A stretch of 64,000 bases of DNA from Nevskia sp. (lineage in GTDB: Bacteria; Pseudomonadota; Gammaproteobacteria; Nevskiales; Nevskiaceae). The notes under the pieces were generated by a model. The model was not told the origin of the DNA. It made no database searches and saw only the letters and a list, made by a program, of their open reading frames with translations. The translations under genes and the position numbers were made by a program. Positions 1-64,000 of this stretch are shown here, piece after piece. Position 1 is the stretch's first letter, and each line of letters starts with the position of its first letter. The DNA lies in assembly GCA_031291075.1 (NCBI GenBank), contig JARLJS010000022.1:19950-83949 (forward strand). Direction: 5' to 3'.

Positions 1-104
1 ATGGACCGCCACGCGCGGCCGCCCGTACGCGCCTGAAGCCCGGCGGCGAATCTCCCTCCGCGTCCGTTGTACACTGGCTGCGGGAATTCAAGCGGGGGAA
101 AGCG

Positions 105-578
105 GTGCAGGTTGCCGACATCCAGAGCTGGACCGACGTCGCGCTGCGCATGGGCCTCGCCACCGTGGTGGGCATCCTGGTCGGCATCAACCGCGAGATG
201 CACCACAAGCCGATCGGCATGCGCACGCTCGGGCTGGTGGCGGTGGGCTCCTGCATGCTTGTGCTGAGCGTGCTGCAGTACGCCCAGCTCCACAACGCCA
301 GCAGCTCGGACGCGGCCAGCCGCGTGGTGCAGGGCCTGGTTGCCGGCCTGGGCTTCCTCGGCGCCGGGGTGATCATGCGCAGCAACGACCAGCAGCACGT
401 CTACGGCCTCACCACCGCCGCCGCCATCGTCGTGGTCGCGGCTCTGGGCATAGCTTGCGCCCTGGCGCTGTGGCCGATCCTGTTGTGCGGCTTCGCCGCC
501 AGCGTGTTCCTGTTGGTGGTGTGCGATCCGCTGGAGCGGCGCCTGCAGTCCTGGATTGACCGGCGGCCGCCGGAATGA
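105..578 (+). CDS. MgtC/SapB family inner-membrane protein
   Basis: This 157-residue protein is almost entirely hydrophobic, with about four to five membrane segments. It carries the MgtC/SapB signature: a GINREMHHKPIGMRT-like block near residues 28-42, then GLGFLGAGVIMR and GLTTAAA. Family members are inner-membrane proteins linked to Mg2+ limitation and, in some pathogens, to control of the F-type ATPase. The length covers only the N-terminal membrane domain, so the soluble ACT-like C-terminal domain of longer MgtC proteins is absent. The start is a GTG preceded by a GGGGGAAA purine stretch. It lies 19 bp upstream of the DUF6058 gene on the same strand, but a shared function is not evident. 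The family is clear; the physiological role here is unknown. Confidence 0.85.
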   Translation: MQVADIQSWTDVALRMGLATVVGILVGINREMHHKPIGMRTLGLVAVGSCMLVLSVLQYAQLHNASSSDAASRVVQGLVAGLGFLGAGVIMRSNDQQHVYGLTTAAAIVVVAALGIACALALWPILLCGFAASVFLLVVCDPLERRLQSWIDRRPPE

Positions 579-597
579 GGCTGCTGCCGGTGACCCG

Positions 598-1293
598 ATG
601 AATGATCTGGACCGCTATCTTTCCCGCTATTTCGTGAATGCCGGACAACTGGCGGCCTCCTGCGGCATCACATCCGACGAGCTTTCCCAATACATCGAAG
701 ACGAACTCGTTCCCGCACCTTCCTACATCGTTTCCGGGTCCGCATCGGTCAATTCATTCGTCTTCGGCCGGATGGAGGCGCAGGGTTCAACGGATGGGCG
801 CTATTTCCATCCGTCGACTCGCATCTGGGTAGACCGCGCCGTTGTTGCGATTTGCAAGGTCGGTCGAAGTCGCGCCCATGCCGAACTGAAGAATCAATTC
901 ACCGCGAATTTGGAGGCGGCACTGGCCGAGTTCGACAAGACCATCTGGCGCCTGCGCGACGCTTTTACGGACGATGGGTCGGTGATTGAGGAAGGCCTCA
1001 AGGTGCGGATCGATTCGATGTGGGAACACTTTCTGAATGGAACATTCGGCTTGTGCGTGGCGAAGCCCGATTCGGAGCGCGCGATCGCACGCAAGGAAAT
1101 TCTCCAGGAAAAGCTTTCGGAACTGACCGGGAATGGCCAAAGGACAAGCTTCTCCGAGGCTGAAGCTCCCGGCCTTCTCACGTTGATCGATGAATTCGCA
1201 GAGGCGGCCATGCCGTTTTCCCCGGTCGAGTACCCGAGGAGCAGCCGGAAGCGCCTGGTCGAAGACCTCCGTCAACGTATCCCGAAGCCCTGA
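598..1293 (+). CDS. DUF6058 family protein
   Basis: This 231-residue soluble protein has the blocks I associate with DUF6058: an N-terminal YLSRYFVNAGQLAASCGI helix-turn-like segment, GRYFHP near residue 75, FGLCVAKPDSERAIARKE in the middle, and AMPFSPVEYPRSSRKRLV at the C terminus. The biochemical role is unknown; databases link the family loosely to natural-product clusters. I chose the internal ATG at 598 because the extra N-terminal residues of the longer ORF run into the preceding gene's stop region and do not look conserved. It is followed 41 bp later by an exosortase-family gene on the same strand, suggesting a link to that sorting system. Confidence 0.8.
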   Translation: MNDLDRYLSRYFVNAGQLAASCGITSDELSQYIEDELVPAPSYIVSGSASVNSFVFGRMEAQGSTDGRYFHPSTRIWVDRAVVAICKVGRSRAHAELKNQFTANLEAALAEFDKTIWRLRDAFTDDGSVIEEGLKVRIDSMWEHFLNGTFGLCVAKPDSERAIARKEILQEKLSELTGNGQRTSFSEAEAPGLLTLIDEFAEAAMPFSPVEYPRSSRKRLVEDLRQRIPKP

Positions 1294-1334
1294 CCGCTCA
1301 CGCGGGCAAGGGTGATCAGGTCCGCGCCCCGGCT

Positions 1335-1877
1335 ATGAACGAAACATACCATCGCCGCAGTACGCAGTATCCGGTCGGCTGGGCTTTCATCCTGGTGTTC
1401 GCAGCCGTTTACGTCGCCCTCTACCTGCTTTACTCAGTCGTACCCAATGCGGTGCTGGTCGATCGCGTCTACCATTTCGGCATCGTCTGGCCGGCCAAGA
1501 TGCTCATCAACTGGCTGGCGCCGGACGAGCAGGCGACGGCCGTACACAACCAGCTCATGTCGTCCCGGTTCGGCCTCAGCATCGTACGCGGTTGCGACGG
1601 CTCGGGTGTGATATTCCTCCTGGGCGCTGCCATCCTCGCGTTCCCGGCTCGCCTGAAGCGCAAGCTGAGTGGCCTGGCCGGGGCGGTCGCCCTCGTATAT
1701 GTGCTGAACCAGGCCCGCATCGTGATGCTGTACTTCGCGGGGATGTACCGGCACGGCTGGTTCACGGCATTGCATGTGTACTTCGTTCCCACCCTGATGA
1801 TCCTGGCCGGAACGCTGTACTTCGCTTTCTGGACGTGGCGCGCCCGGCATGACATCGCCCGACCCGATCAGGCTTAG
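1335..1877 (+). CDS. Exosortase/archaeosortase family transpeptidase
   Basis: This is a 180-residue multi-pass membrane protein with the exosortase active-site layout: Cys87 in RGCDGSG, Arg128 in NQARIV and His147 in LHVYF, each at a membrane boundary. Exosortases are predicted to cleave C-terminal sorting signals and attach the protein to a surface carbohydrate or lipid. The short form without an extra domain, and the CDGSG and LHVYFVPTL blocks, resemble the XrtH/XrtM-type exosortases, but I cannot fix the subfamily by eye. Its 3' end overlaps the next gene by 29 bp, so the two are very likely co-transcribed. No protein with an obvious PEP-CTERM or IPTL-CTERM tail is seen in the window, so the substrate must lie elsewhere. 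Confidence 0.85.
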   Translation: MNETYHRRSTQYPVGWAFILVFAAVYVALYLLYSVVPNAVLVDRVYHFGIVWPAKMLINWLAPDEQATAVHNQLMSSRFGLSIVRGCDGSGVIFLLGAAILAFPARLKRKLSGLAGAVALVYVLNQARIVMLYFAGMYRHGWFTALHVYFVPTLMILAGTLYFAFWTWRARHDIARPDQA

Positions 1878-2475
1878 CCTGCGGATGCTGGTGGCGTGGT
1901 GCGTCCTGTCCGCGGCGGGATTCATTTTCGTGCGGCCGATCACGTCTGCACTGCTGCCCGTGATGGAGTCGGCCAGCAACGGGATGCAGTCGGAGTTCAT
2001 CGTCGATCTCTCGCTCGAAGACGCGCCGGGCGGGCCGGCGATCCGGATGGAGTGCACCACCCGACACCCCGTCGCGCTGGGGTCGGGCAACGTGGTCCCG
2101 GCTTACGGCGTCTTTGAGGGAGGCTCGGTGGACGCCGTGCATGCCCTGGTGCCCGTCGTGATATTTCTGGTGGTGATCGCGGCGTGGCCATTCGCCGGGT
2201 ACCGCGAGCTTGCCGTGCGCCTGCTCGGCACGGCACTGCCGCTGCCGGTCATCGTCGCGCTGACCACCTCGTTGCTCCTGGTCGAGCGGGTCGAGGTCTT
2301 TCTGAACCATGCGGCGACATATCGCACCGAATCGCAGTTCGTGGTCATGACGCAACCGTTCGTGTTCATGGAGTCGGGCGGGCGCTGGCTGCTGCCGCTG
2401 CTGGCAGCGGCCTTATGCGTCGGCATCGGCGGCCGGTTGTCGACCCGGCGCAGCTCGCACGCGATCGTCACCTGA
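1849..2475 (+). CDS. Exosortase-associated membrane protein
   Basis: This 208-residue protein has an N-terminal membrane segment (about residues 10-32), a predicted extracytoplasmic stretch (about 35-95) and three further membrane segments (about 98-118, 123-145 and 178-195). Length, topology and its 29-bp overlap with the exosortase gene match the small partner proteins that accompany stand-alone exosortases. No catalytic motif is visible. Its last 63 bp overlap, tail to tail, the end of the opposite-strand gene at 2413-4239. The assignment rests mainly on context. Confidence 0.6.
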   Translation: MTSPDPIRLSLRMLVAWCVLSAAGFIFVRPITSALLPVMESASNGMQSEFIVDLSLEDAPGGPAIRMECTTRHPVALGSGNVVPAYGVFEGGSVDAVHALVPVVIFLVVIAAWPFAGYRELAVRLLGTALPLPVIVALTTSLLLVERVEVFLNHAATYRTESQFVVMTQPFVFMESGGRWLLPLLAAALCVGIGGRLSTRRSSHAIVT

Positions 2476-4239
2476 CGGGGCGCGCTTGATCAGGGAATCC
2501 ACCTGGTCTTTCGTCAATCGCATCAGTTTTGCGGCGGAGTCGTTGATACCGTAGGAGAAGATCACTTCGCGGTCGAGGATCGCCATCCCGCTGCAGAACT
2601 CGACGCCCCGATGCTCGAAAAAGAACTCGTCCGACATGCCGGCGACGTTCCATGCCGGGTCCATCTCGACGATCCTGTGCACGTAGTAGGTTCCACCCGG
2701 CTTCTCGATGCGGGCGTGGACGATGCACAGGTAGCTCCCGCCGTAGAGGACGACCTGCGACGAGCCGCTGTAATCCGCCAGCGACGGGTGTCCCATCCGC
2801 GTCGCCTCGATGTTCGTTGCGCCGTCGCCGAGCCGGATCAGGCAGAAAGGACTCATCCGGTAGATCACCAGGGCCCCGTGGCTGCCCTCGACCACCATCC
2901 AGTTCTTTTCCCTGCCATGGCCGAACGGGGAGCGGATGGCCCTGACGTCGCAGAATCGTCCGTCCACGATCGAGGCGCGAACCATGGTGTTCCGCTCCAG
3001 CGCGGCGAATCGGCCGGAGCCGAGCACGAACAGGCCCGCTGGCGAGAGGTGCAAACGGCAGTCCTCCAGGCCGTTCGGCGCCAGCCGCCCGCCGCCGGCG
3101 CTCAGCACCAGGCGGTCGTCGATCAGAGTTGGTTGCGCGACTGTGCGAAGGCCATCGTCCACCTCCAGCAGCCAGTTTTCGCTATGCAGTTCCTGCCCGT
3201 TCACGCCGACAAACTCGCCGCGCGAGTTCAGACGGTAGTTGTGGCTCCTGACCAGCACCATCAGCCGCCCCGCAGACCACACCACGCTCGGGTTGCAGGC
3301 GGAGTCGCTGGTCGGGATCGATAGCTGCGCGGTCTGTGGCGCGAACAGGCCCGCGAGCGTCGGTATCTGTGCCGGCGGACCTTGGTCCACGGCCTTGTCC
3401 GCGCGGGCAAGGCCGCGCCTCGTCAGCCGCTGCAGGCTCTGCAGGGTCTGCTGTTGCAAGGTCCGGAAACATTGCAGGTAGGCTTCGTCGCGGGTATCGA
3501 GATAAGCGCGCTTGGCCGCGTCCAGCGCGACCAGTTCCTTGCCGAACTGCGCGCAATAGGGGTTCGAGGCGGGCATCCGGAACGGCGGGTAGTTGCGGAC
3601 GGAGAGGTCCCGGAGTCCCGCCAGCAGGGTCGAGGCCAGGCGTTCGGCGATCAGCGCCCATACCGGCGTGTGCATCTGCGCGCCGGCTACGGGTGCGTTC
3701 AGCGGTGCGTAGAGCCGCGACGAGGGATCCTGGACGTGCGCGAGGCACTGATCGACGACCTGTTTCCAGCGTTTCCAGAAGACGGGCTTCGCTACCAGAT
3801 AGTTGCAATGAATGGTGGTGCGCGAGTCCATCACCAGCCGGGTGATGTCGATGCGCAGGCCGATCGCGTCGAACAGCGCGCGCGCGGTGTCGGCCATGCC
3901 CTGGTGGCGACTTTCACCCTGCTCGAACATGTTGATGTAAAGACTCGCCTGGTCCGGAAACGGCGGGAATCCGACGACGTCGTGGGCGGCGGCCTGCGCC
4001 ACGAAAGCCTTCACGTCCCGGCCGGTGAGGCCGGTGTCGGCCCTAAACCGCGGCGGCAGGAACCCGTAGTGGCAGTCTTCCGCCAGCGGGTTGTCGTTCA
4101 GATACCGCCAGATCGGCCAATATTCGGCCCAGTGCGGCCCCGCGTCCGCGCCGTGGTCGAGCGGTTCGAACTCCGGATCCGGCGCCGTCCGGGCCGATAC
4201 ATCGGAATTGATCTGGAAAATGCGGATTCGGGACGCCAT
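2413..4239 (-). CDS. Glycosyltransferase-like / GH130-like fusion protein
   Basis: The 608-residue protein has two parts. Residues 1 to about 230 begin with SRIRIFQINSD and contain a WPIWRYL...YGFLPPRF block, resembling N-terminal glycosyltransferase-like regions of polysaccharide-assembly proteins. Residues from about 300 onward form a repeated beta-strand pattern with NPSVVW, LEDCRL, SGSSQVVLYGGSY and FSYGIND, which resembles the five-bladed propeller of GH130 mannoside phosphorylases and inverting hydrolases. I start it at the ATG encoding MASRIRIF because upstream residues are low-complexity and overlap non-coding sequence. It probably acts on mannose-type glycans or surface polysaccharide, which would fit the convergent exosortase cluster. 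Substrate and activity are not determinable from sequence alone. Confidence 0.65.
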   Translation of the reverse strand: MASRIRIFQINSDVSARTAPDPEFEPLDHGADAGPHWAEYWPIWRYLNDNPLAEDCHYGFLPPRFRADTGLTGRDVKAFVAQAAAHDVVGFPPFPDQASLYINMFEQGESRHQGMADTARALFDAIGLRIDITRLVMDSRTTIHCNYLVAKPVFWKRWKQVVDQCLAHVQDPSSRLYAPLNAPVAGAQMHTPVWALIAERLASTLLAGLRDLSVRNYPPFRMPASNPYCAQFGKELVALDAAKRAYLDTRDEAYLQCFRTLQQQTLQSLQRLTRRGLARADKAVDQGPPAQIPTLAGLFAPQTAQLSIPTSDSACNPSVVWSAGRLMVLVRSHNYRLNSRGEFVGVNGQELHSENWLLEVDDGLRTVAQPTLIDDRLVLSAGGGRLAPNGLEDCRLHLSPAGLFVLGSGRFAALERNTMVRASIVDGRFCDVRAIRSPFGHGREKNWMVVEGSHGALVIYRMSPFCLIRLGDGATNIEATRMGHPSLADYSGSSQVVLYGGSYLCIVHARIEKPGGTYYVHRIVEMDPAWNVAGMSDEFFFEHRGVEFCSGMAILDREVIFSYGINDSAAKLMRLTKDQVDSLIKRAPSGDDRVRAAPGRQPAADADA

Positions 4240-4399
4240 CGAAGCGTTCTGTTCCGGGGAGGATCCACGGGGCTCGGCGCCATCATGCCATCGCTTCGGC
4301 GGCCTGGGTATGGCAGCTGCTTTGGTCCGCTCGCGGGCCCTAGTGCCCGGCGCGATCCCTGGACTCGACGATGGTTCCCCCGGGACCGGCAACGGATCG

Positions 4400-5155
4400 T
4401 CAGGTCATCCGCGCGACCCAGCGCAGAGGCAGGTTGCGCATGGCGAAACCCATCGCCTTCCACGGCCAGGCCGGGACGCTGGCTTCCGGCACCTCCTGTT
4501 CGATCGCCGCCACCAGGGCGCGGCAGCCGGTGGCGGTATCAACGATGAAAGGGGTGTTCTTCACCTTCTCGTTGATCTCGCTGCGGATGAAGCCGGGGTA
4601 GAGGGTGGTGACCTTGATCCTGGTGCGCAGCAGGTCGGCGCGGATGCCCTCGGCCAGGGTGGCCACCGCGGCCTTGCTGGCGGCGTAGGTGGTCAGGTTG
4701 CGCGGCATCCCGCGCATGGCGCTCATCGACGAGATCACCACCAGGTGGCCGTGCTGCTGGGCGCGGAATATTTCCACCGCGGCCTCGCATTGCGCCAGCG
4801 CGGCGACGAAGTTGGTCTCCGCGGTTTGACGGTTGGCGTGGAAATAGCCGGTGCCGATGGGTTGGCCCTTGCCGATGCCGGCGTTGACGATGACCCGGTC
4901 GAGGCCGCCCATCTGCCCGGCGAACTCGCGGAATACCGTGAACACGCTGTCGTAGTCGTTGACGTCCAGCGGCTTGACCAGCACGCGGATGCCGGGGTGG
5001 GCGGCGAGCAGTTCCTGCCGGAGCGCCTCCAGCCGTTCGGTCCGCCGGGCGCACAAAGCGAGGTCACGCCCCTTGGCGGCGAACTCCCGCGCCATGCCCG
5101 CGCCGAGACCGGAGCTGGCGCCGGTGATGAGGATGTTCTTCCGAATCGGCTTCAT
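4400..5155 (-). CDS. SDR family NAD(P)-dependent oxidoreductase
   Basis: This 251-residue classical short-chain dehydrogenase has the cofactor motif TGASSGLG near residue 11, an NAG motif at about residue 90, and the catalytic Ser and Tyr-x3-Lys in ISSMSAM...TYAASKAA. The ATG giving MKPIRKNILITG is preferred because the upstream extension is translated from the GTGAGGA repeat. It resembles SDRs acting on fatty or steroid-like alcohols and ketones, and lies beside acyl-CoA metabolism genes, but the substrate is unknown. It is separated from the next upstream gene on the same strand by the intergenic repeat. Confidence 0.88.
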   Translation of the reverse strand: MKPIRKNILITGASSGLGAGMAREFAAKGRDLALCARRTERLEALRQELLAAHPGIRVLVKPLDVNDYDSVFTVFREFAGQMGGLDRVIVNAGIGKGQPIGTGYFHANRQTAETNFVAALAQCEAAVEIFRAQQHGHLVVISSMSAMRGMPRNLTTYAASKAAVATLAEGIRADLLRTRIKVTTLYPGFIRSEINEKVKNTPFIVDTATGCRALVAAIEQEVPEASVPAWPWKAMGFAMRNLPLRWVARMT

Positions 5156-5168
5156 GGTCTTGGATGAT

Positions 5169-5295
5169 GTGAGGGGTGAGGAGTGAGGAGTGAGGAGTGA
5201 GGAGACAAGCAAAAGCCCGGCTGAAACCACTCTGCGCCTTTTGCTTGTCCCCTCACAGCGCCCGTAAGGGCGCGACCTCACTCCTCACCCCTCAC
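5169..5295. repeat. GTGAGG-heptamer/hairpin intergenic repeat, copy A
   Basis: The left end has GTGAGGGGTGAGGAGTGAGG with further AGTGAGG units, followed by ACAAGCAAAAG. The right end has CTTTTGCTTGT, CCCCTCACAG, a GCGCCCGTAAGGGCGC hairpin and CCTCACTCCTCACCCCTCAC. The outer ends are inverted repeats of each other. The same modules recur at about 53.1 kb and 56.1 kb with different hairpin stems. The right end overlaps the TGA stop codon of the histidine phosphatase gene (5292-5294). Confidence 0.85.
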
Positions 5296-5984
5296 CGGTA
5301 CGTAATGAGATGGCGCCGCGCGCCCTCGAAATGGCTGTGCTCGTTGAGGGTGCTGAGGTAGACCGACCGCTCGCTGTAGATCAGCTTGGTGACGCCGCAG
5401 TTGGCCATGGTCCAGTTGACGCGCGCCATCTCGGCGTCGGCGATGCCAAGCAGCTTCTGGCAAATGGCAGAGATCGGTCCGCCGGAGGTGAACACCAGCG
5501 CGGTGCGCGAAGCGCCGAGCGCGCGCACCAGGTCCTCCAGCGCCTTGCTGCAGCGCGCCTGGAAGGCACTCCAGGATTCGCTGTACTCGGCATCGTGGCG
5601 ACCGCTCATCCAGCGCTCCATCGCTTTGCCGAACAGGGCCTGGAAGGCGCGGCGCGCGTCCGGTGTGCCGGCGAGTTCGGCGGCGAGCTGGGCGTGGTCG
5701 GCATAGCGCGGCTCCAGCCGCGCCACCAGTTCGTCGTGGTCGTACTCGTTGAAGCCGGGCTGTTCCAGGCGTTCCGCGTCCAGGCGCATCGCCGCCAGGC
5801 AGGCGTCCGCGGTCTGGCGGTGCCGCCGCATGGTGCCGCTGAGCACCAGGTCCACCTGCGGCAGCCGCGTGCGCAGCGCCTCGCCCAGCACGCGCGACTG
5901 CTCGACGCCGGTGCCGGAGAGCGCGTCGTAGTCGGCCTGGCCGAACGAGGCCTGGCCGTGCCGGATCAGGTAGACGGCGCCCAT
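5292..5984 (-). CDS. Histidine phosphatase family protein
   Basis: The 230-residue protein starts with MGAVYLIRHGQAS, where the RHG at residues 8-10 holds the phosphorylated histidine of the histidine phosphatase superfamily. A second conserved region, VFTSGGPISA, lies where the later catalytic histidine usually sits (often G-H-G/S), so the canonical second His is not obvious. The ATG at 5984 sits 5 bp after the acyl-CoA dehydrogenase stop, so the two genes are co-transcribed and probably translationally coupled. Close relatives accompany acyl-CoA dehydrogenases and phosphotransferases in lipid-degradation loci. The stop codon TGA is the first part of the GTGAGG repeat. Confidence 0.85.
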   Translation of the reverse strand: MGAVYLIRHGQASFGQADYDALSGTGVEQSRVLGEALRTRLPQVDLVLSGTMRRHRQTADACLAAMRLDAERLEQPGFNEYDHDELVARLEPRYADHAQLAAELAGTPDARRAFQALFGKAMERWMSGRHDAEYSESWSAFQARCSKALEDLVRALGASRTALVFTSGGPISAICQKLLGIADAEMARVNWTMANCGVTKLIYSERSVYLSTLNEHSHFEGARRHLITYR

Positions 5985-5989
5985 GCGGC

Positions 5990-7225
5990 CTATTTCTTCG
6001 AGTAGCCGCGCTTGGCCAGCTCGATACGCGCGATCAGGCCCTTGTGCACCTCGTCCGGACCGTCCGCCAGGCGCAGCGTGCGCGCCTGCACGAAGAAGGC
6101 GGTGAGCGGCACGTCGCGCGACACGCCGGCGCCGCCATGAATCTGGATGGCGTCGTCCACCACTTTCTGCAGCACGTTCGGCGCCACCACCTTGATCGCG
6201 GAGATCTCGGTCATGGCGGCGAGCGCACCCACCTTGTCGATCTTCCAGGCGGCGTACAGGGTCAGCAAGCGCGCCTGGTCGATGGCGATACGCGCCTCGG
6301 CCAGCCGCTCGCGGTTGCCGCCCAGGTTGAGGATCTGCTTGCCGAAGGCGGTGCGCTGCATGCCGCGCTCGATCATCAGGTCCAGGGTCTGCTCCGCCGC
6401 GCCGATGCAGCGCATGCAGTGGTGGATGCGGCCCGGGCCGAGCCGGCCCTGGGCGATCTCGAAGCCCTTGCCGGGGCCGGCGATGACGTTGGACAGCGGC
6501 ACCCGCACGTTGTTGAAATGCACCTCGCCATGGCCGTGCGGCTCGTCGTATTCGCCGAACACCGGCAGCATGCGCGTGATCTTCACGCCGGGTGCGTCCA
6601 GCGGCACCAGCACCATCGAGTGCTGGTGGTGGCGGTCCTTGTTCGGGTCGGCGGTGAGCGCCATGTAGATGGCGATCTTGGCGCGCGGGTCGCCGATGCC
6701 GGACGACCACCACTTCTTGCCGTTGAGCACGACATGGTCGCCTTCGACCACCGCCGTGGCCTGCATATTGGTGGCGTCGGAGGAGGCGACGTCCGGCTCG
6801 GTCATGCAGAACACCGAGCGGATTTCGCCGGCCAGCAGGGGCTTGAGCCAGCGTTCCTTCTGCTCCTCGCTGCCGTAGCGGTACAGCACCTCCATGTTGC
6901 CGGTATCGGGTGCGTTGCAGTTGAAGATTTCCGGCGCCATCAGGCTGCGGCCGGTTTCCTCGGCGATCGGCGCGTATTCCAGCGTGGTGAGGCCGGCGCC
7001 CAGCTTCTCGTCCGGCAGGAACAGGTTCCACAACCCCTCGGCACGCGCCTTCTGCTTGAGTTGCTCCACCGCCGGCGGAATCTTCCACTGCTGCCAGTCG
7101 CCGCCGTGGCGCTGCGCGGCGATGGCGTCCCAGTGCGCGCGCTCGACCGGCAAGATGTGCTCGCGCATGAAATTCCTGACGCGCTTGGTGTAGTCCTTGG
7201 ACTTGGGGCTGGCTTCGAAATGCAT
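5990..7225 (-). CDS. Acyl-CoA dehydrogenase family protein
   Basis: This 411-residue flavoprotein belongs to the acyl-CoA dehydrogenase family. The FAD and substrate region contains [14 protein letters not shown] and NGKKWWSSG, and the C-terminal helical domain contains FGKQI and [10 protein letters not shown]. It would oxidise an acyl-CoA at the alpha-beta bond and pass electrons to ETF. Length and motifs match the longer-chain FadE-like or ACAD10/11-like subgroup found next to phosphatases. The start at MHFEASPK is set by a strong GGAGGAG Shine-Dalgarno sequence. It is transcribed away from a LysR gene across a dyad-rich 90-bp region, which suggests control by that regulator. Confidence 0.9.
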
Positions 7226-7266
7226 GGATCGCTCCTCCGCTGGAGCGACCATTCTGGACCTGGCCG

Positions 7267-7319
7267 TATAATTCATGAAGTGATACTTTTGCATCTAAGA
7301 TCATGAATATAATTCATGG
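7267..7319. promoter_or_regulatory. LysR-type operator candidate with three ATTCATG half-sites
   Basis: The divergent region has TATAATTCATGA at 7267-7278 and TATAATTCATGG at 7308-7319 as direct repeats, plus CATGAAT at 7302-7308 in inverted orientation. The last two make a dyad CATGAAT-ATA-ATTCATG at 7302-7318 that overlaps the LysR start codon (7316). Such spacing fits autorepression plus control of the divergent acyl-CoA dehydrogenase operon. Direct binding is inferred. Confidence 0.55.
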
Positions 7320-8236
7320 ATAAATCCGTCGACGTGCCGCGCCTGCTGCGCCTGGACCTGAACCTGTTCCGGGTGTTCGACGTGGTCTACCGCGAGCGAA
7401 ATCTCACCCGCGCCGCGGCGGTGCTGTCGCTGAGCCAGTCGGCGGTGAGCCACTCCCTGGCCAGGCTGCGCGAGGTGCTGCAGGACCCGCTGTTCGTGCG
7501 CCGCGGCCGCGGCGTGGCGCCGACGCCGCGGGCCGAGCAGCTCGCGCCGGCGGTGCAGCAGGCGCTGGCCGCCTTGCGGCAGGGCCTGCAGCGTGGCCGC
7601 GCCTTCGATCCCGCCCACGACCTGACCCGTCTGCGGCTGGCGATGCACGAGGAGCTGGAGCCCAACCTGCTGCCGGCGGTGTTCGAACGCCTGCGGGTGG
7701 CGGCGCCGGCCGCGGCCATCGCCAGCGTGCGGCTGGACCGCGCCAACCTCAAGGCCGACCTGGCCGCCGGCCGCGTCGACTTGGCCATCGACGTGGCCCA
7801 GGTCACCGAGCCCGAGCTGCGCCACGAGCCGCTGCTACAGGATTCGCTGTGCGTGGTGTCGGCGGCGGCGCGGCGCCGGCTGGATTTCGACTCGTACATG
7901 GCCGCGCAGCACATCGCCGTCTCCTCGCGCCGCACCGGCCCGGCGATGGAGGACTTCATGTTCGGCCGCCAGGGCCTGCAGCGGCAGATCGTGCTGCGCT
8001 GCCAGCATTACGAGAGCGCCTGCCGCATCGCCGCCGCCTCCGACCTGCTGCTCACCATTCCGCGCCGCAATGCCGAGTCGCTGCGCACGGCCGCGCTGCG
8101 GCTGTGGCGCATGCCCCTGGAACTGCCGCCGATCGAACTGCACCTGTACTGGCATCGCCAGGCGGAGCTGGAACCGGCCACGCTGTGGCTGCGCTCGGAA
8201 CTGCGGGCGCTGGCGGGAAAGAACAGCGGGCGGTGA
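7316..8236 (+). CDS. LysR family transcriptional regulator
   Basis: This 306-residue regulator has the LysR winged helix at residues 10-70 (LDLNLFRVFDVVYRERN, then AAAVLSLSQSAVSHSLARL) and a two-lobed effector-binding domain in the remainder. Its PLFVRRGRGVAPTPRA segment is typical of the NodD/LinR-like LysR subgroup. It is divergent from the acyl-CoA dehydrogenase gene and its start codon lies inside a dyad of ATTCATG half-sites, so it probably controls that operon and itself. The inducer is unknown; an acyl-CoA or aromatic intermediate would fit. Confidence 0.9.
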   Translation: MDKSVDVPRLLRLDLNLFRVFDVVYRERNLTRAAAVLSLSQSAVSHSLARLREVLQDPLFVRRGRGVAPTPRAEQLAPAVQQALAALRQGLQRGRAFDPAHDLTRLRLAMHEELEPNLLPAVFERLRVAAPAAAIASVRLDRANLKADLAAGRVDLAIDVAQVTEPELRHEPLLQDSLCVVSAAARRRLDFDSYMAAQHIAVSSRRTGPAMEDFMFGRQGLQRQIVLRCQHYESACRIAAASDLLLTIPRRNAESLRTAALRLWRMPLELPPIELHLYWHRQAELEPATLWLRSELRALAGKNSGR

Positions 8237-8243
8237 CCGGCTT

Positions 8244-10163
8244 CTACGCCGCCGCCCGCAACGGCACCACAGCCGGGGCCATGGCGGCTTCGGCCGCGTG
8301 GTCCTTCGCCCGCAGCACGCGGCCGAAGCGCTCGTGCGCGTAGGCGGGGGTATAGGCGCCCTCGTTCCAGGCCAGCTTGCCGGCGATCATCACCTGCGTC
8401 ACCACGCCCTGCGGACGGTTCACCAGCTGCTTGCATTCGAACAGGTCGCGGTGGATGTATTCGATGGTGGATTCCGGTTGCCAGTGCTGCAACGCCGCCG
8501 GGTCCACCACGCAGAGGTCGGCCTGGACACCCGGCGCCAGCAGGCCGGCGTTGATGCCGAAGAATTCGGCCGGGGCCTGGGTCATGCGGTGCACGGCGGT
8601 CGCCACCCGCTGCAGGCCGTCGGCCTGCGCGATCTGCAGCGTGCGCAGGTTGCCGTCGTAGAACGCCATGTTGGTGATGTGGGCGCCGGAATCGTTGAAG
8701 CCGGGCAGGGTCAGCGGGTGGAACAGCAGCTCCTTCACCACCGCCGGGTCGCGGTTGGCGGTGGTGGTGGTCCAGCGCAGCCCGGTGTCCCACCGCCGCA
8801 GCAGGTGCAGCACGAAGTCGGCCTCGTCGCCGATCGGGCTGGGGCAGGCGCGGAAGAAGGCTTCCTCCTGCTCGTCCCGGGCACCTTGTCCGTCCGCTTG
8901 CCAGCGCCGCAGGCGGTCGTAGGCGGCCTGCAGAGTCTGGCCCTGCCAGCTTGCCAGCGGGCAGCCGTCCACGACCATGTCGTCCAGGCGGCGGCTCAGC
9001 ACCATGTCCTCACGCCCGAGCAGGCGCTTGAGGTTGGCGAGGTTGAGGCCGCGCTTGCCCTTGAACCACATGGCGCGGAAGGCGCGTATGTACTGCGGAT
9101 CGTTGAGGATGCGCAGGCGCCCCTCGCGGTCCTCCAGGTCGCACTCGTTGAGCAGGCGCAGCTCCGGGATCTCCTCGGCGATCGGCGTGATCATGCCGTC
9201 GCTCCACAGCTTGAACGGCGCCGACAAGGCCTGGAAGCGGAACAGGCCGCCGACCGCCTTTGAATTGAGCAGGCGCAGCAGCGCGAGGCCGAGCCTGGCG
9301 AGCGAGCGGTTGGTATGCAGGTCGATCACCGCCACCGCGGTGGTGCGCAGCGTGCGGCCGTAGAGCCGGCCGCTGGTGAGGAGGAACGTGCGCAGGGTCT
9401 GCAGCGGGCTGTCCTTCGGCGGCGTCGCCTGCCAGACGCGATTCCAGCGCCGCACAATGCCGGTGAGGCGCTTCAGCTCGGCGAAGGAGGCGAACTGGGT
9501 GGGGATCTGCTTGCGCGTGTTGGGCTGGTTGGCGAGGTAGTGGAAGGGCAGGGCGTCAGTGGAAAAGCCGGCGTAGCCCTGCTCCATGCCCTGTTCCAGC
9601 AGCGCGGCCATGCGGTCGAGCTCGGCTGGGCCGGGGTCGCGCGCCACCGACTGCTGCAGGCCCATCGCCTCGATGCGCAGCATCGAGTGCGGGATCAGCG
9701 GCACCACGTTGGGGCCGAGGTGCAGTTTCTGGAAGTGATCGAGGTAGGCGCCGGAATCGTTCCAGTGGACGACGTCGCCGACCTTGCGCAGCACGTGCTT
9801 GGGCACGTTCTCCACCCGCGCGAAGCAGTCGACGATGGGGTCGTCGCCGCCGCGGCGCTGGTTGCCGTAGGCCAGGCCCAGCGAGCAGTTGCTCATCACC
9901 ACCGTGGTGGTGCCGTGCCGCACCACTTCGGGCAGCTCGGGTGCCAGTTCCACTTCCAGGTCGAGATGGGTGTGGATGTCGAGCAGTCCGGGCATCAGCC
10001 AGCGGCCGCTGCAGTCGATGGTCTGTGCCCCGGCGGGCACCGGCAGATCTCTGCCCATCGCGGCGACGCGGCCGTCGCGCACCGTTACGTCCATGACCTG
10101 TGGCGGCCGGTCGCGGCCGTCGAACACGGTCGCGTTGCGGAACAGGGTGGCGGATGCGGTCAT
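8244..10163 (-). CDS. Amidohydrolase family protein, N-acyl-D-amino-acid deacylase-like
   Basis: The 639-residue protein has the amidohydrolase metal motif GLLDIHTHLDLE near residue 60, a conserved HGTTTVVMSNCS block, and a C-terminal NDSGAH segment carrying the catalytic Asp. The C-terminal beta-sandwich GLLAPGVQADLCVVDP is typical of D-aminoacylase and dihydropyrimidinase relatives. It is longer than ordinary D-aminoacylases (about 480-500 residues) and belongs to the long group often annotated amidohydrolase family. It would hydrolyse an amide or ring C-N bond, but the substrate cannot be inferred. It lies 100 bp downstream of the MerR gene on the same strand. Confidence 0.85.
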   Translation of the reverse strand: MTASATLFRNATVFDGRDRPPQVMDVTVRDGRVAAMGRDLPVPAGAQTIDCSGRWLMPGLLDIHTHLDLEVELAPELPEVVRHGTTTVVMSNCSLGLAYGNQRRGGDDPIVDCFARVENVPKHVLRKVGDVVHWNDSGAYLDHFQKLHLGPNVVPLIPHSMLRIEAMGLQQSVARDPGPAELDRMAALLEQGMEQGYAGFSTDALPFHYLANQPNTRKQIPTQFASFAELKRLTGIVRRWNRVWQATPPKDSPLQTLRTFLLTSGRLYGRTLRTTAVAVIDLHTNRSLARLGLALLRLLNSKAVGGLFRFQALSAPFKLWSDGMITPIAEEIPELRLLNECDLEDREGRLRILNDPQYIRAFRAMWFKGKRGLNLANLKRLLGREDMVLSRRLDDMVVDGCPLASWQGQTLQAAYDRLRRWQADGQGARDEQEEAFFRACPSPIGDEADFVLHLLRRWDTGLRWTTTTANRDPAVVKELLFHPLTLPGFNDSGAHITNMAFYDGNLRTLQIAQADGLQRVATAVHRMTQAPAEFFGINAGLLAPGVQADLCVVDPAALQHWQPESTIEYIHRDLFECKQLVNRPQGVVTQVMIAGKLAWNEGAYTPAYAHERFGRVLRAKDHAAEAAMAPAVVPLRAAA

Positions 10164-10263
10164 GGCGGCGGCCTCGGCACGATTGAGTTATTTTTCACTA
10201 TACGGGCCGCCGGCCCGGGGGCGGATAGGAAGATTGGCCTAATGGCCAGGATTCAACGGGTTC

Positions 10264-10701
10264 CTAGGGTATTTCGTCCAGCAGCGCCTCGATGATCGGG
10301 CAGCCTTTCACTTCGCCGCGTCCCGAACAGTGCGCCGCGTGATGGGCCAGGATCGAACGCATCCGTTCCAGTTCGCGGATGCGGCTCTCCAGGTCGGCCA
10401 CGCGCTTCTCGGCGATGGACTTGATGCCGGCGCGGTCGTGGCCGTCCTCGGTGAGGCGCAGCAGCTCGGCGATGTCCTCCAGCGAGAAGCCCAGGGCCTT
10501 GGCGCGCCGGATGAAGCGCAGGCGCTGGGCGTCGGCTTCGTCGTAGAGACGATAGCCGGCCGCGGTGCGCGGCGCCGGGGGCAGCAGGCCCTGGCGCTCG
10601 TAGAAGCGCACCGTGTCGATGTTCACCCCGGCGGACCTGGCCAGGCGCCCGATGGTGAAAGGCCCCGGCCGTGCCGGATGCGGGCTGGCGGCACGGGGCA
10701 T
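10264..10701 (-). CDS. MerR family transcriptional regulator, heavy-metal type
   Basis: This 145-residue regulator has the MerR winged helix FTIGRLARSAGVNIDTVRFYERQGLL, then the dimerisation helix, then a metal-loop-like AHCSGRGEVKGCPIIEAL with two Cys nine residues apart. This arrangement resembles ZntR/CueR/MerR. At the position of MerR Cys82 or ZntR Cys79 this protein has TEDGHDRAG, with no Cys, so the metal or redox specificity may differ. No metal transporter gene lies next to it; the neighbours are an amidohydrolase and a DUF1302 porin-like gene. Confidence 0.85.
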   Translation of the reverse strand: MPRAASPHPARPGPFTIGRLARSAGVNIDTVRFYERQGLLPPAPRTAAGYRLYDEADAQRLRFIRRAKALGFSLEDIAELLRLTEDGHDRAGIKSIAEKRVADLESRIRELERMRSILAHHAAHCSGRGEVKGCPIIEALLDEIP

Positions 10702-10713
10702 GCGCGGTGGCTC

Positions 10714-13212
10714 CTAGAACTGGTACTTGACGAAGGCCTGGGCGAAGTCGCGGTCCGACAGCACGTTCTGGTCGCCGCCGCCCCAGTACCAGGTGTAGCC
10801 GAGGTTGAGCGACAGCGAGGCCTTGTAGCGGAACTCGTAGAGCGTATCCACTTCCTTGCGGCCGCCCACGAACTCGAACGCCGGTCCCGGCGAGATGCCC
10901 TGCACGTCATGGGCGAACAGGATGGTCGGGTGGATGCCGATGTTGGGCAGCACGTTTTCGTAGCTGCCCAACACCACGAAGCGGTAGCCCCAGGCGAAGG
11001 ACTTCACGAAATCGCCGATCGGCTGCTGGTGCGGGTTGAAGCGCAGGCCGTCGGGACCGTAGGAACAGTCAGGGATGTTGGAGCAGGCCAGCCGCGAACG
11101 GTCGGCGCCGGTGCCGTCGGCGCCGGCGGTGGCGGACAACGGCGTGTTGGGGCCGTTGATCTGCAGCGCGTCGTGGGCCGGCAGGTCCGGCACGATGTCG
11201 CTGCCCACTTCGCCCAGCACGATGATCTGGTCGGCGCCGAAGGGGTTGTCCGAAGCGCCCAGCACGCGTGTCACGCCCAGGTCCAGCTTGACCAGCTGGT
11301 AGCGCTCGTAGCCACGGATGTAGCCGGGATTGCTCTGGTTGAGCGGCTTGGACAGGTCGGTCGACGGGTTCTCGCCGACGATGCCGCCGCGGTACGGAAT
11401 GACGAAGTTGGGGAAGGAGCGCGCCGAGCCCGGCGCCGCGCCCAGGCCGAGCAGGTTGAAGGTGTCGTTGTAGGCGCCGGGTGTGCCCTTGCTGTCGATC
11501 ACGTAGTCGCTGCTGCCGGCCGAGCCGATGCTGCCGTTGGCCATGTTGGCGATGTTCAACCCGCCGGTGCCCAGGCAGTGGATGCTGGCCTCGTTGCAGC
11601 GGGTGAGCGCGGGACCGGCGGCGGCGAATTCCAGGTCGCCGATCGACACCTGCATCGGCAGATTCGGGCGGTAGGCCACTTCGCCCTGCACCGAGTAGTC
11701 GCCGACGGTGGTGCTGAAGCTGGTGCCGAGCAGGTCGATGTTCTCCGGGTACTCGAGGAACAGGTAGCCGGTGCTGAGCGGCACCGCGTCGCTCTTCTTC
11801 TTGCTCAGCAGCCCGTGCAGGGCGGGGATGCCGGGGCAGTCGAGCAGGAAGCTGACCGGGTCGGTGGCGTCGTTGTGGCGCGGGTTGCCTTCGCGGCGGG
11901 CGCAGCTGTCCTGCACCGCGAAGAAGCCTAGATAAGGCAGGCGCGAGTGGTAGTGCTCGTAATACACCGCCATGTCGGTGCCGTTGTTGAGCCAGTCGGC
12001 GTAGTAGTCGAGCTTGACGCCGTACTGGCCGGCGGTGCGCGGGTTCAGGTCGGGCGAGCGTCCGGCGTAGGCGGTAAGGTAGGTGACCTGGCCCAGCGGG
12101 CTGTCCAGGGGCGTCCCGATGCCGTTGGGATCGTCGTTGGTGCTGCCGAAGCTGAGGTTGGCGCTGCGGATGGCGTTGTAGGTGCCGACGTCGTTGCTGG
12201 AGAAGTAGCTGCCGGGCGCCGGCGCCTCCAGCGGCTTCCACTCGAGCTGGTAGAAGCCTTCCATGGTGGTGTTCGGCAGCGGCTCGAAGCTGAGGAACAC
12301 CATGTTGAGCGGCGTGAAATCCTCTTCGAGCTGGTTGCCGATGCGGTAGAAGTTGTTGCCGTTGATCGGGTTGGCCTGGTTGATGCTGTTGAACACCAGG
12401 GTGGTGCTTTCGCCCCAGTTCACCACCTGCCGGCCAAGCTTGACGGTCAGCTTCTTGTCGTCGGTGAACGGGATCGGCAGCTTGCCGTAGACATAGCTGT
12501 CGAGGTACTGCAGGTTGGTGCCGACCTGCTTGAGCACGGCCGGATCGGTGCGCTTGGTGCGCTCGTACGCGCCCACGCCATACAGCTTCTGCGACAGCAG
12601 CGGGATATTCCCGTACAGCGGCGAGGCCGGCAGGATCAGGTTGGACAGCCCCGGCACCGGCGAGCCGATGCGGCCCACCGACTTCTGGTTCTGCGGCGTG
12701 ATGATGTCCGGATGCCGGTCGTTGAAGTCGTCGTTGACGAAATCGTAGAAATACAGCAGGCGTCCGAAGAACCCGAAGTCCTTCCAGGTCAGCGTCAGGT
12801 CCGGCGTGACCTTGACCGGCGCCTGGAAGATGCTGCCCTTGTTGTAGTTCAGGTCGCCGTCGTCGTGGGCCATGGTGTAGGCGCCCGGCACGTCCGCCAG
12901 GCGCTGGGCCGGATACGACTGCGTGCGGTACACGCCCTGGCACTGCTGGTAGAGGATCAGGCCGGCGGAACCGCGGCCGGTGCTGCAGGCCGTCGGGTTG
13001 AGGTCGGCCTTGCCGATGAGGTCGACGTTCTGGCCCTGGGTGCGCAGGCCGACACCGGCGGTGGCGGTGGTGTTCAGCACCCCGTGGATGCTGTCGTCGC
13101 CTCCCAGCGGCACGTTGAAGTCGATCGCCTGCGCCGCCGGGGGCGCAGCCAGCAGGCCGGCGCCCAGCAGCGCCGGCAAAACAAACCCCGCATGAATCCC
13201 TCTAAGCCGCAT
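10714..13212 (-). CDS. DUF1302 family outer-membrane protein
   Basis: The 832-residue protein has an N-terminal signal peptide (hydrophobic stretch, AAQA cleavage region, mature start IDFNVPLGG) and a beta-barrel-like pattern ending in the aromatic C-terminal signature AQAFVKYQF expected of outer-membrane proteins. The N-terminal IDFNV...GVLNTTATAGVGLR and the LGRQVVNWGES block are typical of DUF1302. DUF1302 genes usually pair with DUF1329 genes, and a DUF1329 gene lies at 15564. The pair is thought to act in outer-membrane transport or lipid handling, including in steroid- and hydrocarbon-using bacteria; the molecular role is unsettled. Here the partner is 3 kb away on the opposite strand. 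Confidence 0.9.
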   Translation of the reverse strand: MRLRGIHAGFVLPALLGAGLLAAPPAAQAIDFNVPLGGDDSIHGVLNTTATAGVGLRTQGQNVDLIGKADLNPTACSTGRGSAGLILYQQCQGVYRTQSYPAQRLADVPGAYTMAHDDGDLNYNKGSIFQAPVKVTPDLTLTWKDFGFFGRLLYFYDFVNDDFNDRHPDIITPQNQKSVGRIGSPVPGLSNLILPASPLYGNIPLLSQKLYGVGAYERTKRTDPAVLKQVGTNLQYLDSYVYGKLPIPFTDDKKLTVKLGRQVVNWGESTTLVFNSINQANPINGNNFYRIGNQLEEDFTPLNMVFLSFEPLPNTTMEGFYQLEWKPLEAPAPGSYFSSNDVGTYNAIRSANLSFGSTNDDPNGIGTPLDSPLGQVTYLTAYAGRSPDLNPRTAGQYGVKLDYYADWLNNGTDMAVYYEHYHSRLPYLGFFAVQDSCARREGNPRHNDATDPVSFLLDCPGIPALHGLLSKKKSDAVPLSTGYLFLEYPENIDLLGTSFSTTVGDYSVQGEVAYRPNLPMQVSIGDLEFAAAGPALTRCNEASIHCLGTGGLNIANMANGSIGSAGSSDYVIDSKGTPGAYNDTFNLLGLGAAPGSARSFPNFVIPYRGGIVGENPSTDLSKPLNQSNPGYIRGYERYQLVKLDLGVTRVLGASDNPFGADQIIVLGEVGSDIVPDLPAHDALQINGPNTPLSATAGADGTGADRSRLACSNIPDCSYGPDGLRFNPHQQPIGDFVKSFAWGYRFVVLGSYENVLPNIGIHPTILFAHDVQGISPGPAFEFVGGRKEVDTLYEFRYKASLSLNLGYTWYWGGGDQNVLSDRDFAQAFVKYQF

Positions 13213-13547
13213 TGCTCGCGCCTCCGCATGAATCGTTATCTAATTTTCTTTTATATGGCGGCCGTGAACGCCCGCCATGCCGGCTTTAAGCCGCCATACC
13301 ATGGCGCATCTTGCCGAATCATTCCGGTGTGTCAAGCGCCCGGATGCCCGTGCCGCCTGCGCAGTCAAGGGATCGGCGCGCGTGCGCCCCCGCTCCGGGG
13401 CGCGTCAAATCCGGCCCACGCCTTGAGGGAACAGGGTCTTGCAAGGCGGGGCGCTGCGGGAGATCGTCCCCGGCGAATGGCGTGCCGGTCAGCCGGTGCG
13501 CGCGCGACGGCAGGCCTGTGCTGACTAGCGCGGCGCGGCCACGGCGC
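13213..13547. other. Intergenic region upstream of the DUF1302 gene
   Basis: This 335-bp stretch carries the upstream region of the DUF1302 gene, including an AT-rich segment (about 13232-13258, TTATCTAATTTTCTTTTATA) that is the likely promoter area on the minus strand. The ORFs of the track that cross it look like shadows. I see no RNA gene or clear terminator. Confidence 0.4.
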
Positions 13548-14009
13548 TCAGGTGGTGGCGGAGAGACGGCTCGCCAGCAATGCCGCCAGCTCCGGCAAGG
13601 CGGCGCCGACCTCGTTTTCGGCATCGCCGCGCAGGCGGCCGTAAAGCGATTTCACGGCGCCGTTCTGGACCCGCGCGACCCGGGCATCGGCCACGCCCAG
13701 CAGGGCGTCCACCGCGGCGCCGGAGCGCCCGCGCAGGAAGCCGGCAAAGTCCGCCCGCCCCGCGCCGGACACGGCCACGAAGTCCTGGTAGAGCGGATCC
13801 AGCGCCGTCACGAAATCCGGCAGTAACACCTGCATGGCACGCTGCAGGATGTCCGGCCGCGCCGTCTTGAGCATCGCCATGCCGGTCTTCACCGCCGCCC
13901 CGCGCAGGCCGCCGCGGGCCGCGATGCGCCGCTCGGTGAGCTGCACGCAGTCCGCCACCAGCGCATCTTTGTGCGCCGCAGCCAATACAATATCCGCCAA
14001 GCTCGGCAT
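13548..14009 (-). CDS. DUF6918 family protein
   Basis: This 153-residue, mainly helical protein has the pattern I associate with DUF6918: MPSLADIVLAAAHKDALVADC at the start, ARGGLRGAAVKTG near residue 40 and VLLPDFVTALDPLYQDF in the middle. The internal ATG was chosen because it matches the usual start of the family. It diverges from the ABC1 kinase gene, with only 29 bp between the two starts. The function is unknown; proximity to an ABC1/UbiB-type kinase suggests a lipid or quinone-related role, but that is inference only. Confidence 0.75.
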   Translation of the reverse strand: MPSLADIVLAAAHKDALVADCVQLTERRIAARGGLRGAAVKTGMAMLKTARPDILQRAMQVLLPDFVTALDPLYQDFVAVSGAGRADFAGFLRGRSGAAVDALLGVADARVARVQNGAVKSLYGRLRGDAENEVGAALPELAALLASRLSATT

Positions 14010-14038
14010 TTTCGATTCAACCCCGGACACGCAACGCA

Positions 14039-15442
14039 ATGGATTCTGGCAACGACAGAAAGCCTACCATGACCTCGATCAAGACCGGTCCGCTGGAGCG
14101 CAACCTCGCGCTGACCAAGCTGGGGCTGGGGGCAGGCACCAAGATCGTGGCGCATTCGCTGGCCAACATCTTCCGCGGCGAGGTGGCGCGCGATACCGCC
14201 GACCGCGAGTTCTACGCACGCCAGGCGCAGGTGCTGGCGGACGAGCTCGGGCGCCTCAAGGGCAGCGTCATGAAGGCGGGCCAGATGCTGTCGCTGTACG
14301 GGCAGTACTTCCTGCCGGAGGAGGCGGTGCAGGTGCTGTCGCGGCTGCAGGACGACACCGCCCCGGTGGCCTGGGCGGTGGTGGCGCCCGTGCTGGAGCG
14401 CAGCCTGGGGCCGCAGCGGCTGGCCGAGCTCGAGATCGACCGCACCCCCCTGGCCGCCGCCTCCCTCGGCCAGGCGCACATGGCGGTGCGCAAGTCGGAT
14501 GGCCTGCGCCTGGTGGTGAAGATCCAGTACCCCGGCGTGGCCGACGCCATCGACAGCGACATCAAGACCCTGTCGCGCCTGCTGATGATGACCCGGCTGG
14601 CGCCCAGGGGCCTCAACCTGGACGCGGTGTTCTCCGAGGTGCGCGAGATGCTGTACCGCGAGGTGGACTACGGCGCGGAGGCGCGCTTCACCGAGGATTT
14701 CGCGCGGCGGCTGGCGGACGATCCGCGTTTCGTGGTGCCGCGGGTACTGCGCGAATACTCCAGCGGGCAGGTGCTCACCACCAGCTACGAGGAAGGCGTC
14801 TCGCCGCGCGAGGAGGCGGTACGGGCCCTGCCGCAGGCGCGACGCAACCGTCTCGGCTTCGCCTTCCTGGACCTGTTCCTGACCGAGTTCTTCGACTGGG
14901 GCCTGGTGCAGAGTGATCCACATTTCGGGAACTACCGCATCCGCCGGGGCGGCGAGGGCGGGGACGACCGCATCGTGCTGCTCGATTTCGGCGCCACCCG
15001 CCGGTTCGAACAGCGGTTCGTGGACGGCTACGCGGAGATCGTGCGCGGGGCGGTGCTGGTGGATCGGGAGCGCCTGTTGCGGGGGGCGGCCGAGATCGGC
15101 CTGCTCAGCGGCAGCTTCCCGGAACCGGTGCTGAAAGGCTTTGCCGAGATGTGCCAGATGATCGTGGAACCGTTCAACGGGCCCGACGACCCGCGCACCC
15201 CGCCGCAGCTCCGCACGCCCCGCGGCGAGTACCGCTGGGGCGCCAGCGACCTGCCGATGCGCGCCGCCAACGTGGCGGCACGCAATGCCCTGTCGGTGCA
15301 TTTCCGCGTGCCGCCGCGGGAGATCGTGTTCCTGCACCGGCGGCTGGCCGGGGTGTTCATCATGCTGGCGACGCTGGCCGCGGAATTGGACGCGCGCGAC
15401 CTGCTGCTGCGCCGGCTCGGCATCATGGCGCCGCAGCAATAG
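14039..15442 (+). CDS. AarF/ABC1/UbiB family atypical kinase
   Basis: The 467-residue protein has the hallmarks of the UbiB family: the KxGQ motif in GSVMKAGQMLS near residue 80, an alanine-rich AAASLGQAHMA loop, VVKIQYPGV with the conserved lysine, the catalytic QSDPHFGNY and the metal-binding LLDFGATR. These proteins are ATPases or kinases that support coenzyme Q or lipid metabolism at membranes. It lacks the C-terminal membrane segments of canonical UbiB and is not in a ubiE-ubiJ-ubiB operon, so it is more likely an ABC1 paralogue than the housekeeping UbiB. The upstream ATG at 14039 and the ATG at 14069 are both possible starts. Confidence 0.87.
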   Translation: MDSGNDRKPTMTSIKTGPLERNLALTKLGLGAGTKIVAHSLANIFRGEVARDTADREFYARQAQVLADELGRLKGSVMKAGQMLSLYGQYFLPEEAVQVLSRLQDDTAPVAWAVVAPVLERSLGPQRLAELEIDRTPLAAASLGQAHMAVRKSDGLRLVVKIQYPGVADAIDSDIKTLSRLLMMTRLAPRGLNLDAVFSEVREMLYREVDYGAEARFTEDFARRLADDPRFVVPRVLREYSSGQVLTTSYEEGVSPREEAVRALPQARRNRLGFAFLDLFLTEFFDWGLVQSDPHFGNYRIRRGGEGGDDRIVLLDFGATRRFEQRFVDGYAEIVRGAVLVDRERLLRGAAEIGLLSGSFPEPVLKGFAEMCQMIVEPFNGPDDPRTPPQLRTPRGEYRWGASDLPMRAANVAARNALSVHFRVPPREIVFLHRRLAGVFIMLATLAAELDARDLLLRRLGIMAPQQ

Positions 15443-15563
15443 ACGGGACCCCCCCCAGGTCAACTCATTGGCGAGCGTCGGGGTTTTTCTGTAGCATCCT
15501 GCGTCACAATCCGCTCCGTACTCCGCCGGACGGTCATAAACCCTGTTGAGGAGAGCTTTAGAC

Positions 15564-16907
15564 ATGAAGAATCAGTTGCTGGTCCTGGGCGTCCTGGCGC
15601 TGGGGCTGTCGGCTCCGCACGCCATGGCCGCCGACGCTTCCGACCTCGGCAAGTCCCTCACCCCCGTCGGCGCGGAGAAAGGCGCCAGCGCGGACGGCAC
15701 CATTCCGGCCTGGACCGGCGGTCACCCGCAGGAAGGCCCGCTCGCGGGCGAATTCCCGCACGACAACGCGCTCGACGGCGACAAGCCGTTGTTCACCATC
15801 ACCCACGACAACTACTCCAAGTACGCCGACAAGCTCAGCGAAGGCCACAAGGAGCTGCTCAAGCGCTATCCCGACTACAAGATGAACGTCTACCCGACGC
15901 GCCGCACGGTCGCGTTCCCGGACTTCATCTACAAGGCCACCGCCGCCAACGCCACGACCTGCAAGCTCAACGGCACCGACGACCCGGACAACTGCAGCCT
16001 GGGCTTCCCGTTCCCGATCCCGAAGTCCGGCGCCGAGGTGATCTGGAACCACAAGCTGAAGTGGCGCGGTAACTACGCCCAGCGCTACAACAACCAGTTC
16101 ATCGTGCAGCCCAGCGGCGACTTCCAGCAGACCAAGATCCTGGAGCAGGTGAAGTTCTACTACGCCAACCACGACAGCCCGGTGCCGATGAAGGCCGGCC
16201 AGGGCGAGTTCCTGCGCTACCTGTCGCAGACCCTGTCGCCGCCGCGCCTGGCGGGCACCTTCATCCTGGTGCACGAAAAGTCCGGCACCGGCGATGCCGG
16301 CCGCGCTGCCTGGCTGTACAGCCCCGGCCTCAAGCGCATCCGCCGCGCGCCGACGGTGCAGTACGACAACCCGTACGAAGGCACCGACGGCAACCAGTTC
16401 TACGACCAGGTCGACATGTTCAACGGCGCCCTCGACCGCTACAACTGGAAGCTGGTGGGCAAGAAGGAGTTCTACCTGCCGTACAACTCCAACAAGATCG
16501 CCGGCAACACGGTCAAGTACAAGGACATCATCCGTCCCAAGCACCTGAACCAGGACCTGCCGCGCTACGAGCTGCACCGCTACTGGGTGGTCGAGGCCAA
16601 CCTCAAGCCCGGTACCAACCACACCTTCAAGACGCGTCGCTTCTACGTCGACGAGGACGCCTGGAACATCGAGGCGGTGGACGACTACGACAACAAGGAC
16701 CAGCTCTACAAGTTCCAGGAAGGCCACCTGATCAACGCGCCGAACATCCAGGCCGCCTCCACCGTGCCGGAAGTGATCTACGACTTCTTCTCCGGCCGCT
16801 ACTTCATCACCGCAGCGTTCAACGAGGACAAGCCGGTGGACCTGACGCAGACCTGGCCGGACGACTACTTCACCGCCGCCTCGGTGCAGAAGCTGACCAC
16901 CAAGTAA
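15564..16907 (+). CDS. DUF1329 family protein, LolA-like outer-membrane partner of DUF1302
   Basis: This 447-residue protein has a signal peptide ending in HAMAA and the family's N-terminal ADASDLGKSLTPVGAEKGAS and TIPAWTGG blocks. The central part, with YSPGLKRIRRAPTVQYDNPYEGTDG, resembles the LolA/LppX-like lipid-binding half-barrel described for DUF1329. It normally works with a DUF1302 barrel such as the one at 10714. The start has a GAGGAG ribosome-binding site 8-14 bp upstream. A strong terminator follows at 16943. Codon bias is strong throughout, suggesting a well-expressed gene. Confidence 0.9.
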   Translation: MKNQLLVLGVLALGLSAPHAMAADASDLGKSLTPVGAEKGASADGTIPAWTGGHPQEGPLAGEFPHDNALDGDKPLFTITHDNYSKYADKLSEGHKELLKRYPDYKMNVYPTRRTVAFPDFIYKATAANATTCKLNGTDDPDNCSLGFPFPIPKSGAEVIWNHKLKWRGNYAQRYNNQFIVQPSGDFQQTKILEQVKFYYANHDSPVPMKAGQGEFLRYLSQTLSPPRLAGTFILVHEKSGTGDAGRAAWLYSPGLKRIRRAPTVQYDNPYEGTDGNQFYDQVDMFNGALDRYNWKLVGKKEFYLPYNSNKIAGNTVKYKDIIRPKHLNQDLPRYELHRYWVVEANLKPGTNHTFKTRRFYVDEDAWNIEAVDDYDNKDQLYKFQEGHLINAPNIQAASTVPEVIYDFFSGRYFITAAFNEDKPVDLTQTWPDDYFTAASVQKLTTK

Positions 16908-16942
16908 GCGGATCTTTCAACGACCAGGCGTTCGACTTCGAG

Positions 16943-16973
16943 GCCGCCGGGCGCACCGCCCGGCGGCTTTTTT
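16943..16973 (+). terminator. Rho-independent terminator after the DUF1329 gene
   Basis: A perfect 11-bp stem GCCGCCGGGCG / CGCCCGGCGGC with a CAC loop is followed by six T residues, 36 bp after the stop codon. It closes the DUF1329 transcription unit. Confidence 0.9.
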
Positions 16974-17007
16974 CTTTAGCCAGGTGATGCGGGGACATTC
17001 ACGGGGT

Positions 17008-17502
17008 ATGACCACCAGTTTCGAGGAACGGCAGGAATTCGATCAGCCCAGGGACAAGGTGCTGCGCATGTTCAGCGACCGCGGTTATTTCGAGCGCAAG
17101 TACGCCGCGGTCGGTGGCTGGGATATCCAGGTGCTGCAGCACGAGACGGACGGCCGGCGTTTCCGTATCAAGTGCAGCTACCATCGCAGGCCGGGCGGGG
17201 ACGTGCCGGCTTTCGCGCGCAAGTTCATCGGCGACTCGGTGCTGGTCACCCAGGAAGACGTGTGGAATCTCGATACCGCCACCGGGCGGCTCGAGATCGA
17301 CGTCCGCAACCTGCCGATGCGGATCGGCGCCGACATGCGGCTGGTGGAACGGCCGGGCGGCTGCGCCAACGTCCTGCAGTGGAAGCTGCACTGTCCCATG
17401 CCCCTGATCGGCGGCAAACTGGAGCAGGCGCTGGCCGAGGAGATGCGGGAGAGAGCCGTGGAGGACCTGCAGGTTTCGCGCCGTCTCCTCGCCACCTATT
17501 GA
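17008..17502 (+). CDS. DUF2505 family protein
   Basis: The 164-residue protein has the SRPBCC/START-like pattern of DUF2505: an N-terminal FEERQEFDQPRDKVLRMFSDRGYFERKYA, a central RRPGGDVPAFARKFIGDSV and a C-terminal helix ALAEEMRERAVEDLQVSRRLL. Relatives are small cytoplasmic proteins with a hydrophobic pocket, possibly lipid-binding; no activity is established. The ATG giving MTTSFEERQ is preferred over the upstream ATG because it matches the usual family start. It precedes the DUF2970 gene by 12 bp. Confidence 0.85.
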   Translation: MTTSFEERQEFDQPRDKVLRMFSDRGYFERKYAAVGGWDIQVLQHETDGRRFRIKCSYHRRPGGDVPAFARKFIGDSVLVTQEDVWNLDTATGRLEIDVRNLPMRIGADMRLVERPGGCANVLQWKLHCPMPLIGGKLEQALAEEMRERAVEDLQVSRRLLATY

Positions 17503-17514
17503 AGCGGAGTACCG

Positions 17515-17748
17515 ATGACCGGAAAGAGCGAACCGCCGCAGTCCGATCCGGGCAGGCTGACGCTGCTGCAGACCATCGGCAGCGTGGTCGCCTCCTTTTT
17601 CGGCGTGCAGAGCAGCCGCAAGCGGATGCGCGATTTCCAGCACGGCAACGCCGCCCGTTTCATCGCCGTGGGGCTGATCATCACCGCCCTGTTCATCCTG
17701 ACACTGGTGCTGGTGGTGAAGCTGGTGCTGCGTCAGGCCGGGGCCTAG
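17515..17748 (+). CDS. DUF2970 small membrane protein
   Basis: This 77-residue protein has a short charged N terminus, the conserved LLQTIGSVVASFFGVQSS motif, an RKRMRDFQHGNAARFI linker and one C-terminal membrane helix (about residues 48-72). This matches DUF2970, single-span inner-membrane proteins of unknown function. It lies 12 bp after the DUF2505 gene, indicating an operon. Its TAG stop codon is the terminal triplet of the 100-bp dyad that begins here, so the element sits exactly at the end of the reading frame. Confidence 0.85.
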   Translation: MTGKSEPPQSDPGRLTLLQTIGSVVASFFGVQSSRKRMRDFQHGNAARFIAVGLIITALFILTLVLVVKLVLRQAGA

Positions 17749-17843
17749 AGCATATTTAGTTTGGATGCATACATGTTGTTTCCCTCTCCCGCGTGCGGGA
17801 GAGGGGAGCAGCATACATACATCTGAACTGGAAATGCTCTAGG
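17744..17843. repeat. 100-bp gapless dyad (MITE- or REP-like hairpin)
   Basis: The sequence runs CCTAGAGCAT ... ATGCTCTAGG with a central CCCTCTCCCGC-GT-GCGGGAGAGGG hairpin, and the two 49-nt arms pair along their whole length without gaps. Of the arm mismatches, most would be G-U pairs in the plus-strand RNA. The TAGAGCAT/ATGCTCTA ends and full symmetry suggest a non-autonomous mobile hairpin or a REP-like element. It could also act as a bidirectional terminator between convergent DUF2970 and DUF3617. Confidence 0.8.
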
Positions 17844-17872
17844 TAGCCAGCCTCAGGCCACCGCCTGCGCCG

Positions 17873-18400
17873 TCAATGCGCCGGCATCGCGGAGGGCTTC
17901 ACCGAGCCGCAGTCCGTGCCCAGCCACTGGCCCGAAAACTCGTTGCTGGTCTGCACATCGCCGGTGTGCGCGCTGGTGCCGCTGAAATCCATCTTGCCGC
18001 TGTAGTGTTCGTCGCTGTCGTAGGTCACGGTGACGTGGCCGGTGCCCTGCATTTCGCCGCTGCAGACCGTGTCTGCACTGAAGGTGTGGCCGTCGCGCTT
18101 CAGGTTCTGCACCTGGCAGTTGCCGCGCTGACCGGGCGTCGGCGGCGTATCCGTGGCGGCCTGTTCCGCGGTGACGCAGGTCTTGGTGCTGATGGGGGCG
18201 CTCATGTCCGGCATCTGGATGCCCATCTGCTTCATCATCGCCAGCTTGTCCGGCGGGATCTGCGCCTGCGGCCCGCCCTTGGTGAACTTCATCTGGGTGG
18301 TGATCTGCCAAAGGCCCGGCTTGCCGTGCGTGTAGGCGCCTGCGGCGAAGGGGATGGCGATGGCGGCGGCGGCCGCCGCGATGGTGATCCGGTTGCGCAT
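17873..18400 (-). CDS. DUF3617 domain-containing exported protein
   Basis: The 175-residue protein starts with a signal peptide (MRNRITIAAAAAAIAIPFAAGA) followed by KPGLWQITTQMKF, the standard DUF3617 opening (PGLWE-like). Paired cysteines in TKTCVTAEQA, RGNCQVQNLKRDG, DTVCSGEMQG and a C-terminal DCG also fit the family. The ATG giving MRNRITI was chosen because upstream residues are not a signal peptide. These are small periplasmic proteins of unknown function. It is downstream of mutS on the same strand, across a 117-bp gap. Confidence 0.85.
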   Translation of the reverse strand: MRNRITIAAAAAAIAIPFAAGAYTHGKPGLWQITTQMKFTKGGPQAQIPPDKLAMMKQMGIQMPDMSAPISTKTCVTAEQAATDTPPTPGQRGNCQVQNLKRDGHTFSADTVCSGEMQGTGHVTVTYDSDEHYSGKMDFSGTSAHTGDVQTSNEFSGQWLGTDCGSVKPSAMPAH

Positions 18401-18517
18401 ATGGTCTCCCTGTCTGGGCGTCGGGCCCGGCCTCAAGGATAAGGCATGCATGGCGCGATGTCGGCTGAAATGCTGCCCGCGGCCCGTCTCACCCCCCAAA
18501 GAGGGGGCAGAAGCGTC

Positions 18518-21127
<2,610 letters not shown>

Positions 21128-21183
21128 TGATATTGTTTGGAATATTGCCGGCGGATTTCGCTGCGGGCGTCTCCGGTCATCGA

Positions 21184-21210
21184 TTGGCGCCGCATTTCCT
21201 CAACTATAAT
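21184..21210 (+). promoter_or_regulatory. Putative promoter of the universal stress protein gene
   Basis: A perfect TATAAT at 21205-21210 lies about 90 bp upstream of the start codon, with TTGGCG at 21184-21189 as a possible -35 box. The 15-bp spacing is short, so the -35 assignment is weak. Confidence 0.4.
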
Positions 21211-21300
21211 TCGGCCGCTGTTGTCGCGGAACGCTAAAAGACCTGGTCACGCTTTCGCTCGGTACGGTAACAGGTCGGCGAAGCCCGGTTGGAGACCTGC

Positions 21301-22269
21301 ATGAGTGCGCTGACTTCCATCATGGTCGTAATGTCCGAACGCCGCGCGACGCCCGCCTTGCATCGCGCCGAGGCTTATGCGCGGCGCAGCGGTGCGGCTC
21401 TCCACCTGTGCCTGTTCGATTACTACGCGCCGATCGACTACGCGAAAGGGATATTTGGAAGAGAGGTCGCGGACCGGGCACGCCGTGACTTCATCGACGA
21501 GCGCATGCGTTGGCTGGCGGAGCAGGCCAAGGGCCTGGCGAGCCAGGGGCTCGAAGTCGACTGCGACGTGATCTGGGCTGCCGGCGGCTATAAGGCCGTC
21601 ATCGGCAAGATACTGGAATTGAAGCCGGGTCTTGTCATCAAGGATATCGCCTGCGATCCGTACGTGGCCGCCACCTTGCATCCGTCGGGCAGCGACTGGA
21701 AGCTGATTCGACTGAGCCCGTTCCGGTTGATGCTGGTGCATCCGAAGTCGAAAGTGCTCCCGCAACGTGTCCTGGCGGCGGTCGACGTGAGTGTGGCCGG
21801 AGAAGCCAGGGGTCTGAACGTACGGGTGCTGGAGGCGGCGCGAAACTGCGCCGAGCTGAGCGGTGCCGAAGCCGACGTCGCCTCCGTGTTTTCCTACGTG
21901 CCCGCGGCTGTCGAGGGCACGGACCTCATTGCCGATGCCTACGAGCGTATGAATGCGGCCCACCAGGAGGCGCTCGAAAAGTTCGCTGCGGCGAATCACA
22001 TCGATGCCGGCCATGTCTTGCGCCGCAACGCGTTCGACGCGGCCGAAGGCATCGCGCTCTGCGCGCAGGAGTGCGGCGCGGACCTGGTGGTGCTGGGTTC
22101 GGCCTATCACAGCGGCCTGGACCGCTTGATGTTCGGCACCACTGCGGAGGCGCTCCTGCGTAAACTGGCCTGCGACGTTCTGCTGATAAAACCCGCCGGA
22201 TTCCTCGATGAGCTGGCAAGGCATGTCGAGCTGCCACAACTCAAAGAGGCGAAGGAGGAGAAGGAGTAG
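21301..22269 (+). CDS. Tandem-domain universal stress protein (UspE-like)
   Basis: The 322-residue protein consists of two Usp domains. The second ends with VVLGSAYHSGLDRLMFGTTAEALLRK, the ATP-binding GxxG...G(S/T) signature; the first domain is degenerate at the same site, as in UspE. The C-terminal tail is highly acidic (EAKEEKE). UspE-type proteins help gammaproteobacteria survive stationary phase and oxidative stress. The ATG at 21301 follows a GGAG ribosome-binding site; the upstream METC codons are less likely. It follows mutS divergently and precedes an orphan exported protein by about 100 bp. Confidence 0.9.
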   Translation: MSALTSIMVVMSERRATPALHRAEAYARRSGAALHLCLFDYYAPIDYAKGIFGREVADRARRDFIDERMRWLAEQAKGLASQGLEVDCDVIWAAGGYKAVIGKILELKPGLVIKDIACDPYVAATLHPSGSDWKLIRLSPFRLMLVHPKSKVLPQRVLAAVDVSVAGEARGLNVRVLEAARNCAELSGAEADVASVFSYVPAAVEGTDLIADAYERMNAAHQEALEKFAAANHIDAGHVLRRNAFDAAEGIALCAQECGADLVVLGSAYHSGLDRLMFGTTAEALLRKLACDVLLIKPAGFLDELARHVELPQLKEAKEEKE

Positions 22270-22366
22270 GCCGATAACCGGCCCTGGCCTGGCTGCGATG
22301 GCCGGTCGCCCTCCCCGGGATTTTATTGGCGTGGCGTAAACTCGATGGCGGGAAGGGAGAGCTGCG

Positions 22367-23272
22367 ATGATTTCGAACAAGCCGGCGGTGATCGTCGCCG
22401 CCGTCGTGGGGTTGGCCGCCGCCTGGGGCGGCGCGGTGTTCGGTGCCGGTTATCGCTTTGAAGCCCCCGACGTACTCGACCTGTCGACCGTGCAACCGCT
22501 GCTGCCCCTCGAGCAGGGCGATCCGATCGCGGCAGTCCCCCTTGCGGCTGACATCGCCACGGCGATCCTGGCGGCGCCTGAAGTTGGCAACGAGGCGCCC
22601 GGCCAGGTGCCCATGCTCGACGGTAGCGACAAGGTTGCGCGCAAGCAGGAGCAGGCGCGGATCGCCGCCGAGTCGACGGCCGTGCGGCGTGCGGGCAAGA
22701 CGCTGACGATCGACACCGGGGCTGCCGGCCCGGTGAAATTCAGCGACCATGGTTCATCGTCCAGGGACGCCGCCGACGGCGAGCTGTTCCTGTACGCCGG
22801 ACGCATCGGGGCGGCGTCCTATCACCGGGTCGAGGAGCGGTTCCTGGCGGACGTTCCCGGCTCATACCTGATGAACCCTGCCAGCGGCAGGATGGTATTC
22901 GCGCCCAATGGCAGCTACGTCGTGCAGCTTTCGCCCGACGGCAGGTGGCTGCTGAGCATGAGCCCGGGCGATACGCATGTGCTGCTGGTCGTGATGGCTC
23001 TCGCGGCCGATGGTCCGGGTCTTGCGCTGGTCTGCCGCAGCGCAACCACCAACGGCGCGCTCGCCGCCTTCAAGGGTTGGTACGATGCCCGCTCGCTGGA
23101 CCTGGTTCTGACCCCCCTGGTGCTGGCGCCGGGCAAGCCGGGGCAGGGGGCTGCCGCGCTGCTGCCGTCCGAGCCCATTCCCGTGCGCCTCGCCCTCGAC
23201 GATCAGGGCTGGCACCCGCAAACTCCGGACCCGAAGGCCCTGGAGCGGATCGGGTACACCTGCCGGCGCTGA
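22367..23272 (+). CDS. Hypothetical membrane-anchored or exported protein
   Basis: I do not recognise this 301-residue protein. Residues 6-28 form one hydrophobic segment (signal anchor or signal peptide), followed by a low-complexity Ala/Pro stretch, then a mixed alpha-beta region with GELFLYAGRIGAASYHRVEERFL and NGSYVVQLSPDGRWLLSM. Two late cysteines (LVCRS and TCRR) could pair in the periplasm. High GC at third positions and a GGGAGAG ribosome-binding site support a real gene. It lies between a stress gene and DAHP synthase without tight coupling. Confidence 0.7.
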   Translation: MISNKPAVIVAAVVGLAAAWGGAVFGAGYRFEAPDVLDLSTVQPLLPLEQGDPIAAVPLAADIATAILAAPEVGNEAPGQVPMLDGSDKVARKQEQARIAAESTAVRRAGKTLTIDTGAAGPVKFSDHGSSSRDAADGELFLYAGRIGAASYHRVEERFLADVPGSYLMNPASGRMVFAPNGSYVVQLSPDGRWLLSMSPGDTHVLLVVMALAADGPGLALVCRSATTNGALAAFKGWYDARSLDLVLTPLVLAPGKPGQGAAALLPSEPIPVRLALDDQGWHPQTPDPKALERIGYTCRR

Positions 23273-23351
23273 GCCTCAAGCCGCGGCGCGGCGGTGGGCG
23301 TGCCTTATACTTGCCGTCCGCCGCAGAGCCGCGAAGGCGCGTGTGACTACG

Positions 23352-24713
23352 ATGAGCAATGATGTTCCCCACGGGTGGAGCCCGGAATCCTGGCAGTCCC
23401 GCCCCGCCGTACAACAACCTGTTTATCCTGATGCGGAGGCGCTGCGGCTGGCCCTGGCCGAACTGGCCCGGCTGCCGCCGTTGGTGACGTCCTGGGAGGT
23501 CAACAACCTCAAGGCCCAGCTGGCGGAAGCGCAGGCCGGCAGCCGGTTCGTGCTGCAGGGCGGCGATTGCGCCGAAAGCTTCGCCGACTGCGAGTCGGCT
23601 CTCATCGCCAACCGGCTCAAGGTGCTGCTGCAGATGAGCCTGGTGCTGGTGCACGGCCTGCGCAAGCGGGTGGTGCGCATCGGCCGTTTCGCCGGCCAGT
23701 ATGCCAAGCCGCGCTCGGCCGACACCGAGACGCGCGGCGGCGTGACCCTGCCGTGCTACCGCGGCGACCTGGTCAACGCGCCGGAGTTCACCGAAACGGC
23801 GCGCGCCGCCGACCCCCAGCGCCTGCTGGAAGGCCACAAGCGCTCCGCCCTGACCATGAACTTCACGCGCGGCCTGATCGACGGCGGCTTCGCCGATCTC
23901 CATCACCCCGAGTACTGGAACCTGGACTGGGTCGAGCACGTGGTCCACGCCAACGAGTACCGCCAGCGGGTCGAGGCCATCGGCGAATCGCTGCGCTTCA
24001 TCGAAACCCTGGCGGGACAGACCATCAGCGACTTCAACCGCGTCGAGTTCTATACCTCGCACGAGGCGCTGCTGCTTCACGCGGAGGCCGCGCAGACGCG
24101 GCGCGTGCCGCGCCAGCCCGGCTGGTACAACCTGTCGACCCACTTCCCGTGGATCGGCATGCGCACCGCCGCGGTCGACGGCGCCCATGTCGAGTACTGC
24201 CGCGGCATCCGCAACCCGATCGGGGTCAAGGTTGGCCAGGCGATGAGCGCGGAGTGGGTGCTGCAGCTGTGCGAACTGCTCAACCCGGCCAACGAGCCAG
24301 GCCGGCTGGTGCTGATCCACCGCATGGGGGCGGCCAGGATCGCCCAGTATCTGCCGCCGCTGATCGAGGCGGTGCGCGCCAAGGGCCACCGCGTGCTGTG
24401 GCTGTGCGATCCCATGCACGGCAATACCCAGACGCTCGCCAACGGCCTGAAGACCCGCGCCTTCGCCGACATCCTGGCCGAGATCGAACAGGCCTTCGCC
24501 CTCCACGCCGGCTGCGGTTCCCAGCTCGGCGGCGTGCACCTCGAGCTCACCGGCGAGCATGTCACCGAGTGCCTGGGTGGCGCGCGCGATCTCAGTGCCA
24601 GCGACCTGGAACGGGCCTATCGTAGTGCGGTCGATCCGCGCCTGAACTACGAGCAGGCGCTGGAGCTGGCTCTGCGAATCGTGTCCATCAAGGGTGCGGC
24701 CGGGACCGCATAG
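23352..24713 (+). CDS. 3-deoxy-7-phosphoheptulonate synthase, class II
   Basis: The 453-residue enzyme joins phosphoenolpyruvate and erythrose 4-phosphate in the first step of the shikimate pathway. It is the plant/actinobacterial-like class II type, shown by WSPESWQSRPAVQQPVYPD at the start, QGGDCAESF with the metal-binding Cys, RIGRFAGQYAKPRS, EYCRGIRNPIGVKVG and LCDPMHGNT. Length is normal for the class. ATG 23352 gives the usual family start, but the in-frame GTG at 23343 has the better-placed GAAGG ribosome-binding site. It is apparently monocistronic; no attenuator is obvious. Confidence 0.92.
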   Translation: MSNDVPHGWSPESWQSRPAVQQPVYPDAEALRLALAELARLPPLVTSWEVNNLKAQLAEAQAGSRFVLQGGDCAESFADCESALIANRLKVLLQMSLVLVHGLRKRVVRIGRFAGQYAKPRSADTETRGGVTLPCYRGDLVNAPEFTETARAADPQRLLEGHKRSALTMNFTRGLIDGGFADLHHPEYWNLDWVEHVVHANEYRQRVEAIGESLRFIETLAGQTISDFNRVEFYTSHEALLLHAEAAQTRRVPRQPGWYNLSTHFPWIGMRTAAVDGAHVEYCRGIRNPIGVKVGQAMSAEWVLQLCELLNPANEPGRLVLIHRMGAARIAQYLPPLIEAVRAKGHRVLWLCDPMHGNTQTLANGLKTRAFADILAEIEQAFALHAGCGSQLGGVHLELTGEHVTECLGGARDLSASDLERAYRSAVDPRLNYEQALELALRIVSIKGAAGTA

Positions 24714-24782
24714 GAAGGGCCCTGCCCGCATCCGTCGCGAGTGGATCGAGTGCCTGCGCTCGCTACGCTCTTGAGATAGGTT

Positions 24783-26354
24783 CTAAGCTGGGCCCGGCGT
24801 GTCCAGCACGGTCCGTATCATCCGGGCCAGGTCCTGCTTGCGATAGGGCTTGCGCAGCATCGCCCCGGGCGGCAGATCCTGCGCTTCCTGTCCTGGCGCC
24901 GCTCCCACGCTGGCATAGCCGGTGGTGAACAGCACTTTCAGCCCCGGCTGCAGCTGCCGCGCTGCGGCCGCCAGTTCGTAGCCGTTCATGCCCTCCGGCA
25001 TGCCGATGTCGGTGAACAGCAGGTCGAATCGCTGCCCGGCCTCGAACAGCGCCAGCGCCGCCGGGCCGTGCTCCGCTGTGCACACCTCGTAGCCCATCTC
25101 TCTCAGTTGTACCTCGGCCACCATGCGAAGGTCGGCATTGTCGTCCACCAGCAGGATCGTCTCGCCGTTGCGGGGCACAGTTTCGGCCGGCAGCGGCGAC
25201 GGGTCCGCGGTGGCATGCTGCTCCCGCTTGCCGGCCTTGGGCAGATAGAGCTTGACCGTGGTGCCGGTGCCGACCTCGCTGTAGATCTTGAGGTGTCCGT
25301 TGCACTGCCTGGCGAACGAGTAGATCATGCTCAGCCCCAGCCCGGTACCCTTGCCCTGCTGCTTGGTGGTGAAGAACGGTTCGGTGGCGCGCGCAACCAC
25401 GTCCGGTGGCATGCCGGTGCCGGTGTCGGTGACCGACAGCACGACATATTCGCCCGCCAGCACGCCGGGATGCAGCGCGGCATAGTGCTCGTCCAGCTCC
25501 ACGTTGGCGGTGGCGATCGCCAGCGTTCCCCCTTGCGGCATGGCGTCGCGGGCGTTGATGGCCAGGTTGATCAGGGCGTCTTCCACGCGCGAAGGGTCGG
25601 CTTGCGACAGCCACAGCCCGTTGGCGAGCGTGGTCGAGATGTGAATGCTTTCGCCCAGGGTGCGCTGCAGCATCGCGACGGTGCTGGGTAAAATGGCATT
25701 GAGGTCGATCACTCTCGGGTTCAGCGGTTCCTGGCGGGCGAAGGTGAGCAGGCGCTTGGTCAGCTCGGCGCCGCGCAGCGCCGCGTTGAGGATGGCGGTG
25801 GCCAGTTCCGTCTGGATCGGGTTGCTGCGCAGGGATTCGATCAGCACTTCGACGTTGCCGACAATGACGCCGAGCACGTTGTTGAAGTCGTGCGCGATGC
25901 CTCCGGTGAGCTTACCGATGGCGTCCATCTTCAACGCATGCAAGAGCTGTTGCTGCACGGCCTTGCTTTCGGCGCGCGTGCCGGCGTCGCGCAGGCCGCG
26001 CTCGATCGCCGGCAGCAGCCGGGTCAGGGCGTTCTTGGCCATGAAATCATGGGCGCCGGCGCGCATCGCCTCCACCGCCGTTTCCTCGCCTACCGTGCCG
26101 GACACGATAAGGAAGGGCAGGTCCAGCTCCGCCTGTCTCACCATGGTCAGCGCCGCCTTGGCGCTGAAACGCGGCATCGAGTAGTCCGAGACGACCAGGT
26201 CCCAGGTCTGCGCGGTGAGGGCGGCGGCCATCGCCTCCGGGGTATCGACCCGCTGGAACGACAGCGCGTAGTCGCCGCGCCGCAGTTCGCGCAGCAACAG
26301 GGCCGCGTCGCTCTCGCTGTCTTCGACGATGAGTACCCGCAGCGGTCGCTTCAT
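24783..26354 (-). CDS. Hybrid REC-histidine kinase-REC sensor protein
   Basis: The 523-residue protein has three modules: an N-terminal receiver (residues 5-120, LIVEDSESD and DLVVSDYSMP with the phospho-acceptor Asp), a PAS-less histidine kinase core (GGIAHDFNNVLGV H-box near 152, NLAINARDAM N-box, DTGTGM and GTGLGLSM G-boxes), and a C-terminal receiver (LLVDDNAD, LLFTDIGMPEGMNG). It has no membrane segment, so it takes phosphate from, or gives it to, partner proteins in the cytoplasm. The ATG lies 15 bp downstream of the receiver gene's stop on the same strand, indicating one signalling operon with the next three genes. Confidence 0.9.
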   Translation of the reverse strand: MKRPLRVLIVEDSESDAALLLRELRRGDYALSFQRVDTPEAMAAALTAQTWDLVVSDYSMPRFSAKAALTMVRQAELDLPFLIVSGTVGEETAVEAMRAGAHDFMAKNALTRLLPAIERGLRDAGTRAESKAVQQQLLHALKMDAIGKLTGGIAHDFNNVLGVIVGNVEVLIESLRSNPIQTELATAILNAALRGAELTKRLLTFARQEPLNPRVIDLNAILPSTVAMLQRTLGESIHISTTLANGLWLSQADPSRVEDALINLAINARDAMPQGGTLAIATANVELDEHYAALHPGVLAGEYVVLSVTDTGTGMPPDVVARATEPFFTTKQQGKGTGLGLSMIYSFARQCNGHLKIYSEVGTGTTVKLYLPKAGKREQHATADPSPLPAETVPRNGETILLVDDNADLRMVAEVQLREMGYEVCTAEHGPAALALFEAGQRFDLLFTDIGMPEGMNGYELAAAARQLQPGLKVLFTTGYASVGAAPGQEAQDLPPGAMLRKPYRKQDLARMIRTVLDTPGPA

Positions 26355-26369
26355 AAGGGCCTCCGCGGT

Positions 26370-26819
26370 TCAGCCGCCGCGCGGTTCCGGCGGGGGGATG
26401 TTCAGCACCAGCCAGTACAGCCCGAGGTTTTGCACGGCTTCGGCGAATTGCTGGAAGTCCACCGGCTTGCGCACGTAGCTGTTGGCGCCGAGCAGGTAGC
26501 CTCGCATGCGGTCCTGCTCCTCGACGGAGGAGGTCAGGATCACCACCGGCAGCAGCCGGGTGCGGTCGTCGGCGCGGATGCGCTTGAGCACGTCCAAGCC
26601 GTCGATCTTCGGCAGGTTCAGATCCAGCAGGATGAGCTGCGGCAGGGCTTTCAGGTAGGCGCCGTCGGCGGGCGCCCTGCCGAACAGGTATTCCAGCGCC
26701 TCGGCCCCGTCACGTACCACCGCCACTTCGTTGCGGATGTTGCCCTTGCGCAGCGCCCGCAGCGTCAGCGTCTCGTCCATCGCGTTGTCCTCCACTAGCA
26801 GGATGGTGGTTTCGTTCAT
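26370..26819 (-). CDS. Single-domain response regulator (Rcp1/CheY-like)
   Basis: The 149-residue protein is a lone receiver: [11 protein letters not shown] acid pocket, [13 protein letters not shown] phospho-Asp, VILTSS and the YVRKPVD lysine. The sequence is of the Rcp1 type that partners phytochrome or PAS histidine kinases. Its ATG overlaps the TGA stop of the upstream kinase gene in an ATGA arrangement, so the two are translationally coupled and almost certainly a cognate pair. It has no output domain and probably shuttles phosphate to the hybrid kinase downstream or acts by protein contact. Confidence 0.92.
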
Positions 26820-28096
26820 GCTGGCGGTTCTCCTGCAGCTTGCTCCACGGCGGGGCTGAGGGTGAAATGGAACTCCGCGCCGCGATCGACCCGGCCCTCG
26901 GCCCAGATGCGGCCGCCGTGACGGTGCACGATACGCTGCACGGTGGCCAGGCCGACGCCGGTGCCCTCGAACTGCTCGGCCGCGTGCAGGCGCTGGAACA
27001 CGCCGAACAGCTTGGCCGAGTAGGCCATGTCGAAGCCGGCGCCGTTGTCGCGGACGACAAATGCACTGGCGCCGCCGGCGTCGGCGTAACTGGACACCTC
27101 GATGCGCGCGGGCTGTCTCGTCCGCGTGAACTTGAAAGCGTTGCCCAGCAGGTTCTCGAAAGCCACCTTGAGCAGGCGTGGATCGGCGCTGGCGCGGAGG
27201 CCTTCGGCGATCAGCCATTCGACCGGGCGCTGCGGCGCCTGGCGCTGCAGCGCTTCCGCTACGGCGCGTGCGATCTGCGTCAGATCGACCGGCTCCCGGT
27301 GCAGCTCGCTGCGGGTGATGCGCGACAGGTTGAGCAGGTCGTCGATCAGCAGCCCCATCTGCTGCGCCGCCTGTCGCAGGTGACGCAGATAGACTTTGCC
27401 CTGCTCGTCGAGCAGGGGTGTGTAGTCCTCCAGCAGCGCCAGGCTGAAACCGTCGATGCCGCGCAGCGGCGCGCGCAGGTCGTGCGCCACCGAGTAGCTG
27501 AACGCGTCGAGCTCGCGGTTGGCCGCCTCGGTGGCGAGGCGGCGCAGCTCCAGCTCCTCCAGCGCCGCCTTGAGCTGCCGGTTGACGTCCTTGAGCTCGT
27601 CGGCCCGCCGCCTCACCTCAGCCTCCATCCGGTCGTTGCGCCGCCGCTCGGAGCCGGCGGGGCTGCGCGAGCGGATGAACTCGGTGATGTCCTCGACGTG
27701 ATGGATGATGAAGGCGACGCCGCCATCGGCGCCGATGACCGGCGTGTTGACCGGGCTCCAGTAACGTTCCTCGAACCCTTCGGCGTCGCGTCGTGGGATA
27801 TCGTATTTCTGCACGCCCATGACATCCTGCACGCGCTGGTGCAGGACCCTCGCCAGGGAAGCGCGCAGGTCGCCCGGGCCGCGCACCACGGGTTCCTCCG
27901 GGTTGTCCGGAAACACTTCGAACAGCGGGCGGCCCACGATGTCGTGCCGGGATGTTCCGGTGACGGACAGGTACAGGTCGTTCACCGCGGCGATGGTGAA
28001 CACCGGGTCGGTATGCAGCAGCAGGTAGGGGTGCGGTGCCGCTTCGAAGATCGACCGGAAATCCGCTTCCGCCACCTCGCCAATCGCGGCGGCCAT
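26816..28096 (-). CDS. PAS-containing sensor histidine kinase, bacteriophytochrome-like core
   Basis: The 426-residue cytoplasmic kinase has an N-terminal PAS domain (about residues 10-140, [19 protein letters not shown]), a coiled-coil linker (about 150-200), the HisKA H-box [20 protein letters not shown], and HATPase motifs [15 protein letters not shown] and [11 protein letters not shown]. There is no membrane segment or GAF/PHY domain, so it senses a cytoplasmic cue. Its stop overlaps the start of the Rcp1-like receiver. It lies 7 bp from the REC-EAL gene upstream, so the signal could feed into c-di-GMP turnover. Confidence 0.92.
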
Positions 28097-28103
28097 GGCT
28101 GTT

Positions 28104-29354
28104 TCAGCGGAAACGGATCACGCTTTGCGCGTCGTTGGCGGGTTCGCGGCGCTGCTGCACCCAGTCCAGCATGTCCACGAACGGCAACGGCCGGCTGAAG
28201 TAGTAGCCCTGCAGGCCGGTGGCGCCGAGCTGGGTCAGCAGGGTGGCCGTCGGCTCGGTCTCAACGCCCTCGGCCACCGTTTCCAGGCCGATGCTGCGCG
28301 CCAGCTCGATCACCGATTTGACGATGGCGAAGGAGTCGGCCGAGCCGAGCGCATCGCCGACAAAGGACTTGTCGATCTTGAGTTCCGAGAACGGCATCTG
28401 GCGCAGCGCCTTGAGTGAGGAGAAGCCGATGCCGAAATCGTCCATCGCGAGCTGGAACCCCTTCAGGCGCAGCCGGGTCAGGATGTCGATCATCGCGCCG
28501 CTGTTACCCATCGCGACGCTTTCGGTCACCTCCAGGCAGATACCGTCGATGGGGATGCCGGAAGCGTTGATGAGCTGCACCAGGCGGTCGGGAAAATCCA
28601 GACCGTGCAGGTTGACGCCGGAGATGTTGACCGAGATCGGGATCGGGCAGCCCATCGCACTGAGCCGTGCGTGCTGCCATACGGCGGTTTCGAACACCCA
28701 CATGGTGAGGCGGTCGATGACCGCCTCGTCCTCCTCGGCGATGCGCACGAAGCGGTCGGGCGCCACCAGGCCGAGCTTGGGATGGCGCCAGCGCAGCAGC
28801 GCTTCGAGACGCGTCACCACGCGTGTGGCCGACGACAGGATCGGTTGCAGGTGCAGTTCCATTTCCCCGCCCTCGATCGCCTGCATTACCGCGGCCGGGC
28901 TGAACTGGCCGTCGCTGTCCGCGGGATTCTCCAGCGCGTCCGGCACGGAGGCGCTGGACGCGGTTTGCCCCAGAGATTGCTCGATCGCTTCCAGCACTTC
29001 GCGGATCCGCGCCACGCGGATCGGCTTGGTCAGGGTGGCGATCACCGCCAGCCCCAGCGATTCCCCGACCTGGCGGGCCGATGCCAGCACCCGGGCGTCG
29101 AAGCCGCTGATGAGCGCGATGCTGCCGGTGAAACCCTGGCGGTTGAGAAAGCGCAGCTGTTCCACGCCGTCGCTGCTGCCGCCGAGCTGCAGGTCGAGGA
29201 CGATGGCGTCCGGCGCGCGCGTCCGGAAATGCGCCTGGAACTCGCCGGAAGTCCCGGACGTTTCCACCGTCCAGCCACGGTCCCGCGCAACCATGCCGAT
29301 GTAGGTCGACATGCCCAGCTCGTCATCCAGTATGAGCAGGTGCATGTCAGGCAC
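28104..29354 (-). CDS. REC-EAL cyclic-di-GMP phosphodiesterase
   Basis: The 416-residue protein joins an N-terminal receiver ([20 protein letters not shown]) to an EAL domain. The EAL domain retains the catalytic set: [38 protein letters not shown] and AEGVE, with a GYYFSRPL end, so active c-di-GMP hydrolysis is expected. It is the first gene of a four-gene signalling operon with the PAS kinase, an Rcp1-like receiver and a hybrid kinase. The csu pilus operon starts 6.9 kb away but is transcribed in the same direction and ends just upstream, so c-di-GMP control of attachment is a plausible link. Confidence 0.92.
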
Positions 29355-29644
29355 TATAGCCCCGGTAGCAGGATTTGTTGAGTATCACCTTCGTATCTCC
29401 GATTAGTGGCCGCCGGGCGGCCGCGGATCGCCGCGGTGATTGCGCGAAGGTACGGTGACGGTTTGGAACGGCCGCCTTCGCGTCGTGTGGGACAGGCGAT
29501 TCCCCTGATAATCCCGGCGTATCCTTTAGGCCTGCCCTATAGCCAGCATGTTGGCGCGTCCGCGCTCAAAAGACCGCCAAGTGCGTCACACTTCGCCGCG
29601 AGCGGCGGTTGCGAAGAGCTAAGCGGACAAGGAGCCGCAGCCGG

Positions 29645-30703
29645 TCAATAGGTCACGGTGACGGTGATCGTGTCGCTGTAGGTCCCGGGCTTCGGCGTGG
29701 TCTGCGCCTGGACGCGGCCGTAGACAGTGTAGTTCTGGCCACTGCCGTTGCCGGTACCGCTGGCCGTGCCGGTTCCGGAAGTGCCGTCGCCCCACACCGT
29801 GGCGTAGCTGGATCCCGTATAGAGCTCGTAGTGCACCACGGCGCCGCCGCTACCCGCCATCTGCCGGTCGGTGAGGCTGGCGCCGCTGGTAGTTCCCTGG
29901 CTGAGGGCGATGGTGTAGTTGTCGCTCTCGGTGCAGGTGGCGGTGATGGTGCCGTTGGCGGTCACCGGGCCGGTCAGCACGCCGACGCTGCCGCCGAAAT
30001 TGATGGTGGTGGCGGACACCAGGCAGTCGTTGACCACGCTGGCGGTGGAGTTGAAGGCGAACGTGCCGCCCGAGTTGTTGGTTCCGGAGGTGCAGGGGGT
30101 CGGGGTGCCCGGCAGGAAGAACAGCGAATACGAGAAGTTGTAGCTGACGGCAGTCTCGCTGCCGCCGAAGCCCTGCAGGTAAGAGCCGGACGGCGCGGTT
30201 GTGTTCTGGCTCGACTGCAGGTAGCCGTAGATCGGTACCGTGACCTGCGTCACGCCGCCCAGGATCAGGCTGCTGACCGTCATGTTGACGACCAGCGGGT
30301 AAGGCGGTTCGCTGTAGTGGCTGCCCCAGATGGTGGTATGTGCAGAGTCCTGGTAAAGGTTGTAGTTCAGCGTATTGGCCCCGCTGCTCATCACCCGCCC
30401 CGGGGCGGCGCCGCCGATATCCAGGCATATGGAGAAATTGGCCGAGCCGGTGACCAGGAACGCCAGGCTGCAGGTCACCGTGATGCTGCTGCTGGTCGAG
30501 TAGTTGCTTCCGCCCACCGGATCCACGTTGCCGAAGGCGATGGTCGGGGAGGTCGCGCTACAGCCCTGGATCTGGGCCCTGACCGGCGCGCTGCACAGCA
30601 GCAGGGCCGCAAGGCCCAGCAGCGCCGGCAGGCGCAGCGGCGCGACGAAGCGGGGCAGGCCGGGGCCCGGCGCGGCACCGGATTCCAAATTGATACGGCT
30701 CAT
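29645..30703 (-). CDS. csuE: Csu-type two-domain tip adhesin (spore coat U/SCPU)
   Basis: The 352-residue exported protein has a signal peptide ending about residue 44 and two SCPU domains, roughly 48-200 (CSATSPTIAFGNVDP) and 220-352 (NDCLVSATTINFGGSVGV). It ends in QTTPKPGTYSDTITVTVTY, the strand pattern used in donor-strand complementation. Length, two-domain design and last position in the operon match CsuE, the tip adhesin of archaic chaperone-usher pili that binds abiotic surfaces through hydrophobic loops. Confidence 0.87.
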   Translation of the reverse strand: MSRINLESGAAPGPGLPRFVAPLRLPALLGLAALLLCSAPVRAQIQGCSATSPTIAFGNVDPVGGSNYSTSSSITVTCSLAFLVTGSANFSICLDIGGAAPGRVMSSGANTLNYNLYQDSAHTTIWGSHYSEPPYPLVVNMTVSSLILGGVTQVTVPIYGYLQSSQNTTAPSGSYLQGFGGSETAVSYNFSYSLFFLPGTPTPCTSGTNNSGGTFAFNSTASVVNDCLVSATTINFGGSVGVLTGPVTANGTITATCTESDNYTIALSQGTTSGASLTDRQMAGSGGAVVHYELYTGSSYATVWGDGTSGTGTASGTGNGSGQNYTVYGRVQAQTTPKPGTYSDTITVTVTY

Positions 30704-30842
30704 GACGCAATCTCCCGTATGACACCAAGGTAGCGCCGCATGCGCCCGCCGGCGCAGCTGACGCGGCGCAGCGGTATGCCCGGACCGACATTAGGACCCT
30801 CCAGGCGGTTCCAGGCATAGGGCTGTTGCATGAAGGTCGGCC

Positions 30843-33401
30843 TCATTTGGGCGCGCAGACCACGGGGCCGATGGTCGGCAGCGTGTTGCTGTTGGCGGGC
30901 GGGTGGTAATCGAACTCGGCGGAACAGCTCAGGTGCGCGCCGGGACCATTGTTGCGGGCCGCGAGGTGATTGTGCGCCTGCAGGTCCTCGATGAACGCCT
31001 GGCCGTCGTAGCCGACCACGAAGTCCTGGCCGGACTCGGTGTCCCTCACCAGTGTGCCGCTCGGCAATGGTGCGCCACTGCGGTCCACCAGGATCACGGT
31101 CGCCGCCGTGTAGTGGCGGATGGCGAAGTGGACGAGCACGCCGGCCTGGCTGCGTGGCGTGATGTCCAGCTTGTTCACCGGGATGCTGGCGTCCGCCGGC
31201 AGCACCAGGCTGTCGATCTCCAGGTGGTTGTGCTGGTAGGAGTTCAGGTCCGGGATGAGCAGGTGTCCGCTGCGGTCGGTGTTGCCCATCACCCGGTTCT
31301 CGTTCAGCACCGGGATGCCGGTGACGCCGTCCGTCGAGACCAGGGCGAAGCTGTCGTAGATATGGCGGGAAGGCTCGAACACGCGGTCCATGAACACCAG
31401 CCCGCCGTTGCCTTCCAGCGACAGCAACGTCTGGTCGCCGGCCTTCTGGGCGGAACCGGTGAATTCGCCGTATCGCCCCAGGTAGCCGGCGCGTGCCAGC
31501 CGGGTGTAGTTGCTGCTGCCCTCGTTGTCCTGCAGGCCCCATTCCCAGCCGCCGTTGTAGTCAGCCGACTTGACCACGTTGCCGCCGTAGTTGGTCTGCC
31601 CTGAGCTGCGGCCGCCGTTGACGAAGCCGACCACGCGACTGCCGAAGTTGATCGACAGGCCAAGCCAGAAGCCGTAGCCATGGCTGCTGTCGAAGTCCCG
31701 GTAGGCGTTGCCGAACAGGCTGCACCAGCTGATCACCTGCGCGGTATAGGAGAACGAAGCGATGCGCGACACGGGGTTGTTGTTGACCGTCGTCGTGTTG
31801 GTGATCAGGATCGGAGCGCCCGGCTGATTGACAGTCGGCGTGGACAGCGGAACCGGCAGCAGGGGATTCTCGGTATGGATGTAGCTGACACCGATGCTCT
31901 GCGTGCGCAGGATCGGCATCGACAAGTTGACCTGGTCGAAGATGCGTGGCGGCGGCGCTCCGCCGATCGTCGCCAGGTCGCGGTATTCGTGCAGGGTGCG
32001 GGTGGTCTGGGCCACGAAGCTGATGTGCGGCAGGATCAGCTGGTAGCCCAGGCTGGCCTGGTTGCCGGCGCTGGTGCCCACGCTGCCCGCGACGGCGGCG
32101 TTGACCACCCCCCACTGGCCCAGCCGCAGCAGCGCGCCCTCGCCCGCGTTGTACAGGCCGGCGGTGGCCTCGCCGTGGCCCTCGAAGGTGAAGGCGTCGG
32201 ACCAGCCGTAGCGGTAGGTGTAATTGAAGCTGGGCGTTTCGCCGTAATCGAACGACTTGAGGCCGTAGTTGCGGCGCAGGAAGCCGCCCTCGAAGGAATA
32301 GCTCGACAGGCCGCTGGCGACCATGCGGTTGTCGATGTAGATGGGCACGGTGGTGCTGACCTGGCGGCCGAGCGCGTCGCGCACCACCAGTTGCGCCTGC
32401 CCCGCGCCGGTAAGCGCCACCGGGTTGTTGATCACGAACGGGCCGGTGGGCACCTCGCTGCTGAACTGGCGCACGTTGTTGATGTACAGGTCCACGGCCG
32501 AGGGCACCGCCGCGCTGCCCGACAGTGTCGGCACCGGAAAGGTGATCAGGTCCGGCCGCAACGAGAAGTTACGGCGGAACTGGAAGCCGCCCATGCGCAC
32601 CGACCGCGACCAGCTCAGTGACGAGGAGATGGCATCGCCGGCCTGGGCGGTGGTAAGCGCCTGCGGGTCGTCGTAGTGCCAGGCGCTGTCCAGGCGGGTA
32701 TAGGGATCGAGGGCGCCGCCAGCGCGAATCACGCCGGTGTTGTCGAAGATGCCGAGCGGGTTGAACAGACGCGCCTCGTTCAACATGCTGAACGAGGTCT
32801 CGGTGCGATGGCCACCCTCCAGGAACGCGTCGTAGTTGAGGACCAGACCGGTATCGGCAGCGGCGGCGGGCGGGTGGCCCGAACGCGCCCCGATCAGGTT
32901 CGGCTCGATCAGCTGGTTGGTGACCGTCAGGTCGATGGATTGCCGCGCGGCGTCGTAGCGGTATTGCAGGCCTGGAACCTGGTCCAGGGGCAACAGGCCG
33001 GCTTCGCCGGCCGAGGCGCGGTCCAGGCGGATGCGCTTCAGCTCCGGCAGATCCTTCAGTTCCTCGGTCTTGAGCCCGATCTGCTTGAGGTCCTCCACGT
33101 CGGCGAACAGGCGCCCGTCCTTCAGGTAGAACGGTGCCACCGTCTGTGTCGGTTGGCCGTTGAGGGTGACTTCGAGGTACAGCGGCGTGGAGAATGCGGG
33201 GTTGGGCGCCCCAGGGGGCTGCGCCGGCGTCGGCGGCGTGGGTGGCTTGCCGAGGTCCAGGGCCGAGGGGCTGGCTGCCCATGCCGCGTGCAGCGCCATC
33301 ATCCCGGCTGAGGCTGCGGTTGCCAGGGCCGGGCGATAGCGGATCCCGGGCGCGGCGGTCGGGACCCGCGGACCGCGGCGCGGTGGATATTTCAGGCTCA
33401 T
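30843..33401 (-). CDS. csuD: Outer-membrane fimbrial usher, CsuD-like
   Basis: The 852-residue protein is a fimbrial usher: an N-terminal domain with LYLEVTLNGQPTQTVAPFY, a large beta barrel with RTETSFSMLNEARLF and FPVPTLSGSAAVPS, a plug region, and a C-terminal pair of cysteines (HLSCSAEFDY and VVCAPK) that form the conserved disulphide. Ushers assemble and export pilin subunits delivered by the chaperone. The ATG giving MSLKYPP was preferred because the longer ORF runs into the chaperone gene; a 161-bp gap separates the two. Sequence style is that of the archaic (sigma) family. Confidence 0.9.
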   Translation of the reverse strand: MSLKYPPRRGPRVPTAAPGIRYRPALATAASAGMMALHAAWAASPSALDLGKPPTPPTPAQPPGAPNPAFSTPLYLEVTLNGQPTQTVAPFYLKDGRLFADVEDLKQIGLKTEELKDLPELKRIRLDRASAGEAGLLPLDQVPGLQYRYDAARQSIDLTVTNQLIEPNLIGARSGHPPAAAADTGLVLNYDAFLEGGHRTETSFSMLNEARLFNPLGIFDNTGVIRAGGALDPYTRLDSAWHYDDPQALTTAQAGDAISSSLSWSRSVRMGGFQFRRNFSLRPDLITFPVPTLSGSAAVPSAVDLYINNVRQFSSEVPTGPFVINNPVALTGAGQAQLVVRDALGRQVSTTVPIYIDNRMVASGLSSYSFEGGFLRRNYGLKSFDYGETPSFNYTYRYGWSDAFTFEGHGEATAGLYNAGEGALLRLGQWGVVNAAVAGSVGTSAGNQASLGYQLILPHISFVAQTTRTLHEYRDLATIGGAPPPRIFDQVNLSMPILRTQSIGVSYIHTENPLLPVPLSTPTVNQPGAPILITNTTTVNNNPVSRIASFSYTAQVISWCSLFGNAYRDFDSSHGYGFWLGLSINFGSRVVGFVNGGRSSGQTNYGGNVVKSADYNGGWEWGLQDNEGSSNYTRLARAGYLGRYGEFTGSAQKAGDQTLLSLEGNGGLVFMDRVFEPSRHIYDSFALVSTDGVTGIPVLNENRVMGNTDRSGHLLIPDLNSYQHNHLEIDSLVLPADASIPVNKLDITPRSQAGVLVHFAIRHYTAATVILVDRSGAPLPSGTLVRDTESGQDFVVGYDGQAFIEDLQAHNHLAARNNGPGAHLSCSAEFDYHPPANSNTLPTIGPVVCAPK

Positions 33402-33562
33402 GATCGGTTTATTGTTGGGGCCTGTTGCCGCGCTTTGCCTGGCAGCGTGCGTCCTGTCCCGGCGACCCGCCTCGCTTATGCGCGGTCGCACTTCCCTGTC
33501 CTCGCTCCTGCCTGGGCCTGGGTGCGTTCTGGTGCTCCGTTTGTGGTTGGCGTAGTCGTCGG

Positions 33563-34378
33563 TTAGTGGCTGCCTTCCACGCCGACCGGTGCCGGCGGCC
33601 AGGGGCTGGTATTGACCGTCGCCTGCACCTTCACGCCGGCGGCGCCGAACTTGGCCGGAAACTTCTCCGGCAGGCGCCACTCGCGGCCATTGCCGGCCAG
33701 GGCGTAGCCGAGCAGGCCGGCCGATACCTCGAAGCTGTCGCCGTCAGGCGCGGTGAGCTTGACCGCGCTGAGCTGCGCATGCGTGGCGCCATGGTTGGCC
33801 GCGGCGATGAACCAGCTGCCGTCGCGCTGGCGCAGGGTCCAGTCCAGCTTCGGCTCGGCCGGCGCCCCGCCCATCGGCACGAACACCGGGATCGAATAGC
33901 GCAAGCGGAAGTTCACGCCGCCGGTGACCTCGGACGGGGTGGTGCCGCTCTGCGGCGGGGGCAGCTCGTCGATCAGCAGGCGGTAGGTCAGTTCGTGGTC
34001 GGCCGGCTCACGGTTGAGCCGCACCACGCGTACCAGCTGCTCGGCCTGCGGCGCGATCACCACCATCGGCGGGCTGGCCACCAGCGCCTTGTCGGCCGGC
34101 TGCAGCGTATCGTCCTTGCCGTCCTGGCCCCAGGTGAACACCCGCACCTGGCCGGTCAGGGGAGCGTCTCCGGTATTGTGCAGGGTGATGCCGAGGGCCG
34201 GCTGGCCGGCCTGGAATACCAGCGTCACCGGCGAAACCTGCAGCGACGCGGCACCAGCCGGCGCGCCCAGCAGGGCCATCGCCAAGCCTAGCCAGCGTGC
34301 CCGGCTGCGGCGTCGGCCGCGCCCCGCAAGCGGGCGTGCGCGCGGCGCCGGCTCTCTTGCCCCATGCGAGTCATTCAT
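33563..34378 (-). CDS. csuC: Periplasmic pilus chaperone, CsuC-like
   Basis: The 271-residue protein has a long charged N terminus then a signal segment (WLGLAMALLGAPAGAA), a PapD-like first domain starting with LQVSPVTLVFQAGQPALGITLHN and the G1-strand region QAEQLVRVVRLN, and LTYRLLIDELPPP before the second domain. It holds pilin subunits by donor-strand complementation and hands them to the usher. It sits between the third pilin and the usher, as in csu. The C terminus ends AATVNTSPWPPAP-like without the extended loops of classical FGS/FGL chaperones, consistent with the archaic group. Confidence 0.88.
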   Translation of the reverse strand: MNDSHGAREPAPRARPLAGRGRRRSRARWLGLAMALLGAPAGAASLQVSPVTLVFQAGQPALGITLHNTGDAPLTGQVRVFTWGQDGKDDTLQPADKALVASPPMVVIAPQAEQLVRVVRLNREPADHELTYRLLIDELPPPQSGTTPSEVTGGVNFRLRYSIPVFVPMGGAPAEPKLDWTLRQRDGSWFIAAANHGATHAQLSAVKLTAPDGDSFEVSAGLLGYALAGNGREWRLPEKFPAKFGAAGVKVQATVNTSPWPPAPVGVEGSH

Positions 34379-34394
34379 GCCTACACCCCCGGAT

Positions 34395-34961
34395 TCAGAA
34401 GGTCAGCGAAGCAGTAATAATTGAACTATAGCTGTCTGCGTTCGGCCTTTCCTGCGGAAGTATACGGCCATAGACCGTAAAGGTCTGGACCACCCCCGTT
34501 CCGATCCCGCTCACGTTGCCGGCGACGCCGGAGGCGTCCCCCCAGACGGTGGAGTAGGAGGGGTCCAGGTAGAGTTGGTACTGCAGCCTGTCGGTGTTGG
34601 CCGGGTCTCCGGCGGCCGCGAGCCGCCGGTCGATGGTGGAGTCCGGCACGTTGCCCTTGTCCAGGGACAGGGTGAAACGGGTGTTCTTGGAACAGCTCAC
34701 GGTCAGGTGCGTCACCTGCAGCGAAGGTGCCACCTGGGGTTTGGCGCCGCCGACGGCATGTGCGCGGGCGTGCCCGAAGTCGAGGTCGGTCGCGCTGGAC
34801 AGCAGGCAGTCGTTGTCGACGATCACGGACACCACGAACGTCGCCGTGCGGGTGGTTGTCCCTGCGGGCGGCACGGCGGTTTGTGCGCTCGCAGCAAGAC
34901 ACAGCAGTCCCGCACCCAGGCCGGAAGCGATAGCAAGGGTGCGGGACGTGCCTCTAGTCAT
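34395..34961 (-). CDS. SCPU-domain pilin subunit, third of three (CsuB-like)
   Basis: This 188-residue exported protein has a signal peptide (LAIASGLGAGLLCLAASAQT) and one SCPU domain with NDCLLSSATDLDFG, SLDKGNVPDSTID and a C-terminal QTFTVYGRILPQERPNADSYSS repeat. It is the most divergent of the three pilins. By order it matches the CsuB position, next to the chaperone. One disulphide pair (NDC and VSC) is present. Confidence 0.85.
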   Translation of the reverse strand: MTRGTSRTLAIASGLGAGLLCLAASAQTAVPPAGTTTRTATFVVSVIVDNDCLLSSATDLDFGHARAHAVGGAKPQVAPSLQVTHLTVSCSKNTRFTLSLDKGNVPDSTIDRRLAAAGDPANTDRLQYQLYLDPSYSTVWGDASGVAGNVSGIGTGVVQTFTVYGRILPQERPNADSYSSIITASLTF

Positions 34962-34994
34962 CGACGATAGATCGGGTGCTCGCGGCTGCAGGGG

Positions 34995-35525
34995 CTAGTA
35001 CGTGACCGTCGCAGTGATCGTCGTCTGGTAGGTGTCCGGCTTCGGCGTGGTCTGTGCCGGTACCTGACCGTAGACGGTGATTGACTGCGCGGTGCCGTTG
35101 CCGGTGCCGCTCACGGTGTTGGTGCCCACTGTGTTGCCCCATACCGTCGTCATGCCGGCATTGGAGTAGAGCTGGAAGCCCATCGTGGTTCCGGTGTTGC
35201 CGGCCGTGGTGCCCGCCATCAGCCGCGAGGCGACGGTCGAACCGCTGACCGTGCCGGCGTCCAGCCCCACGTTGTAGGTCGTGGTGTTGGAGCAGGTCAC
35301 GCTGACCGTGGTGGTGCCATTCACCACCGAGGTCAGCAGGCCGACGCTGCTGCCGAAGTTGAGTGTCGAAGCACTGACCGCGCAGCTCGAAACCAGCGTG
35401 ATCTGCACCAGGAACGTCGTCGTGGTGGTGCTGGCCTGGGCTGCCGGAACCATTGCTGCAGCCGCCAAAGTGGCGCAGATGCCGGCCGCAGTAAAGCGCA
35501 AATTTTTATAGTTGGTCTGTTTCAC
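34995..35525 (-). CDS. SCPU-domain pilin subunit, second of three (CsuA-like)
   Basis: This 176-residue exported pilin has a signal segment (FTAAGICATLAAAAMVPAAQAS) and one SCPU domain with SSCAVSASTLNFGSSVGLL, VTCSNTTTYNVGLDAG and the C-terminal strand QVPAQTTPKPDTYQTTITATVTY. I start it at a GTG at 35525 because it has AGGGAG six bases upstream, while the ATG-initiated extension gives a charged, non-signal-like N terminus. It follows the first pilin across a 204-bp gap that carries no recognisable gene. Confidence 0.85.
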   Translation of the reverse strand: MKQTNYKNLRFTAAGICATLAAAAMVPAAQASTTTTTFLVQITLVSSCAVSASTLNFGSSVGLLTSVVNGTTTVSVTCSNTTTYNVGLDAGTVSGSTVASRLMAGTTAGNTGTTMGFQLYSNAGMTTVWGNTVGTNTVSGTGNGTAQSITVYGQVPAQTTPKPDTYQTTITATVTY

Positions 35526-35729
35526 TGTTGTCTCCCTCTGAACATCCGTTGAATGTGGTGACTCTCGATCAAATCTCCCCGCCGCATTCCTCTTGCCGCT
35601 GATACCGTGCCGCGGCGCTGGGCCCGGTATCCCTTGCATTGGTTTCGATTCTCACGGCACAGGCTCCGCCCGCCGGCCTGCGCCGGAATCGTCCCTATCC
35701 AAATATTGTTGCCCGCTGGGCGAGCAGCT

Positions 35730-36239
35730 CTAGAAGGTGATTGTCGCCGTCTCCGTCGAGCTGTAGTTATCGGCGGTCGGGATGGTCTGGGCCGGCACCT
35801 GACCGTAGATGGTGATCGACTGGGCGGAACCGCTGCCGGTACCGCTGACCGTGCTGCCGCCACTGGTATCGCCCCAGATGGTGCTGCGACCCGAATCGCT
35901 GTAGAGCTGGTACTGCACCGTTTGCACATTGCTCCCGGTTCCGGCCAGCAGGCGCGCGGTGACGGTCGAGCCGGTGGTGGTGCCCTTGTCCAGGCTCAAG
36001 GTGTAGCTCGTGCCGTTGGAGCAGGTCACGCTCAGCGTGGTGGTCTGGTTGATGGGGCTGGTCGCCAGCGCGCTCGTCGCGGTGCCGAACGGCAGCGCGT
36101 TGGCGCTGATCGAACAGTCGGACGATACGGTCAAGGAGACCAGGAAGGTTGCGGTCTTGTTGGTGGCCTGCGCCGACAACGAGACGCAGCCGATGAAGGC
36201 TGACATGATGACCGCGCGCACAATCTTGCTGTAGTTCAT
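35730..36239 (-). CDS. SCPU-domain pilin subunit, first of three (CsuA/B-like)
   Basis: The 169-residue exported protein has a signal peptide (MNYSKIVRAVIMSAFIGCVSLSAQA) and one SCPU domain with SSDCSISANALPFGTATSAL, VTCSNGTSYTLSLDKG and a C-terminal YGQVPAQTIPTADNYSSTETATITF strand. As the first pilin gene of the operon it fits CsuA/B, the major shaft subunit. Its ATG lies 5 bp after the stop of a 43-codon ORF and has no obvious Shine-Dalgarno sequence, which suggests translational coupling to that ORF. Confidence 0.87.
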   Translation of the reverse strand: MNYSKIVRAVIMSAFIGCVSLSAQATNKTATFLVSLTVSSDCSISANALPFGTATSALATSPINQTTTLSVTCSNGTSYTLSLDKGTTTGSTVTARLLAGTGSNVQTVQYQLYSDSGRSTIWGDTSGGSTVSGTGSGSAQSITIYGQVPAQTIPTADNYSSTETATITF

Positions 36240-36244
36240 GGCGG

Positions 36245-36376
36245 TTACACTCGGGGTTTGTTGGAACGCTGCCGCACAGGCACGTGGCAACGTGCATGCG
36301 CTTTGGCCAGGGCAAGGGAAGTCACGCAGCCGACCGCCAGGGCCAGCAGGATCTGCAGTGCGGCTACATGTGGCAT
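36245..36376 (-). CDS. Putative 43-residue leader peptide upstream of the csu operon
   Basis: This ORF is too short for the track. It encodes MPHVAALQILLALAVGCVTS followed by LALAKAHA and a basic tail, a signal-peptide-like or single-span peptide with two cysteines. It begins with ATG after a clear GGGGAG ribosome-binding site, uses high-GC codons, and stops 5 bp before the first pilin start. It may be a coupled small membrane protein or a leader whose translation sets pilus gene expression. I know of no named family. Real translation is likely but not proven. Confidence 0.6.
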   Translation of the reverse strand: MPHVAALQILLALAVGCVTSLALAKAHARCHVPVRQRSNKPRV

Positions 36377-36407
36377 CTGGACAACTCCCCATGAATTCGG
36401 ATCGCTT

Positions 36408-36426
36408 GTGACGAGTCCTTCGTCAC
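36408..36426. promoter_or_regulatory. Palindromic operator candidate upstream of the csu operon
   Basis: GTGACGA-GTCCT-TCGTCAC is a perfect 7-bp inverted repeat lying 32-50 bp upstream of the leader ORF start. The position suits a regulator site near the promoter. The regulator is unknown. Confidence 0.45.
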
Positions 36427-36792
36427 TGTCGCAATCCTATGCTTCACCACGCCTATGCAAGTGCAAACGACGGATCAGCGGTGGAGCCGGGAAGACCTTC
36501 GGCTTTGGGACCCACCAAGCGGCGCAGCAGGACGGATGAGTGGTGGCGAAGATCCCGTGTGCATTGGGGATTTTGTAGTTTTCGCGCGTTGCGACACAGC
36601 CCCATAGTGTGTTGATCGCCGGCTGGATTGGTAGGGCCCAGCAGGGGGTGTCTGGCACCGTTCTTGATGGCATGTCATGCCCGGCCGTCGCGGCAGGAGA
36701 CGTGCTTGCTGCGACCAAACAGGCGTTAACCGGGCCCGCTTCGCGCCGGATTGGTTAATCTGTGTGGGAAAAACACACCATGAGCTATTTCT
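36427..36792. other. Intergenic region between the csu operon and a small membrane protein
   Basis: This 366-bp stretch holds the presumed promoter area of the csu operon on its left and an upstream region of the plus-strand gene at 36793 on its right. The track ORFs that cross it lack credible starts and conserved features. No RNA gene or repeat is visible. Confidence 0.4.
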
Positions 36793-37131
36793 ATGCAAAC
36801 CCGGGCTAACCGGCGGCGGATCGCCGCCGGGCTGATGCTCCTTTCCGGCGCCACTCACGTCGCGCAGTTATGGGTCTATCCAGGCCAAGCCGATGTGATC
36901 GGCGCAGCGGTCTTCGGCGCCCTCTATTTCCTGCTGGGTCTTTACCTGTTACAGCCCAAGCGTGCCGCACTGTGGTGCGCAATAGTGTTCCCGCTCATCG
37001 GCGGCAGCCTGGGCCTGTACCGCTACCTGATGGTGCGGCCGAATCCCTTCTCGTTGTTCCACGTCGCCGTCGACGTGGCGGTGATCGCGCTCTGCGTATC
37101 GCTGTTGCTGCGCCGTACGGGCAGCGCGTAG
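36793..37131 (+). CDS. Small four-span membrane protein of unknown function
   Basis: The 112-residue protein is predicted to span the membrane about four times (roughly residues 9-24, 34-53, 58-76 and 88-106), with a basic N terminus and RRTG tail. No family motif is recognised. The start lacks a strong ribosome-binding site; an upstream ATG reading MSYFYANPG overlaps it and could provide coupling. It converges with the peroxiredoxin gene, leaving 3 bp between stop codons. Confidence 0.65.
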   Translation: MQTRANRRRIAAGLMLLSGATHVAQLWVYPGQADVIGAAVFGALYFLLGLYLLQPKRAALWCAIVFPLIGGSLGLYRYLMVRPNPFSLFHVAVDVAVIALCVSLLLRRTGSA

Positions 37132-37134
37132 CGG

Positions 37135-37731
37135 CTAGTGCTGTCCCTTGGCGGCCGCCAGCTGCTGCACCGCGGCCAGCGCCTTGGCGACGTTGTCGGT
37201 CGGCGCCAGGCCCCCCAGCGTCGCGGCGATCCTGCCGTCGGGGGTGACCACGTAGGTGGTGCGCTCGGCGAAGCCGTGGTCGATCTCGACCCCGCGGGTA
37301 TCCTTGATTCCGGGCGCCCCTTCCTTCACCTTCAGATCGTAGGAACGCGCGATCTTGCCGTCGGCGTCGGACGCGACCGCGATCTTGCCGGCGCAGTAGT
37401 TCGGGTCGGCGGAGAAGTCGTTGAGCCGGGCGATGCTGTCCAGCGACACGCCGATGATGCTGGCCCCGGCCGCGGCGAACTTCTCCTGGTTGATGGAGAA
37501 CGTGTGCGCCTGCAGGTTGCAGCCGCCGGTGTAGGCGGACGGGTAGAAGTACACGACCACCGGCCCCTGCTTCAGCGCCTGCTTGAGCGAGAAGGTGAAA
37601 GCCTTGCCGGCGAGGGAGGCCGGCGCCGTGAAGTCGGGAGCGGTATCCCCTTCCTTCAAGGCAGCGAGGGCGGGAAGCGCCAGGACGCTCGACAGCAGCC
37701 AGATCAGGGAATGTCGCAGGTATCGGTTCAT
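37135..37731 (-). CDS. Exported peroxiredoxin (AhpC/TSA, Bcp-like)
   Basis: The 198-residue protein has a signal peptide (LIWLLSSVLALPALAA) then a peroxiredoxin fold beginning LKEGDTAPDFTAP. The peroxidatic Cys71 is in VVVYFYPSAYTGGC, with the Arg region at GFAERTTYVV. The Bcp-type resolving Cys five residues downstream is replaced by AHTF; a Cys in NYCAGKI may serve instead. It would reduce hydroperoxides in the periplasm. The ATG giving MNRYLRH was chosen as it starts the signal peptide. Confidence 0.87.
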   Translation of the reverse strand: MNRYLRHSLIWLLSSVLALPALAALKEGDTAPDFTAPASLAGKAFTFSLKQALKQGPVVVYFYPSAYTGGCNLQAHTFSINQEKFAAAGASIIGVSLDSIARLNDFSADPNYCAGKIAVASDADGKIARSYDLKVKEGAPGIKDTRGVEIDHGFAERTTYVVTPDGRIAATLGGLAPTDNVAKALAAVQQLAAAKGQH

Positions 37732-37910
37732 TGGTCCGCTCCGCAAAGCCCCGGGGGGACGGGGCGAAGGCACGACAGGGCAGCAGGAATCGTGACGGTT
37801 TCGCGAGGGGAATCCCCCCTCTGGTCCGATTCAATTTTCTTATAAGTCAGAAATCGCCCCGTTTCAATCGGCCTCCCGCTCGCCGGATGCTGCCTTCGCA
37901 GCGGGCCGGT

Positions 37911-38390
37911 TCAAGGCGGCGAAGCGGCGGGAGGCGGCGGCGGGGGAGGCGGTGGCACCGCGGTGCCGGCCGCGAATCCCGGCACCTGGTTGCCCCTGGC
38001 ATACATGCACTGTTCGTAGGCAACGTTGTAGCGGTACTGCAGGTATCCTGCCGAACGGTTGCCGCTTTCGGCACCGATGGCTGTGCCGGCCAGCAGGCCC
38101 ACGCCGGCCCCTGTCGCGGCGGCTTCGCCGCCCCGGCCGATCAGGGCGCCGGCGGCCGCACCCACGGCGGCGCCGGTGACCGCTCCCGCGGCAGTCGAAC
38201 TTGCCGCCGCCTCGCCGGGCGACTGGCCGATCTGGCTCTGCGCGTACTGGCGGCACACCGCATCGTCGGCCTGGAATACCTCGAACGGCTTGTACGGTCC
38301 CGGCATGGTCGCCACGGTGGGACCGCTCGGCATCTCGGCACAGGCCGACAACAGGCATGCGGTCAACACGCAGGCTTTCAGGGCGCGCAT
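37911..38390 (-). CDS. Glycine-zipper lipoprotein with poly-proline tail
   Basis: The 159-residue protein has a lipobox LLSAC at residues 14-18, a central glycine-zipper helix pair (AAGAVTGAAVGAAAGALIG...GAGVGLLAGTAIGAESG) that tends to insert in membranes, a conserved Cys pair (VCRQY and EQCMY), and a poly-proline C terminus. It resembles YMGG-like and OmpA-related Gly-zipper lipoproteins of the envelope. The poly-proline run is unusual for the family. It is the first of several short, low-complexity envelope genes on this strand. Confidence 0.8.
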   Translation of the reverse strand: MRALKACVLTACLLSACAEMPSGPTVATMPGPYKPFEVFQADDAVCRQYAQSQIGQSPGEAAASSTAAGAVTGAAVGAAAGALIGRGGEAAATGAGVGLLAGTAIGAESGNRSAGYLQYRYNVAYEQCMYARGNQVPGFAAGTAVPPPPPPPPPAASPP

Positions 38391-38469
38391 GACATTCCTC
38401 CGGAATTTCGGGCAACGGGTGGAAAACCGGCGCTACGCGTTGCCGGGACGCCGCCGACCCGGGGGCGGG

Positions 38470-38946
38470 CTACCGCGCGGGTCCGGGTGGCACGGCGGGG
38501 ACCGTGCGCCAGGGTTCGGGACACTGAGCGACGCGGGGATAGTAGTCTCTCGCCGACTCGCAGTAGTACCAGCTTGCCGCGGGCGGCGGGGGCGAAGGCG
38601 AAGGTTCCGCCACCACGGCGGGCGGCGCGGAATAGTAATAGGGGTAGGCATAGCCCGCGTACGGGCTGTAGTACGGGTAGCCCCAGTACGCCGCGTCCCA
38701 ACCCAGGCCCAGGCCCAGCCCCAGTCCCCACCATCCCCAGCCGTCGTGCCCGCCGCCGTCGTGCCAGCCGCCGCCGTGCCAGCCCGGTTGGCCGTGCCAG
38801 CCCGGAGCGCCATGCCCGCCTGGAGCGCCATGCCCGCCACCGCCACCACCGCCCCGGTGACCCTGGGCGCCCGCGGGCAGCGCCAAGCTGCATCCGAGCA
38901 GCGCCACGCCCAGCGCGATGTTGAGTTTCAACGATGTCTTTTTCAT
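38470..38946 (-). CDS. Exported Gly/His/Tyr/Pro-rich protein
   Basis: This 158-residue protein has a signal peptide (LNIALGVALLGCSLALPAGA) then a low-complexity GGGGGGGHGAPGGHGAPGWHG region, a WGLGLGLGLGWDAAYWGYPYYSPY aromatic repeat and a Pro-rich stretch before WYYCESARDYYP and CPEPW. The C-terminal Cys/Tyr segment is seen in many exported proteins of proteobacteria. Many His and Tyr residues suggest metal or surface binding, but this is a guess. The gene lies 22 bp from the Spy-like gene on the same strand. Confidence 0.75.
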   Translation of the reverse strand: MKKTSLKLNIALGVALLGCSLALPAGAQGHRGGGGGGGHGAPGGHGAPGWHGQPGWHGGGWHDGGGHDGWGWWGLGLGLGLGWDAAYWGYPYYSPYAGYAYPYYYSAPPAVVAEPSPSPPPPAASWYYCESARDYYPRVAQCPEPWRTVPAVPPGPAR

Positions 38947-38968
38947 GGCTGCATCCTCGGCAAACGGG

Positions 38969-39580
<612 letters not shown>

Positions 39581-39747
39581 GCGGATTCTCCTGAGAGCTG
39601 ATGGAGCGCCGTTGATACCCGCTCCGCGGATATCGGCGCTTATAAAACTCATGATGCATTGGCCGCCACCGCGCGGCATTGACCTGGGTCAAGAACCCGT
39701 TAAGTAGGGTTAAGCACCCGGGTTCCGGGCGGAACAGGGAAACGAGC

Positions 39748-39778
39748 AAAAAAAAGCCGCGGCAGTGGCCGCGGCTTT
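39748..39778 (-). terminator. Rho-independent terminator after the cold-shock gene
   Basis: On the minus strand, GCCGCGGC / GCCGCGGC pair around a short loop, followed by a run of eight T residues. It lies 20 bp after the csp stop codon. Confidence 0.9.
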
Positions 39779-39796
39779 GTTGCTGCTTGTGTCGCT

Positions 39797-40009
39797 TTAC
39801 AGGGGGCGGATCTTCGTCGCCTGCATGCCCTTGGGGCCGCGCGCGGCGATGTACTCGACGCGCTGGCCTTCAGCCAGGGTCTTGAACCCGTCGCCCTGGA
39901 TTTCCTTGAAGTGCGCAAAAAGGTCTTCGCCGCCGTCGGCCGGCGTAATGAAGCCGAACCCCTTGGCGTCGTTGAACCATTTCACGGAACCGGTTGAGAC
40001 ATTACTCAT
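39797..40009 (-). CDS. Cold-shock domain protein (CspA family)
   Basis: The 70-residue protein is a single cold-shock domain with [14 protein letters not shown] (RNP1) and DLFAHF (RNP2), followed by EGQRVEY and KGMQATKI. It binds single-stranded RNA or DNA and acts as an RNA chaperone. The start at MSNVSTGS gives the standard length; the upstream codons of the longer ORF are the untranslated leader. About 150 bp of AT-richer upstream sequence (40010-40160) fits the long 5' leader typical of csp mRNAs. Confidence 0.93.
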
Positions 40010-40199
40010 GATGACATTCCTAATAACCACTTAAACGGGCAACCCGCCCGGGAGAGGCAAGCGATCAAGGAACGTATCGAGAGGATTACATGTCGCCACG
40101 AGAGTGGCTGTGAAATCGAACTGACAACACTGCTTGAAACGACTGCGCTACGCACTTTACAGGAAAAGGGGGCCTGCAGCAACGGGCCGCTTCCGCACG

Positions 40200-40535
40200 C
40201 TATCTGCTTGCGCGGGAATCGGTCCGGAAAAATGCGGCGTCCACGCAATCCGGCCGATTGCGGATGCGCAGCCAGTACTCCTGCCGCGCGTCATCATCGA
40301 TATCCACGAAGCCGCCATAGAGCTTGTCGCGACCGTTGCCTTTGGGCTGTGTCACCAGGTACGGCTCGCCGGAGCCGGCATCGAAACAGTTGTACGGGCC
40401 GCAGGTGGACATCTGCAGGACCTTGCCGCCGTAGTGATAGACACGGCAGGACTTCGGGCGCTCCACCCAGCCGATGCGTCCACGGCCACCGATGGCCTGC
40501 GACTTGGCCTCGATGTACATCAGCTGCTTGTTCAT
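40200..40535 (-). CDS. Small conserved protein with C-terminal DDARQEYW motif
   Basis: This 111-residue protein starts MNKQLMYIEAKSQ and contains RIGWVERPKSCRVYHYGGKVLQ, NCFDAGSGEPYLVTQP and GFVDIDDDARQEYWLRIRN. I have seen similar short proteins in proteobacterial genomes with uninformative or misleading names; I assign no activity. Repeated aromatic and basic residues suggest a small beta-rich domain. The gene follows the 13-residue repeat gene by 11 bp, so the two appear to be one operon. Confidence 0.7.
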   Translation of the reverse strand: MNKQLMYIEAKSQAIGGRGRIGWVERPKSCRVYHYGGKVLQMSTCGPYNCFDAGSGEPYLVTQPKGNGRDKLYGGFVDIDDDARQEYWLRIRNRPDCVDAAFFRTDSRASR

Positions 40536-40546
40536 CCCTAGGTTCC

Positions 40547-41038
40547 CTAGCAGTCGACACCTTCCCGGTTGCGCATTTCGTCCTGCTGGCGCGTCGGTGA
40601 GACCTCGTAGTCCCCGTTGTTCGCGCGTTGCGCTTCTTCCAGGTGATATTTGCCGTCGACGCCGAGGAATGAACCGGCGTAGTGATAACAACCGTCCTCG
40701 CCGCGAAAGCAGCCGCGAGGATGGTATTTGCCATCCAAGCCCAGGAAGGCGCCCGGCGGATGATAACGGCCGTCTTCGCCCAGGAAGGAATGGGCCGGAT
40801 GATAATCGCCATCGACGCCCAGGAAATGCCCCCGCGGGCGATATACGCCATCGCCGAACAACACGTGTCCCTTGGGATGGTATTTTCCGTCGCTCCCCAG
40901 GAATGACCCGGCCGGGTAATACTCGGAATCGACACCACGGAAGGAACCCTTCGGGTGATAACGTCCGTCCTCGCCGAGGATCGAGCCGGCAGGGTAGTAG
41001 TTGCCATCGATGCCGCGCATGCGGCGGGCGCTATACAT
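40547..41038 (-). CDS. 13-residue tandem-repeat protein (consensus GxDGxYHPxGSFL)
   Basis: The 163-residue protein has no signal peptide. Residues 9 to about 138 consist of ten consecutive 13-residue units of the form GxDGxYHPxGSFL, such as GEDGRYHPKGSFR and GLDGKYHPRGCFR. The tail (VSPTRQQDEMRNREGVDC) is hydrophilic and ends in Cys. Such short, Gly/Asp/Tyr-rich units resemble solenoid or turn repeats of the MORN type in size only, since the MORN consensus is different. Function is unknown. It is co-transcribed with the small protein at 40200. Confidence 0.8.
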   Translation of the reverse strand: MYSARRMRGIDGNYYPAGSILGEDGRYHPKGSFRGVDSEYYPAGSFLGSDGKYHPKGHVLFGDGVYRPRGHFLGVDGDYHPAHSFLGEDGRYHPPGAFLGLDGKYHPRGCFRGEDGCYHYAGSFLGVDGKYHLEEAQRANNGDYEVSPTRQQDEMRNREGVDC

Positions 41039-41296
41039 GGTCTGACCCAGTTGATGAACCCGGGGTGGTGGCGCTACGGAACCGCGCGTTATGGGAGGGA
41101 CGATCGCACCTCAGCGCCGAAGCGAGGCGTCATCGAGTGTTGGAGCGTCCGGTTAAGGCGATACGCCTGCTGCTTCAGCCAGAGCAGCTGATCCCCAGCA
41201 TACGCCGGAACGCAGGAGTATGCGAATTGCCCCTTCGCAAATAGGCGTATAGTGATCCTACCGTGCTGTCGCGGTGTTCACTCTGGGTTTATCCGT

Positions 41297-41557
41297 ATGG
41301 CGCGCAACACGGTCGAAGATTGTCTTGTCCACATTTCGAGCCGATTCGATCTGACGCTGATCGCCGCCAAGCGCGCTAGACAGCTGGCCAGGGGCGCGGA
41401 CGCCAAGGTGCCGCGACAAGATCACAAGTCCACGGTGCTGGCACTGCAGGAGATCGCCAACGGCGAAATCACCGCATCGGTCCTGGCCGAATCCGATTTG
41501 CCCGTGATTCCGATGCGTGGCATCGACGAGGAGCTATTACTGCTCGGTCACCTCTGA
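41297..41557 (+). CDS. RNA polymerase omega subunit-like protein (RpoZ paralogue)
   Basis: The 86-residue protein starts MARNTVEDCLVHISSRFDLTLIAAKRARQLARG, which matches the conserved omega N terminus (VEDCL, RF-L---A--RARQL), followed by KSTVLALQEIANGEI, the second omega block. Omega binds beta-prime and helps assemble RNA polymerase and respond to ppGpp. The C terminus diverges (LPVIPMRGIDEELLLLGHL) and the gene is not in a gmk-rpoZ-spoT operon, so this is probably a second copy. The start was set at the VEDCL-matching ATG; the longer ORF start is not conserved. Confidence 0.78.
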   Translation: MARNTVEDCLVHISSRFDLTLIAAKRARQLARGADAKVPRQDHKSTVLALQEIANGEITASVLAESDLPVIPMRGIDEELLLLGHL

Positions 41558-41903
41558 TTCGTTTTCCGCGACGGCGATGTGCACGGCGGCAGCCTTGGTC
41601 GACGCATCGGGAGGGAAATATGCTCAAGCTGGCAAGGAACGAAAAGAGGCAGTAAAGGGGCATCGGCGTCGTTAACGCCAAGCGCGCAGTCTCCGAATTT
41701 CCATATCACTCGTTTTCGGCGAACCGTCCGGTTTCTGCGGAAAACGTTCATTCGATCTTCAGGCGGCCTCAAATCGAGCGGCTCTGCGAGGAGCTTCCCC
41801 GCTCGTCGGTTCGCATCCAATTCACTGCACAGGGGAGTATGCTGGCTCACGCCCGAATGAATGCCACTCGCGCGCTGCGCCCCGGTTTCCTGGAGGAACA
41901 GAT
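41558..41903. other. Intergenic AT-richer region without a convincing gene
   Basis: This 346-bp stretch has two overlapping opposite-strand ORFs of 93 and 100 codons, with basic, low-conservation sequence and no clear homology. It includes a short ATG ORF with a good GGGAGG site (41610s) that encodes only about 11 residues. I treat the area as non-coding. Confidence 0.4.
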
Positions 41904-42164
41904 ATGCGCGAGCTGACCCAGATGGATCGTCTCTGGCTGGTGGCTCAGGCCCACCGCGGCGGAAATCTCGTCATCTCGGCCTCATCCAGAGAGCGCCTGC
42001 GAAAAATGGATCTCATCACCACCCGCCACAACCGCTCGGCCGGGCTGACGCGCCTTGGCTATGAGTTGGCGCTCCGATTGAAACAGCAGATGAGATCTTC
42101 TGCCCACGCCGGCGCGGTCCTGGCCACCAGCTTGCCCAAAGGCAATATAGGAATCAGTCCATGA
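41904..42164 (+). CDS. Small hypothetical protein, winged-helix-like
   Basis: The 86-residue protein starts MRELTQMDRLWLVAQAHRGGN. The stretch SSRERLRKMDLITTRHNRSAGLTRLGYELALRLKQ has the LTxxG pattern of short winged-helix segments, so DNA binding is possible but not shown. A GGAGGA site lies six bases upstream. Its TGA overlaps the next gene's ATG (ATGA), so the two genes are translationally coupled. Confidence 0.55.
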   Translation: MRELTQMDRLWLVAQAHRGGNLVISASSRERLRKMDLITTRHNRSAGLTRLGYELALRLKQQMRSSAHAGAVLATSLPKGNIGISP

Positions 42165-42496
42165 GCGAATACACAGATACGGGAGCCGCCGAGTTGGCGG
42201 GCAGTCCGGTGCCGACCGCTGCTCGGCCCACGCTATCGAAGCGGCAGATCAAGGCGCTGGCATTTGCCAACGAGCGCCTGACCAGGCAAAGGTGGAAACA
42301 CATGCTGCCCGATGCAAGGGCCTTGTGGACCAAAGTACCTGCCGAGGACCTGACGAAAGTCAACGGCAACATCCATGCGCTGGCCGGTCTGGTCCAGCTG
42401 CGTTATCACACCAGTCGGGAGGATGCGGATCGGCAGGTGCAACAGTTCTTTCTGGAGCACCCGCCGACGGCAACGGCAGAAGCCACCAGGCCCTGA
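42161..42496 (+). CDS. CsbD-like stress protein
   Basis: The 111-residue protein has a disordered N terminus and a C-terminal segment ARALWTKVPAEDLTKVNGNIHALAGLVQLRYHTSREDADRQVQQF that follows the CsbD pattern (W..L..DL..I.G....L.G..Q..Y....E.A...V..F). CsbD-type proteins are small, general-stress-induced proteins of unknown mechanism. It is coupled to the preceding small gene. The extra N-terminal 45 residues are not usual for CsbD. Confidence 0.6.
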   Translation: MSEYTDTGAAELAGSPVPTAARPTLSKRQIKALAFANERLTRQRWKHMLPDARALWTKVPAEDLTKVNGNIHALAGLVQLRYHTSREDADRQVQQFFLEHPPTATAEATRP

Positions 42497-42568
42497 GAGC
42501 CGCGCGTGCGCTGAAGTATGCAGGTTGCAGATCGTTGGCGTAGAAGACTGTAGATCATGCAGCAAACG

Positions 42569-42593
42569 AAAAACCCCGCATTTACGCGGGGTT
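42569..42593 (-). terminator. Rho-independent terminator after tRNA-Val
   Basis: AACCCCGC and GCGGGGTT pair around a six-base loop; on the minus strand a T-run follows. It lies 35 bp after the tRNA 3' end and may also end the plus-strand CsbD transcript. Confidence 0.8.
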
Positions 42594-42627
42594 ATCGTTT
42601 GTTCCGGGTCACTCCGGAACACCTGTC

Positions 42628-42702
42628 TGGTGGACGGTACAGGGATCGAACCTGTGGCCCCCGCCGTGTGAAGGCGATGCTCTACCGCTGAGCTAACCGT
42701 CC
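42628..42702 (-). tRNA. tRNA-Val (anticodon CAC), CCA encoded
   Basis: The minus strand reads GGACGGTTAGCTCAGCGGTA, then an anticodon stem TCGCC/GGCGG with loop TTCACAC, a T-arm with TTCGATC, and the acceptor ACCGTCC followed by ACCA. The anticodon CAC reads the GUG valine codon. The CCA end is genomically encoded. All four arms pair. A variable loop of normal size is present. Confidence 0.95.
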
Positions 42703-42752
42703 AAGGGGACGTATTCTAGGGACGTGACCGCGCCGACGCAATGCCGCCAGCC

Positions 42753-44099
42753 TCAGGCGCTTTCCGCCTCCGGGATCTCCAGGCTGAAGCTCATGGCCGC
42801 GTCGTCGTAGGTGAACAGCTCGCCATAGCGGCCCCACATGGTGACGGCACGCAGGGTCTGCTCGGCGGCGCTGTCGCTGAGGTAGTCCTCCAGCTCGGAC
42901 AGGAAGCGCACCGCCGGCGCGCGGTGGCCGGGGCGTTCGTCCAGCACGCTCTTGATGTGGGCGGCGAGGGGGATGCGGGTGAGCATCTGCTTGGCGAAGC
43001 TGACCTTGCGCGCCTGGGTGTCCGCCAGGGCGAACTGCTGGCCCAGCGGGGTGAGGTGCACGTCGCCCGTTTCCAGTTCGGCGTAGCCCAGCATCTGCAG
43101 CGACTCGGCCAGCGGGAACAGCTCGTCCACCTCCAGCGCCAGCGCTTGCGACAGCGCCGGCATGTCGGCGCGGCCCTTGTAGGTTTCCGAGGCCAGGGTT
43201 TCGATCAGGCCGGCCATCAGGTTGGTCGACACCTCGGGGATGCGCTCGCCGATCGACAACACCGTGGTCTTGCCGGCGCCGGCCTTGACCGTCATGCGGG
43301 CGTAGATGTCGTCCACCAGCTGGCGGAAGCGCGGATCGAGGCGGTTGCGCGGGTGCTTGAACGGCACCTTGATCTCCGCCACCACGCGGCCGGGGTTGGC
43401 GGAGAACACCAGGATGCGGTCGCACATGAACACCGCCTCCTCGATGTTGTGGGTCACCAGCAGCACCGACTTGATCGGCAGCTTGTTCTCCATCCACAGG
43501 TCGAGGAAGTCGGTGCGCAGGGTTTCCGCGGTCAGCACGTCGAGCGCGGAGAACGGCTCGTCCATCAGCAGGATGGTGGGGTTCATCACCAGCGCGCGCG
43601 CGAAGCCCACGCGCTGGCGCATGCCGCCGGACAGCTCGCGCGGATAAGCGTTGGCGAAGCCGTCCAGGCCGATCAGGTCGATGGCGCGCAAGGCGCGGTC
43701 GCGCATCTCGTCCGGCGGCAGGCCCTGCGCCTCCAGCCCGGCTTCCACGTTCTGCAGCACCGTCAGCCAGGGGAACAGGGCGAAGGACTGGAACACCATG
43801 GCGATGCCATCCGCCGGTCCGTGCAGTTTCTCGCCGCGGTAGACCACCTCGCCGTCGGAAGCGCGGATCAGGCCGGCCACGATGCGCAGCAGGGTGGACT
43901 TGCCGGAGCCGGAACGGCCCAGCAGGCCGACGATCTCGCCCTTGTGCAGGTTGAGGTTGACCGACTCCAGCACCACCAACGGGTCGCCGTGCGGGCGGCG
44001 GAAGTGCCGGCGTACGCCGCGCACCTCCAGCACGGTTTCGGCGGAGATGGGGGCTTGCGCCGGCGCCGGTGCGACAGGGCTTTTCTGTTCGTCGATCAT
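42753..44099 (-). CDS. Nitrate/sulfonate/taurine-type ABC transporter ATPase with C-terminal AAA-associated domain
   Basis: The 448-residue protein has an ATP-binding cassette (residues about 25-255: GLLGRSGSGKSTLL, LSGGMRQRVGFARAL, TILLMDEPFSALD) and a C-terminal AAA-associated domain of about 150 residues. This fusion is seen in a group of NitT/TauT-like importers. It is coupled to the duplicated permease gene, which ends 12 bp upstream. No solute-binding protein gene lies nearby, so the substrate is undefined. Confidence 0.9.
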   Translation of the reverse strand: MIDEQKSPVAPAPAQAPISAETVLEVRGVRRHFRRPHGDPLVVLESVNLNLHKGEIVGLLGRSGSGKSTLLRIVAGLIRASDGEVVYRGEKLHGPADGIAMVFQSFALFPWLTVLQNVEAGLEAQGLPPDEMRDRALRAIDLIGLDGFANAYPRELSGGMRQRVGFARALVMNPTILLMDEPFSALDVLTAETLRTDFLDLWMENKLPIKSVLLVTHNIEEAVFMCDRILVFSANPGRVVAEIKVPFKHPRNRLDPRFRQLVDDIYARMTVKAGAGKTTVLSIGERIPEVSTNLMAGLIETLASETYKGRADMPALSQALALEVDELFPLAESLQMLGYAELETGDVHLTPLGQQFALADTQARKVSFAKQMLTRIPLAAHIKSVLDERPGHRAPAVRFLSELEDYLSDSAAEQTLRAVTMWGRYGELFTYDDAAMSFSLEIPEAESA

Positions 44100-44111
44100 C
44101 CGGTTTCCTTT

Positions 44112-45932
44112 CTATTCCTCGACGCCCGCCAGCCGCTCCGCCGTGCTGTACAGCGGCCGCCACAGCACGCGGTTGAAGCCGACCACGAACAGCGACATGA
44201 TCGCCACGCCCAGCACCACCCGCGGGTAGTCGCCGTCGTTGGTGGCCTGCGTGATGTACGCTCCCAGGCCATGAGCCTGCAGGTGGGTGTCACCCCAGGA
44301 CACGATCTCCGACACGATGCTGGCGTTCCAGCAGCCGCCCGCGGCGGTCATGGCCCCGGTGACATAGTAAGGCAGGATGCCGGGGATCATCACCCGCTTC
44401 CACCACAGCCAGCCGCGCAGGTGCAGGTTGTCGGCGGCGTCGCGCAGGTCGTGCGGGAACACGCTGGCGCCGGCGATCACGTTGAACAGGATGTACCACT
44501 GGGTGCCGAAGATCATCAGCGGGCTCAGCCAGATGTCCGGATGCAGGTGGAAGCGCACGATCACCGCCACTGCCACCGGGAACAGCAGGTTGGCGGGGAA
44601 GGCGGCGAGGAACTGGGCCACCGGCTGGGCCATCGCGGCCAGGCGTGGCCGCAGGCCGATGGAGACGCCGATCGGCACCCACAGCAGGCTGGCAATGGCC
44701 ACCAGCAGGATCACGCGCACCATCGTCGCCAGGCCGAGCAGGACGGCGTGGCCCACCTCGCCCAGGCCGAGCGAGTGACTGATATAGCTCACCGTCTGCC
44801 AGGCGCCGTAGGCAGCGGCCAGCACCACCACCCCATACCAGGCGATGTCCAGGGCCAGCGGCGTCCACGGCGGCAGGGCGAAGCCGCCCTCGGCCTGGGC
44901 GGCCAGGGGCCGGCGCGGCCGCAGCACGGCATTGATGGCCGTCTCGGTGGGCTGCCACAGGAAGGCGACGAAGCGCGAGCGCTGTAGCATGCGCAGCACC
45001 CAGGACTCCGGCTGCACCTGGCCGGGCTCGTTGTCGGCGCGGAACTTCTCGCCCCAGGCGATGAGGGGGCGGAACAGCAGCTGGTCGTAAAGCAGGATCA
45101 CGATCAGCATCGCCGCGATGGCCCAGCCGATGGCGCCGAGGTTCTTGTCGGCGATGGCGGTGGCCACGTAGGAGCCGATACCGGGCAGGGTGATGCTGGT
45201 GTTGCCCACCGTGATCGCTTCCGACGCCACCACGAAGAACCAGGCGCCGGACATCGACATCATCATGTTCCAGATCAGCCCCGGCATGGCGAACGGCAGC
45301 TCCAGGCGGCGGAAGCGCTGCAGCGGGCCGAAGCGCAGGCTCTTGCAGGCCTCCACCAGGTCCGGCGGCAGGGTGCGCAGCGACTGGTAGACCGAGAACG
45401 CCATGTTCCAGGCCTGGGCGGTGAAGATGGCGAACACCGCCGCCAGCTCGGCGCCCAGCACCTTGCCCGGGAACAGGCCCAGGAAGAACGGCACCAGGAA
45501 GGTCAGAAAGCCCAGCACCGGCACCGACTGCAGGATGTCCAGGATCGGGATCATGATCCGCTCGGCGCGCTGGCTCTTTGCCGCCAGGCCGGCGTAGCCG
45601 ATGCTGAACACCAGCGACAGCACCATGGCGGCGCCCATGCGCAGGGTGGTGCGCAGGGCGTAGTAGGGCAGGGCGGATGGGCTGAGGTCGACCGAGGTCT
45701 TTTCCAGCGCCGACAGCGGCGCCCCGAACTGCTTGGTGCCGACGGTGATCAGCACCAGGGTGCCGAACAGCAGGGCGAAGGCGACGATGTCCCAGGGGCT
45801 GGGCAGGTTGCCGCGGGCGATGCCGCGCACCGCCAGGTAGGGGTGCGTGACGATACGGCGGACCACGGCCGGCGCTTCCGCCAGCTCCTTCAACGTGATT
45901 TTGGGGTCGCCTCCGCCGATCCAGCTTTCCAA
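44112..45932 (-). CDS. ABC transporter permease with two fused permease domains
   Basis: The 606-residue membrane protein contains two BPD_transp_1 (NitT/TauT-type) permease units joined in one chain, roughly residues 70-290 and 350-590, each with an EAA-like loop such as LVEACKSLRFGPLQRFRRLELP and LRDAADNLHLRGWLWWKRVMIP. A single chain therefore makes the whole channel. It starts the operon with the ATPase, and this fused design is common in proteobacterial importers lacking a linked binding protein. Confidence 0.9.
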   Translation of the reverse strand: MESWIGGGDPKITLKELAEAPAVVRRIVTHPYLAVRGIARGNLPSPWDIVAFALLFGTLVLITVGTKQFGAPLSALEKTSVDLSPSALPYYALRTTLRMGAAMVLSLVFSIGYAGLAAKSQRAERIMIPILDILQSVPVLGFLTFLVPFFLGLFPGKVLGAELAAVFAIFTAQAWNMAFSVYQSLRTLPPDLVEACKSLRFGPLQRFRRLELPFAMPGLIWNMMMSMSGAWFFVVASEAITVGNTSITLPGIGSYVATAIADKNLGAIGWAIAAMLIVILLYDQLLFRPLIAWGEKFRADNEPGQVQPESWVLRMLQRSRFVAFLWQPTETAINAVLRPRRPLAAQAEGGFALPPWTPLALDIAWYGVVVLAAAYGAWQTVSYISHSLGLGEVGHAVLLGLATMVRVILLVAIASLLWVPIGVSIGLRPRLAAMAQPVAQFLAAFPANLLFPVAVAVIVRFHLHPDIWLSPLMIFGTQWYILFNVIAGASVFPHDLRDAADNLHLRGWLWWKRVMIPGILPYYVTGAMTAAGGCWNASIVSEIVSWGDTHLQAHGLGAYITQATNDGDYPRVVLGVAIMSLFVVGFNRVLWRPLYSTAERLAGVEE

Positions 45933-46030
45933 GGTCCGCCTCGCCGCAGATCAATCAACGCAAATCGAAAGCCGCATTCTATTGCAGCCGCAATGGATTG
46001 CGGTTGTTCGCGGCGGAAAATTTCCCGGCC

Positions 46031-47362
46031 TCAAGCGGCCGGGGTTGGCCGGCCCACGCAGTCGTAGACGAAGCCCTCGCTCTTCATCCAGGCCGGGTCG
46101 TAGAGGTTGCGGCCGTCGACGATCAGCGGCTGGCGCAGCAGCTGTTTGAGCCGGCCCAGGTTGGGGCTCTGGAATACGCGCCACTCGGTCACCACCGCCA
46201 GGGCGTCGGCGCCCTCCGCCGCCGCCATCGGCGAGTCCAGCAGGGCGAAATCCGGCCGGTCGCCGTAAATGCGCTGCGCCTCCTTCATCGCCACCGGATC
46301 GTGGGCGCGCACCTTGCCGCCATCGGCCCAGATCGCCTCGATCAGGGTGCGGCTGGCCGCCTCGCGCATATCGTCGGTGCGCGGCTTGAAAGCCAGGCCC
46401 CACACCGCGATGGTCTTGCCCTGCAGGCTGCCCAGGTGCTTGCGCAGCTTGCGGTAAAGGGTCTGCTTCTGGTTGTCGTTGACCTGCTCCACCGCCTTCA
46501 GGATGGCGGCATCGAAGTCGGCGTCGCTGGCGCTTTTCACCAGCGCCTTCACGTCCTTGGGAAAGCAGGAGCCGCCGTAGCCCGCGCCGGGATAGATGAA
46601 GTGATAGCCGATGCGCGGGTCGGCGCCGATGCCGATGCGCACCTTTTCGATGTCCGCGCCGATGCGCTCGGCCAGGTTGGCCATCTCGTTCATGAAGCTG
46701 ATCTTGGTCGCCAGCATGGCGTTGGCGGCGTACTTGGTCAGCTCGCTGGAGCGCACGTCCATGACAATGACGCGGTCGTGGTTGCGGTTGAAGGGAGCGT
46801 ACAGCGTCTGCATCAGCTTGGCCGCGCGCGGGCTGTCGGCGCCGACGATGATGCGGTCCGGCTTGTTGAAGTCGGCGATGGCGTCGCCTTCCTTGAGGAA
46901 CTCGGGGTTGGATACCACGTCGAATTCCGGCGTCGCGCCGCGCTCCTGCAATACCTCGCGCAGCGCTGCGGACACCTTGTCGGCGGTGCCCACCGGCACT
47001 GTCGACTTCGACACCACCAGGCGGTAGCCATCCATGTGACGGGCGATGGAACGCGCCACCGCCAGTACGTACTGCAGATCGGCGGAACCGTCCTCGTTGG
47101 GCGGAGTGCCCACCGCAATGAACTGGTACAGGCCGTGCGCCACGCCCGCGGCGGCGTCGGTGGTGAAGCGCAAACGGCCCTCGGCGGCGTTCTTCAGCAC
47201 CAGTTCGGTGAGGCCGGGTTCGTAGATCGGGATCTGGCCCTGGCGCAGGCGTGCCACCTTGGCTTCGTCGATGTCGACGCACAGCACTTCATTGCCGACG
47301 TCGGCGAAGCAGGCTGCGGTGACCAGTCCGACGTAGCCGGAGCCGAAAATGGTGATGTTCAT
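46031..47362 (-). CDS. ugd: UDP-glucose 6-dehydrogenase (UDP-glucose/GDP-mannose dehydrogenase family)
   Basis: The 443-residue enzyme oxidises UDP-glucose to UDP-glucuronate with two NAD+. The N-terminal Rossmann motif [21 protein letters not shown], the conserved [12 protein letters not shown] and the catalytic Cys in [13 protein letters not shown] are all present; the C terminus keeps [12 protein letters not shown]. The UDP sugar supplies exopolysaccharide or lipid A modification. The ATG starts 37 codons into the longer ORF; upstream residues are not conserved. It diverges from the patatin gene. Confidence 0.93.
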
Positions 47363-47538
47363 GCGTGTCGTGATTCCAATGTGGGTTGCGCCGATCTGCG
47401 CCAATGGTAGCACCGGCGTGGTGCGCCGCCGGACGGCGCCCGGCGGGCATCCGGGCGGGGCCGCGGCGACATGGCGGTCCGCCAAAAAATGCGCGACCAT
47501 ACCGGCCTGACTGTTACCGGAATATTACGGAGGCTGCC

Positions 47539-49032
47539 TTGGACCCGAGAGTGCGCGAATGTCGCGTGGCGATGCGTAACGCCAACGATTATGCCACCTG
47601 GCGCGAGGCTGCCGCCGAGTTCGACCGCGTCACCGGCCGCGAGGACTGGCGCCAGGAAGAAGCCTGCGAAGAGTACGACTGGAAGCTGATCAAGAACCGC
47701 CTGCGCCACATCCGCCAGCTGCGCAGCGAAGGACAGGTGTCCAAGCTGGTCTACCACCTGCGCCAGGGCCTGTACTGGAACCTCGGCAACCTGTGCAACC
47801 CGGCCCTCTACGGCTATTCCCGGCTCGGCACCAAGCAGCTCATCCACGACTATGTCAACGAGGTGGTGGGCGTACTGAACTGGCTGTGCGACGGTGACTT
47901 TCCGGAATTCGAGCTGGCCGCCAAGCGGCGCTTCTTCGAGGAGACCGCCGCCTCCTTCGGCCGTTCGGCGCTGATGCTGTCGGGCGGCGCCACCCTTGGG
48001 CTGTTCCACGTCGGCGTGGTCAAGGCACTGGTGCTGGAGGACCTGCTGCCGGAGGTGATCTCCGGCTCCAGCGCGGGATCGGTGGTGGCGTCCACCATCG
48101 GCACCCGCACTCCGGACGAGCTGGCGGAGCTGCTCGATCCGGAAAATGCCTATTACCACTTCTGGAAGCCGCTGCCGCTGCGCGAGATGTGGCAGCGCGG
48201 CGTGCTGATGGACCAGCGGCAGATCCGCAAGGCCATCGCCAGCAATATCCCGGACCTGACCTTCGAGGAGTCCTACCAGCGCTCCGGCCGCGCCATCAAC
48301 ATCACGGTGTCGCCCGCCGGCTTCAACCAGTCGCCGCGCCTGCTCAACTACCTGACCTTCCCGCACCTCTACCTGCGCGAGGCGGTACTGGCGTCCAGCG
48401 CGGTGCCGTTCCTGTTCGAGCCGGTGCTGCTGATGACCCGCGACGAGTCGGGCCGGCGGGTGCCCTACATGCCTTCGCTACGCTGGACCGACGGCTCGCT
48501 CAAGTCCGACCTGCCCGGCATCCGCCTGCGGCGACTGCACAACGTCAACCATTTCGTGGTCAGCCAGACCAATCCGCACGTGATCCCGTTCGTGCGCGGC
48601 AGCCTGCAGCAGCAGAGCGCGCTCGGCGGCCTGGCCGACTTCGCCGCCACCCTGGCCCGCAGCACCACCCAGTACGCCATCACCCTGGGCCGCCTCAGCG
48701 TGCCGGCGAAGAACGTGCGCCACACGCTGGACTATGTGTCCTCGATCCTGGAGCAGGATTACCACGGCAACATCACCATCGTGCCCAAGCTCACCGCCTG
48801 GCGCTACGCCAACGTGGCCGGCAACCCGAAGATGGAGGACGTGCGGCGCTTCATCCGCGAGGGCGAGCGCGCCACCTGGAAGCGGCTGGAGATGATGCGC
48901 AACCAGACCATCGTGGCGCAGACGCTGGATCGCTGCCTGCGCCGGATCGACCCGCGCCAGGCCAGCCGCACCCCGCTGGTCGGCCAGGCGCGCAAGCCGA
49001 ACCTGAGCGTGGTCCGCAGCAAGGAGACTTGA
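47539..49032 (+). CDS. DUF3336 patatin-like phospholipase/triacylglycerol lipase
   Basis: The 497-residue protein has an N-terminal DUF3336 helical region (residues 1-140) and a patatin domain with oxyanion SGGATLG near 148-154, nucleophile Ser178 in ISGSSAGS, and the Asp of the dyad in RWTDGSL. Relatives hydrolyse triacylglycerols or phospholipids, as in yeast Tgl and plant SDP1 lipases. A TTG start is chosen because of the GGAGG site five bases upstream; the ATG-initiated ORF would extend into non-coding DNA. The gene is followed by the CGTAGG hairpin element. Confidence 0.88.
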   Translation: MDPRVRECRVAMRNANDYATWREAAAEFDRVTGREDWRQEEACEEYDWKLIKNRLRHIRQLRSEGQVSKLVYHLRQGLYWNLGNLCNPALYGYSRLGTKQLIHDYVNEVVGVLNWLCDGDFPEFELAAKRRFFEETAASFGRSALMLSGGATLGLFHVGVVKALVLEDLLPEVISGSSAGSVVASTIGTRTPDELAELLDPENAYYHFWKPLPLREMWQRGVLMDQRQIRKAIASNIPDLTFEESYQRSGRAINITVSPAGFNQSPRLLNYLTFPHLYLREAVLASSAVPFLFEPVLLMTRDESGRRVPYMPSLRWTDGSLKSDLPGIRLRRLHNVNHFVVSQTNPHVIPFVRGSLQQQSALGGLADFAATLARSTTQYAITLGRLSVPAKNVRHTLDYVSSILEQDYHGNITIVPKLTAWRYANVAGNPKMEDVRRFIREGERATWKRLEMMRNQTIVAQTLDRCLRRIDPRQASRTPLVGQARKPNLSVVRSKET

Positions 49033-49041
49033 GACGCGGCC

Positions 49042-49118
49042 CGTAGGATGGGCAAAGCGCAGCGTGCCCACGCGGATGCGCACGGTGGGCACGGCCTGCG
49101 GCCTTGGCCCGCCCTACG
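49042..49118. repeat. CGTAGGATGGGC hairpin repeat between patatin and valS
   Basis: CGTAGGATGGGCAAAGCGCA at the left pairs in part with CCCGCCCTACG at the right, with GTGCCCAC/GTGGGCAC inside. This matches a repeat widespread in gammaproteobacteria (CGTAGG(G/A)TGGGC with GCCCACC). It lies at convergent gene ends and is followed by an 11-bp tandem copy (CGACCGCCTTA twice). Confidence 0.75.
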
Positions 49119-49135
49119 ACCGCCTTACGACCGCC

Positions 49136-52100
49136 TTACAGCTTCAGGATTTTTTCCAGCTGTTCCCTTAGCGCCGCCAGCTCCTGCTTCTGCTGGGCTA
49201 CGCGTGCGCGCTCCTTTTCCACCACCTCGGCCGGCGCGCCGCTGACGAATTTGTCGCTGGCCAGGCGCGCCTCGTTCTTCGCCAGGTCGCCCTCGGTCCT
49301 GGCGATCAGCTTCTGCAGGCGGGCGCTCTCCGCCTCCTTGTCGATCAGTCCGGCCATCGGCACCAGGATCTTCATCTGGCCGAGCAGGGCGGTGGCGGAG
49401 TGCGGCGGGGTCTCGCCCGGCGTCAGCACGCGTGGCGCCTGCACCCTGGCCACCGCGCCGATATAGCCGCCCAGGCGCCGCAGCCGCTCGACGTCGCTTT
49501 CGGCGGCATCCTGGATCAGCACCGGCAGCTCCTTGCCCGGCGGGATATCCATGCCGCTGCGGATCTGGCGCACGCCGAGGATGAAGCTCTTCAGCCACTC
49601 CACGTCGGCCTCGGCCGCCTCGTCGATGCGGTCGGCCCGCGCCACGGGATAGGGCTGCAGCATGATGCTGGGGCCGCTCCTGCCGGCCAGCGGCGCCAGC
49701 TGCTGCCACAGATCCTCGGTGACGAAGGGGATCAGCGGGTGCAGCAGCCGCAGCAGGGTTTCCAGCACGCGCACCAGGGTGCGGCGGGTGCCGCGCAGTG
49801 CCGCCGCGTCGTCGAGGCGCAGCGCCGGCTTGGTCAGCTCCAGGTACCAGTCGCAGTACTCGTTCCACACGAACTGGTACAGCGCTTGCGCCAGCAGGTC
49901 GAAGCGGTAGCTGCGGAAATGCTCGGCCGCCTCCGCCTCCAGCTTTTGCAGCTTCGACACGATCCAGCGGTCCGCCTCGCCGAGCGTGCAGGGCGCGGCG
50001 GGTTCCAGGCCGACGTCCTGCCCCTGGCAGTTCATCAGCACGTAATTGGTCGCGTTCCAGATCTTGTTGCAGAAATTGCGGTAGCCGGCGGCGCGGCCGG
50101 AATCGAAGCGGATGTCGCGGCCCGGGCTGGCCAGCGCGGCGAAGGTGAAGCGCAAGGCATCGACGCCGACGGCCTCGATGCCTTTCGGATAATCCTTGCG
50201 GGTGGCTTTCTCGATCTTCGGCGCGGTCTCAGGCTTCATCAGCCCGGTGGTGCGCTTGGCGACGAGGTCCTCCAGGGTAATGCCGTCCACCAGGTCCAGC
50301 GGGTCGAGCACGTTGCCCTTGGACTTGCTCATCTTCTGGCCTTCGCTGTCGCGGATCAGGCCATGCACGTAGACCTCGCGGAAAGGTACCTGGCCGCGCA
50401 GCTTCTGCCCCATCATCACCATGCGCGCCACCCAGAAGAAGATGATGTCGAAGCCGGTGACCAGCACACTGGTGGGGTAGAACTTGTTCAGCTCCGGCGT
50501 CTCCTCCGGCCAGCCCAGCGTCGCCAGCGGCCAGATGTCGGAGGAGAACCAGGTGTCGAACACGTCCTCGTCCTGGTGCAGTCCCCAGTCGCTGATTGTC
50601 TTTATCGAATGCGTAGCAATTTCTGCAAACGACTCACGTTCCCCCGGCGTGAGTTCAAAAAGGCTCTTCTTTCGTTCTGTCTTTACTTCACCCGTGTCGC
50701 CATAAAACAACACTTCAGGTATCCATTCATCTAAATGATGCTTGGCCACAAAATCCTGAAGCAGCTTCATCTCGTCTTTAGACGAAGTGCCATTTGCAAA
50801 GGAATTGAGCGCCGCGCTCGCGGTGGCCAGTTCACTTCTGAATCTAACGTTCGCATCGTGCTCAGATCTCGCAACGTAGGCATTATTTGAGGATGAGTAC
50901 CAGGCCGGGATGCGGTGGCCCCACCAGAGCTGGCGGCTGATGCACCAGTCCTGGATGTTGCGCAGCCAGTGGAAGTAGGTGTTGCTCCAACCCTCCGGTA
51001 CGAACCTGATGCGGCCGTCCTCCACCGCCCGGATCGCCGGTTCGGTGATCGCGGTCCAGCCACCGGGGCGGCCGTCGGGCAGGTTCTTGCGGGTCAGGTC
51101 AACGAACCACTGGTCGGTGAGGTAGGGCTCCAACACCACGCCGGTGCGGTCGCCGCGTGGCACCTTCAGCTTGTGGTCCTCGATCTTCTCCACCAGCTGC
51201 AGACCTTCCAGGTCTGTAACTATCCGCTTGCGCGCTTCGAAGCGGTCAAGGCCGCGGTAGGCCGCGGGCGCCGCCTCGTTGACCTGGGCGGTGGGAGTGA
51301 AGATGTTGATCAGCGGCAGGCCGTGGCGCTGGCCCATCGCGTAGTCGTTGAAATCGTGCGCCGGCGTGATCTTGACGCAGCCGGTGCCGAACTCGCGGTC
51401 GACATAATCGTCCGCAATGATGGGAATCTCGCGATTGCACAAGGGCAGCAACACTTTCCGCCCGACCAGGTGCTTATAGCGCTCGTCTTCCGGGTGCACC
51501 GCCACAGCGGCATCGCCCAGCATGGTTTCCGGCCGTGTCGTCGCCACCACCAGATAGCTTTTCCCATCGTTGGCGGCGGCGCCGCCAACGAGCGGGTAAC
51601 GGAAGTGCCAAAGCTTGCCGTTCTCCTCCTCCTGGCTCACTTCCAGGTCGGAGATGGCGGTCTGCAGCACAGGGTCCCAGTTGACCAGGCGCTTGCCGCG
51701 GTAGATCAGGCCCTCGTCGTGGAGGCGTACGAAGTGCTCGATCACCGCCTTGGAGTAGCCCTCGTCCATGGTGAAGCGCTCGCAGCTCCAGTCCACGGAA
51801 TTGCCCATGCGGCGGATCTGGCGGGTGATGGTATCGCCGGAATAACGCTTCCATTCCCACACCTTCTCGACGAAGCGCTCGCGGCCCAGGTCCAGCCGCG
51901 AGGAGCCCTGCGCCTTGAGGTTGCGCTCCACCACCATCTGGGTGGCGATGCCGGCGTGGTCGGTGCCGGGCTGCCACAGGGTGCTCTCGCCGCGCATGCG
52001 GTGGTAGCGCACCAGCGCGTCCATCACCGTGTGCTGAAAGGCATGCCCCATGTGCAGCGTGCCGGTGACGTTCGGTGGCGGGATCATGATGCAGTAGGGC

Positions 52101-52192
52101 GCGCCGTCACCTTGCGGGGCGAACCAGCCGTTGCGCTCCCAGGTGTCGCGCCAGCGCGCTTCCACCGTGCGGGGATCGAAGGTCTTTTCCAT
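49136..52192 (-). CDS. valS: Valyl-tRNA synthetase with an AT-rich in-frame insertion
   Basis: The 1018-residue class I enzyme charges tRNA-Val. [18 protein letters not shown] (HIGH motif) lies near residue 40, the CP1 editing region follows, [11 protein letters not shown] and [10 protein letters not shown] (KMSKS) are present, and the C-terminal coiled coil (residues about 955-1018) is normal. It is roughly 70 residues longer than the E. coli enzyme (951). The excess lies at about residues 430-533, between GHRIPAWY and HQDEDV, where the DNA is visibly AT-richer (50593-50905). The housekeeping role is secure; the insertion is unusual. The gene runs 3' of a lipoprotein gene and holC, as in many gammaproteobacteria. 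Confidence 0.95.
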
Positions 52193-52213
52193 GGATGTCG
52201 GAAGCGTCCCGGC

Positions 52214-52633
52214 CTACTTGGCCGAATTGGGCACCATCAGCGGCGGCGCCTGGCGCTCGCCGCAGTCCGGCCCGCGCGTGACGTCGATCTCGTCGGCCAC
52301 GCCGTTGCTGGGAACGACGATCACCTGGTCGCGGTTCTCGCAGGCGAAGCCGATCCGGTTGGGCCGCCGCACGCAGCTCAGGAAGTGCGGCGCCTTGCGG
52401 TTGCGGCCCTGCTCGTCGATGAAATCGCCGGTGCGGTTTTCGCAATTGAAGCCCTGCGCCGACAGGCGCGCCTCGGCGGTCTCCATGGTGGTGCCCACCG
52501 GCACGCTGGTGTGGACGCGCTCGCTGGTGTCGACGTCGACGGTGTCGTTGTAGGTGCGGCTGAGCCAGCTGCAACCGCCGAGCAGGAGCGCGGCGGCGAG
52601 CCCGGTGGCGGTGCGGGCGGAGAATGCGGTCAT
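52214..52633 (-). CDS. Small lipoprotein of unknown function
   Basis: The 139-residue protein has a lipobox at LLLGGCSW after a hydrophobic signal segment, followed by a conserved-looking core with VDVDTSERVHTSVPVGTT, RLSAQGFNCENRTGDF, FLSCVRRPNRIGFACENRDQV and DVTRGPDCG. Several Cys may pair in the periplasm. The ATG giving MTAFSART is preferred because the longer ORF is not signal-like. It sits between holC and valS, 13 bp from holC. Confidence 0.75.
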   Translation of the reverse strand: MTAFSARTATGLAAALLLGGCSWLSRTYNDTVDVDTSERVHTSVPVGTTMETAEARLSAQGFNCENRTGDFIDEQGRNRKAPHFLSCVRRPNRIGFACENRDQVIVVPSNGVADEIDVTRGPDCGERQAPPLMVPNSAK

Positions 52634-52646
52634 GGATGCACTTGCC

Positions 52647-53084
52647 TCAAAGGTTGTGTGACGCCAGTTCGTAGCCGCGGTCACGGTAGAACTTGTAGCG
52701 TTCGCGCGATTTTGCGCGCTGGGCGGCATCGCCGTCGACAATTTCCATCACCCGCTCGAAGCGGCTGAAGAACGCCGGCACTTCCGCGCCCAGGTTGATC
52801 ATCACCTCGTGGTATTCGTCGGGCGGCTCGGCGCCGCCGATCAGCACCGCCGGCAGCGGCTGCTGCAGCGGCGCCGCGCCCTGCCGCTCGTGCGGGACGA
52901 AGCTGCCCTGGCGGAAGCTCCACAGGGCGCTGTCGACGTTGCCCGACACTTCGCCGTCCGGCACGTAAACGTAGACCCGCTGCCCGGCGGAGGAGGCCTT
53001 ATCGCACAGCTTGCAGGCGGTCATGACCGCGCCTTCCGGCGGTTTGCCGCCCTCGGGCAGGATGTAGAAGTCGATGCGGGTCAT
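52647..53084 (-). CDS. holC: DNA polymerase III subunit chi
   Basis: The 145-residue protein matches HolC: MTRIDFYILP at the start, a central TACKLCDKASSAGQRVYVY, and FSRFERVMEIVDGDAAQRAKSRERYKFYRDRGYEL at the end. Chi binds psi and single-strand-binding protein to hold the clamp loader at the fork. Its pepA-holC-valS neighbourhood is conserved in gammaproteobacteria. The repeat between holC and pepA lies just upstream. Confidence 0.93.
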   Translation of the reverse strand: MTRIDFYILPEGGKPPEGAVMTACKLCDKASSAGQRVYVYVPDGEVSGNVDSALWSFRQGSFVPHERQGAAPLQQPLPAVLIGGAEPPDEYHEVMINLGAEVPAFFSRFERVMEIVDGDAAQRAKSRERYKFYRDRGYELASHNL

Positions 53085-53098
53085 GGCTGCGCCATTGC

Positions 53099-53220
53099 CG
53101 TGAGGGGTGAGGTCGCGCCCTGCGGGCGCTGTGAGGAGTGAGGGGACAAGCTTGTCTCCTCACAGCCCGCGCAGCGGGCGACCTCACCCCTCACAGCCGC
53201 GCGCAGCGCGGCGTCCTCAC
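53099..53220. repeat. GTGAGG-heptamer/hairpin intergenic repeat, copy B
   Basis: A near-perfect inverted repeat centred on ACAAGCTTGT. The left arm is GTGAGGGGTGAGGTCG, hairpin GCGCCCTGCGGGCGC, then TGTGAGGAGTGAGGGG. The right arm is TCTCCTCACAG, hairpin GCCCGCGCAGCGGGC, then GACCTCACCCCTCAC. A third hairpin, GCCGCGCGCAGCGCGGC, is added at the pepA side. The pepA stop codon TGA (53217-53219) lies in the terminal GTGAGGA. Confidence 0.88.
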
Positions 53221-54728
53221 TCTTCATGCTTCGCCGCATAGTTCAGCAGGTACTGCACCAGCAGCGGCACCGGGCGGCCGCTGGCCTTCTTGCCGGTCCA
53301 GGCGGTGCCGGCGATGTCCAGGTGCGCCCACTTCATCTTCTTGGTGAACTTGTGCAGGAAGGTGGCGCCGATGATGGCGCCGGCCTCGCGGCTGCCCACC
53401 GTGGCGATGTTGGCGAAATCGGCGAACTCGCTCTTGATCTGCGGCTCGTATTCAGACCACAGCGGCAGCTCCCAGGCGCGGTCGCCGCTCTGCTCGCCGG
53501 CGGTGAGCAGGGCCCGCGCCAGGCTGGACTGGTTGGCGAACAGGCCGGAGGCGTGGGCGCCCAGCGCCACCACGCAGGCGCCGGTGAGCGTCGCCATGTC
53601 GATGCACACCGCCGGGTTGTAGGTCTGCTCGGCGTAGGTGAGGGCGTCGCACAGGATCAGGCGGCCCTCGGCGTCGGTGTTGAGGATCTCGATGGTGTGG
53701 CCGGCCATGCTGGTGACGATGTCGCCCGGCTTGTTGGCCTCGCCGTTGAGCAGGTTCTCGCAGCAGGGCACGATGCCGACCAGGTTGACCGGCAGCTTCA
53801 GCTCCGCCACCGCGGCGAAAGTGCCGAGCACGGCCGCACCGCCGCACATGTCGAACTTCATCTCGTCCATCTGCCCCGCCGGCTTGATCGAGATGCCGCC
53901 GGCGTCGAAGGTCAGGCCCTTGCCGACCAGGGCGATCGGCGCTTCGCCCTTGGCGCCCTTCAGGTACTCCAGCACGATCAGCTTGGGCGGCTCGCTGCTG
54001 CCCTTGGCCACCGACAGGAACGCGCCCATGTTGAGCTTTTCCAGCTCGGCTTTTTCCAGCACCTTGGCCTTGAAGCGATAGGCCTCGGCCAGCTTCTGCG
54101 CCTGGTCCGCCAGGTAGGCGGGGGTGCAGACGTTGCCCGGCAGGTTCGACAGGTCCTTGGTCAGGGCCACGCCGCGGGCGATGGCCAGCGCCTCCGTCAG
54201 GCCCTTCTCCCCGGCCGGCAGGTCGCTGCGGCGCGGCACGTCGAAGGTCAGCCGCTCCAGCTTGGGCTTGGGCAGGTCCTCGCGCGTCTTCTCGCTGCGC
54301 ATGGCGTCGAAGCGATAGCCTTCGCTTTCCAGCGCCAGGGTGGCCTGCTGCACGTTCCAGTGCAGGTCGCGGCCCTTCACCGTCAGGTGGGTGAGATAGT
54401 CCACCGCGTCGATCGCGCCGGTGGAGCGCAGGGTGCGCGCCACCGTGGCGTGCGCCTTGCGGAAAGCGGCCTCGTCGAAATCGCGTTCGCGGCCCAGGCC
54501 GACCAGCAGCACCCGGTCGCAGAACACGCCGGTCAGGTTGTGCAGCACCAGGGTCTGGCCGAGCTTGCCGTCCATATCGCCGCGGCGCATGATGCTGCCG
54601 ATCGCGCCGTCGGTGGCTTGGTCGATGGTGGCCGCCGATTCGGTCGGATTGCGGCGGTCGAACACGCCCACGATCACACAGGCGACGCGCTGTTTCTCGG
54701 GATTGCCGCTTTTGACGAAATATTCCAT
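53217..54728 (-). CDS. pepA: Leucyl aminopeptidase (M17, PepA)
   Basis: The 503-residue protein has an N-terminal alpha/beta domain and a C-terminal catalytic domain with VGKGLTFDAGGISIKPAG, FDMCGGAAV and NTDAEGRLILCDALTYAE, the M17 signature with two-metal ligands. It removes N-terminal residues from peptides; in E. coli it also binds DNA for carAB and Xer recombination. Length is standard. Its TGA stop lies inside the copy B repeat. It heads the pepA-holC-valS set and faces lptF across about 280 bp. Confidence 0.96.
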   Translation of the reverse strand: MEYFVKSGNPEKQRVACVIVGVFDRRNPTESAATIDQATDGAIGSIMRRGDMDGKLGQTLVLHNLTGVFCDRVLLVGLGRERDFDEAAFRKAHATVARTLRSTGAIDAVDYLTHLTVKGRDLHWNVQQATLALESEGYRFDAMRSEKTREDLPKPKLERLTFDVPRRSDLPAGEKGLTEALAIARGVALTKDLSNLPGNVCTPAYLADQAQKLAEAYRFKAKVLEKAELEKLNMGAFLSVAKGSSEPPKLIVLEYLKGAKGEAPIALVGKGLTFDAGGISIKPAGQMDEMKFDMCGGAAVLGTFAAVAELKLPVNLVGIVPCCENLLNGEANKPGDIVTSMAGHTIEILNTDAEGRLILCDALTYAEQTYNPAVCIDMATLTGACVVALGAHASGLFANQSSLARALLTAGEQSGDRAWELPLWSEYEPQIKSEFADFANIATVGSREAGAIIGATFLHKFTKKMKWAHLDIAGTAWTGKKASGRPVPLLVQYLLNYAAKHEE

Positions 54729-55011
54729 TTTTTCTCAGTACCGCCCGCAGAACATCGAAAATGAAAACTGGCGCCGGACCGGCGGCACCCGCCCCCGCCT
54801 CGCTGCCAAGGCGTAGCGGTTGAGGGGCCGTAATGCTGATCGTTGACCGGTGTATGCTGACGCGCCGGTGATTGTAAGGCATCCGCGGGGTGCGGCGGGA
54901 GGATGCTGGCCGATTCCGGCACTCCCGCGCCGGATCGGTGCGTAAAGCTGTGAAAAATCCCGAATCCACGCCCTGCCGCCGCCGTTCCCCCGGCGCTAAA
55001 CTGCGCAGCCT

Positions 55012-56085
55012 ATGAACCGGATGGTGCTTGACCGCTACCTGATGCGCGAGGCCGCCACCGCCTGGCTGGCGGTGACCCTGGTGCTGCTCGCCATCATGCT
55101 GTCCACCCGCTTCGCCAGCGTGCTGGGCATCGCCGCGCGGGGGGAATTGCCGCGCGACCTGCTGCTGTCGGTGGCCCTGCTGTCGACCCTTCGCTACCTG
55201 GTGATCCTGATGCCGGCTTCGCTGCTGCTGGCGATCATGCTCTCGCTCGGGCGGCTGTACAGCGACAACGAGGTGGCCGCCATGTCCGGCTGCGGCGTCG
55301 GCCTGGGCCGCTTGTACCGACCGTTCCTGTGGCTGGGCGCGGCGCTGGCGGTGCTGACAGCGGTGCTGTCGTTCGCGGTCGGTCCCTGGGCCGGTCGCCA
55401 GGCCGATTACCTGGTGAAGGACGCCAAGCGGCTGGTGCAGTACACCCCCTTCGAGCCCGGCCAGTTCAAGCCCACCGCCGGCGGGCGCGCGGTGTTCTAC
55501 ACCGCTTCCATGAATCCGCAGGGCAACCAGTTCGGGCAGGTGTTCGCCCAGATCGAGGAATCCCGCGGTTCCAGCGTGGTGGTGGCGCAGCGAGGCGAAC
55601 AGAGCGCCGATCCGGCAAGCGGCGAGCGCTCGGTGCGCCTCTACGACGGCTACCGTTACTACGGCACGCCCGGTGCGGCCGACTACGATGTGGTCAGGTT
55701 CAAGCAGCTCACCCTGCGCCTGTCGCCGCCGGCGTTCGACTACGTCAACGACCAGCGCGTGCTCACCCCCACCGCCGACCTCCTGGGCAGCGCCGACGTG
55801 CGCGACCGCGCCGAGCTGCAATCGCGCCTGGCGGCGCCGCTGTCGGTGCTGATCCTGGCGTTGCTGGCGGTGCCCCTGGCCTACCTGCGGCCGCGCCAGG
55901 GTCGCTACGGCAAGCTGGTGCAGGGCATCCTGGTCTACCTGGTCTACGCCAACCTGATCAGCTTCGGCGCCACCTGGATCGGCAAGGGCAAGATCCCAGC
56001 GGCGGCCGGCCTCTGGTGGGTGCACGCCCTGGTGCTGGCCGCGGCGCTCTGGCTGGTGGCGCGCCGGCAGGGGTGGCTGCGGTGA
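55012..56085 (+). CDS. lptF: LPS export permease LptF
   Basis: The 357-residue membrane protein has six predicted helices (three at each end) and a periplasmic beta-jellyroll in between (about residues 115-265), matching the LptF/YjgP family. The start MNRMVLDRYLMRE and the LMPASLLLAIMLSLGRLY block are characteristic. With LptG and the LptB ATPase it extracts lipopolysaccharide from the inner membrane. It is followed by lptG, with copy C of the hairpin repeat between them. Confidence 0.95.
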   Translation: MNRMVLDRYLMREAATAWLAVTLVLLAIMLSTRFASVLGIAARGELPRDLLLSVALLSTLRYLVILMPASLLLAIMLSLGRLYSDNEVAAMSGCGVGLGRLYRPFLWLGAALAVLTAVLSFAVGPWAGRQADYLVKDAKRLVQYTPFEPGQFKPTAGGRAVFYTASMNPQGNQFGQVFAQIEESRGSSVVVAQRGEQSADPASGERSVRLYDGYRYYGTPGAADYDVVRFKQLTLRLSPPAFDYVNDQRVLTPTADLLGSADVRDRAELQSRLAAPLSVLILALLAVPLAYLRPRQGRYGKLVQGILVYLVYANLISFGATWIGKGKIPAAAGLWWVHALVLAAALWLVARRQGWLR

Positions 56086-56089
56086 AAGC

Positions 56090-56148
56090 CGTGAGGGGGA
56101 CTGACTTTTCTCCTCACAGCCCGCGCAGCGGGCCGCCTCACCCCTCAC
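56090..56148. repeat. GTGAGG-heptamer/hairpin intergenic repeat, copy C
   Basis: GTGAGGGGGACTGACTTTTC, then TCCTCACAG, hairpin GCCCGCGCAGCGGGC, then CGCCTCACCCCTCAC. It is the shortest of the three copies and lies between lptF and lptG, 4 bp after the lptF stop. The two terminal GTGAGGGG/CCCCTCAC ends are inverted. Confidence 0.8.
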
Positions 56149-56164
56149 TCCGCACGGGGCTCCC

Positions 56165-57220
56165 ATGAACCGCATGGACCGCTACGTCATCACCCACGTG
56201 ATGGAGCTGACCGGCATCGTCGCGCTCGGGCTGGTCTCGATCTACACCCTGGTGGTGTTCGTGTCGGACGTCAACGAGGCGGGGCGGGGCGACTACGGCG
56301 TGCTGCAGGTGCTCGAATACAGCCTGCTGATGATCCCCAGCAGCCTCTACGTGCTGATGCCGATCGTGGCGCTGCTCGGCACCCTCATGGGCATCGGCGC
56401 GCTGGCGCGCACCGGCGAGCTGACCGCCATGCGCGCCGCCGGCGTCTCGCTGTCCCGCGTCGGCGCCGCGGCGCTGCTGGCCGGCGTCGGCCTTGCCGTG
56501 TTCGCCTTCTTCCTCGGCGACTGGCTGGCGCCCACCAGCGAGAACCTCGCCACCGAGATGCGCGACAGCGCGCGCGGCAACGGTTCCCCCGGCAAGTCGA
56601 TCTGGCTGCGCGACGCCGACCAGGTGGTGCGCATCAACCGGCTGCAGAGCGAATCCCACATCGGTGACGTCACCATGTTCAAGCTCGGCGCCGACGGCGC
56701 CATGACCGCCACGCTGACCGTACAGGACGGCGTCTACGTCGACGGCCACTGGCACCTGTCCGGCGTCAAGCGCACCGACTTCGCCGGCGATCGCACAAGC
56801 GTCAGCAGCTTCGACCAGCTCGATTTCAACGGCGGCATCAGCCCCAAGGTGCTCAAGCAGTTCATCCTGGAGACCGGCAGCCTCTCCGCCAGCGGCCTGC
56901 TGCGGCTGATCGACTACATGGACGAGAACCACCTCGACGCCGCCAAGTACCGCCTGCTGCTGTGGCGCAAGCTGGTCGAGCCGATCACGGTGATCGTGAT
57001 GATGCTGTTCGCCGTGCCCTTCGTCACCACCCAGCTGCGCGACACCGGCGCCGGGCAGAAACTGCTGGCCGGCGCGCTGGTCGGCATCGTCTTCTACGTG
57101 TTCAACAAGGTGTCGGTAAGCCTGGGCGACATCTACCAGTGGCCGGCGCCCCTGGCGGCAGGCCTGCCCACCGTGGTGATGGGCTTGCTGTCGTGGTGGC
57201 GCCTGGCGCGCGCCAACTGA
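56165..57220 (+). CDS. lptG: LPS export permease LptG
   Basis: The 351-residue protein has three N-terminal and three C-terminal membrane helices around a periplasmic domain. MNRMDRYVITHVMELTGIVALGLVSIYTLV and SSLYVLMPIVALLGTLMGIGALA are typical of LptG/YjgQ, as is the C-terminal VMMLFAVPFVTTQLRDTG. It forms the LptFG channel for lipopolysaccharide. The ATG at 56165 has no strong ribosome-binding site because the repeat lies just upstream, so the hairpin may affect expression of lptG relative to lptF. Confidence 0.95.
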   Translation: MNRMDRYVITHVMELTGIVALGLVSIYTLVVFVSDVNEAGRGDYGVLQVLEYSLLMIPSSLYVLMPIVALLGTLMGIGALARTGELTAMRAAGVSLSRVGAAALLAGVGLAVFAFFLGDWLAPTSENLATEMRDSARGNGSPGKSIWLRDADQVVRINRLQSESHIGDVTMFKLGADGAMTATLTVQDGVYVDGHWHLSGVKRTDFAGDRTSVSSFDQLDFNGGISPKVLKQFILETGSLSASGLLRLIDYMDENHLDAAKYRLLLWRKLVEPITVIVMMLFAVPFVTTQLRDTGAGQKLLAGALVGIVFYVFNKVSVSLGDIYQWPAPLAAGLPTVVMGLLSWWRLARAN

Positions 57221-57221
57221 T

Positions 57222-57250
57222 AGTCACCCCGGCGAAAGCCGGGGCCCAGG
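57222..57250. repeat. REP-like CCCCGGCGAAAGCCGGGG hairpin
   Basis: GTCACCCCGGCGAAAGCCGGGGCCCAG matches the proteobacterial repeat usually written GTCATTCCCGCGAAAGCGGGAATCCAG. It lies after lptG at convergent gene ends and could serve as a terminator. Confidence 0.75.
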
Positions 57251-57308
57251 GGGGGGCACAGCGCCGCGCTTCGCTGGATTCAGCGATCGCCAATTGATCA
57301 GAACTTCC

Positions 57309-57821
57309 CTAGGCCTTCGGCAACAGCACCATCTCGGTGCCGGCCAGCCGGTCGCAAGGCGCGCGACGGCGCGCATCCAGCAGCAGTGACGCCACCCCCG
57401 CCGTAGTGAGCGCCAGGCAACCCGCCAACACCTCGGAGCGGTACGAAATTTCGATCTTCCGCGGCAGCACCGCCAGCGCCACCGGTGCCAGGGCGATGCA
57501 CCAGCTCAGCAGCAGCGCGGCGTAGCGCACCAGCGCCACCGGCCAACGCACCGGTGCGCCATCGTCGCGGCGCACTTGCAGCCGCCACGAACGCATGCCC
57601 AGGGTCTGTCCCCCGTGGGTCCAGAACCAGCCGAAGAACCACAGCCCGGTCAGCAGCAGGCACAGCGAATTGATACGGTCGTTGCGCGGCAGGCCGGTCA
57701 GCCGGCAGACCAGCAGGCTGGCCATCAGCGTCACCATCCACACCGCCAGCAGCAGCAGGCCGTCGTAACCGGCGGCGGCAAGGCGGCGCCACAGGGGAGC
57801 GGGGACGGTGGTGGAGGTCAT
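57309..57821 (-). CDS. RDD family membrane protein
   Basis: The 170-residue protein has an RDD-like N terminus (LWRRLAAAGYDGLLLLAVW, with R-D pair), a THGGQTLGMRSWRLQV block, and three membrane segments. RDD proteins are small inner-membrane proteins of unknown or ion-transport function. The ATG was chosen over an upstream TTG. It is convergent with lptG and is the last gene before the accessory region. Confidence 0.83.
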   Translation of the reverse strand: MTSTTVPAPLWRRLAAAGYDGLLLLAVWMVTLMASLLVCRLTGLPRNDRINSLCLLLTGLWFFGWFWTHGGQTLGMRSWRLQVRRDDGAPVRWPVALVRYAALLLSWCIALAPVALAVLPRKIEISYRSEVLAGCLALTTAGVASLLLDARRRAPCDRLAGTEMVLLPKA

Positions 57822-57839
57822 GCGGGTTCGTGCGGGCAA

Positions 57840-58237
57840 GGGCGGCGCATCTTACTAGAATGTGTCCGCAACCCCGCGCGTTCGATCGCTCGGTACCACC
57901 TGCGGGCATGCCCGGACGAGTCGGTGGCCTGCCGGGATCCGAAGAGAATCTATATAAGATACTGAAATTGCTGCAAAATATAGTGCTGTTGCAGGTTCAA
58001 CCGCTTACAGTGGTGGCATAGTTAAGGGATCGGTGGCAATTGCTGCAGCGCATCCTTGTCGTGACCTTCTACACTATCCAGGAGCCAAGCCCGAGATGAT
58101 TGAGGGAGGTTGAGCCTAGCCCCGTCGTTATTTCACCAGCTCACGCTGCGGAGCGCGGTCAACTCCATTGACAGGATGACTGGGGCGCTGCAGGACGCGG
58201 AACCACGGACTACAGAACCTCGGAAAGAGACCTATTC
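57840..58237. other. Boundary region between the RDD gene and the defence island
   Basis: This 398-bp stretch changes from high-GC flanking DNA to AT-richer sequence at about 57940. It contains an XRE gene remnant (57941-58032) and no complete gene. No attachment site or tRNA is seen. The region just before 58238 gives a purine-rich AAAGAGA ribosome-binding site for the ATPase gene. Confidence 0.5.
57941..58032 (+). pseudogene. 3'-end remnant of a HigA/XRE-type regulator gene
   Basis: One frame reads SEENLYKILKLLQNIVLLQVQPLTVVA and then stops, which aligns with the C terminus of the intact XRE protein at 60393 (KLLECLIALGQNVKIVV...LTVAAW). Around the stop, CTTACAGTGGTGGCATAGTT and the following ten bases match 60789-60818 at about 25 of 30 positions by eye. 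The 5' part of the gene is absent. The copy lies in direct orientation on the other side of the ATPase/HNH pair. Confidence 0.6.
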
Positions 58238-59551
58238 ATGTACGTAAGCAAAGTAATCCTTAATGACATCCGCGGATTTGCCGATCTTGATTTTAATCTT
58301 GTTCGCGAGGACGGCACCTACGCTGGATGGACAGTTTTTACTGGCGATAACGGATCGGGCAAGAGTACCCTGCTGAAGGCGATATCGATCGGCCTAACCG
58401 GCAAAGACACCGCCAGGGCTCTGCAGCCGAGCTTCAATCGTTGGGTCCGTGAAGGTTCCGCCACCAAAAATGCTTCAATTCAACTGGAGATTGTCCGGCG
58501 CTCAGAGGACGACACCTTGGTCTCATCGGGACAGGCCCCTGGTGAACGGTTTCCTGTCAAAATCGTGCTGGCCAACGGCGGCAAAGAGACAACGCTCCAA
58601 GTCGTAGTCCCGCCGAAGAAGCCCAAGAAATATTCGACGCCTGAACGAACGCTATGGTCGCCGGACGCCCGAGGGTGGTTTTCCTGCGGATACGGGCCGT
58701 TTCGCCGTGTCTTTGGAGCATCGTCGGAAGCCATGCAGCAAATGCTGGCCCCTTCAACAGCCCGTTTTGCGACAATGTTTCAGGAAGCGGCCTCGCTTGC
58801 CGAAGCCGACCGCTGGCTGCGTGACCTAAAGTACAAAGAGCTGGAGGATAAGCAGAGGGATAAATCAGCTGAGAGTGAGCCGCTCAGGATTTTGCTTCAG
58901 CTTCTAAAGGACGACTTGATCCCAAAGGGCCTTTCAGTAGATCGAGTCGACTCAGATGGCTTGTGGCTCGTGGACAAGAACGGCGTGCAATTGGCATGGG
59001 CCGAAATGAGCGACGGCTACCGGGCGGCGTTGGCGCTGTTGACCGACATCGTGCGGCACCTGATCAACGCATACGGCTCGGCAGGCCTTACTGCAACGGA
59101 CGATCAGGGACGGCTCTACATCAAACGCAGCGGTGTCGTCCTTATCGACGAAATCGACGCGCACCTGCATCCCACGTGGCAGCGGGAGATTGGTTTCTGG
59201 CTGAAGCGTCATTTTCCGAACATACAATTCTTGGTCACCACGCACAGTCCGATCATCTGCCAGGCAGCCGATTCGAATGGATTATTCGTTTTGCCGGAAC
59301 CAGCTAGCGGCGCTGCACCTCGTGCACTCACCGCTGATGAATACAGGAAGGTCATCGCGTCGCGACCTGACACAATTCTACTGACCGCTGCATTCGGCAT
59401 GCAAAACACCCGTTCGCCAAAAGCGGTGGAAAGTCGAGCGAAGCTGGCTCGACTGGAGGCCAAGAAGCGGGCCGGCGCTGCCCTCAGCGCGGACGAGCGG
59501 CAGATGGAATTGGAACTTCAACTTTTTGCAGCCGCGGGCGAGGATGCCTAA
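58238..59551 (+). CDS. AAA/ABC-type ATPase, Septu PtuA-like
   Basis: The 437-residue protein is an SMC/OLD-type ATPase: MYVSKVILNDIRGFADLDF at the start, Walker A GDNGSGKST at residues 36-44, a central variable region, MSDGYRAALALLTDIV (signature-like), Walker B VVLIDEIDAHLHPTWQ and the His switch VTTHSP. With the HNH gene 3 bp downstream it has the layout of Septu (PtuA ATPase with PtuB nuclease), a phage defence system; similar pairs are effectors of some retrons. No reverse transcriptase or retron RNA is seen upstream. Codon use is AT-richer than the flanks, consistent with transfer. Confidence 0.8.
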   Translation: MYVSKVILNDIRGFADLDFNLVREDGTYAGWTVFTGDNGSGKSTLLKAISIGLTGKDTARALQPSFNRWVREGSATKNASIQLEIVRRSEDDTLVSSGQAPGERFPVKIVLANGGKETTLQVVVPPKKPKKYSTPERTLWSPDARGWFSCGYGPFRRVFGASSEAMQQMLAPSTARFATMFQEAASLAEADRWLRDLKYKELEDKQRDKSAESEPLRILLQLLKDDLIPKGLSVDRVDSDGLWLVDKNGVQLAWAEMSDGYRAALALLTDIVRHLINAYGSAGLTATDDQGRLYIKRSGVVLIDEIDAHLHPTWQREIGFWLKRHFPNIQFLVTTHSPIICQAADSNGLFVLPEPASGAAPRALTADEYRKVIASRPDTILLTAAFGMQNTRSPKAVESRAKLARLEAKKRAGAALSADERQMELELQLFAAAGEDA

Positions 59552-59554
59552 CCG

Positions 59555-60292
59555 ATGCGACGAATCACCCGGAGGTCTCTACCAACGGCCACAGAAGGGT
59601 CTTTGAGCGATCGACAACGCAGCGCCGACGTCAAGCGCGCCGCCGGTACGCTGGACGTTCAGTCAGAATGGAAGAACGCCAGAAAGTCAAAGGCACTGAA
59701 GACCGTCCTTGGCACGCTCAGGGAAATGGCCGGAACGCGTGAACGCTGCATGTACTGCGGCGATTCGCACGGCACTGACATCGATCGCTTCTGGCCCAAG
59801 GCGCCCTATCCGGAGCGCCTATTTGTATGGACCAATCTACTTTTGGGCTGCACCGAATGTGGCCGGTTCAAGGGCGAACGTCTGCCGCTGCAAAGCGGAA
59901 TTCCGCAACTGATCGATCCAACCGCTGAGGATCCCTGGGAGCATCTTGACTTCGATCCGGCCACAGGCAATATCGTCGCTCGATTTGATCCGGCAGCAAA
60001 CAACTGGATGAGCAAGGGGACGGAGACGGTGAGACTGCTTCAACTCGACCGCCGGGAAGCGTTAGCGGCCGGCTATCAAAAGACTCACCTTCGCATCAAG
60101 TCGATCATTGCGCAGACCCTACAGGGGCCCGTGCCTCAGGCCGAGACTTTGATACAAGCGTTGCGCGCCGCTGATGACCACGGCCTGTCCGGCTGGTGCT
60201 TCCGGGGAGCCGGCGCGAACGAATCTCCCTTTCGCGAGTTTCGCGCGCAGCACCCCGGAACATGGGCCGTTTGCGAAACAAGCCTGGCGTGA
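59555..60292 (+). CDS. HNH-family nuclease, Septu PtuB-like, with His-to-Arg change in the catalytic motif
   Basis: The 245-residue protein has two zinc-type CxxC pairs (CMYC at 65-68 and CTEC at 99-102) around the HNH core DIDRFWPKAPYPERLFVWTNLLLGC. Relatives usually read (I/V)(D/E)HFxPK, so the first catalytic His appears to be Arg78 here (CGC, one transition from CAC). A nearby His (SHGTD) could not easily replace it. The gene follows the ATPase by 3 bp. It would nick or degrade nucleic acid when the ATPase senses infection. Whether it is active is uncertain. Confidence 0.75.
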   Translation: MRRITRRSLPTATEGSLSDRQRSADVKRAAGTLDVQSEWKNARKSKALKTVLGTLREMAGTRERCMYCGDSHGTDIDRFWPKAPYPERLFVWTNLLLGCTECGRFKGERLPLQSGIPQLIDPTAEDPWEHLDFDPATGNIVARFDPAANNWMSKGTETVRLLQLDRREALAAGYQKTHLRIKSIIAQTLQGPVPQAETLIQALRAADDHGLSGWCFRGAGANESPFREFRAQHPGTWAVCETSLA

Positions 60293-60392
60293 CGGCTTTG
60301 CTACTGGACCTCATTGGACGGCTTTGGACGGGCCTGGACGACATACCCAAGCAAGGCTGGTGGGAGGCTTGTTGCCGGTGCACAATAGCATC

Positions 60393-60845
60393 ATGTCTAC
60401 GCCCGTCATCGAAATGCGCGAGGCTGAACGCCTGCCACTCACGCCGGCCATTACTGATCGCGTCGAGACCAAGGCGAGTGACACGGGCAAGAAAGTACGG
60501 ATTGAGGAGGTAGAAAGTTCCGGCAACATCTACGCCGACCTTGGATTCCGCTATGCCGAGGCGGTGAAAGTCAAGGCCGGCTTGGTGATGAAAATCGATG
60601 CGATTCTCAAGCAACGTCGACTGACGCAAACCCGCGCGGCAGAAATCACCGGCATCCCGCAGCTATCGGCAATCCTGCGCGGGCACTTCCATAACGTGTC
60701 CGAGCGCAAGCTGCTCGAATGCCTGATCGCGCTTGGGCAGAACGTGAAGATCGTCGTGACGCCGGCACGCCGGGGGCGGGAGGGCACGCTCACAGTGGCG
60801 GCATGGTTGAGGGATAGGCAGGTACGCACCAGCGCAGAAGCGTAA
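60393..60845 (+). CDS. HigA-like XRE family transcriptional regulator
   Basis: The 150-residue protein has an unusual N-terminal tail (residues 1-50) and a HigA/NadS-type HTH region: GNIYADLGFRYAEAVKVKAGLV, ILKQRRLTQTRAAEITGIPQLSAILRG and NVSERKLLECLIALGQNVKIVV. Relatives read GIxQPKxSxLLRG; here two residues of the recognition helix appear to be missing (GIPQLSAILRG). It lies 100 bp after the HNH gene and 11 bp before the primase-helicase gene. It may repress the island or be an orphan antitoxin; no partner toxin gene is visible. Confidence 0.75.
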   Translation: MSTPVIEMREAERLPLTPAITDRVETKASDTGKKVRIEEVESSGNIYADLGFRYAEAVKVKAGLVMKIDAILKQRRLTQTRAAEITGIPQLSAILRGHFHNVSERKLLECLIALGQNVKIVVTPARRGREGTLTVAAWLRDRQVRTSAEA

Positions 60846-60856
60846 CCCTAGTCGAC

Positions 60857-63256
60857 ATGAGTGATCCCACGACCGAATTGCTACGACTGCAATCCGAAAA
60901 TGCGCGTCTCATCCGACTTCTGGAACGGAGCGGTATTGATTGGCGCGAACGTCCCGTTGCTGCGGCTACACCGGCAGCAGCACCGAAACCATCGCAGCTT
61001 TCGACCGATGAGAAGGTGACGCTATTCCGTCGCCTGTTCCGTGGCCGGACCGATGTCTACGCATTACGCTGGGAGGGCAAGTCCGGCAAAGCAGGCTATG
61101 CCCCAGCCTGCTCAAACGAATGGAAACCTGGCATCTGCGAGAAGCCGCGCATCAAGTGCGCGGAATGTCCACACAGGCAATTCTTGCCAGTGACCGACCG
61201 CGTCGTCCACGACCATCTGGCGGGCAAGATCACCGTTGGGATCTATCCGCTCTTGCAGGACGACACCTCCCATTTTCTCGCGGTGGACTTCGATGAAGCT
61301 GACTGGCAGGAGGATGCGCAGGCCTTCATGCGCTCATGCGCGGAACTGAAGGCGCCCGCATCGCTGGAAATTTCGCGCTCCGGTAAGGGGGCGCACGCAT
61401 GGATTTTCTTTACGTCCCCGGTTCCGGCACGGGATGCGCGCCGCCTGGGTACCGCGATCATCAGTCACACATGCACCCGCACACGACAGCTGCGGCTCAC
61501 GTCCTATGACCGCCTATTCCCGAACCAGGACACAATGCCCAAGGGAGGTTTCGGCAATCTCATCGCCCTGCCCCTGCAGAAGAAGCCACGCGAAGAGGGG
61601 TTCAGCACTTTCGTGGATGAATGGCTTCAACCCTACCCGGACCAATGGGGCTACCTTGCCACAGTGCGGGCGCTGGCCGCCGATGAACTGGAAGGGATCA
61701 TCGCCAGCGCCACCGGCGGCGGGCATCCGCTAGACGTCACCTTCATCACCGAAGAAGACGAGGCTGAGCCTTGGCGACGGCCGACCCGTATTCCGAAATC
61801 CTTGCCTGGTCCCCTGCCCACAGCGTTGACGGTCACGCTTGCCAACCTGCTCTTCTTCGAGAAGGCGCAACTGCCACAGCCTCTGGCCAATCGCTTGATC
61901 CGGTTAGCCGCGTTCCAGAACCCGGAGTTCTACCGCGCACAAGCGATGCGCTTTAGTGTGTGGGACAAGCCGCGCGTGATCGGTTGCGCCGAAAACTACC
62001 CGAAACACATTGCCCTGCCGCGGGGTTGTCTCGATCCCATGCGCGAGCTTCTGCGCGAGAACAAGATCGCCCTGCACCTACGTGACGAGCGCTGCGCCGG
62101 CGAGCCACTAAACGTGAGCTTCGCCGGAAGCCTTCGGCCAGACCAGGAAGCGGCCGCCAGCGCCATGCTGCAGCACGAATCCGGGGTGCTGTGTGCGCCT
62201 ACAGCATTCGGCAAGACCGTCACCGCGGCGGCGTTGATCGCCAGGCGTGGCGTCAACACGCTGATCCTGGTCCATCGCGCGGAACTGCTGAAACAGTGGA
62301 AGGAACGTCTCAACTCCTTCCTCCAGGCTGGCAAAGAAACTGTTGGCACCATCGGTGCCGGCAAGGCTCGTCCCACCGGCAAGATCGACATTGCGGTGAT
62401 GCAGTCGCTGTCCCGGCAAGGAGAAACAAGCGAGCGGGTGGAGCAATACGGCCATGTGATCGTGGACGAGTGCCACCATCTGTCTGCGGTTTCGTTCGAA
62501 GCGATTCTCAAGCGCGTGAAGGCGAAGTATGTTCTAGGCCTCACGGCCACGCCGTTCCGTCGGGACGGCCAGCAACCAATCATTTTCATGCAGTGCGGGC
62601 CTGTGCGGCACACCGCCTCCAAACCGGCGGGCGCGCCAGCGGTGATGGAAGTCGTACCGCGTCATTTGCATGGCAGCATCGACGTTCCGGCGGAGGCGGG
62701 GATTCAGGATGTGTTCCGACAGCTAGCCGAAGATGGCGCTCGCACGACGACGATTGCCTCCGAAATCGTCAGCTTGGTCAATGCCGGCGGAAAGGTTCTG
62801 GTGCTTACGGAGCGCACAGAGCATTTGGATGCGATCCGAGCGGCACTGGAGCAGCGCATCAGCAATCTGTTCTCGCTGCATGGGCGCATGCCTAAGAAGG
62901 AACGCGCCGCCGCCCTCGCCAATCTGGAAGCTCTCCCGGGCGATGCACCGCGCGTGCTGCTGGCCACTGGAAAACTGATTGGCGAAGGCTTCGATCACCC
63001 GCCGCTAGACACCCTGGTGCTAGCCATGCCGATCTCATGGAAGGGCACACTGCAACAGTACGCGGGCCGCCTACACCGCGAGCACGCAACAAAGATGACA
63101 GTCCGCATCGTCGACTTTGTCGACACCGGCCATGCTGCATTGCAGCGTATGTGGGAGCGACGGCAGAAAGGGTATCGCACCATGGGCTATCAGGTTGTTG
63201 ATGCGAGCCACGGAGAGGTCCTGACGATTCAGGACGATGTGTTTGAAGCCGGATAG
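60857..63256 (+). CDS. TOTE conflict-system-type primase-helicase
   Basis: The 799-residue protein has an N-terminal coiled coil (residues 5-30), a zinc-type Cys cluster (Cys85, 94, 101 and 104), an archaeo-eukaryotic primase domain with the DxD motif FLAVDFDEADW (144-146), SGKGAHAWIFF and NLIALPLQ, then an SF2 helicase with CAPTAFGKT (447-454), VDECH (536-540), TATPF and QYAGRLHRE. This fused architecture matches the primase-helicase of TOTE conflict systems, thought to act in defence against invading replicons. The nuclease or other partners of some TOTE loci are not seen downstream; the HNH gene upstream might serve. It follows the XRE gene by 11 bp. Confidence 0.8.
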   Translation: MSDPTTELLRLQSENARLIRLLERSGIDWRERPVAAATPAAAPKPSQLSTDEKVTLFRRLFRGRTDVYALRWEGKSGKAGYAPACSNEWKPGICEKPRIKCAECPHRQFLPVTDRVVHDHLAGKITVGIYPLLQDDTSHFLAVDFDEADWQEDAQAFMRSCAELKAPASLEISRSGKGAHAWIFFTSPVPARDARRLGTAIISHTCTRTRQLRLTSYDRLFPNQDTMPKGGFGNLIALPLQKKPREEGFSTFVDEWLQPYPDQWGYLATVRALAADELEGIIASATGGGHPLDVTFITEEDEAEPWRRPTRIPKSLPGPLPTALTVTLANLLFFEKAQLPQPLANRLIRLAAFQNPEFYRAQAMRFSVWDKPRVIGCAENYPKHIALPRGCLDPMRELLRENKIALHLRDERCAGEPLNVSFAGSLRPDQEAAASAMLQHESGVLCAPTAFGKTVTAAALIARRGVNTLILVHRAELLKQWKERLNSFLQAGKETVGTIGAGKARPTGKIDIAVMQSLSRQGETSERVEQYGHVIVDECHHLSAVSFEAILKRVKAKYVLGLTATPFRRDGQQPIIFMQCGPVRHTASKPAGAPAVMEVVPRHLHGSIDVPAEAGIQDVFRQLAEDGARTTTIASEIVSLVNAGGKVLVLTERTEHLDAIRAALEQRISNLFSLHGRMPKKERAAALANLEALPGDAPRVLLATGKLIGEGFDHPPLDTLVLAMPISWKGTLQQYAGRLHREHATKMTVRIVDFVDTGHAALQRMWERRQKGYRTMGYQVVDASHGEVLTIQDDVFEAG

Positions 63257-63483
63257 CCGGTTGAATGACCGAGCGCGCCAGAAGCTGTCATCGCCCTGAA
63301 CTATAGACAGTTCTTCGGCTACGAGAGCATTGCTATAGAGATCTTGGGTCGCCTCGCCTCGAAACGAGTTGAGATAGCGCGGGTTTGGCGGGCGCCTTCG
63401 GCGTGCAGAAGTGGGGTCACGCCAGCGCCGCTTCGCGGCGCAGAAGCCTTGATACACTACACAATCTCCGATAGCCGCTGGCG

Positions 63484-63512
63484 CCCGCGCCCGGCGCGGG
63501 TTTGGCTTTTTT
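63484..63512 (+). terminator. Possible rho-independent terminator downstream of the primase-helicase
   Basis: CCCGCGCC and GGCGCGGG pair around one C, followed by TTTGGCTTTTTT. It is 230 bp past the gene end and could close the island transcript. Confidence 0.4.
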
Positions 63513-63534
63513 GGGGGGGTGCCAGCCAAGAGCA

Positions 63535-63560
63535 CCCCCCCCCCCCCCCCCCCCCCCCCC
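63535..63560. repeat. 26-nt poly-C homopolymer
   Basis: Twenty-six consecutive C residues directly follow AAGAGCA. A matching G7 tract lies 15 bp before, so GGGGGGGTGC and GCACCCCCCC could fold back. A homopolymer of this length is rare and could be a sequencing or assembly artefact. Confidence 0.9.
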
Positions 63561-63854
63561 ACCTCGCAAACCCACATGGCACGTGCGTTTCAGCGTAATC
63601 CAGGCGCCGCAAATTTGGTCCGGCATCGCTGCGCCGTCGCAGGCATCGGCCACGAGCCCGCCACCAGCGCGTTGCGATGCTATTTCGCGCTTCGGCCCCA
63701 TCAAGGCCAAGCCCTGACGGGTGCGAACTGCGTTCGCAGCCTTGACCGGCCCGGATCGCGAAAATCCTCGTCTTCCGCGCCGGCGGCGGCCCCGAAGCTG
63801 ACCCTGCGCACCGCGAATTTCACAGTGCGGCGCCGGGCAGCTGAGCAATTTACG

Positions 63855-64000
63855 TATCGGCTACCCGAGAAAAGAACCCACGACTACATGCGCCATGGCA
63901 CGACCACGCTGTTTGCCGCGCTGGACATCGCCACCGGCCAGGTCATCGGACAACTGCGCCGGCGCCATCGCGGCAAGGAATTCTTGAAATTCCTTTCACA
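63855..64000 (+). mobile_element. IS630-family transposase fragment, running off the window
   Basis: The plus-strand frame reads [20 protein letters not shown] followed by [23 protein letters not shown], the central region of IS630 transposases around the DDE catalytic Asp (FAALD). The expected upstream segment before this block is missing, replaced by unrelated sequence, so the element is probably truncated or interrupted. The 3' part continues beyond base 64000. Confidence 0.75.

Follow-up and report, generated by a model that had tools for sequence, protein, structure and literature searches.

Most relatives of the 13-residue repeat protein outside the Nevskiaceae fell into one cross-phylum clade, several of them being integron gene cassettes. 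The gene of the repeat protein (163 amino acids, start codon ATG, stop codon TAG) is located at positions 40547..41038 on the minus strand of the analyzed 64,000-nucleotide stretch of Nevskia sp. DNA, called the window throughout. It was defined by its ORF and translation and by relatives that share its start region and C-terminus. Judged from sequence comparison, the family is apparently undescribed and unnamed in the libraries searched. Jointly, the observations are best explained by a cytosolic beta-solenoid binding rod of an integron-mobile family, which would serve as accessory stress or defence cargo. We consider the chances of this joint explanation to be evenly balanced.

Distribution and probable integron carriage of the repeat gene

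A total of 11 out of 58 Nevskiaceae genomes, including the window genome, were found to carry one full-length copy of the repeat gene, and the other copies encoded proteins 57-72% identical to the window protein. Of 399 genomes sampled evenly across the phylum, only the window's own gave a match. A genome scan with the single window protein as query yielded no locus; a profile-guided scan, run over the named genome collection with the alignment as query, yielded 25 loci. These comprised the Nevskiaceae genera Solimonas, Nevskia, Panacagrimonas, and Stagnimonas. Outside this family the relatives were thinly spread, with mostly single finds. These came from Xanthomonas arboricola, Methylobacter, Limnobacter, Rhodocyclales, a gammaproteobacterial MAG, Lutimaribacter, Sulfitobacter, a Rhodobacteraceae MAG, Desulfobulbaceae, Chlorobium ferrooxidans, Chryseobacterium, and one acidobacterial MAG. 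In the tree, one 10-row clade of non-Nevskiaceae sequences (support 100/99) united Methylobacter, Chlorobium, Xanthomonas, Roseobacteraceae, Desulfobulbaceae, Bacteroidota, and Acidobacteriota. The Methylobacter and Chlorobium copies were sisters in this tree, with 90% identity of the proteins and 81% identity of the DNA.

The attC sites were detected by box matching combined with folding. We are aware that the automatic scan also gives occasional matches in shuffled sequence, and the case for attC is therefore based on the position of the sites at stop codons, not on raw counts. Imperfect palindromes of the attC type (RYYYAAC-/GTTRRRY-like ends) were found directly 3' of the stop codon of the repeat gene at L021, L023, L028, and L031, with a variant at L027. 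At all five the repeat gene is a single ORF with attC straight after its stop, as in a gene cassette. Upstream of the repeat gene attC-type sites were also present at L023 and L028. At L028 such sites followed not only the repeat gene but also the ORFs 7251-7802 and 7942-9477, three in all, an arrangement that matches a cassette array. Folding of the attC bottom strand was better than that of shuffled controls in 6 of 8 cases (z -2.0 to -5.3) and not better in the other 2. Beside the repeat genes of L025, L026, L029, L030, and L036 no attC was seen; the cassette habit is thus established in only a part of the clade. The Nevskiaceae copies were free of attC, and none was found near the repeat gene in the window. 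Of 19 host genomes searched, 8 contained a match above the cut-off to the integron integrase IntI (TIGR02249), compared to none of the 14 controls. The positive hosts included Xanthomonas, Desulfobulbaceae, Rhodocyclales, and the L028 genome, with fragments only in Methylobacter and Chlorobium. For Xanthomonas arboricola scattered attC clusters are known (PMC12444791). The adjacent attC sites at five loci outside the Nevskiaceae account for the scattered distribution of the repeat gene, and we hold integron carriage at the named loci to be very probable.

Other routes of spread were considered and rejected. The repeat protein had no match in phage records and in two viral-contig scans, and a phage origin was dismissed, neither the repeat protein nor the 111-amino-acid partner discussed below being matched in phage data. 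Spread by plasmids was discarded as well: plasmid matches were weak, the Euzebya match lay on the strand opposite to the annotated gene, and the match on a Chryseobacterium balustinum plasmid was a different 13-residue repeat. The latter (L047, NZ_CP033935.1, positions 4986-5279) consists of the distinct repeat ERKADGNYYPKDW in a frame differing from that of the annotated hypothetical protein, and it may belong to a repeat class akin to the present one, or the gene may be mis-annotated. A BLAST search with the near-perfect repeat of L022 as query came back empty, which is probably uninformative through the low-complexity filter.

Unit array, conservation, and predicted fold

The preliminary description of the window had claimed ten GxDGxYHPxGSFL units in a row at residues 9-138, and this was borne out by the unit table and by autocorrelation. 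The register begins at residue 9, and the ten well-conserved units (40625..41014, minus strand) read GIDGNYYPAGSIL, GEDGRYHPKGSFR, GVDSEYYPAGSFL, GSDGKYHPKGHVL, and FGDGVYRPRGHFL for units 1-5, and GVDGDYHPAHSFL, GEDGRYHPPGAFL, GLDGKYHPRGCFR, GEDGCYHYAGSFL, and GVDGKYHLEEAQR for units 6-10. They are followed by a degenerate eleventh unit, ANNGDYEVSPTRQ, at residues 139-151 (40586..40624, minus strand), identified in alignments A2 and A6 as the counterpart of the final unit GVHGRYEEPEGLA in relatives with 12 units, and by a short C-terminal tail ending in GVDC. The whole array is free of insertions and gaps. At lag 13, amino-acid identity within the window protein was 0.43, compared to a mean of 0.075 (sd 0.021, maximum 0.15) in 5000 shuffles. 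The regular 39-bp DNA period claimed before was visible (0.53 versus about 0.25) but weak, and Tandem Repeats Finder did not report the array. Identity between units was 0.60, 0.62, and 0.38 at codon positions 1, 2, and 3, the 39-bp signal thus coming from positions 1 and 2. As the third positions have diverged and the first two have stayed similar, the repeat is old and maintained by selection at the protein level. A recent expansion was ruled out by the diverged third positions together with the orthology of the units across phyla. Elsewhere in the window, the hexamer CCATAC occurs five times at 39043-39073 within the minus-strand ORF 38969-39679 and encodes a GMGMGMGMGM stretch. A run of 26 consecutive C at 63535-63560, with a G run slightly upstream, is possibly an assembly artefact or a phase-variable tract.

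The relatives aligned unit by unit with the window protein, and their length was nearly fixed. Counting the degenerate last unit, the Nevskiaceae proteins have 11 units and most others 12; L029 has 11, and L033-L036 have fewer. Copy number, whose variation in relatives had been proposed as a check, is nearly fixed and not freely variable. Over 217 units, conservation reached 94% for G1, 96% for D3, 95% for G4, 97% for Y6, 80% for H7, 77% for G10, and 76% for F12, with positions 2, 5, 9, and 11 free. Conserved turns and core combined with these free positions fit a stacked coil. Individual units kept features of their own across phyla, namely GC(F) in unit 8, YHY or YHF in unit 9, and YHL in unit 10. 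In 12-unit forms the last unit carries GRYEEPE, and the terminus GV[DN]C is common across phyla. Two cysteines stand out. Cys110 in the GCF of unit 8 (40709..40711, minus strand) was present in 18 of the 20 rows of A2 and absent in L018 and L028; Cys163 at the end of the GV[DN]C motif (40550..40552, minus strand) was present in 19 of the 20 rows and lost in L030, L033, and L034. Each can be missing without the other, and a disulfide between Cys110 and the terminal Cys as a rule of the family was rejected. The exported-looking L033 and L034 have neither, their C-termini reading GVDN. The earlier proposal that Cys residues help to carry ligands is weakened by the dispensability of each cysteine and the loss of both in these two relatives. 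As previously described, the window protein is devoid of a signal peptide, and so are most relatives, which are presumably cytosolic for this reason. The Rhodocyclales relatives L033-L035 have N-termini that, judged by eye, resemble signal peptides; cellular location thus seems not to be uniform across the family. The composition is Gly-rich. A net charge near neutral (-4 to +6) speaks against DNA mimicry, and this candidate was dropped.

For the window protein AlphaFold2 (20 sequences) returned a model with a mean pLDDT of 94.2 and a pTM of 0.72, containing two 2-residue strands per 13-residue unit and a predicted C-terminal helix at residues 148-159 (40562..40597, minus strand) capping the repeat. 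The L022 relative (12 sequences; pLDDT 91.9, pTM 0.65) gave the same pattern, with a helix placed likewise. The structure prediction called for in the preliminary description yielded a confident repeated two-strand structure, and the dedicated structure it had suggested is supported by this prediction together with the regular unit and the conservation across species. AlphaFold2 is, however, documented to produce confident beta-solenoids even from random perfect repeats (PMC11795689). In families with clearly diverged repeats its solenoid models agreed with other methods, the artefacts being those of perfect repeats (PMC11795689). This concern is partly eased by the divergence of the units analyzed here. 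An intrinsically disordered or low-complexity repeat, whose models would be such an artefact, could draw on this documented bias and on the Gly-rich composition. Unit-by-unit conservation across phyla with register and unit-specific residues kept, near-invariant aromatic positions, and a near-constant length are all atypical of disorder and make this very unlikely. We rate it as probable that the predicted two-strand repeat fold is correct. Among solved structures no global match to the model was found (TM 0.2 or less), and the coil topology is consequently a predicted one.

Searches of the window protein against Pfam, NCBIfam, PHROGs, PADLOC, and PDB sequences gave nothing above curated cut-offs, in agreement with the earlier statement that it belongs to no recognized family. 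Pentapeptide repeats, RTX, and other profiled repeat families were without a match at E up to 10 (Pfam, NCBIfam, PHROGs), and so were the choline- and cell-wall-binding repeats (CW_binding) in Pfam at the same threshold. The BA14K-like profile (PF07886) scored 13.6 bits for the window protein against a cut-off of 26. The distant Chryseobacterium relative L029 reached 29.3 bits as a whole protein, a sum over 12-residue partial matches of which no single stretch was significant alone. With relatives as queries, partial BA14K matches covering 12-14 of 30 positions appeared in most of those tested, and shorter ones were obtained for DUF5633, all below cut-off apart from the summed score of L029. 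Common to BA14K and the repeat is a core of roughly G-[ST]-[FY]-L-G-x-D-G. We take this likeness for a turn motif of a similar kind and do not count the repeat protein as a BA14K member.

Foldseek comparisons with the PDB listed on top the choline-binding modules of LytC, LytA, and LytB and glucansucrases, all as local matches (best E 1.8e-3 with TM 0.14; TM range 0.12-0.17). The repeat could accordingly be a carbohydrate-binding module at the surface or in the periplasm, working in the manner of the BA14K motif or of repeats that bind choline or glucan. The partial BA14K matches and the signal-peptide-like starts of L033-L035 also speak for this. We consider this unlikely, given that the window protein and most relatives are devoid of a signal peptide, the fold matches are local with E above 1e-3 and TM below 0.2, the CW_binding profiles were silent, and no BA14K match was significant on its own. 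In the viral library BFVD, adenovirus fibre shafts were matched at E 7e-5 (TM 0.16), the sole fold-library matches below 1e-3, with reovirus sigma1 and injection-system tail fibres among the weaker ones. These matches, and a predicted unit order of strand, G/P turn, strand, and exposed loop like that of the shafts, would speak for a homotrimeric triple beta-spiral fibre, in which a strand-turn-strand-loop unit would be shared by three chains, instead of a monomeric solenoid. Low TM-scores (0.2 or less), a unit of 13 residues compared to about 15 in adenovirus-type shafts, the lack of a trimerization head, and the lack of an export signal in most relatives render it improbable; the prediction of a monomer is blind to trimers.

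Gene neighbourhoods

Within the Nevskiaceae two genes recur beside the repeat gene. A CspA-type cold-shock protein gene, recognized from its translation (39797..40009, minus strand, in the window), lies within about 1.5 kb of it in the window, L013, L014, L015, L017, and L018, in differing orders and orientations. A terminator-like stem-loop with a T run after cspA (39753..39778, minus strand) is a weak call, with 1 found compared to 1.3 expected by chance. A second gene for the RNA polymerase omega subunit, an rpoZ paralogue (41297..41557, plus strand; Pfam RNA_pol_Rpb6, 4.7e-16), was found near the repeat gene in the window, L013, L014, L017, and L018. About a third of the Nevskiaceae genomes searched have a second rpoZ; two copies were present in 8 of the 11 carriers of the repeat gene and in 12 of the 47 other genomes (Fisher p = 0.005, uncorrected for kinship), and the link to rpoZ2 and cspA may reflect shared ancestry within one family. 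In at least one genome (L088) rpoZ and cspA lie side by side and the 1.5 kb around them showed no repeat gene. The neighbourhood thus looks like an accessory island in which the repeat gene is optional. A conserved 111-amino-acid ORF at 42161-42496 of the window has relatives in Solimonas and Panacagrimonas loci near rpoZ2 and cspA and no Pfam match; it carries a motif that we take to be reminiscent of CsbD.

Directly downstream of the repeat gene, 11 bp after its stop, starts another ORF of 111 amino acids (40200..40535, minus strand), which had been put forward as a small, conserved, and co-transcribed partner. It may well be co-transcribed with the repeat gene in the window, but the conserved pairing did not hold. 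The ORF had no match in Pfam, NCBIfam, and PHROGs, and relatives were found in 4 of 100 related genomes searched, its own genome included. Besides the window, only Solimonas fluminis has such a relative (62% identical) next to the repeat gene. With adjacency in two species only, a constant operon mate was rejected, and a conserved functional pair is not supported.

Outside the Nevskiaceae, several neighbours resemble defence genes. Directly downstream of the Desulfobulbaceae relative are two TIR-type genes, one of them fused to an 8xMP membrane domain (L022, 697-1980). At L028 the ORF at 7942-9477 (511 amino acids) has a SIR2-like match and an attC-type site behind it and is apparently another cassette of the array. 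Beside the acidobacterial relative, E1-like, JAB, and Metal_CEHH genes (L030, 2743-5119) resemble a Bil-type ubiquitin-like defence system (BilC/BilD-like). One could conclude from these neighbours, and from the carriage as a cassette in several hosts, that the repeat gene itself is a cassette gene of anti-phage defence or of a toxin-antitoxin-like kind, its rod serving as sensor or adaptor. PADLOC, however, gave no match for the repeat protein, an enzymatic domain is absent, and the defence-like neighbours are few and mutually unrelated, as a mobile gene pool would give. Integrons gather defence genes anyway, and none were noticed beside the repeat gene at the Nevskiaceae loci. We regard this explanation as having a poor chance.

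Proposed function and comparison with known systems

In the preferred explanation, the cytosolic binding rod, each 13-residue unit would form one short coil of a narrow two-strand solenoid, running from a strand at Y-H over a turn at P-x-G and a strand at F-L to a turn at G-x-D-G. The aromatic Y and F would fill the core, a His ladder would lie outside, and a stack of 11 or 12 coils would make up a rigid rod whose length hardly varies, ending in the helical cap and the C-terminal GV[DN]C. The repeated Asp, Tyr, and His positions could form ladders along one face of the rod and bind a repetitive or extended ligand, such as a row of metals, a polymer, or the surface of a protein or nucleic acid. 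Given the nearly fixed length, the rod is best explained as a surface to which an extended or repetitive partner binds; near-constant length together with unit-specific residues suggests a specific partner of defined size. The family would travel among bacteria as an integron gene cassette, and in the Nevskiaceae the repeat gene would now be a resident accessory gene, often near the cold-shock gene and the second rpoZ. Integron carriage and the neighbours point to a conditional benefit, under cold or other stress in the Nevskiaceae and possibly in defence elsewhere, and the rod would act under stress or phage attack. We infer both the function as a binding rod and the role in stress or defence, and any specific function assigned to the repeat protein would be doubtful at best. 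Rather doubtful, too, is the full picture of an unnamed integron-mobile family with one of the smallest two-strand coils, stacked 11-12 times into a cytosolic, ruler-like rod for stress or phage defence.

Integron cassettes constitute a large cross-phylum stock of genes without known function. The repeat protein is unusually testable among them, being small, repetitive, and probably stable, with a strict unit and a nearly fixed length, and the expected partner of defined size makes a pull-down worthwhile. With it the solenoid catalogue would gain a new repeat class (13 residues, aromatic/His ladder), and protein design might use it as a scaffold.

Small repeat solenoids and integron cargo of unknown function are already known as kinds; the 13-residue family itself is, by sequence, not in the libraries searched. 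A literature search for the string DGKYHP gave no result, which is weak evidence, subscription papers being outside its reach. In Brucella and its relatives the BA14K motif occurs once per protein, in proteins that are exported. The repeat protein shares with it a short G-[ST]-[FY]-L-G-x-D-G-type stretch, matched in part by most relatives tested; it differs by its tandem array (11 units in the window protein) and by the mostly missing export signal. With the choline- and glucan-binding repeats of LytA, LytB, LytC, and glucansucrases it has aromatic residues, DG turns, and short beta units in common, but its unit comprises 13 and not about 20 residues, TM-scores stay below 0.2, and no sequence profile matches. 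The triple beta-spiral of the adenovirus fibre shaft may resemble it in the strand-turn-strand-loop repeat and gave the lowest E-values in the viral library; unit length is different, a head domain is absent, and the TM-scores of 0.2 or less refer to a monomer model only. The pentapeptide-repeat proteins of the Qnr type are small cytosolic repeat rods which can travel in integrons. They offer a parallel from general knowledge as small repeat rods and possible integron cargo, from which the repeat protein is set apart by a 13-residue DGxYHP unit instead of a 5-residue one, by the silence of the pentapeptide profiles, and by its near-neutral charge.
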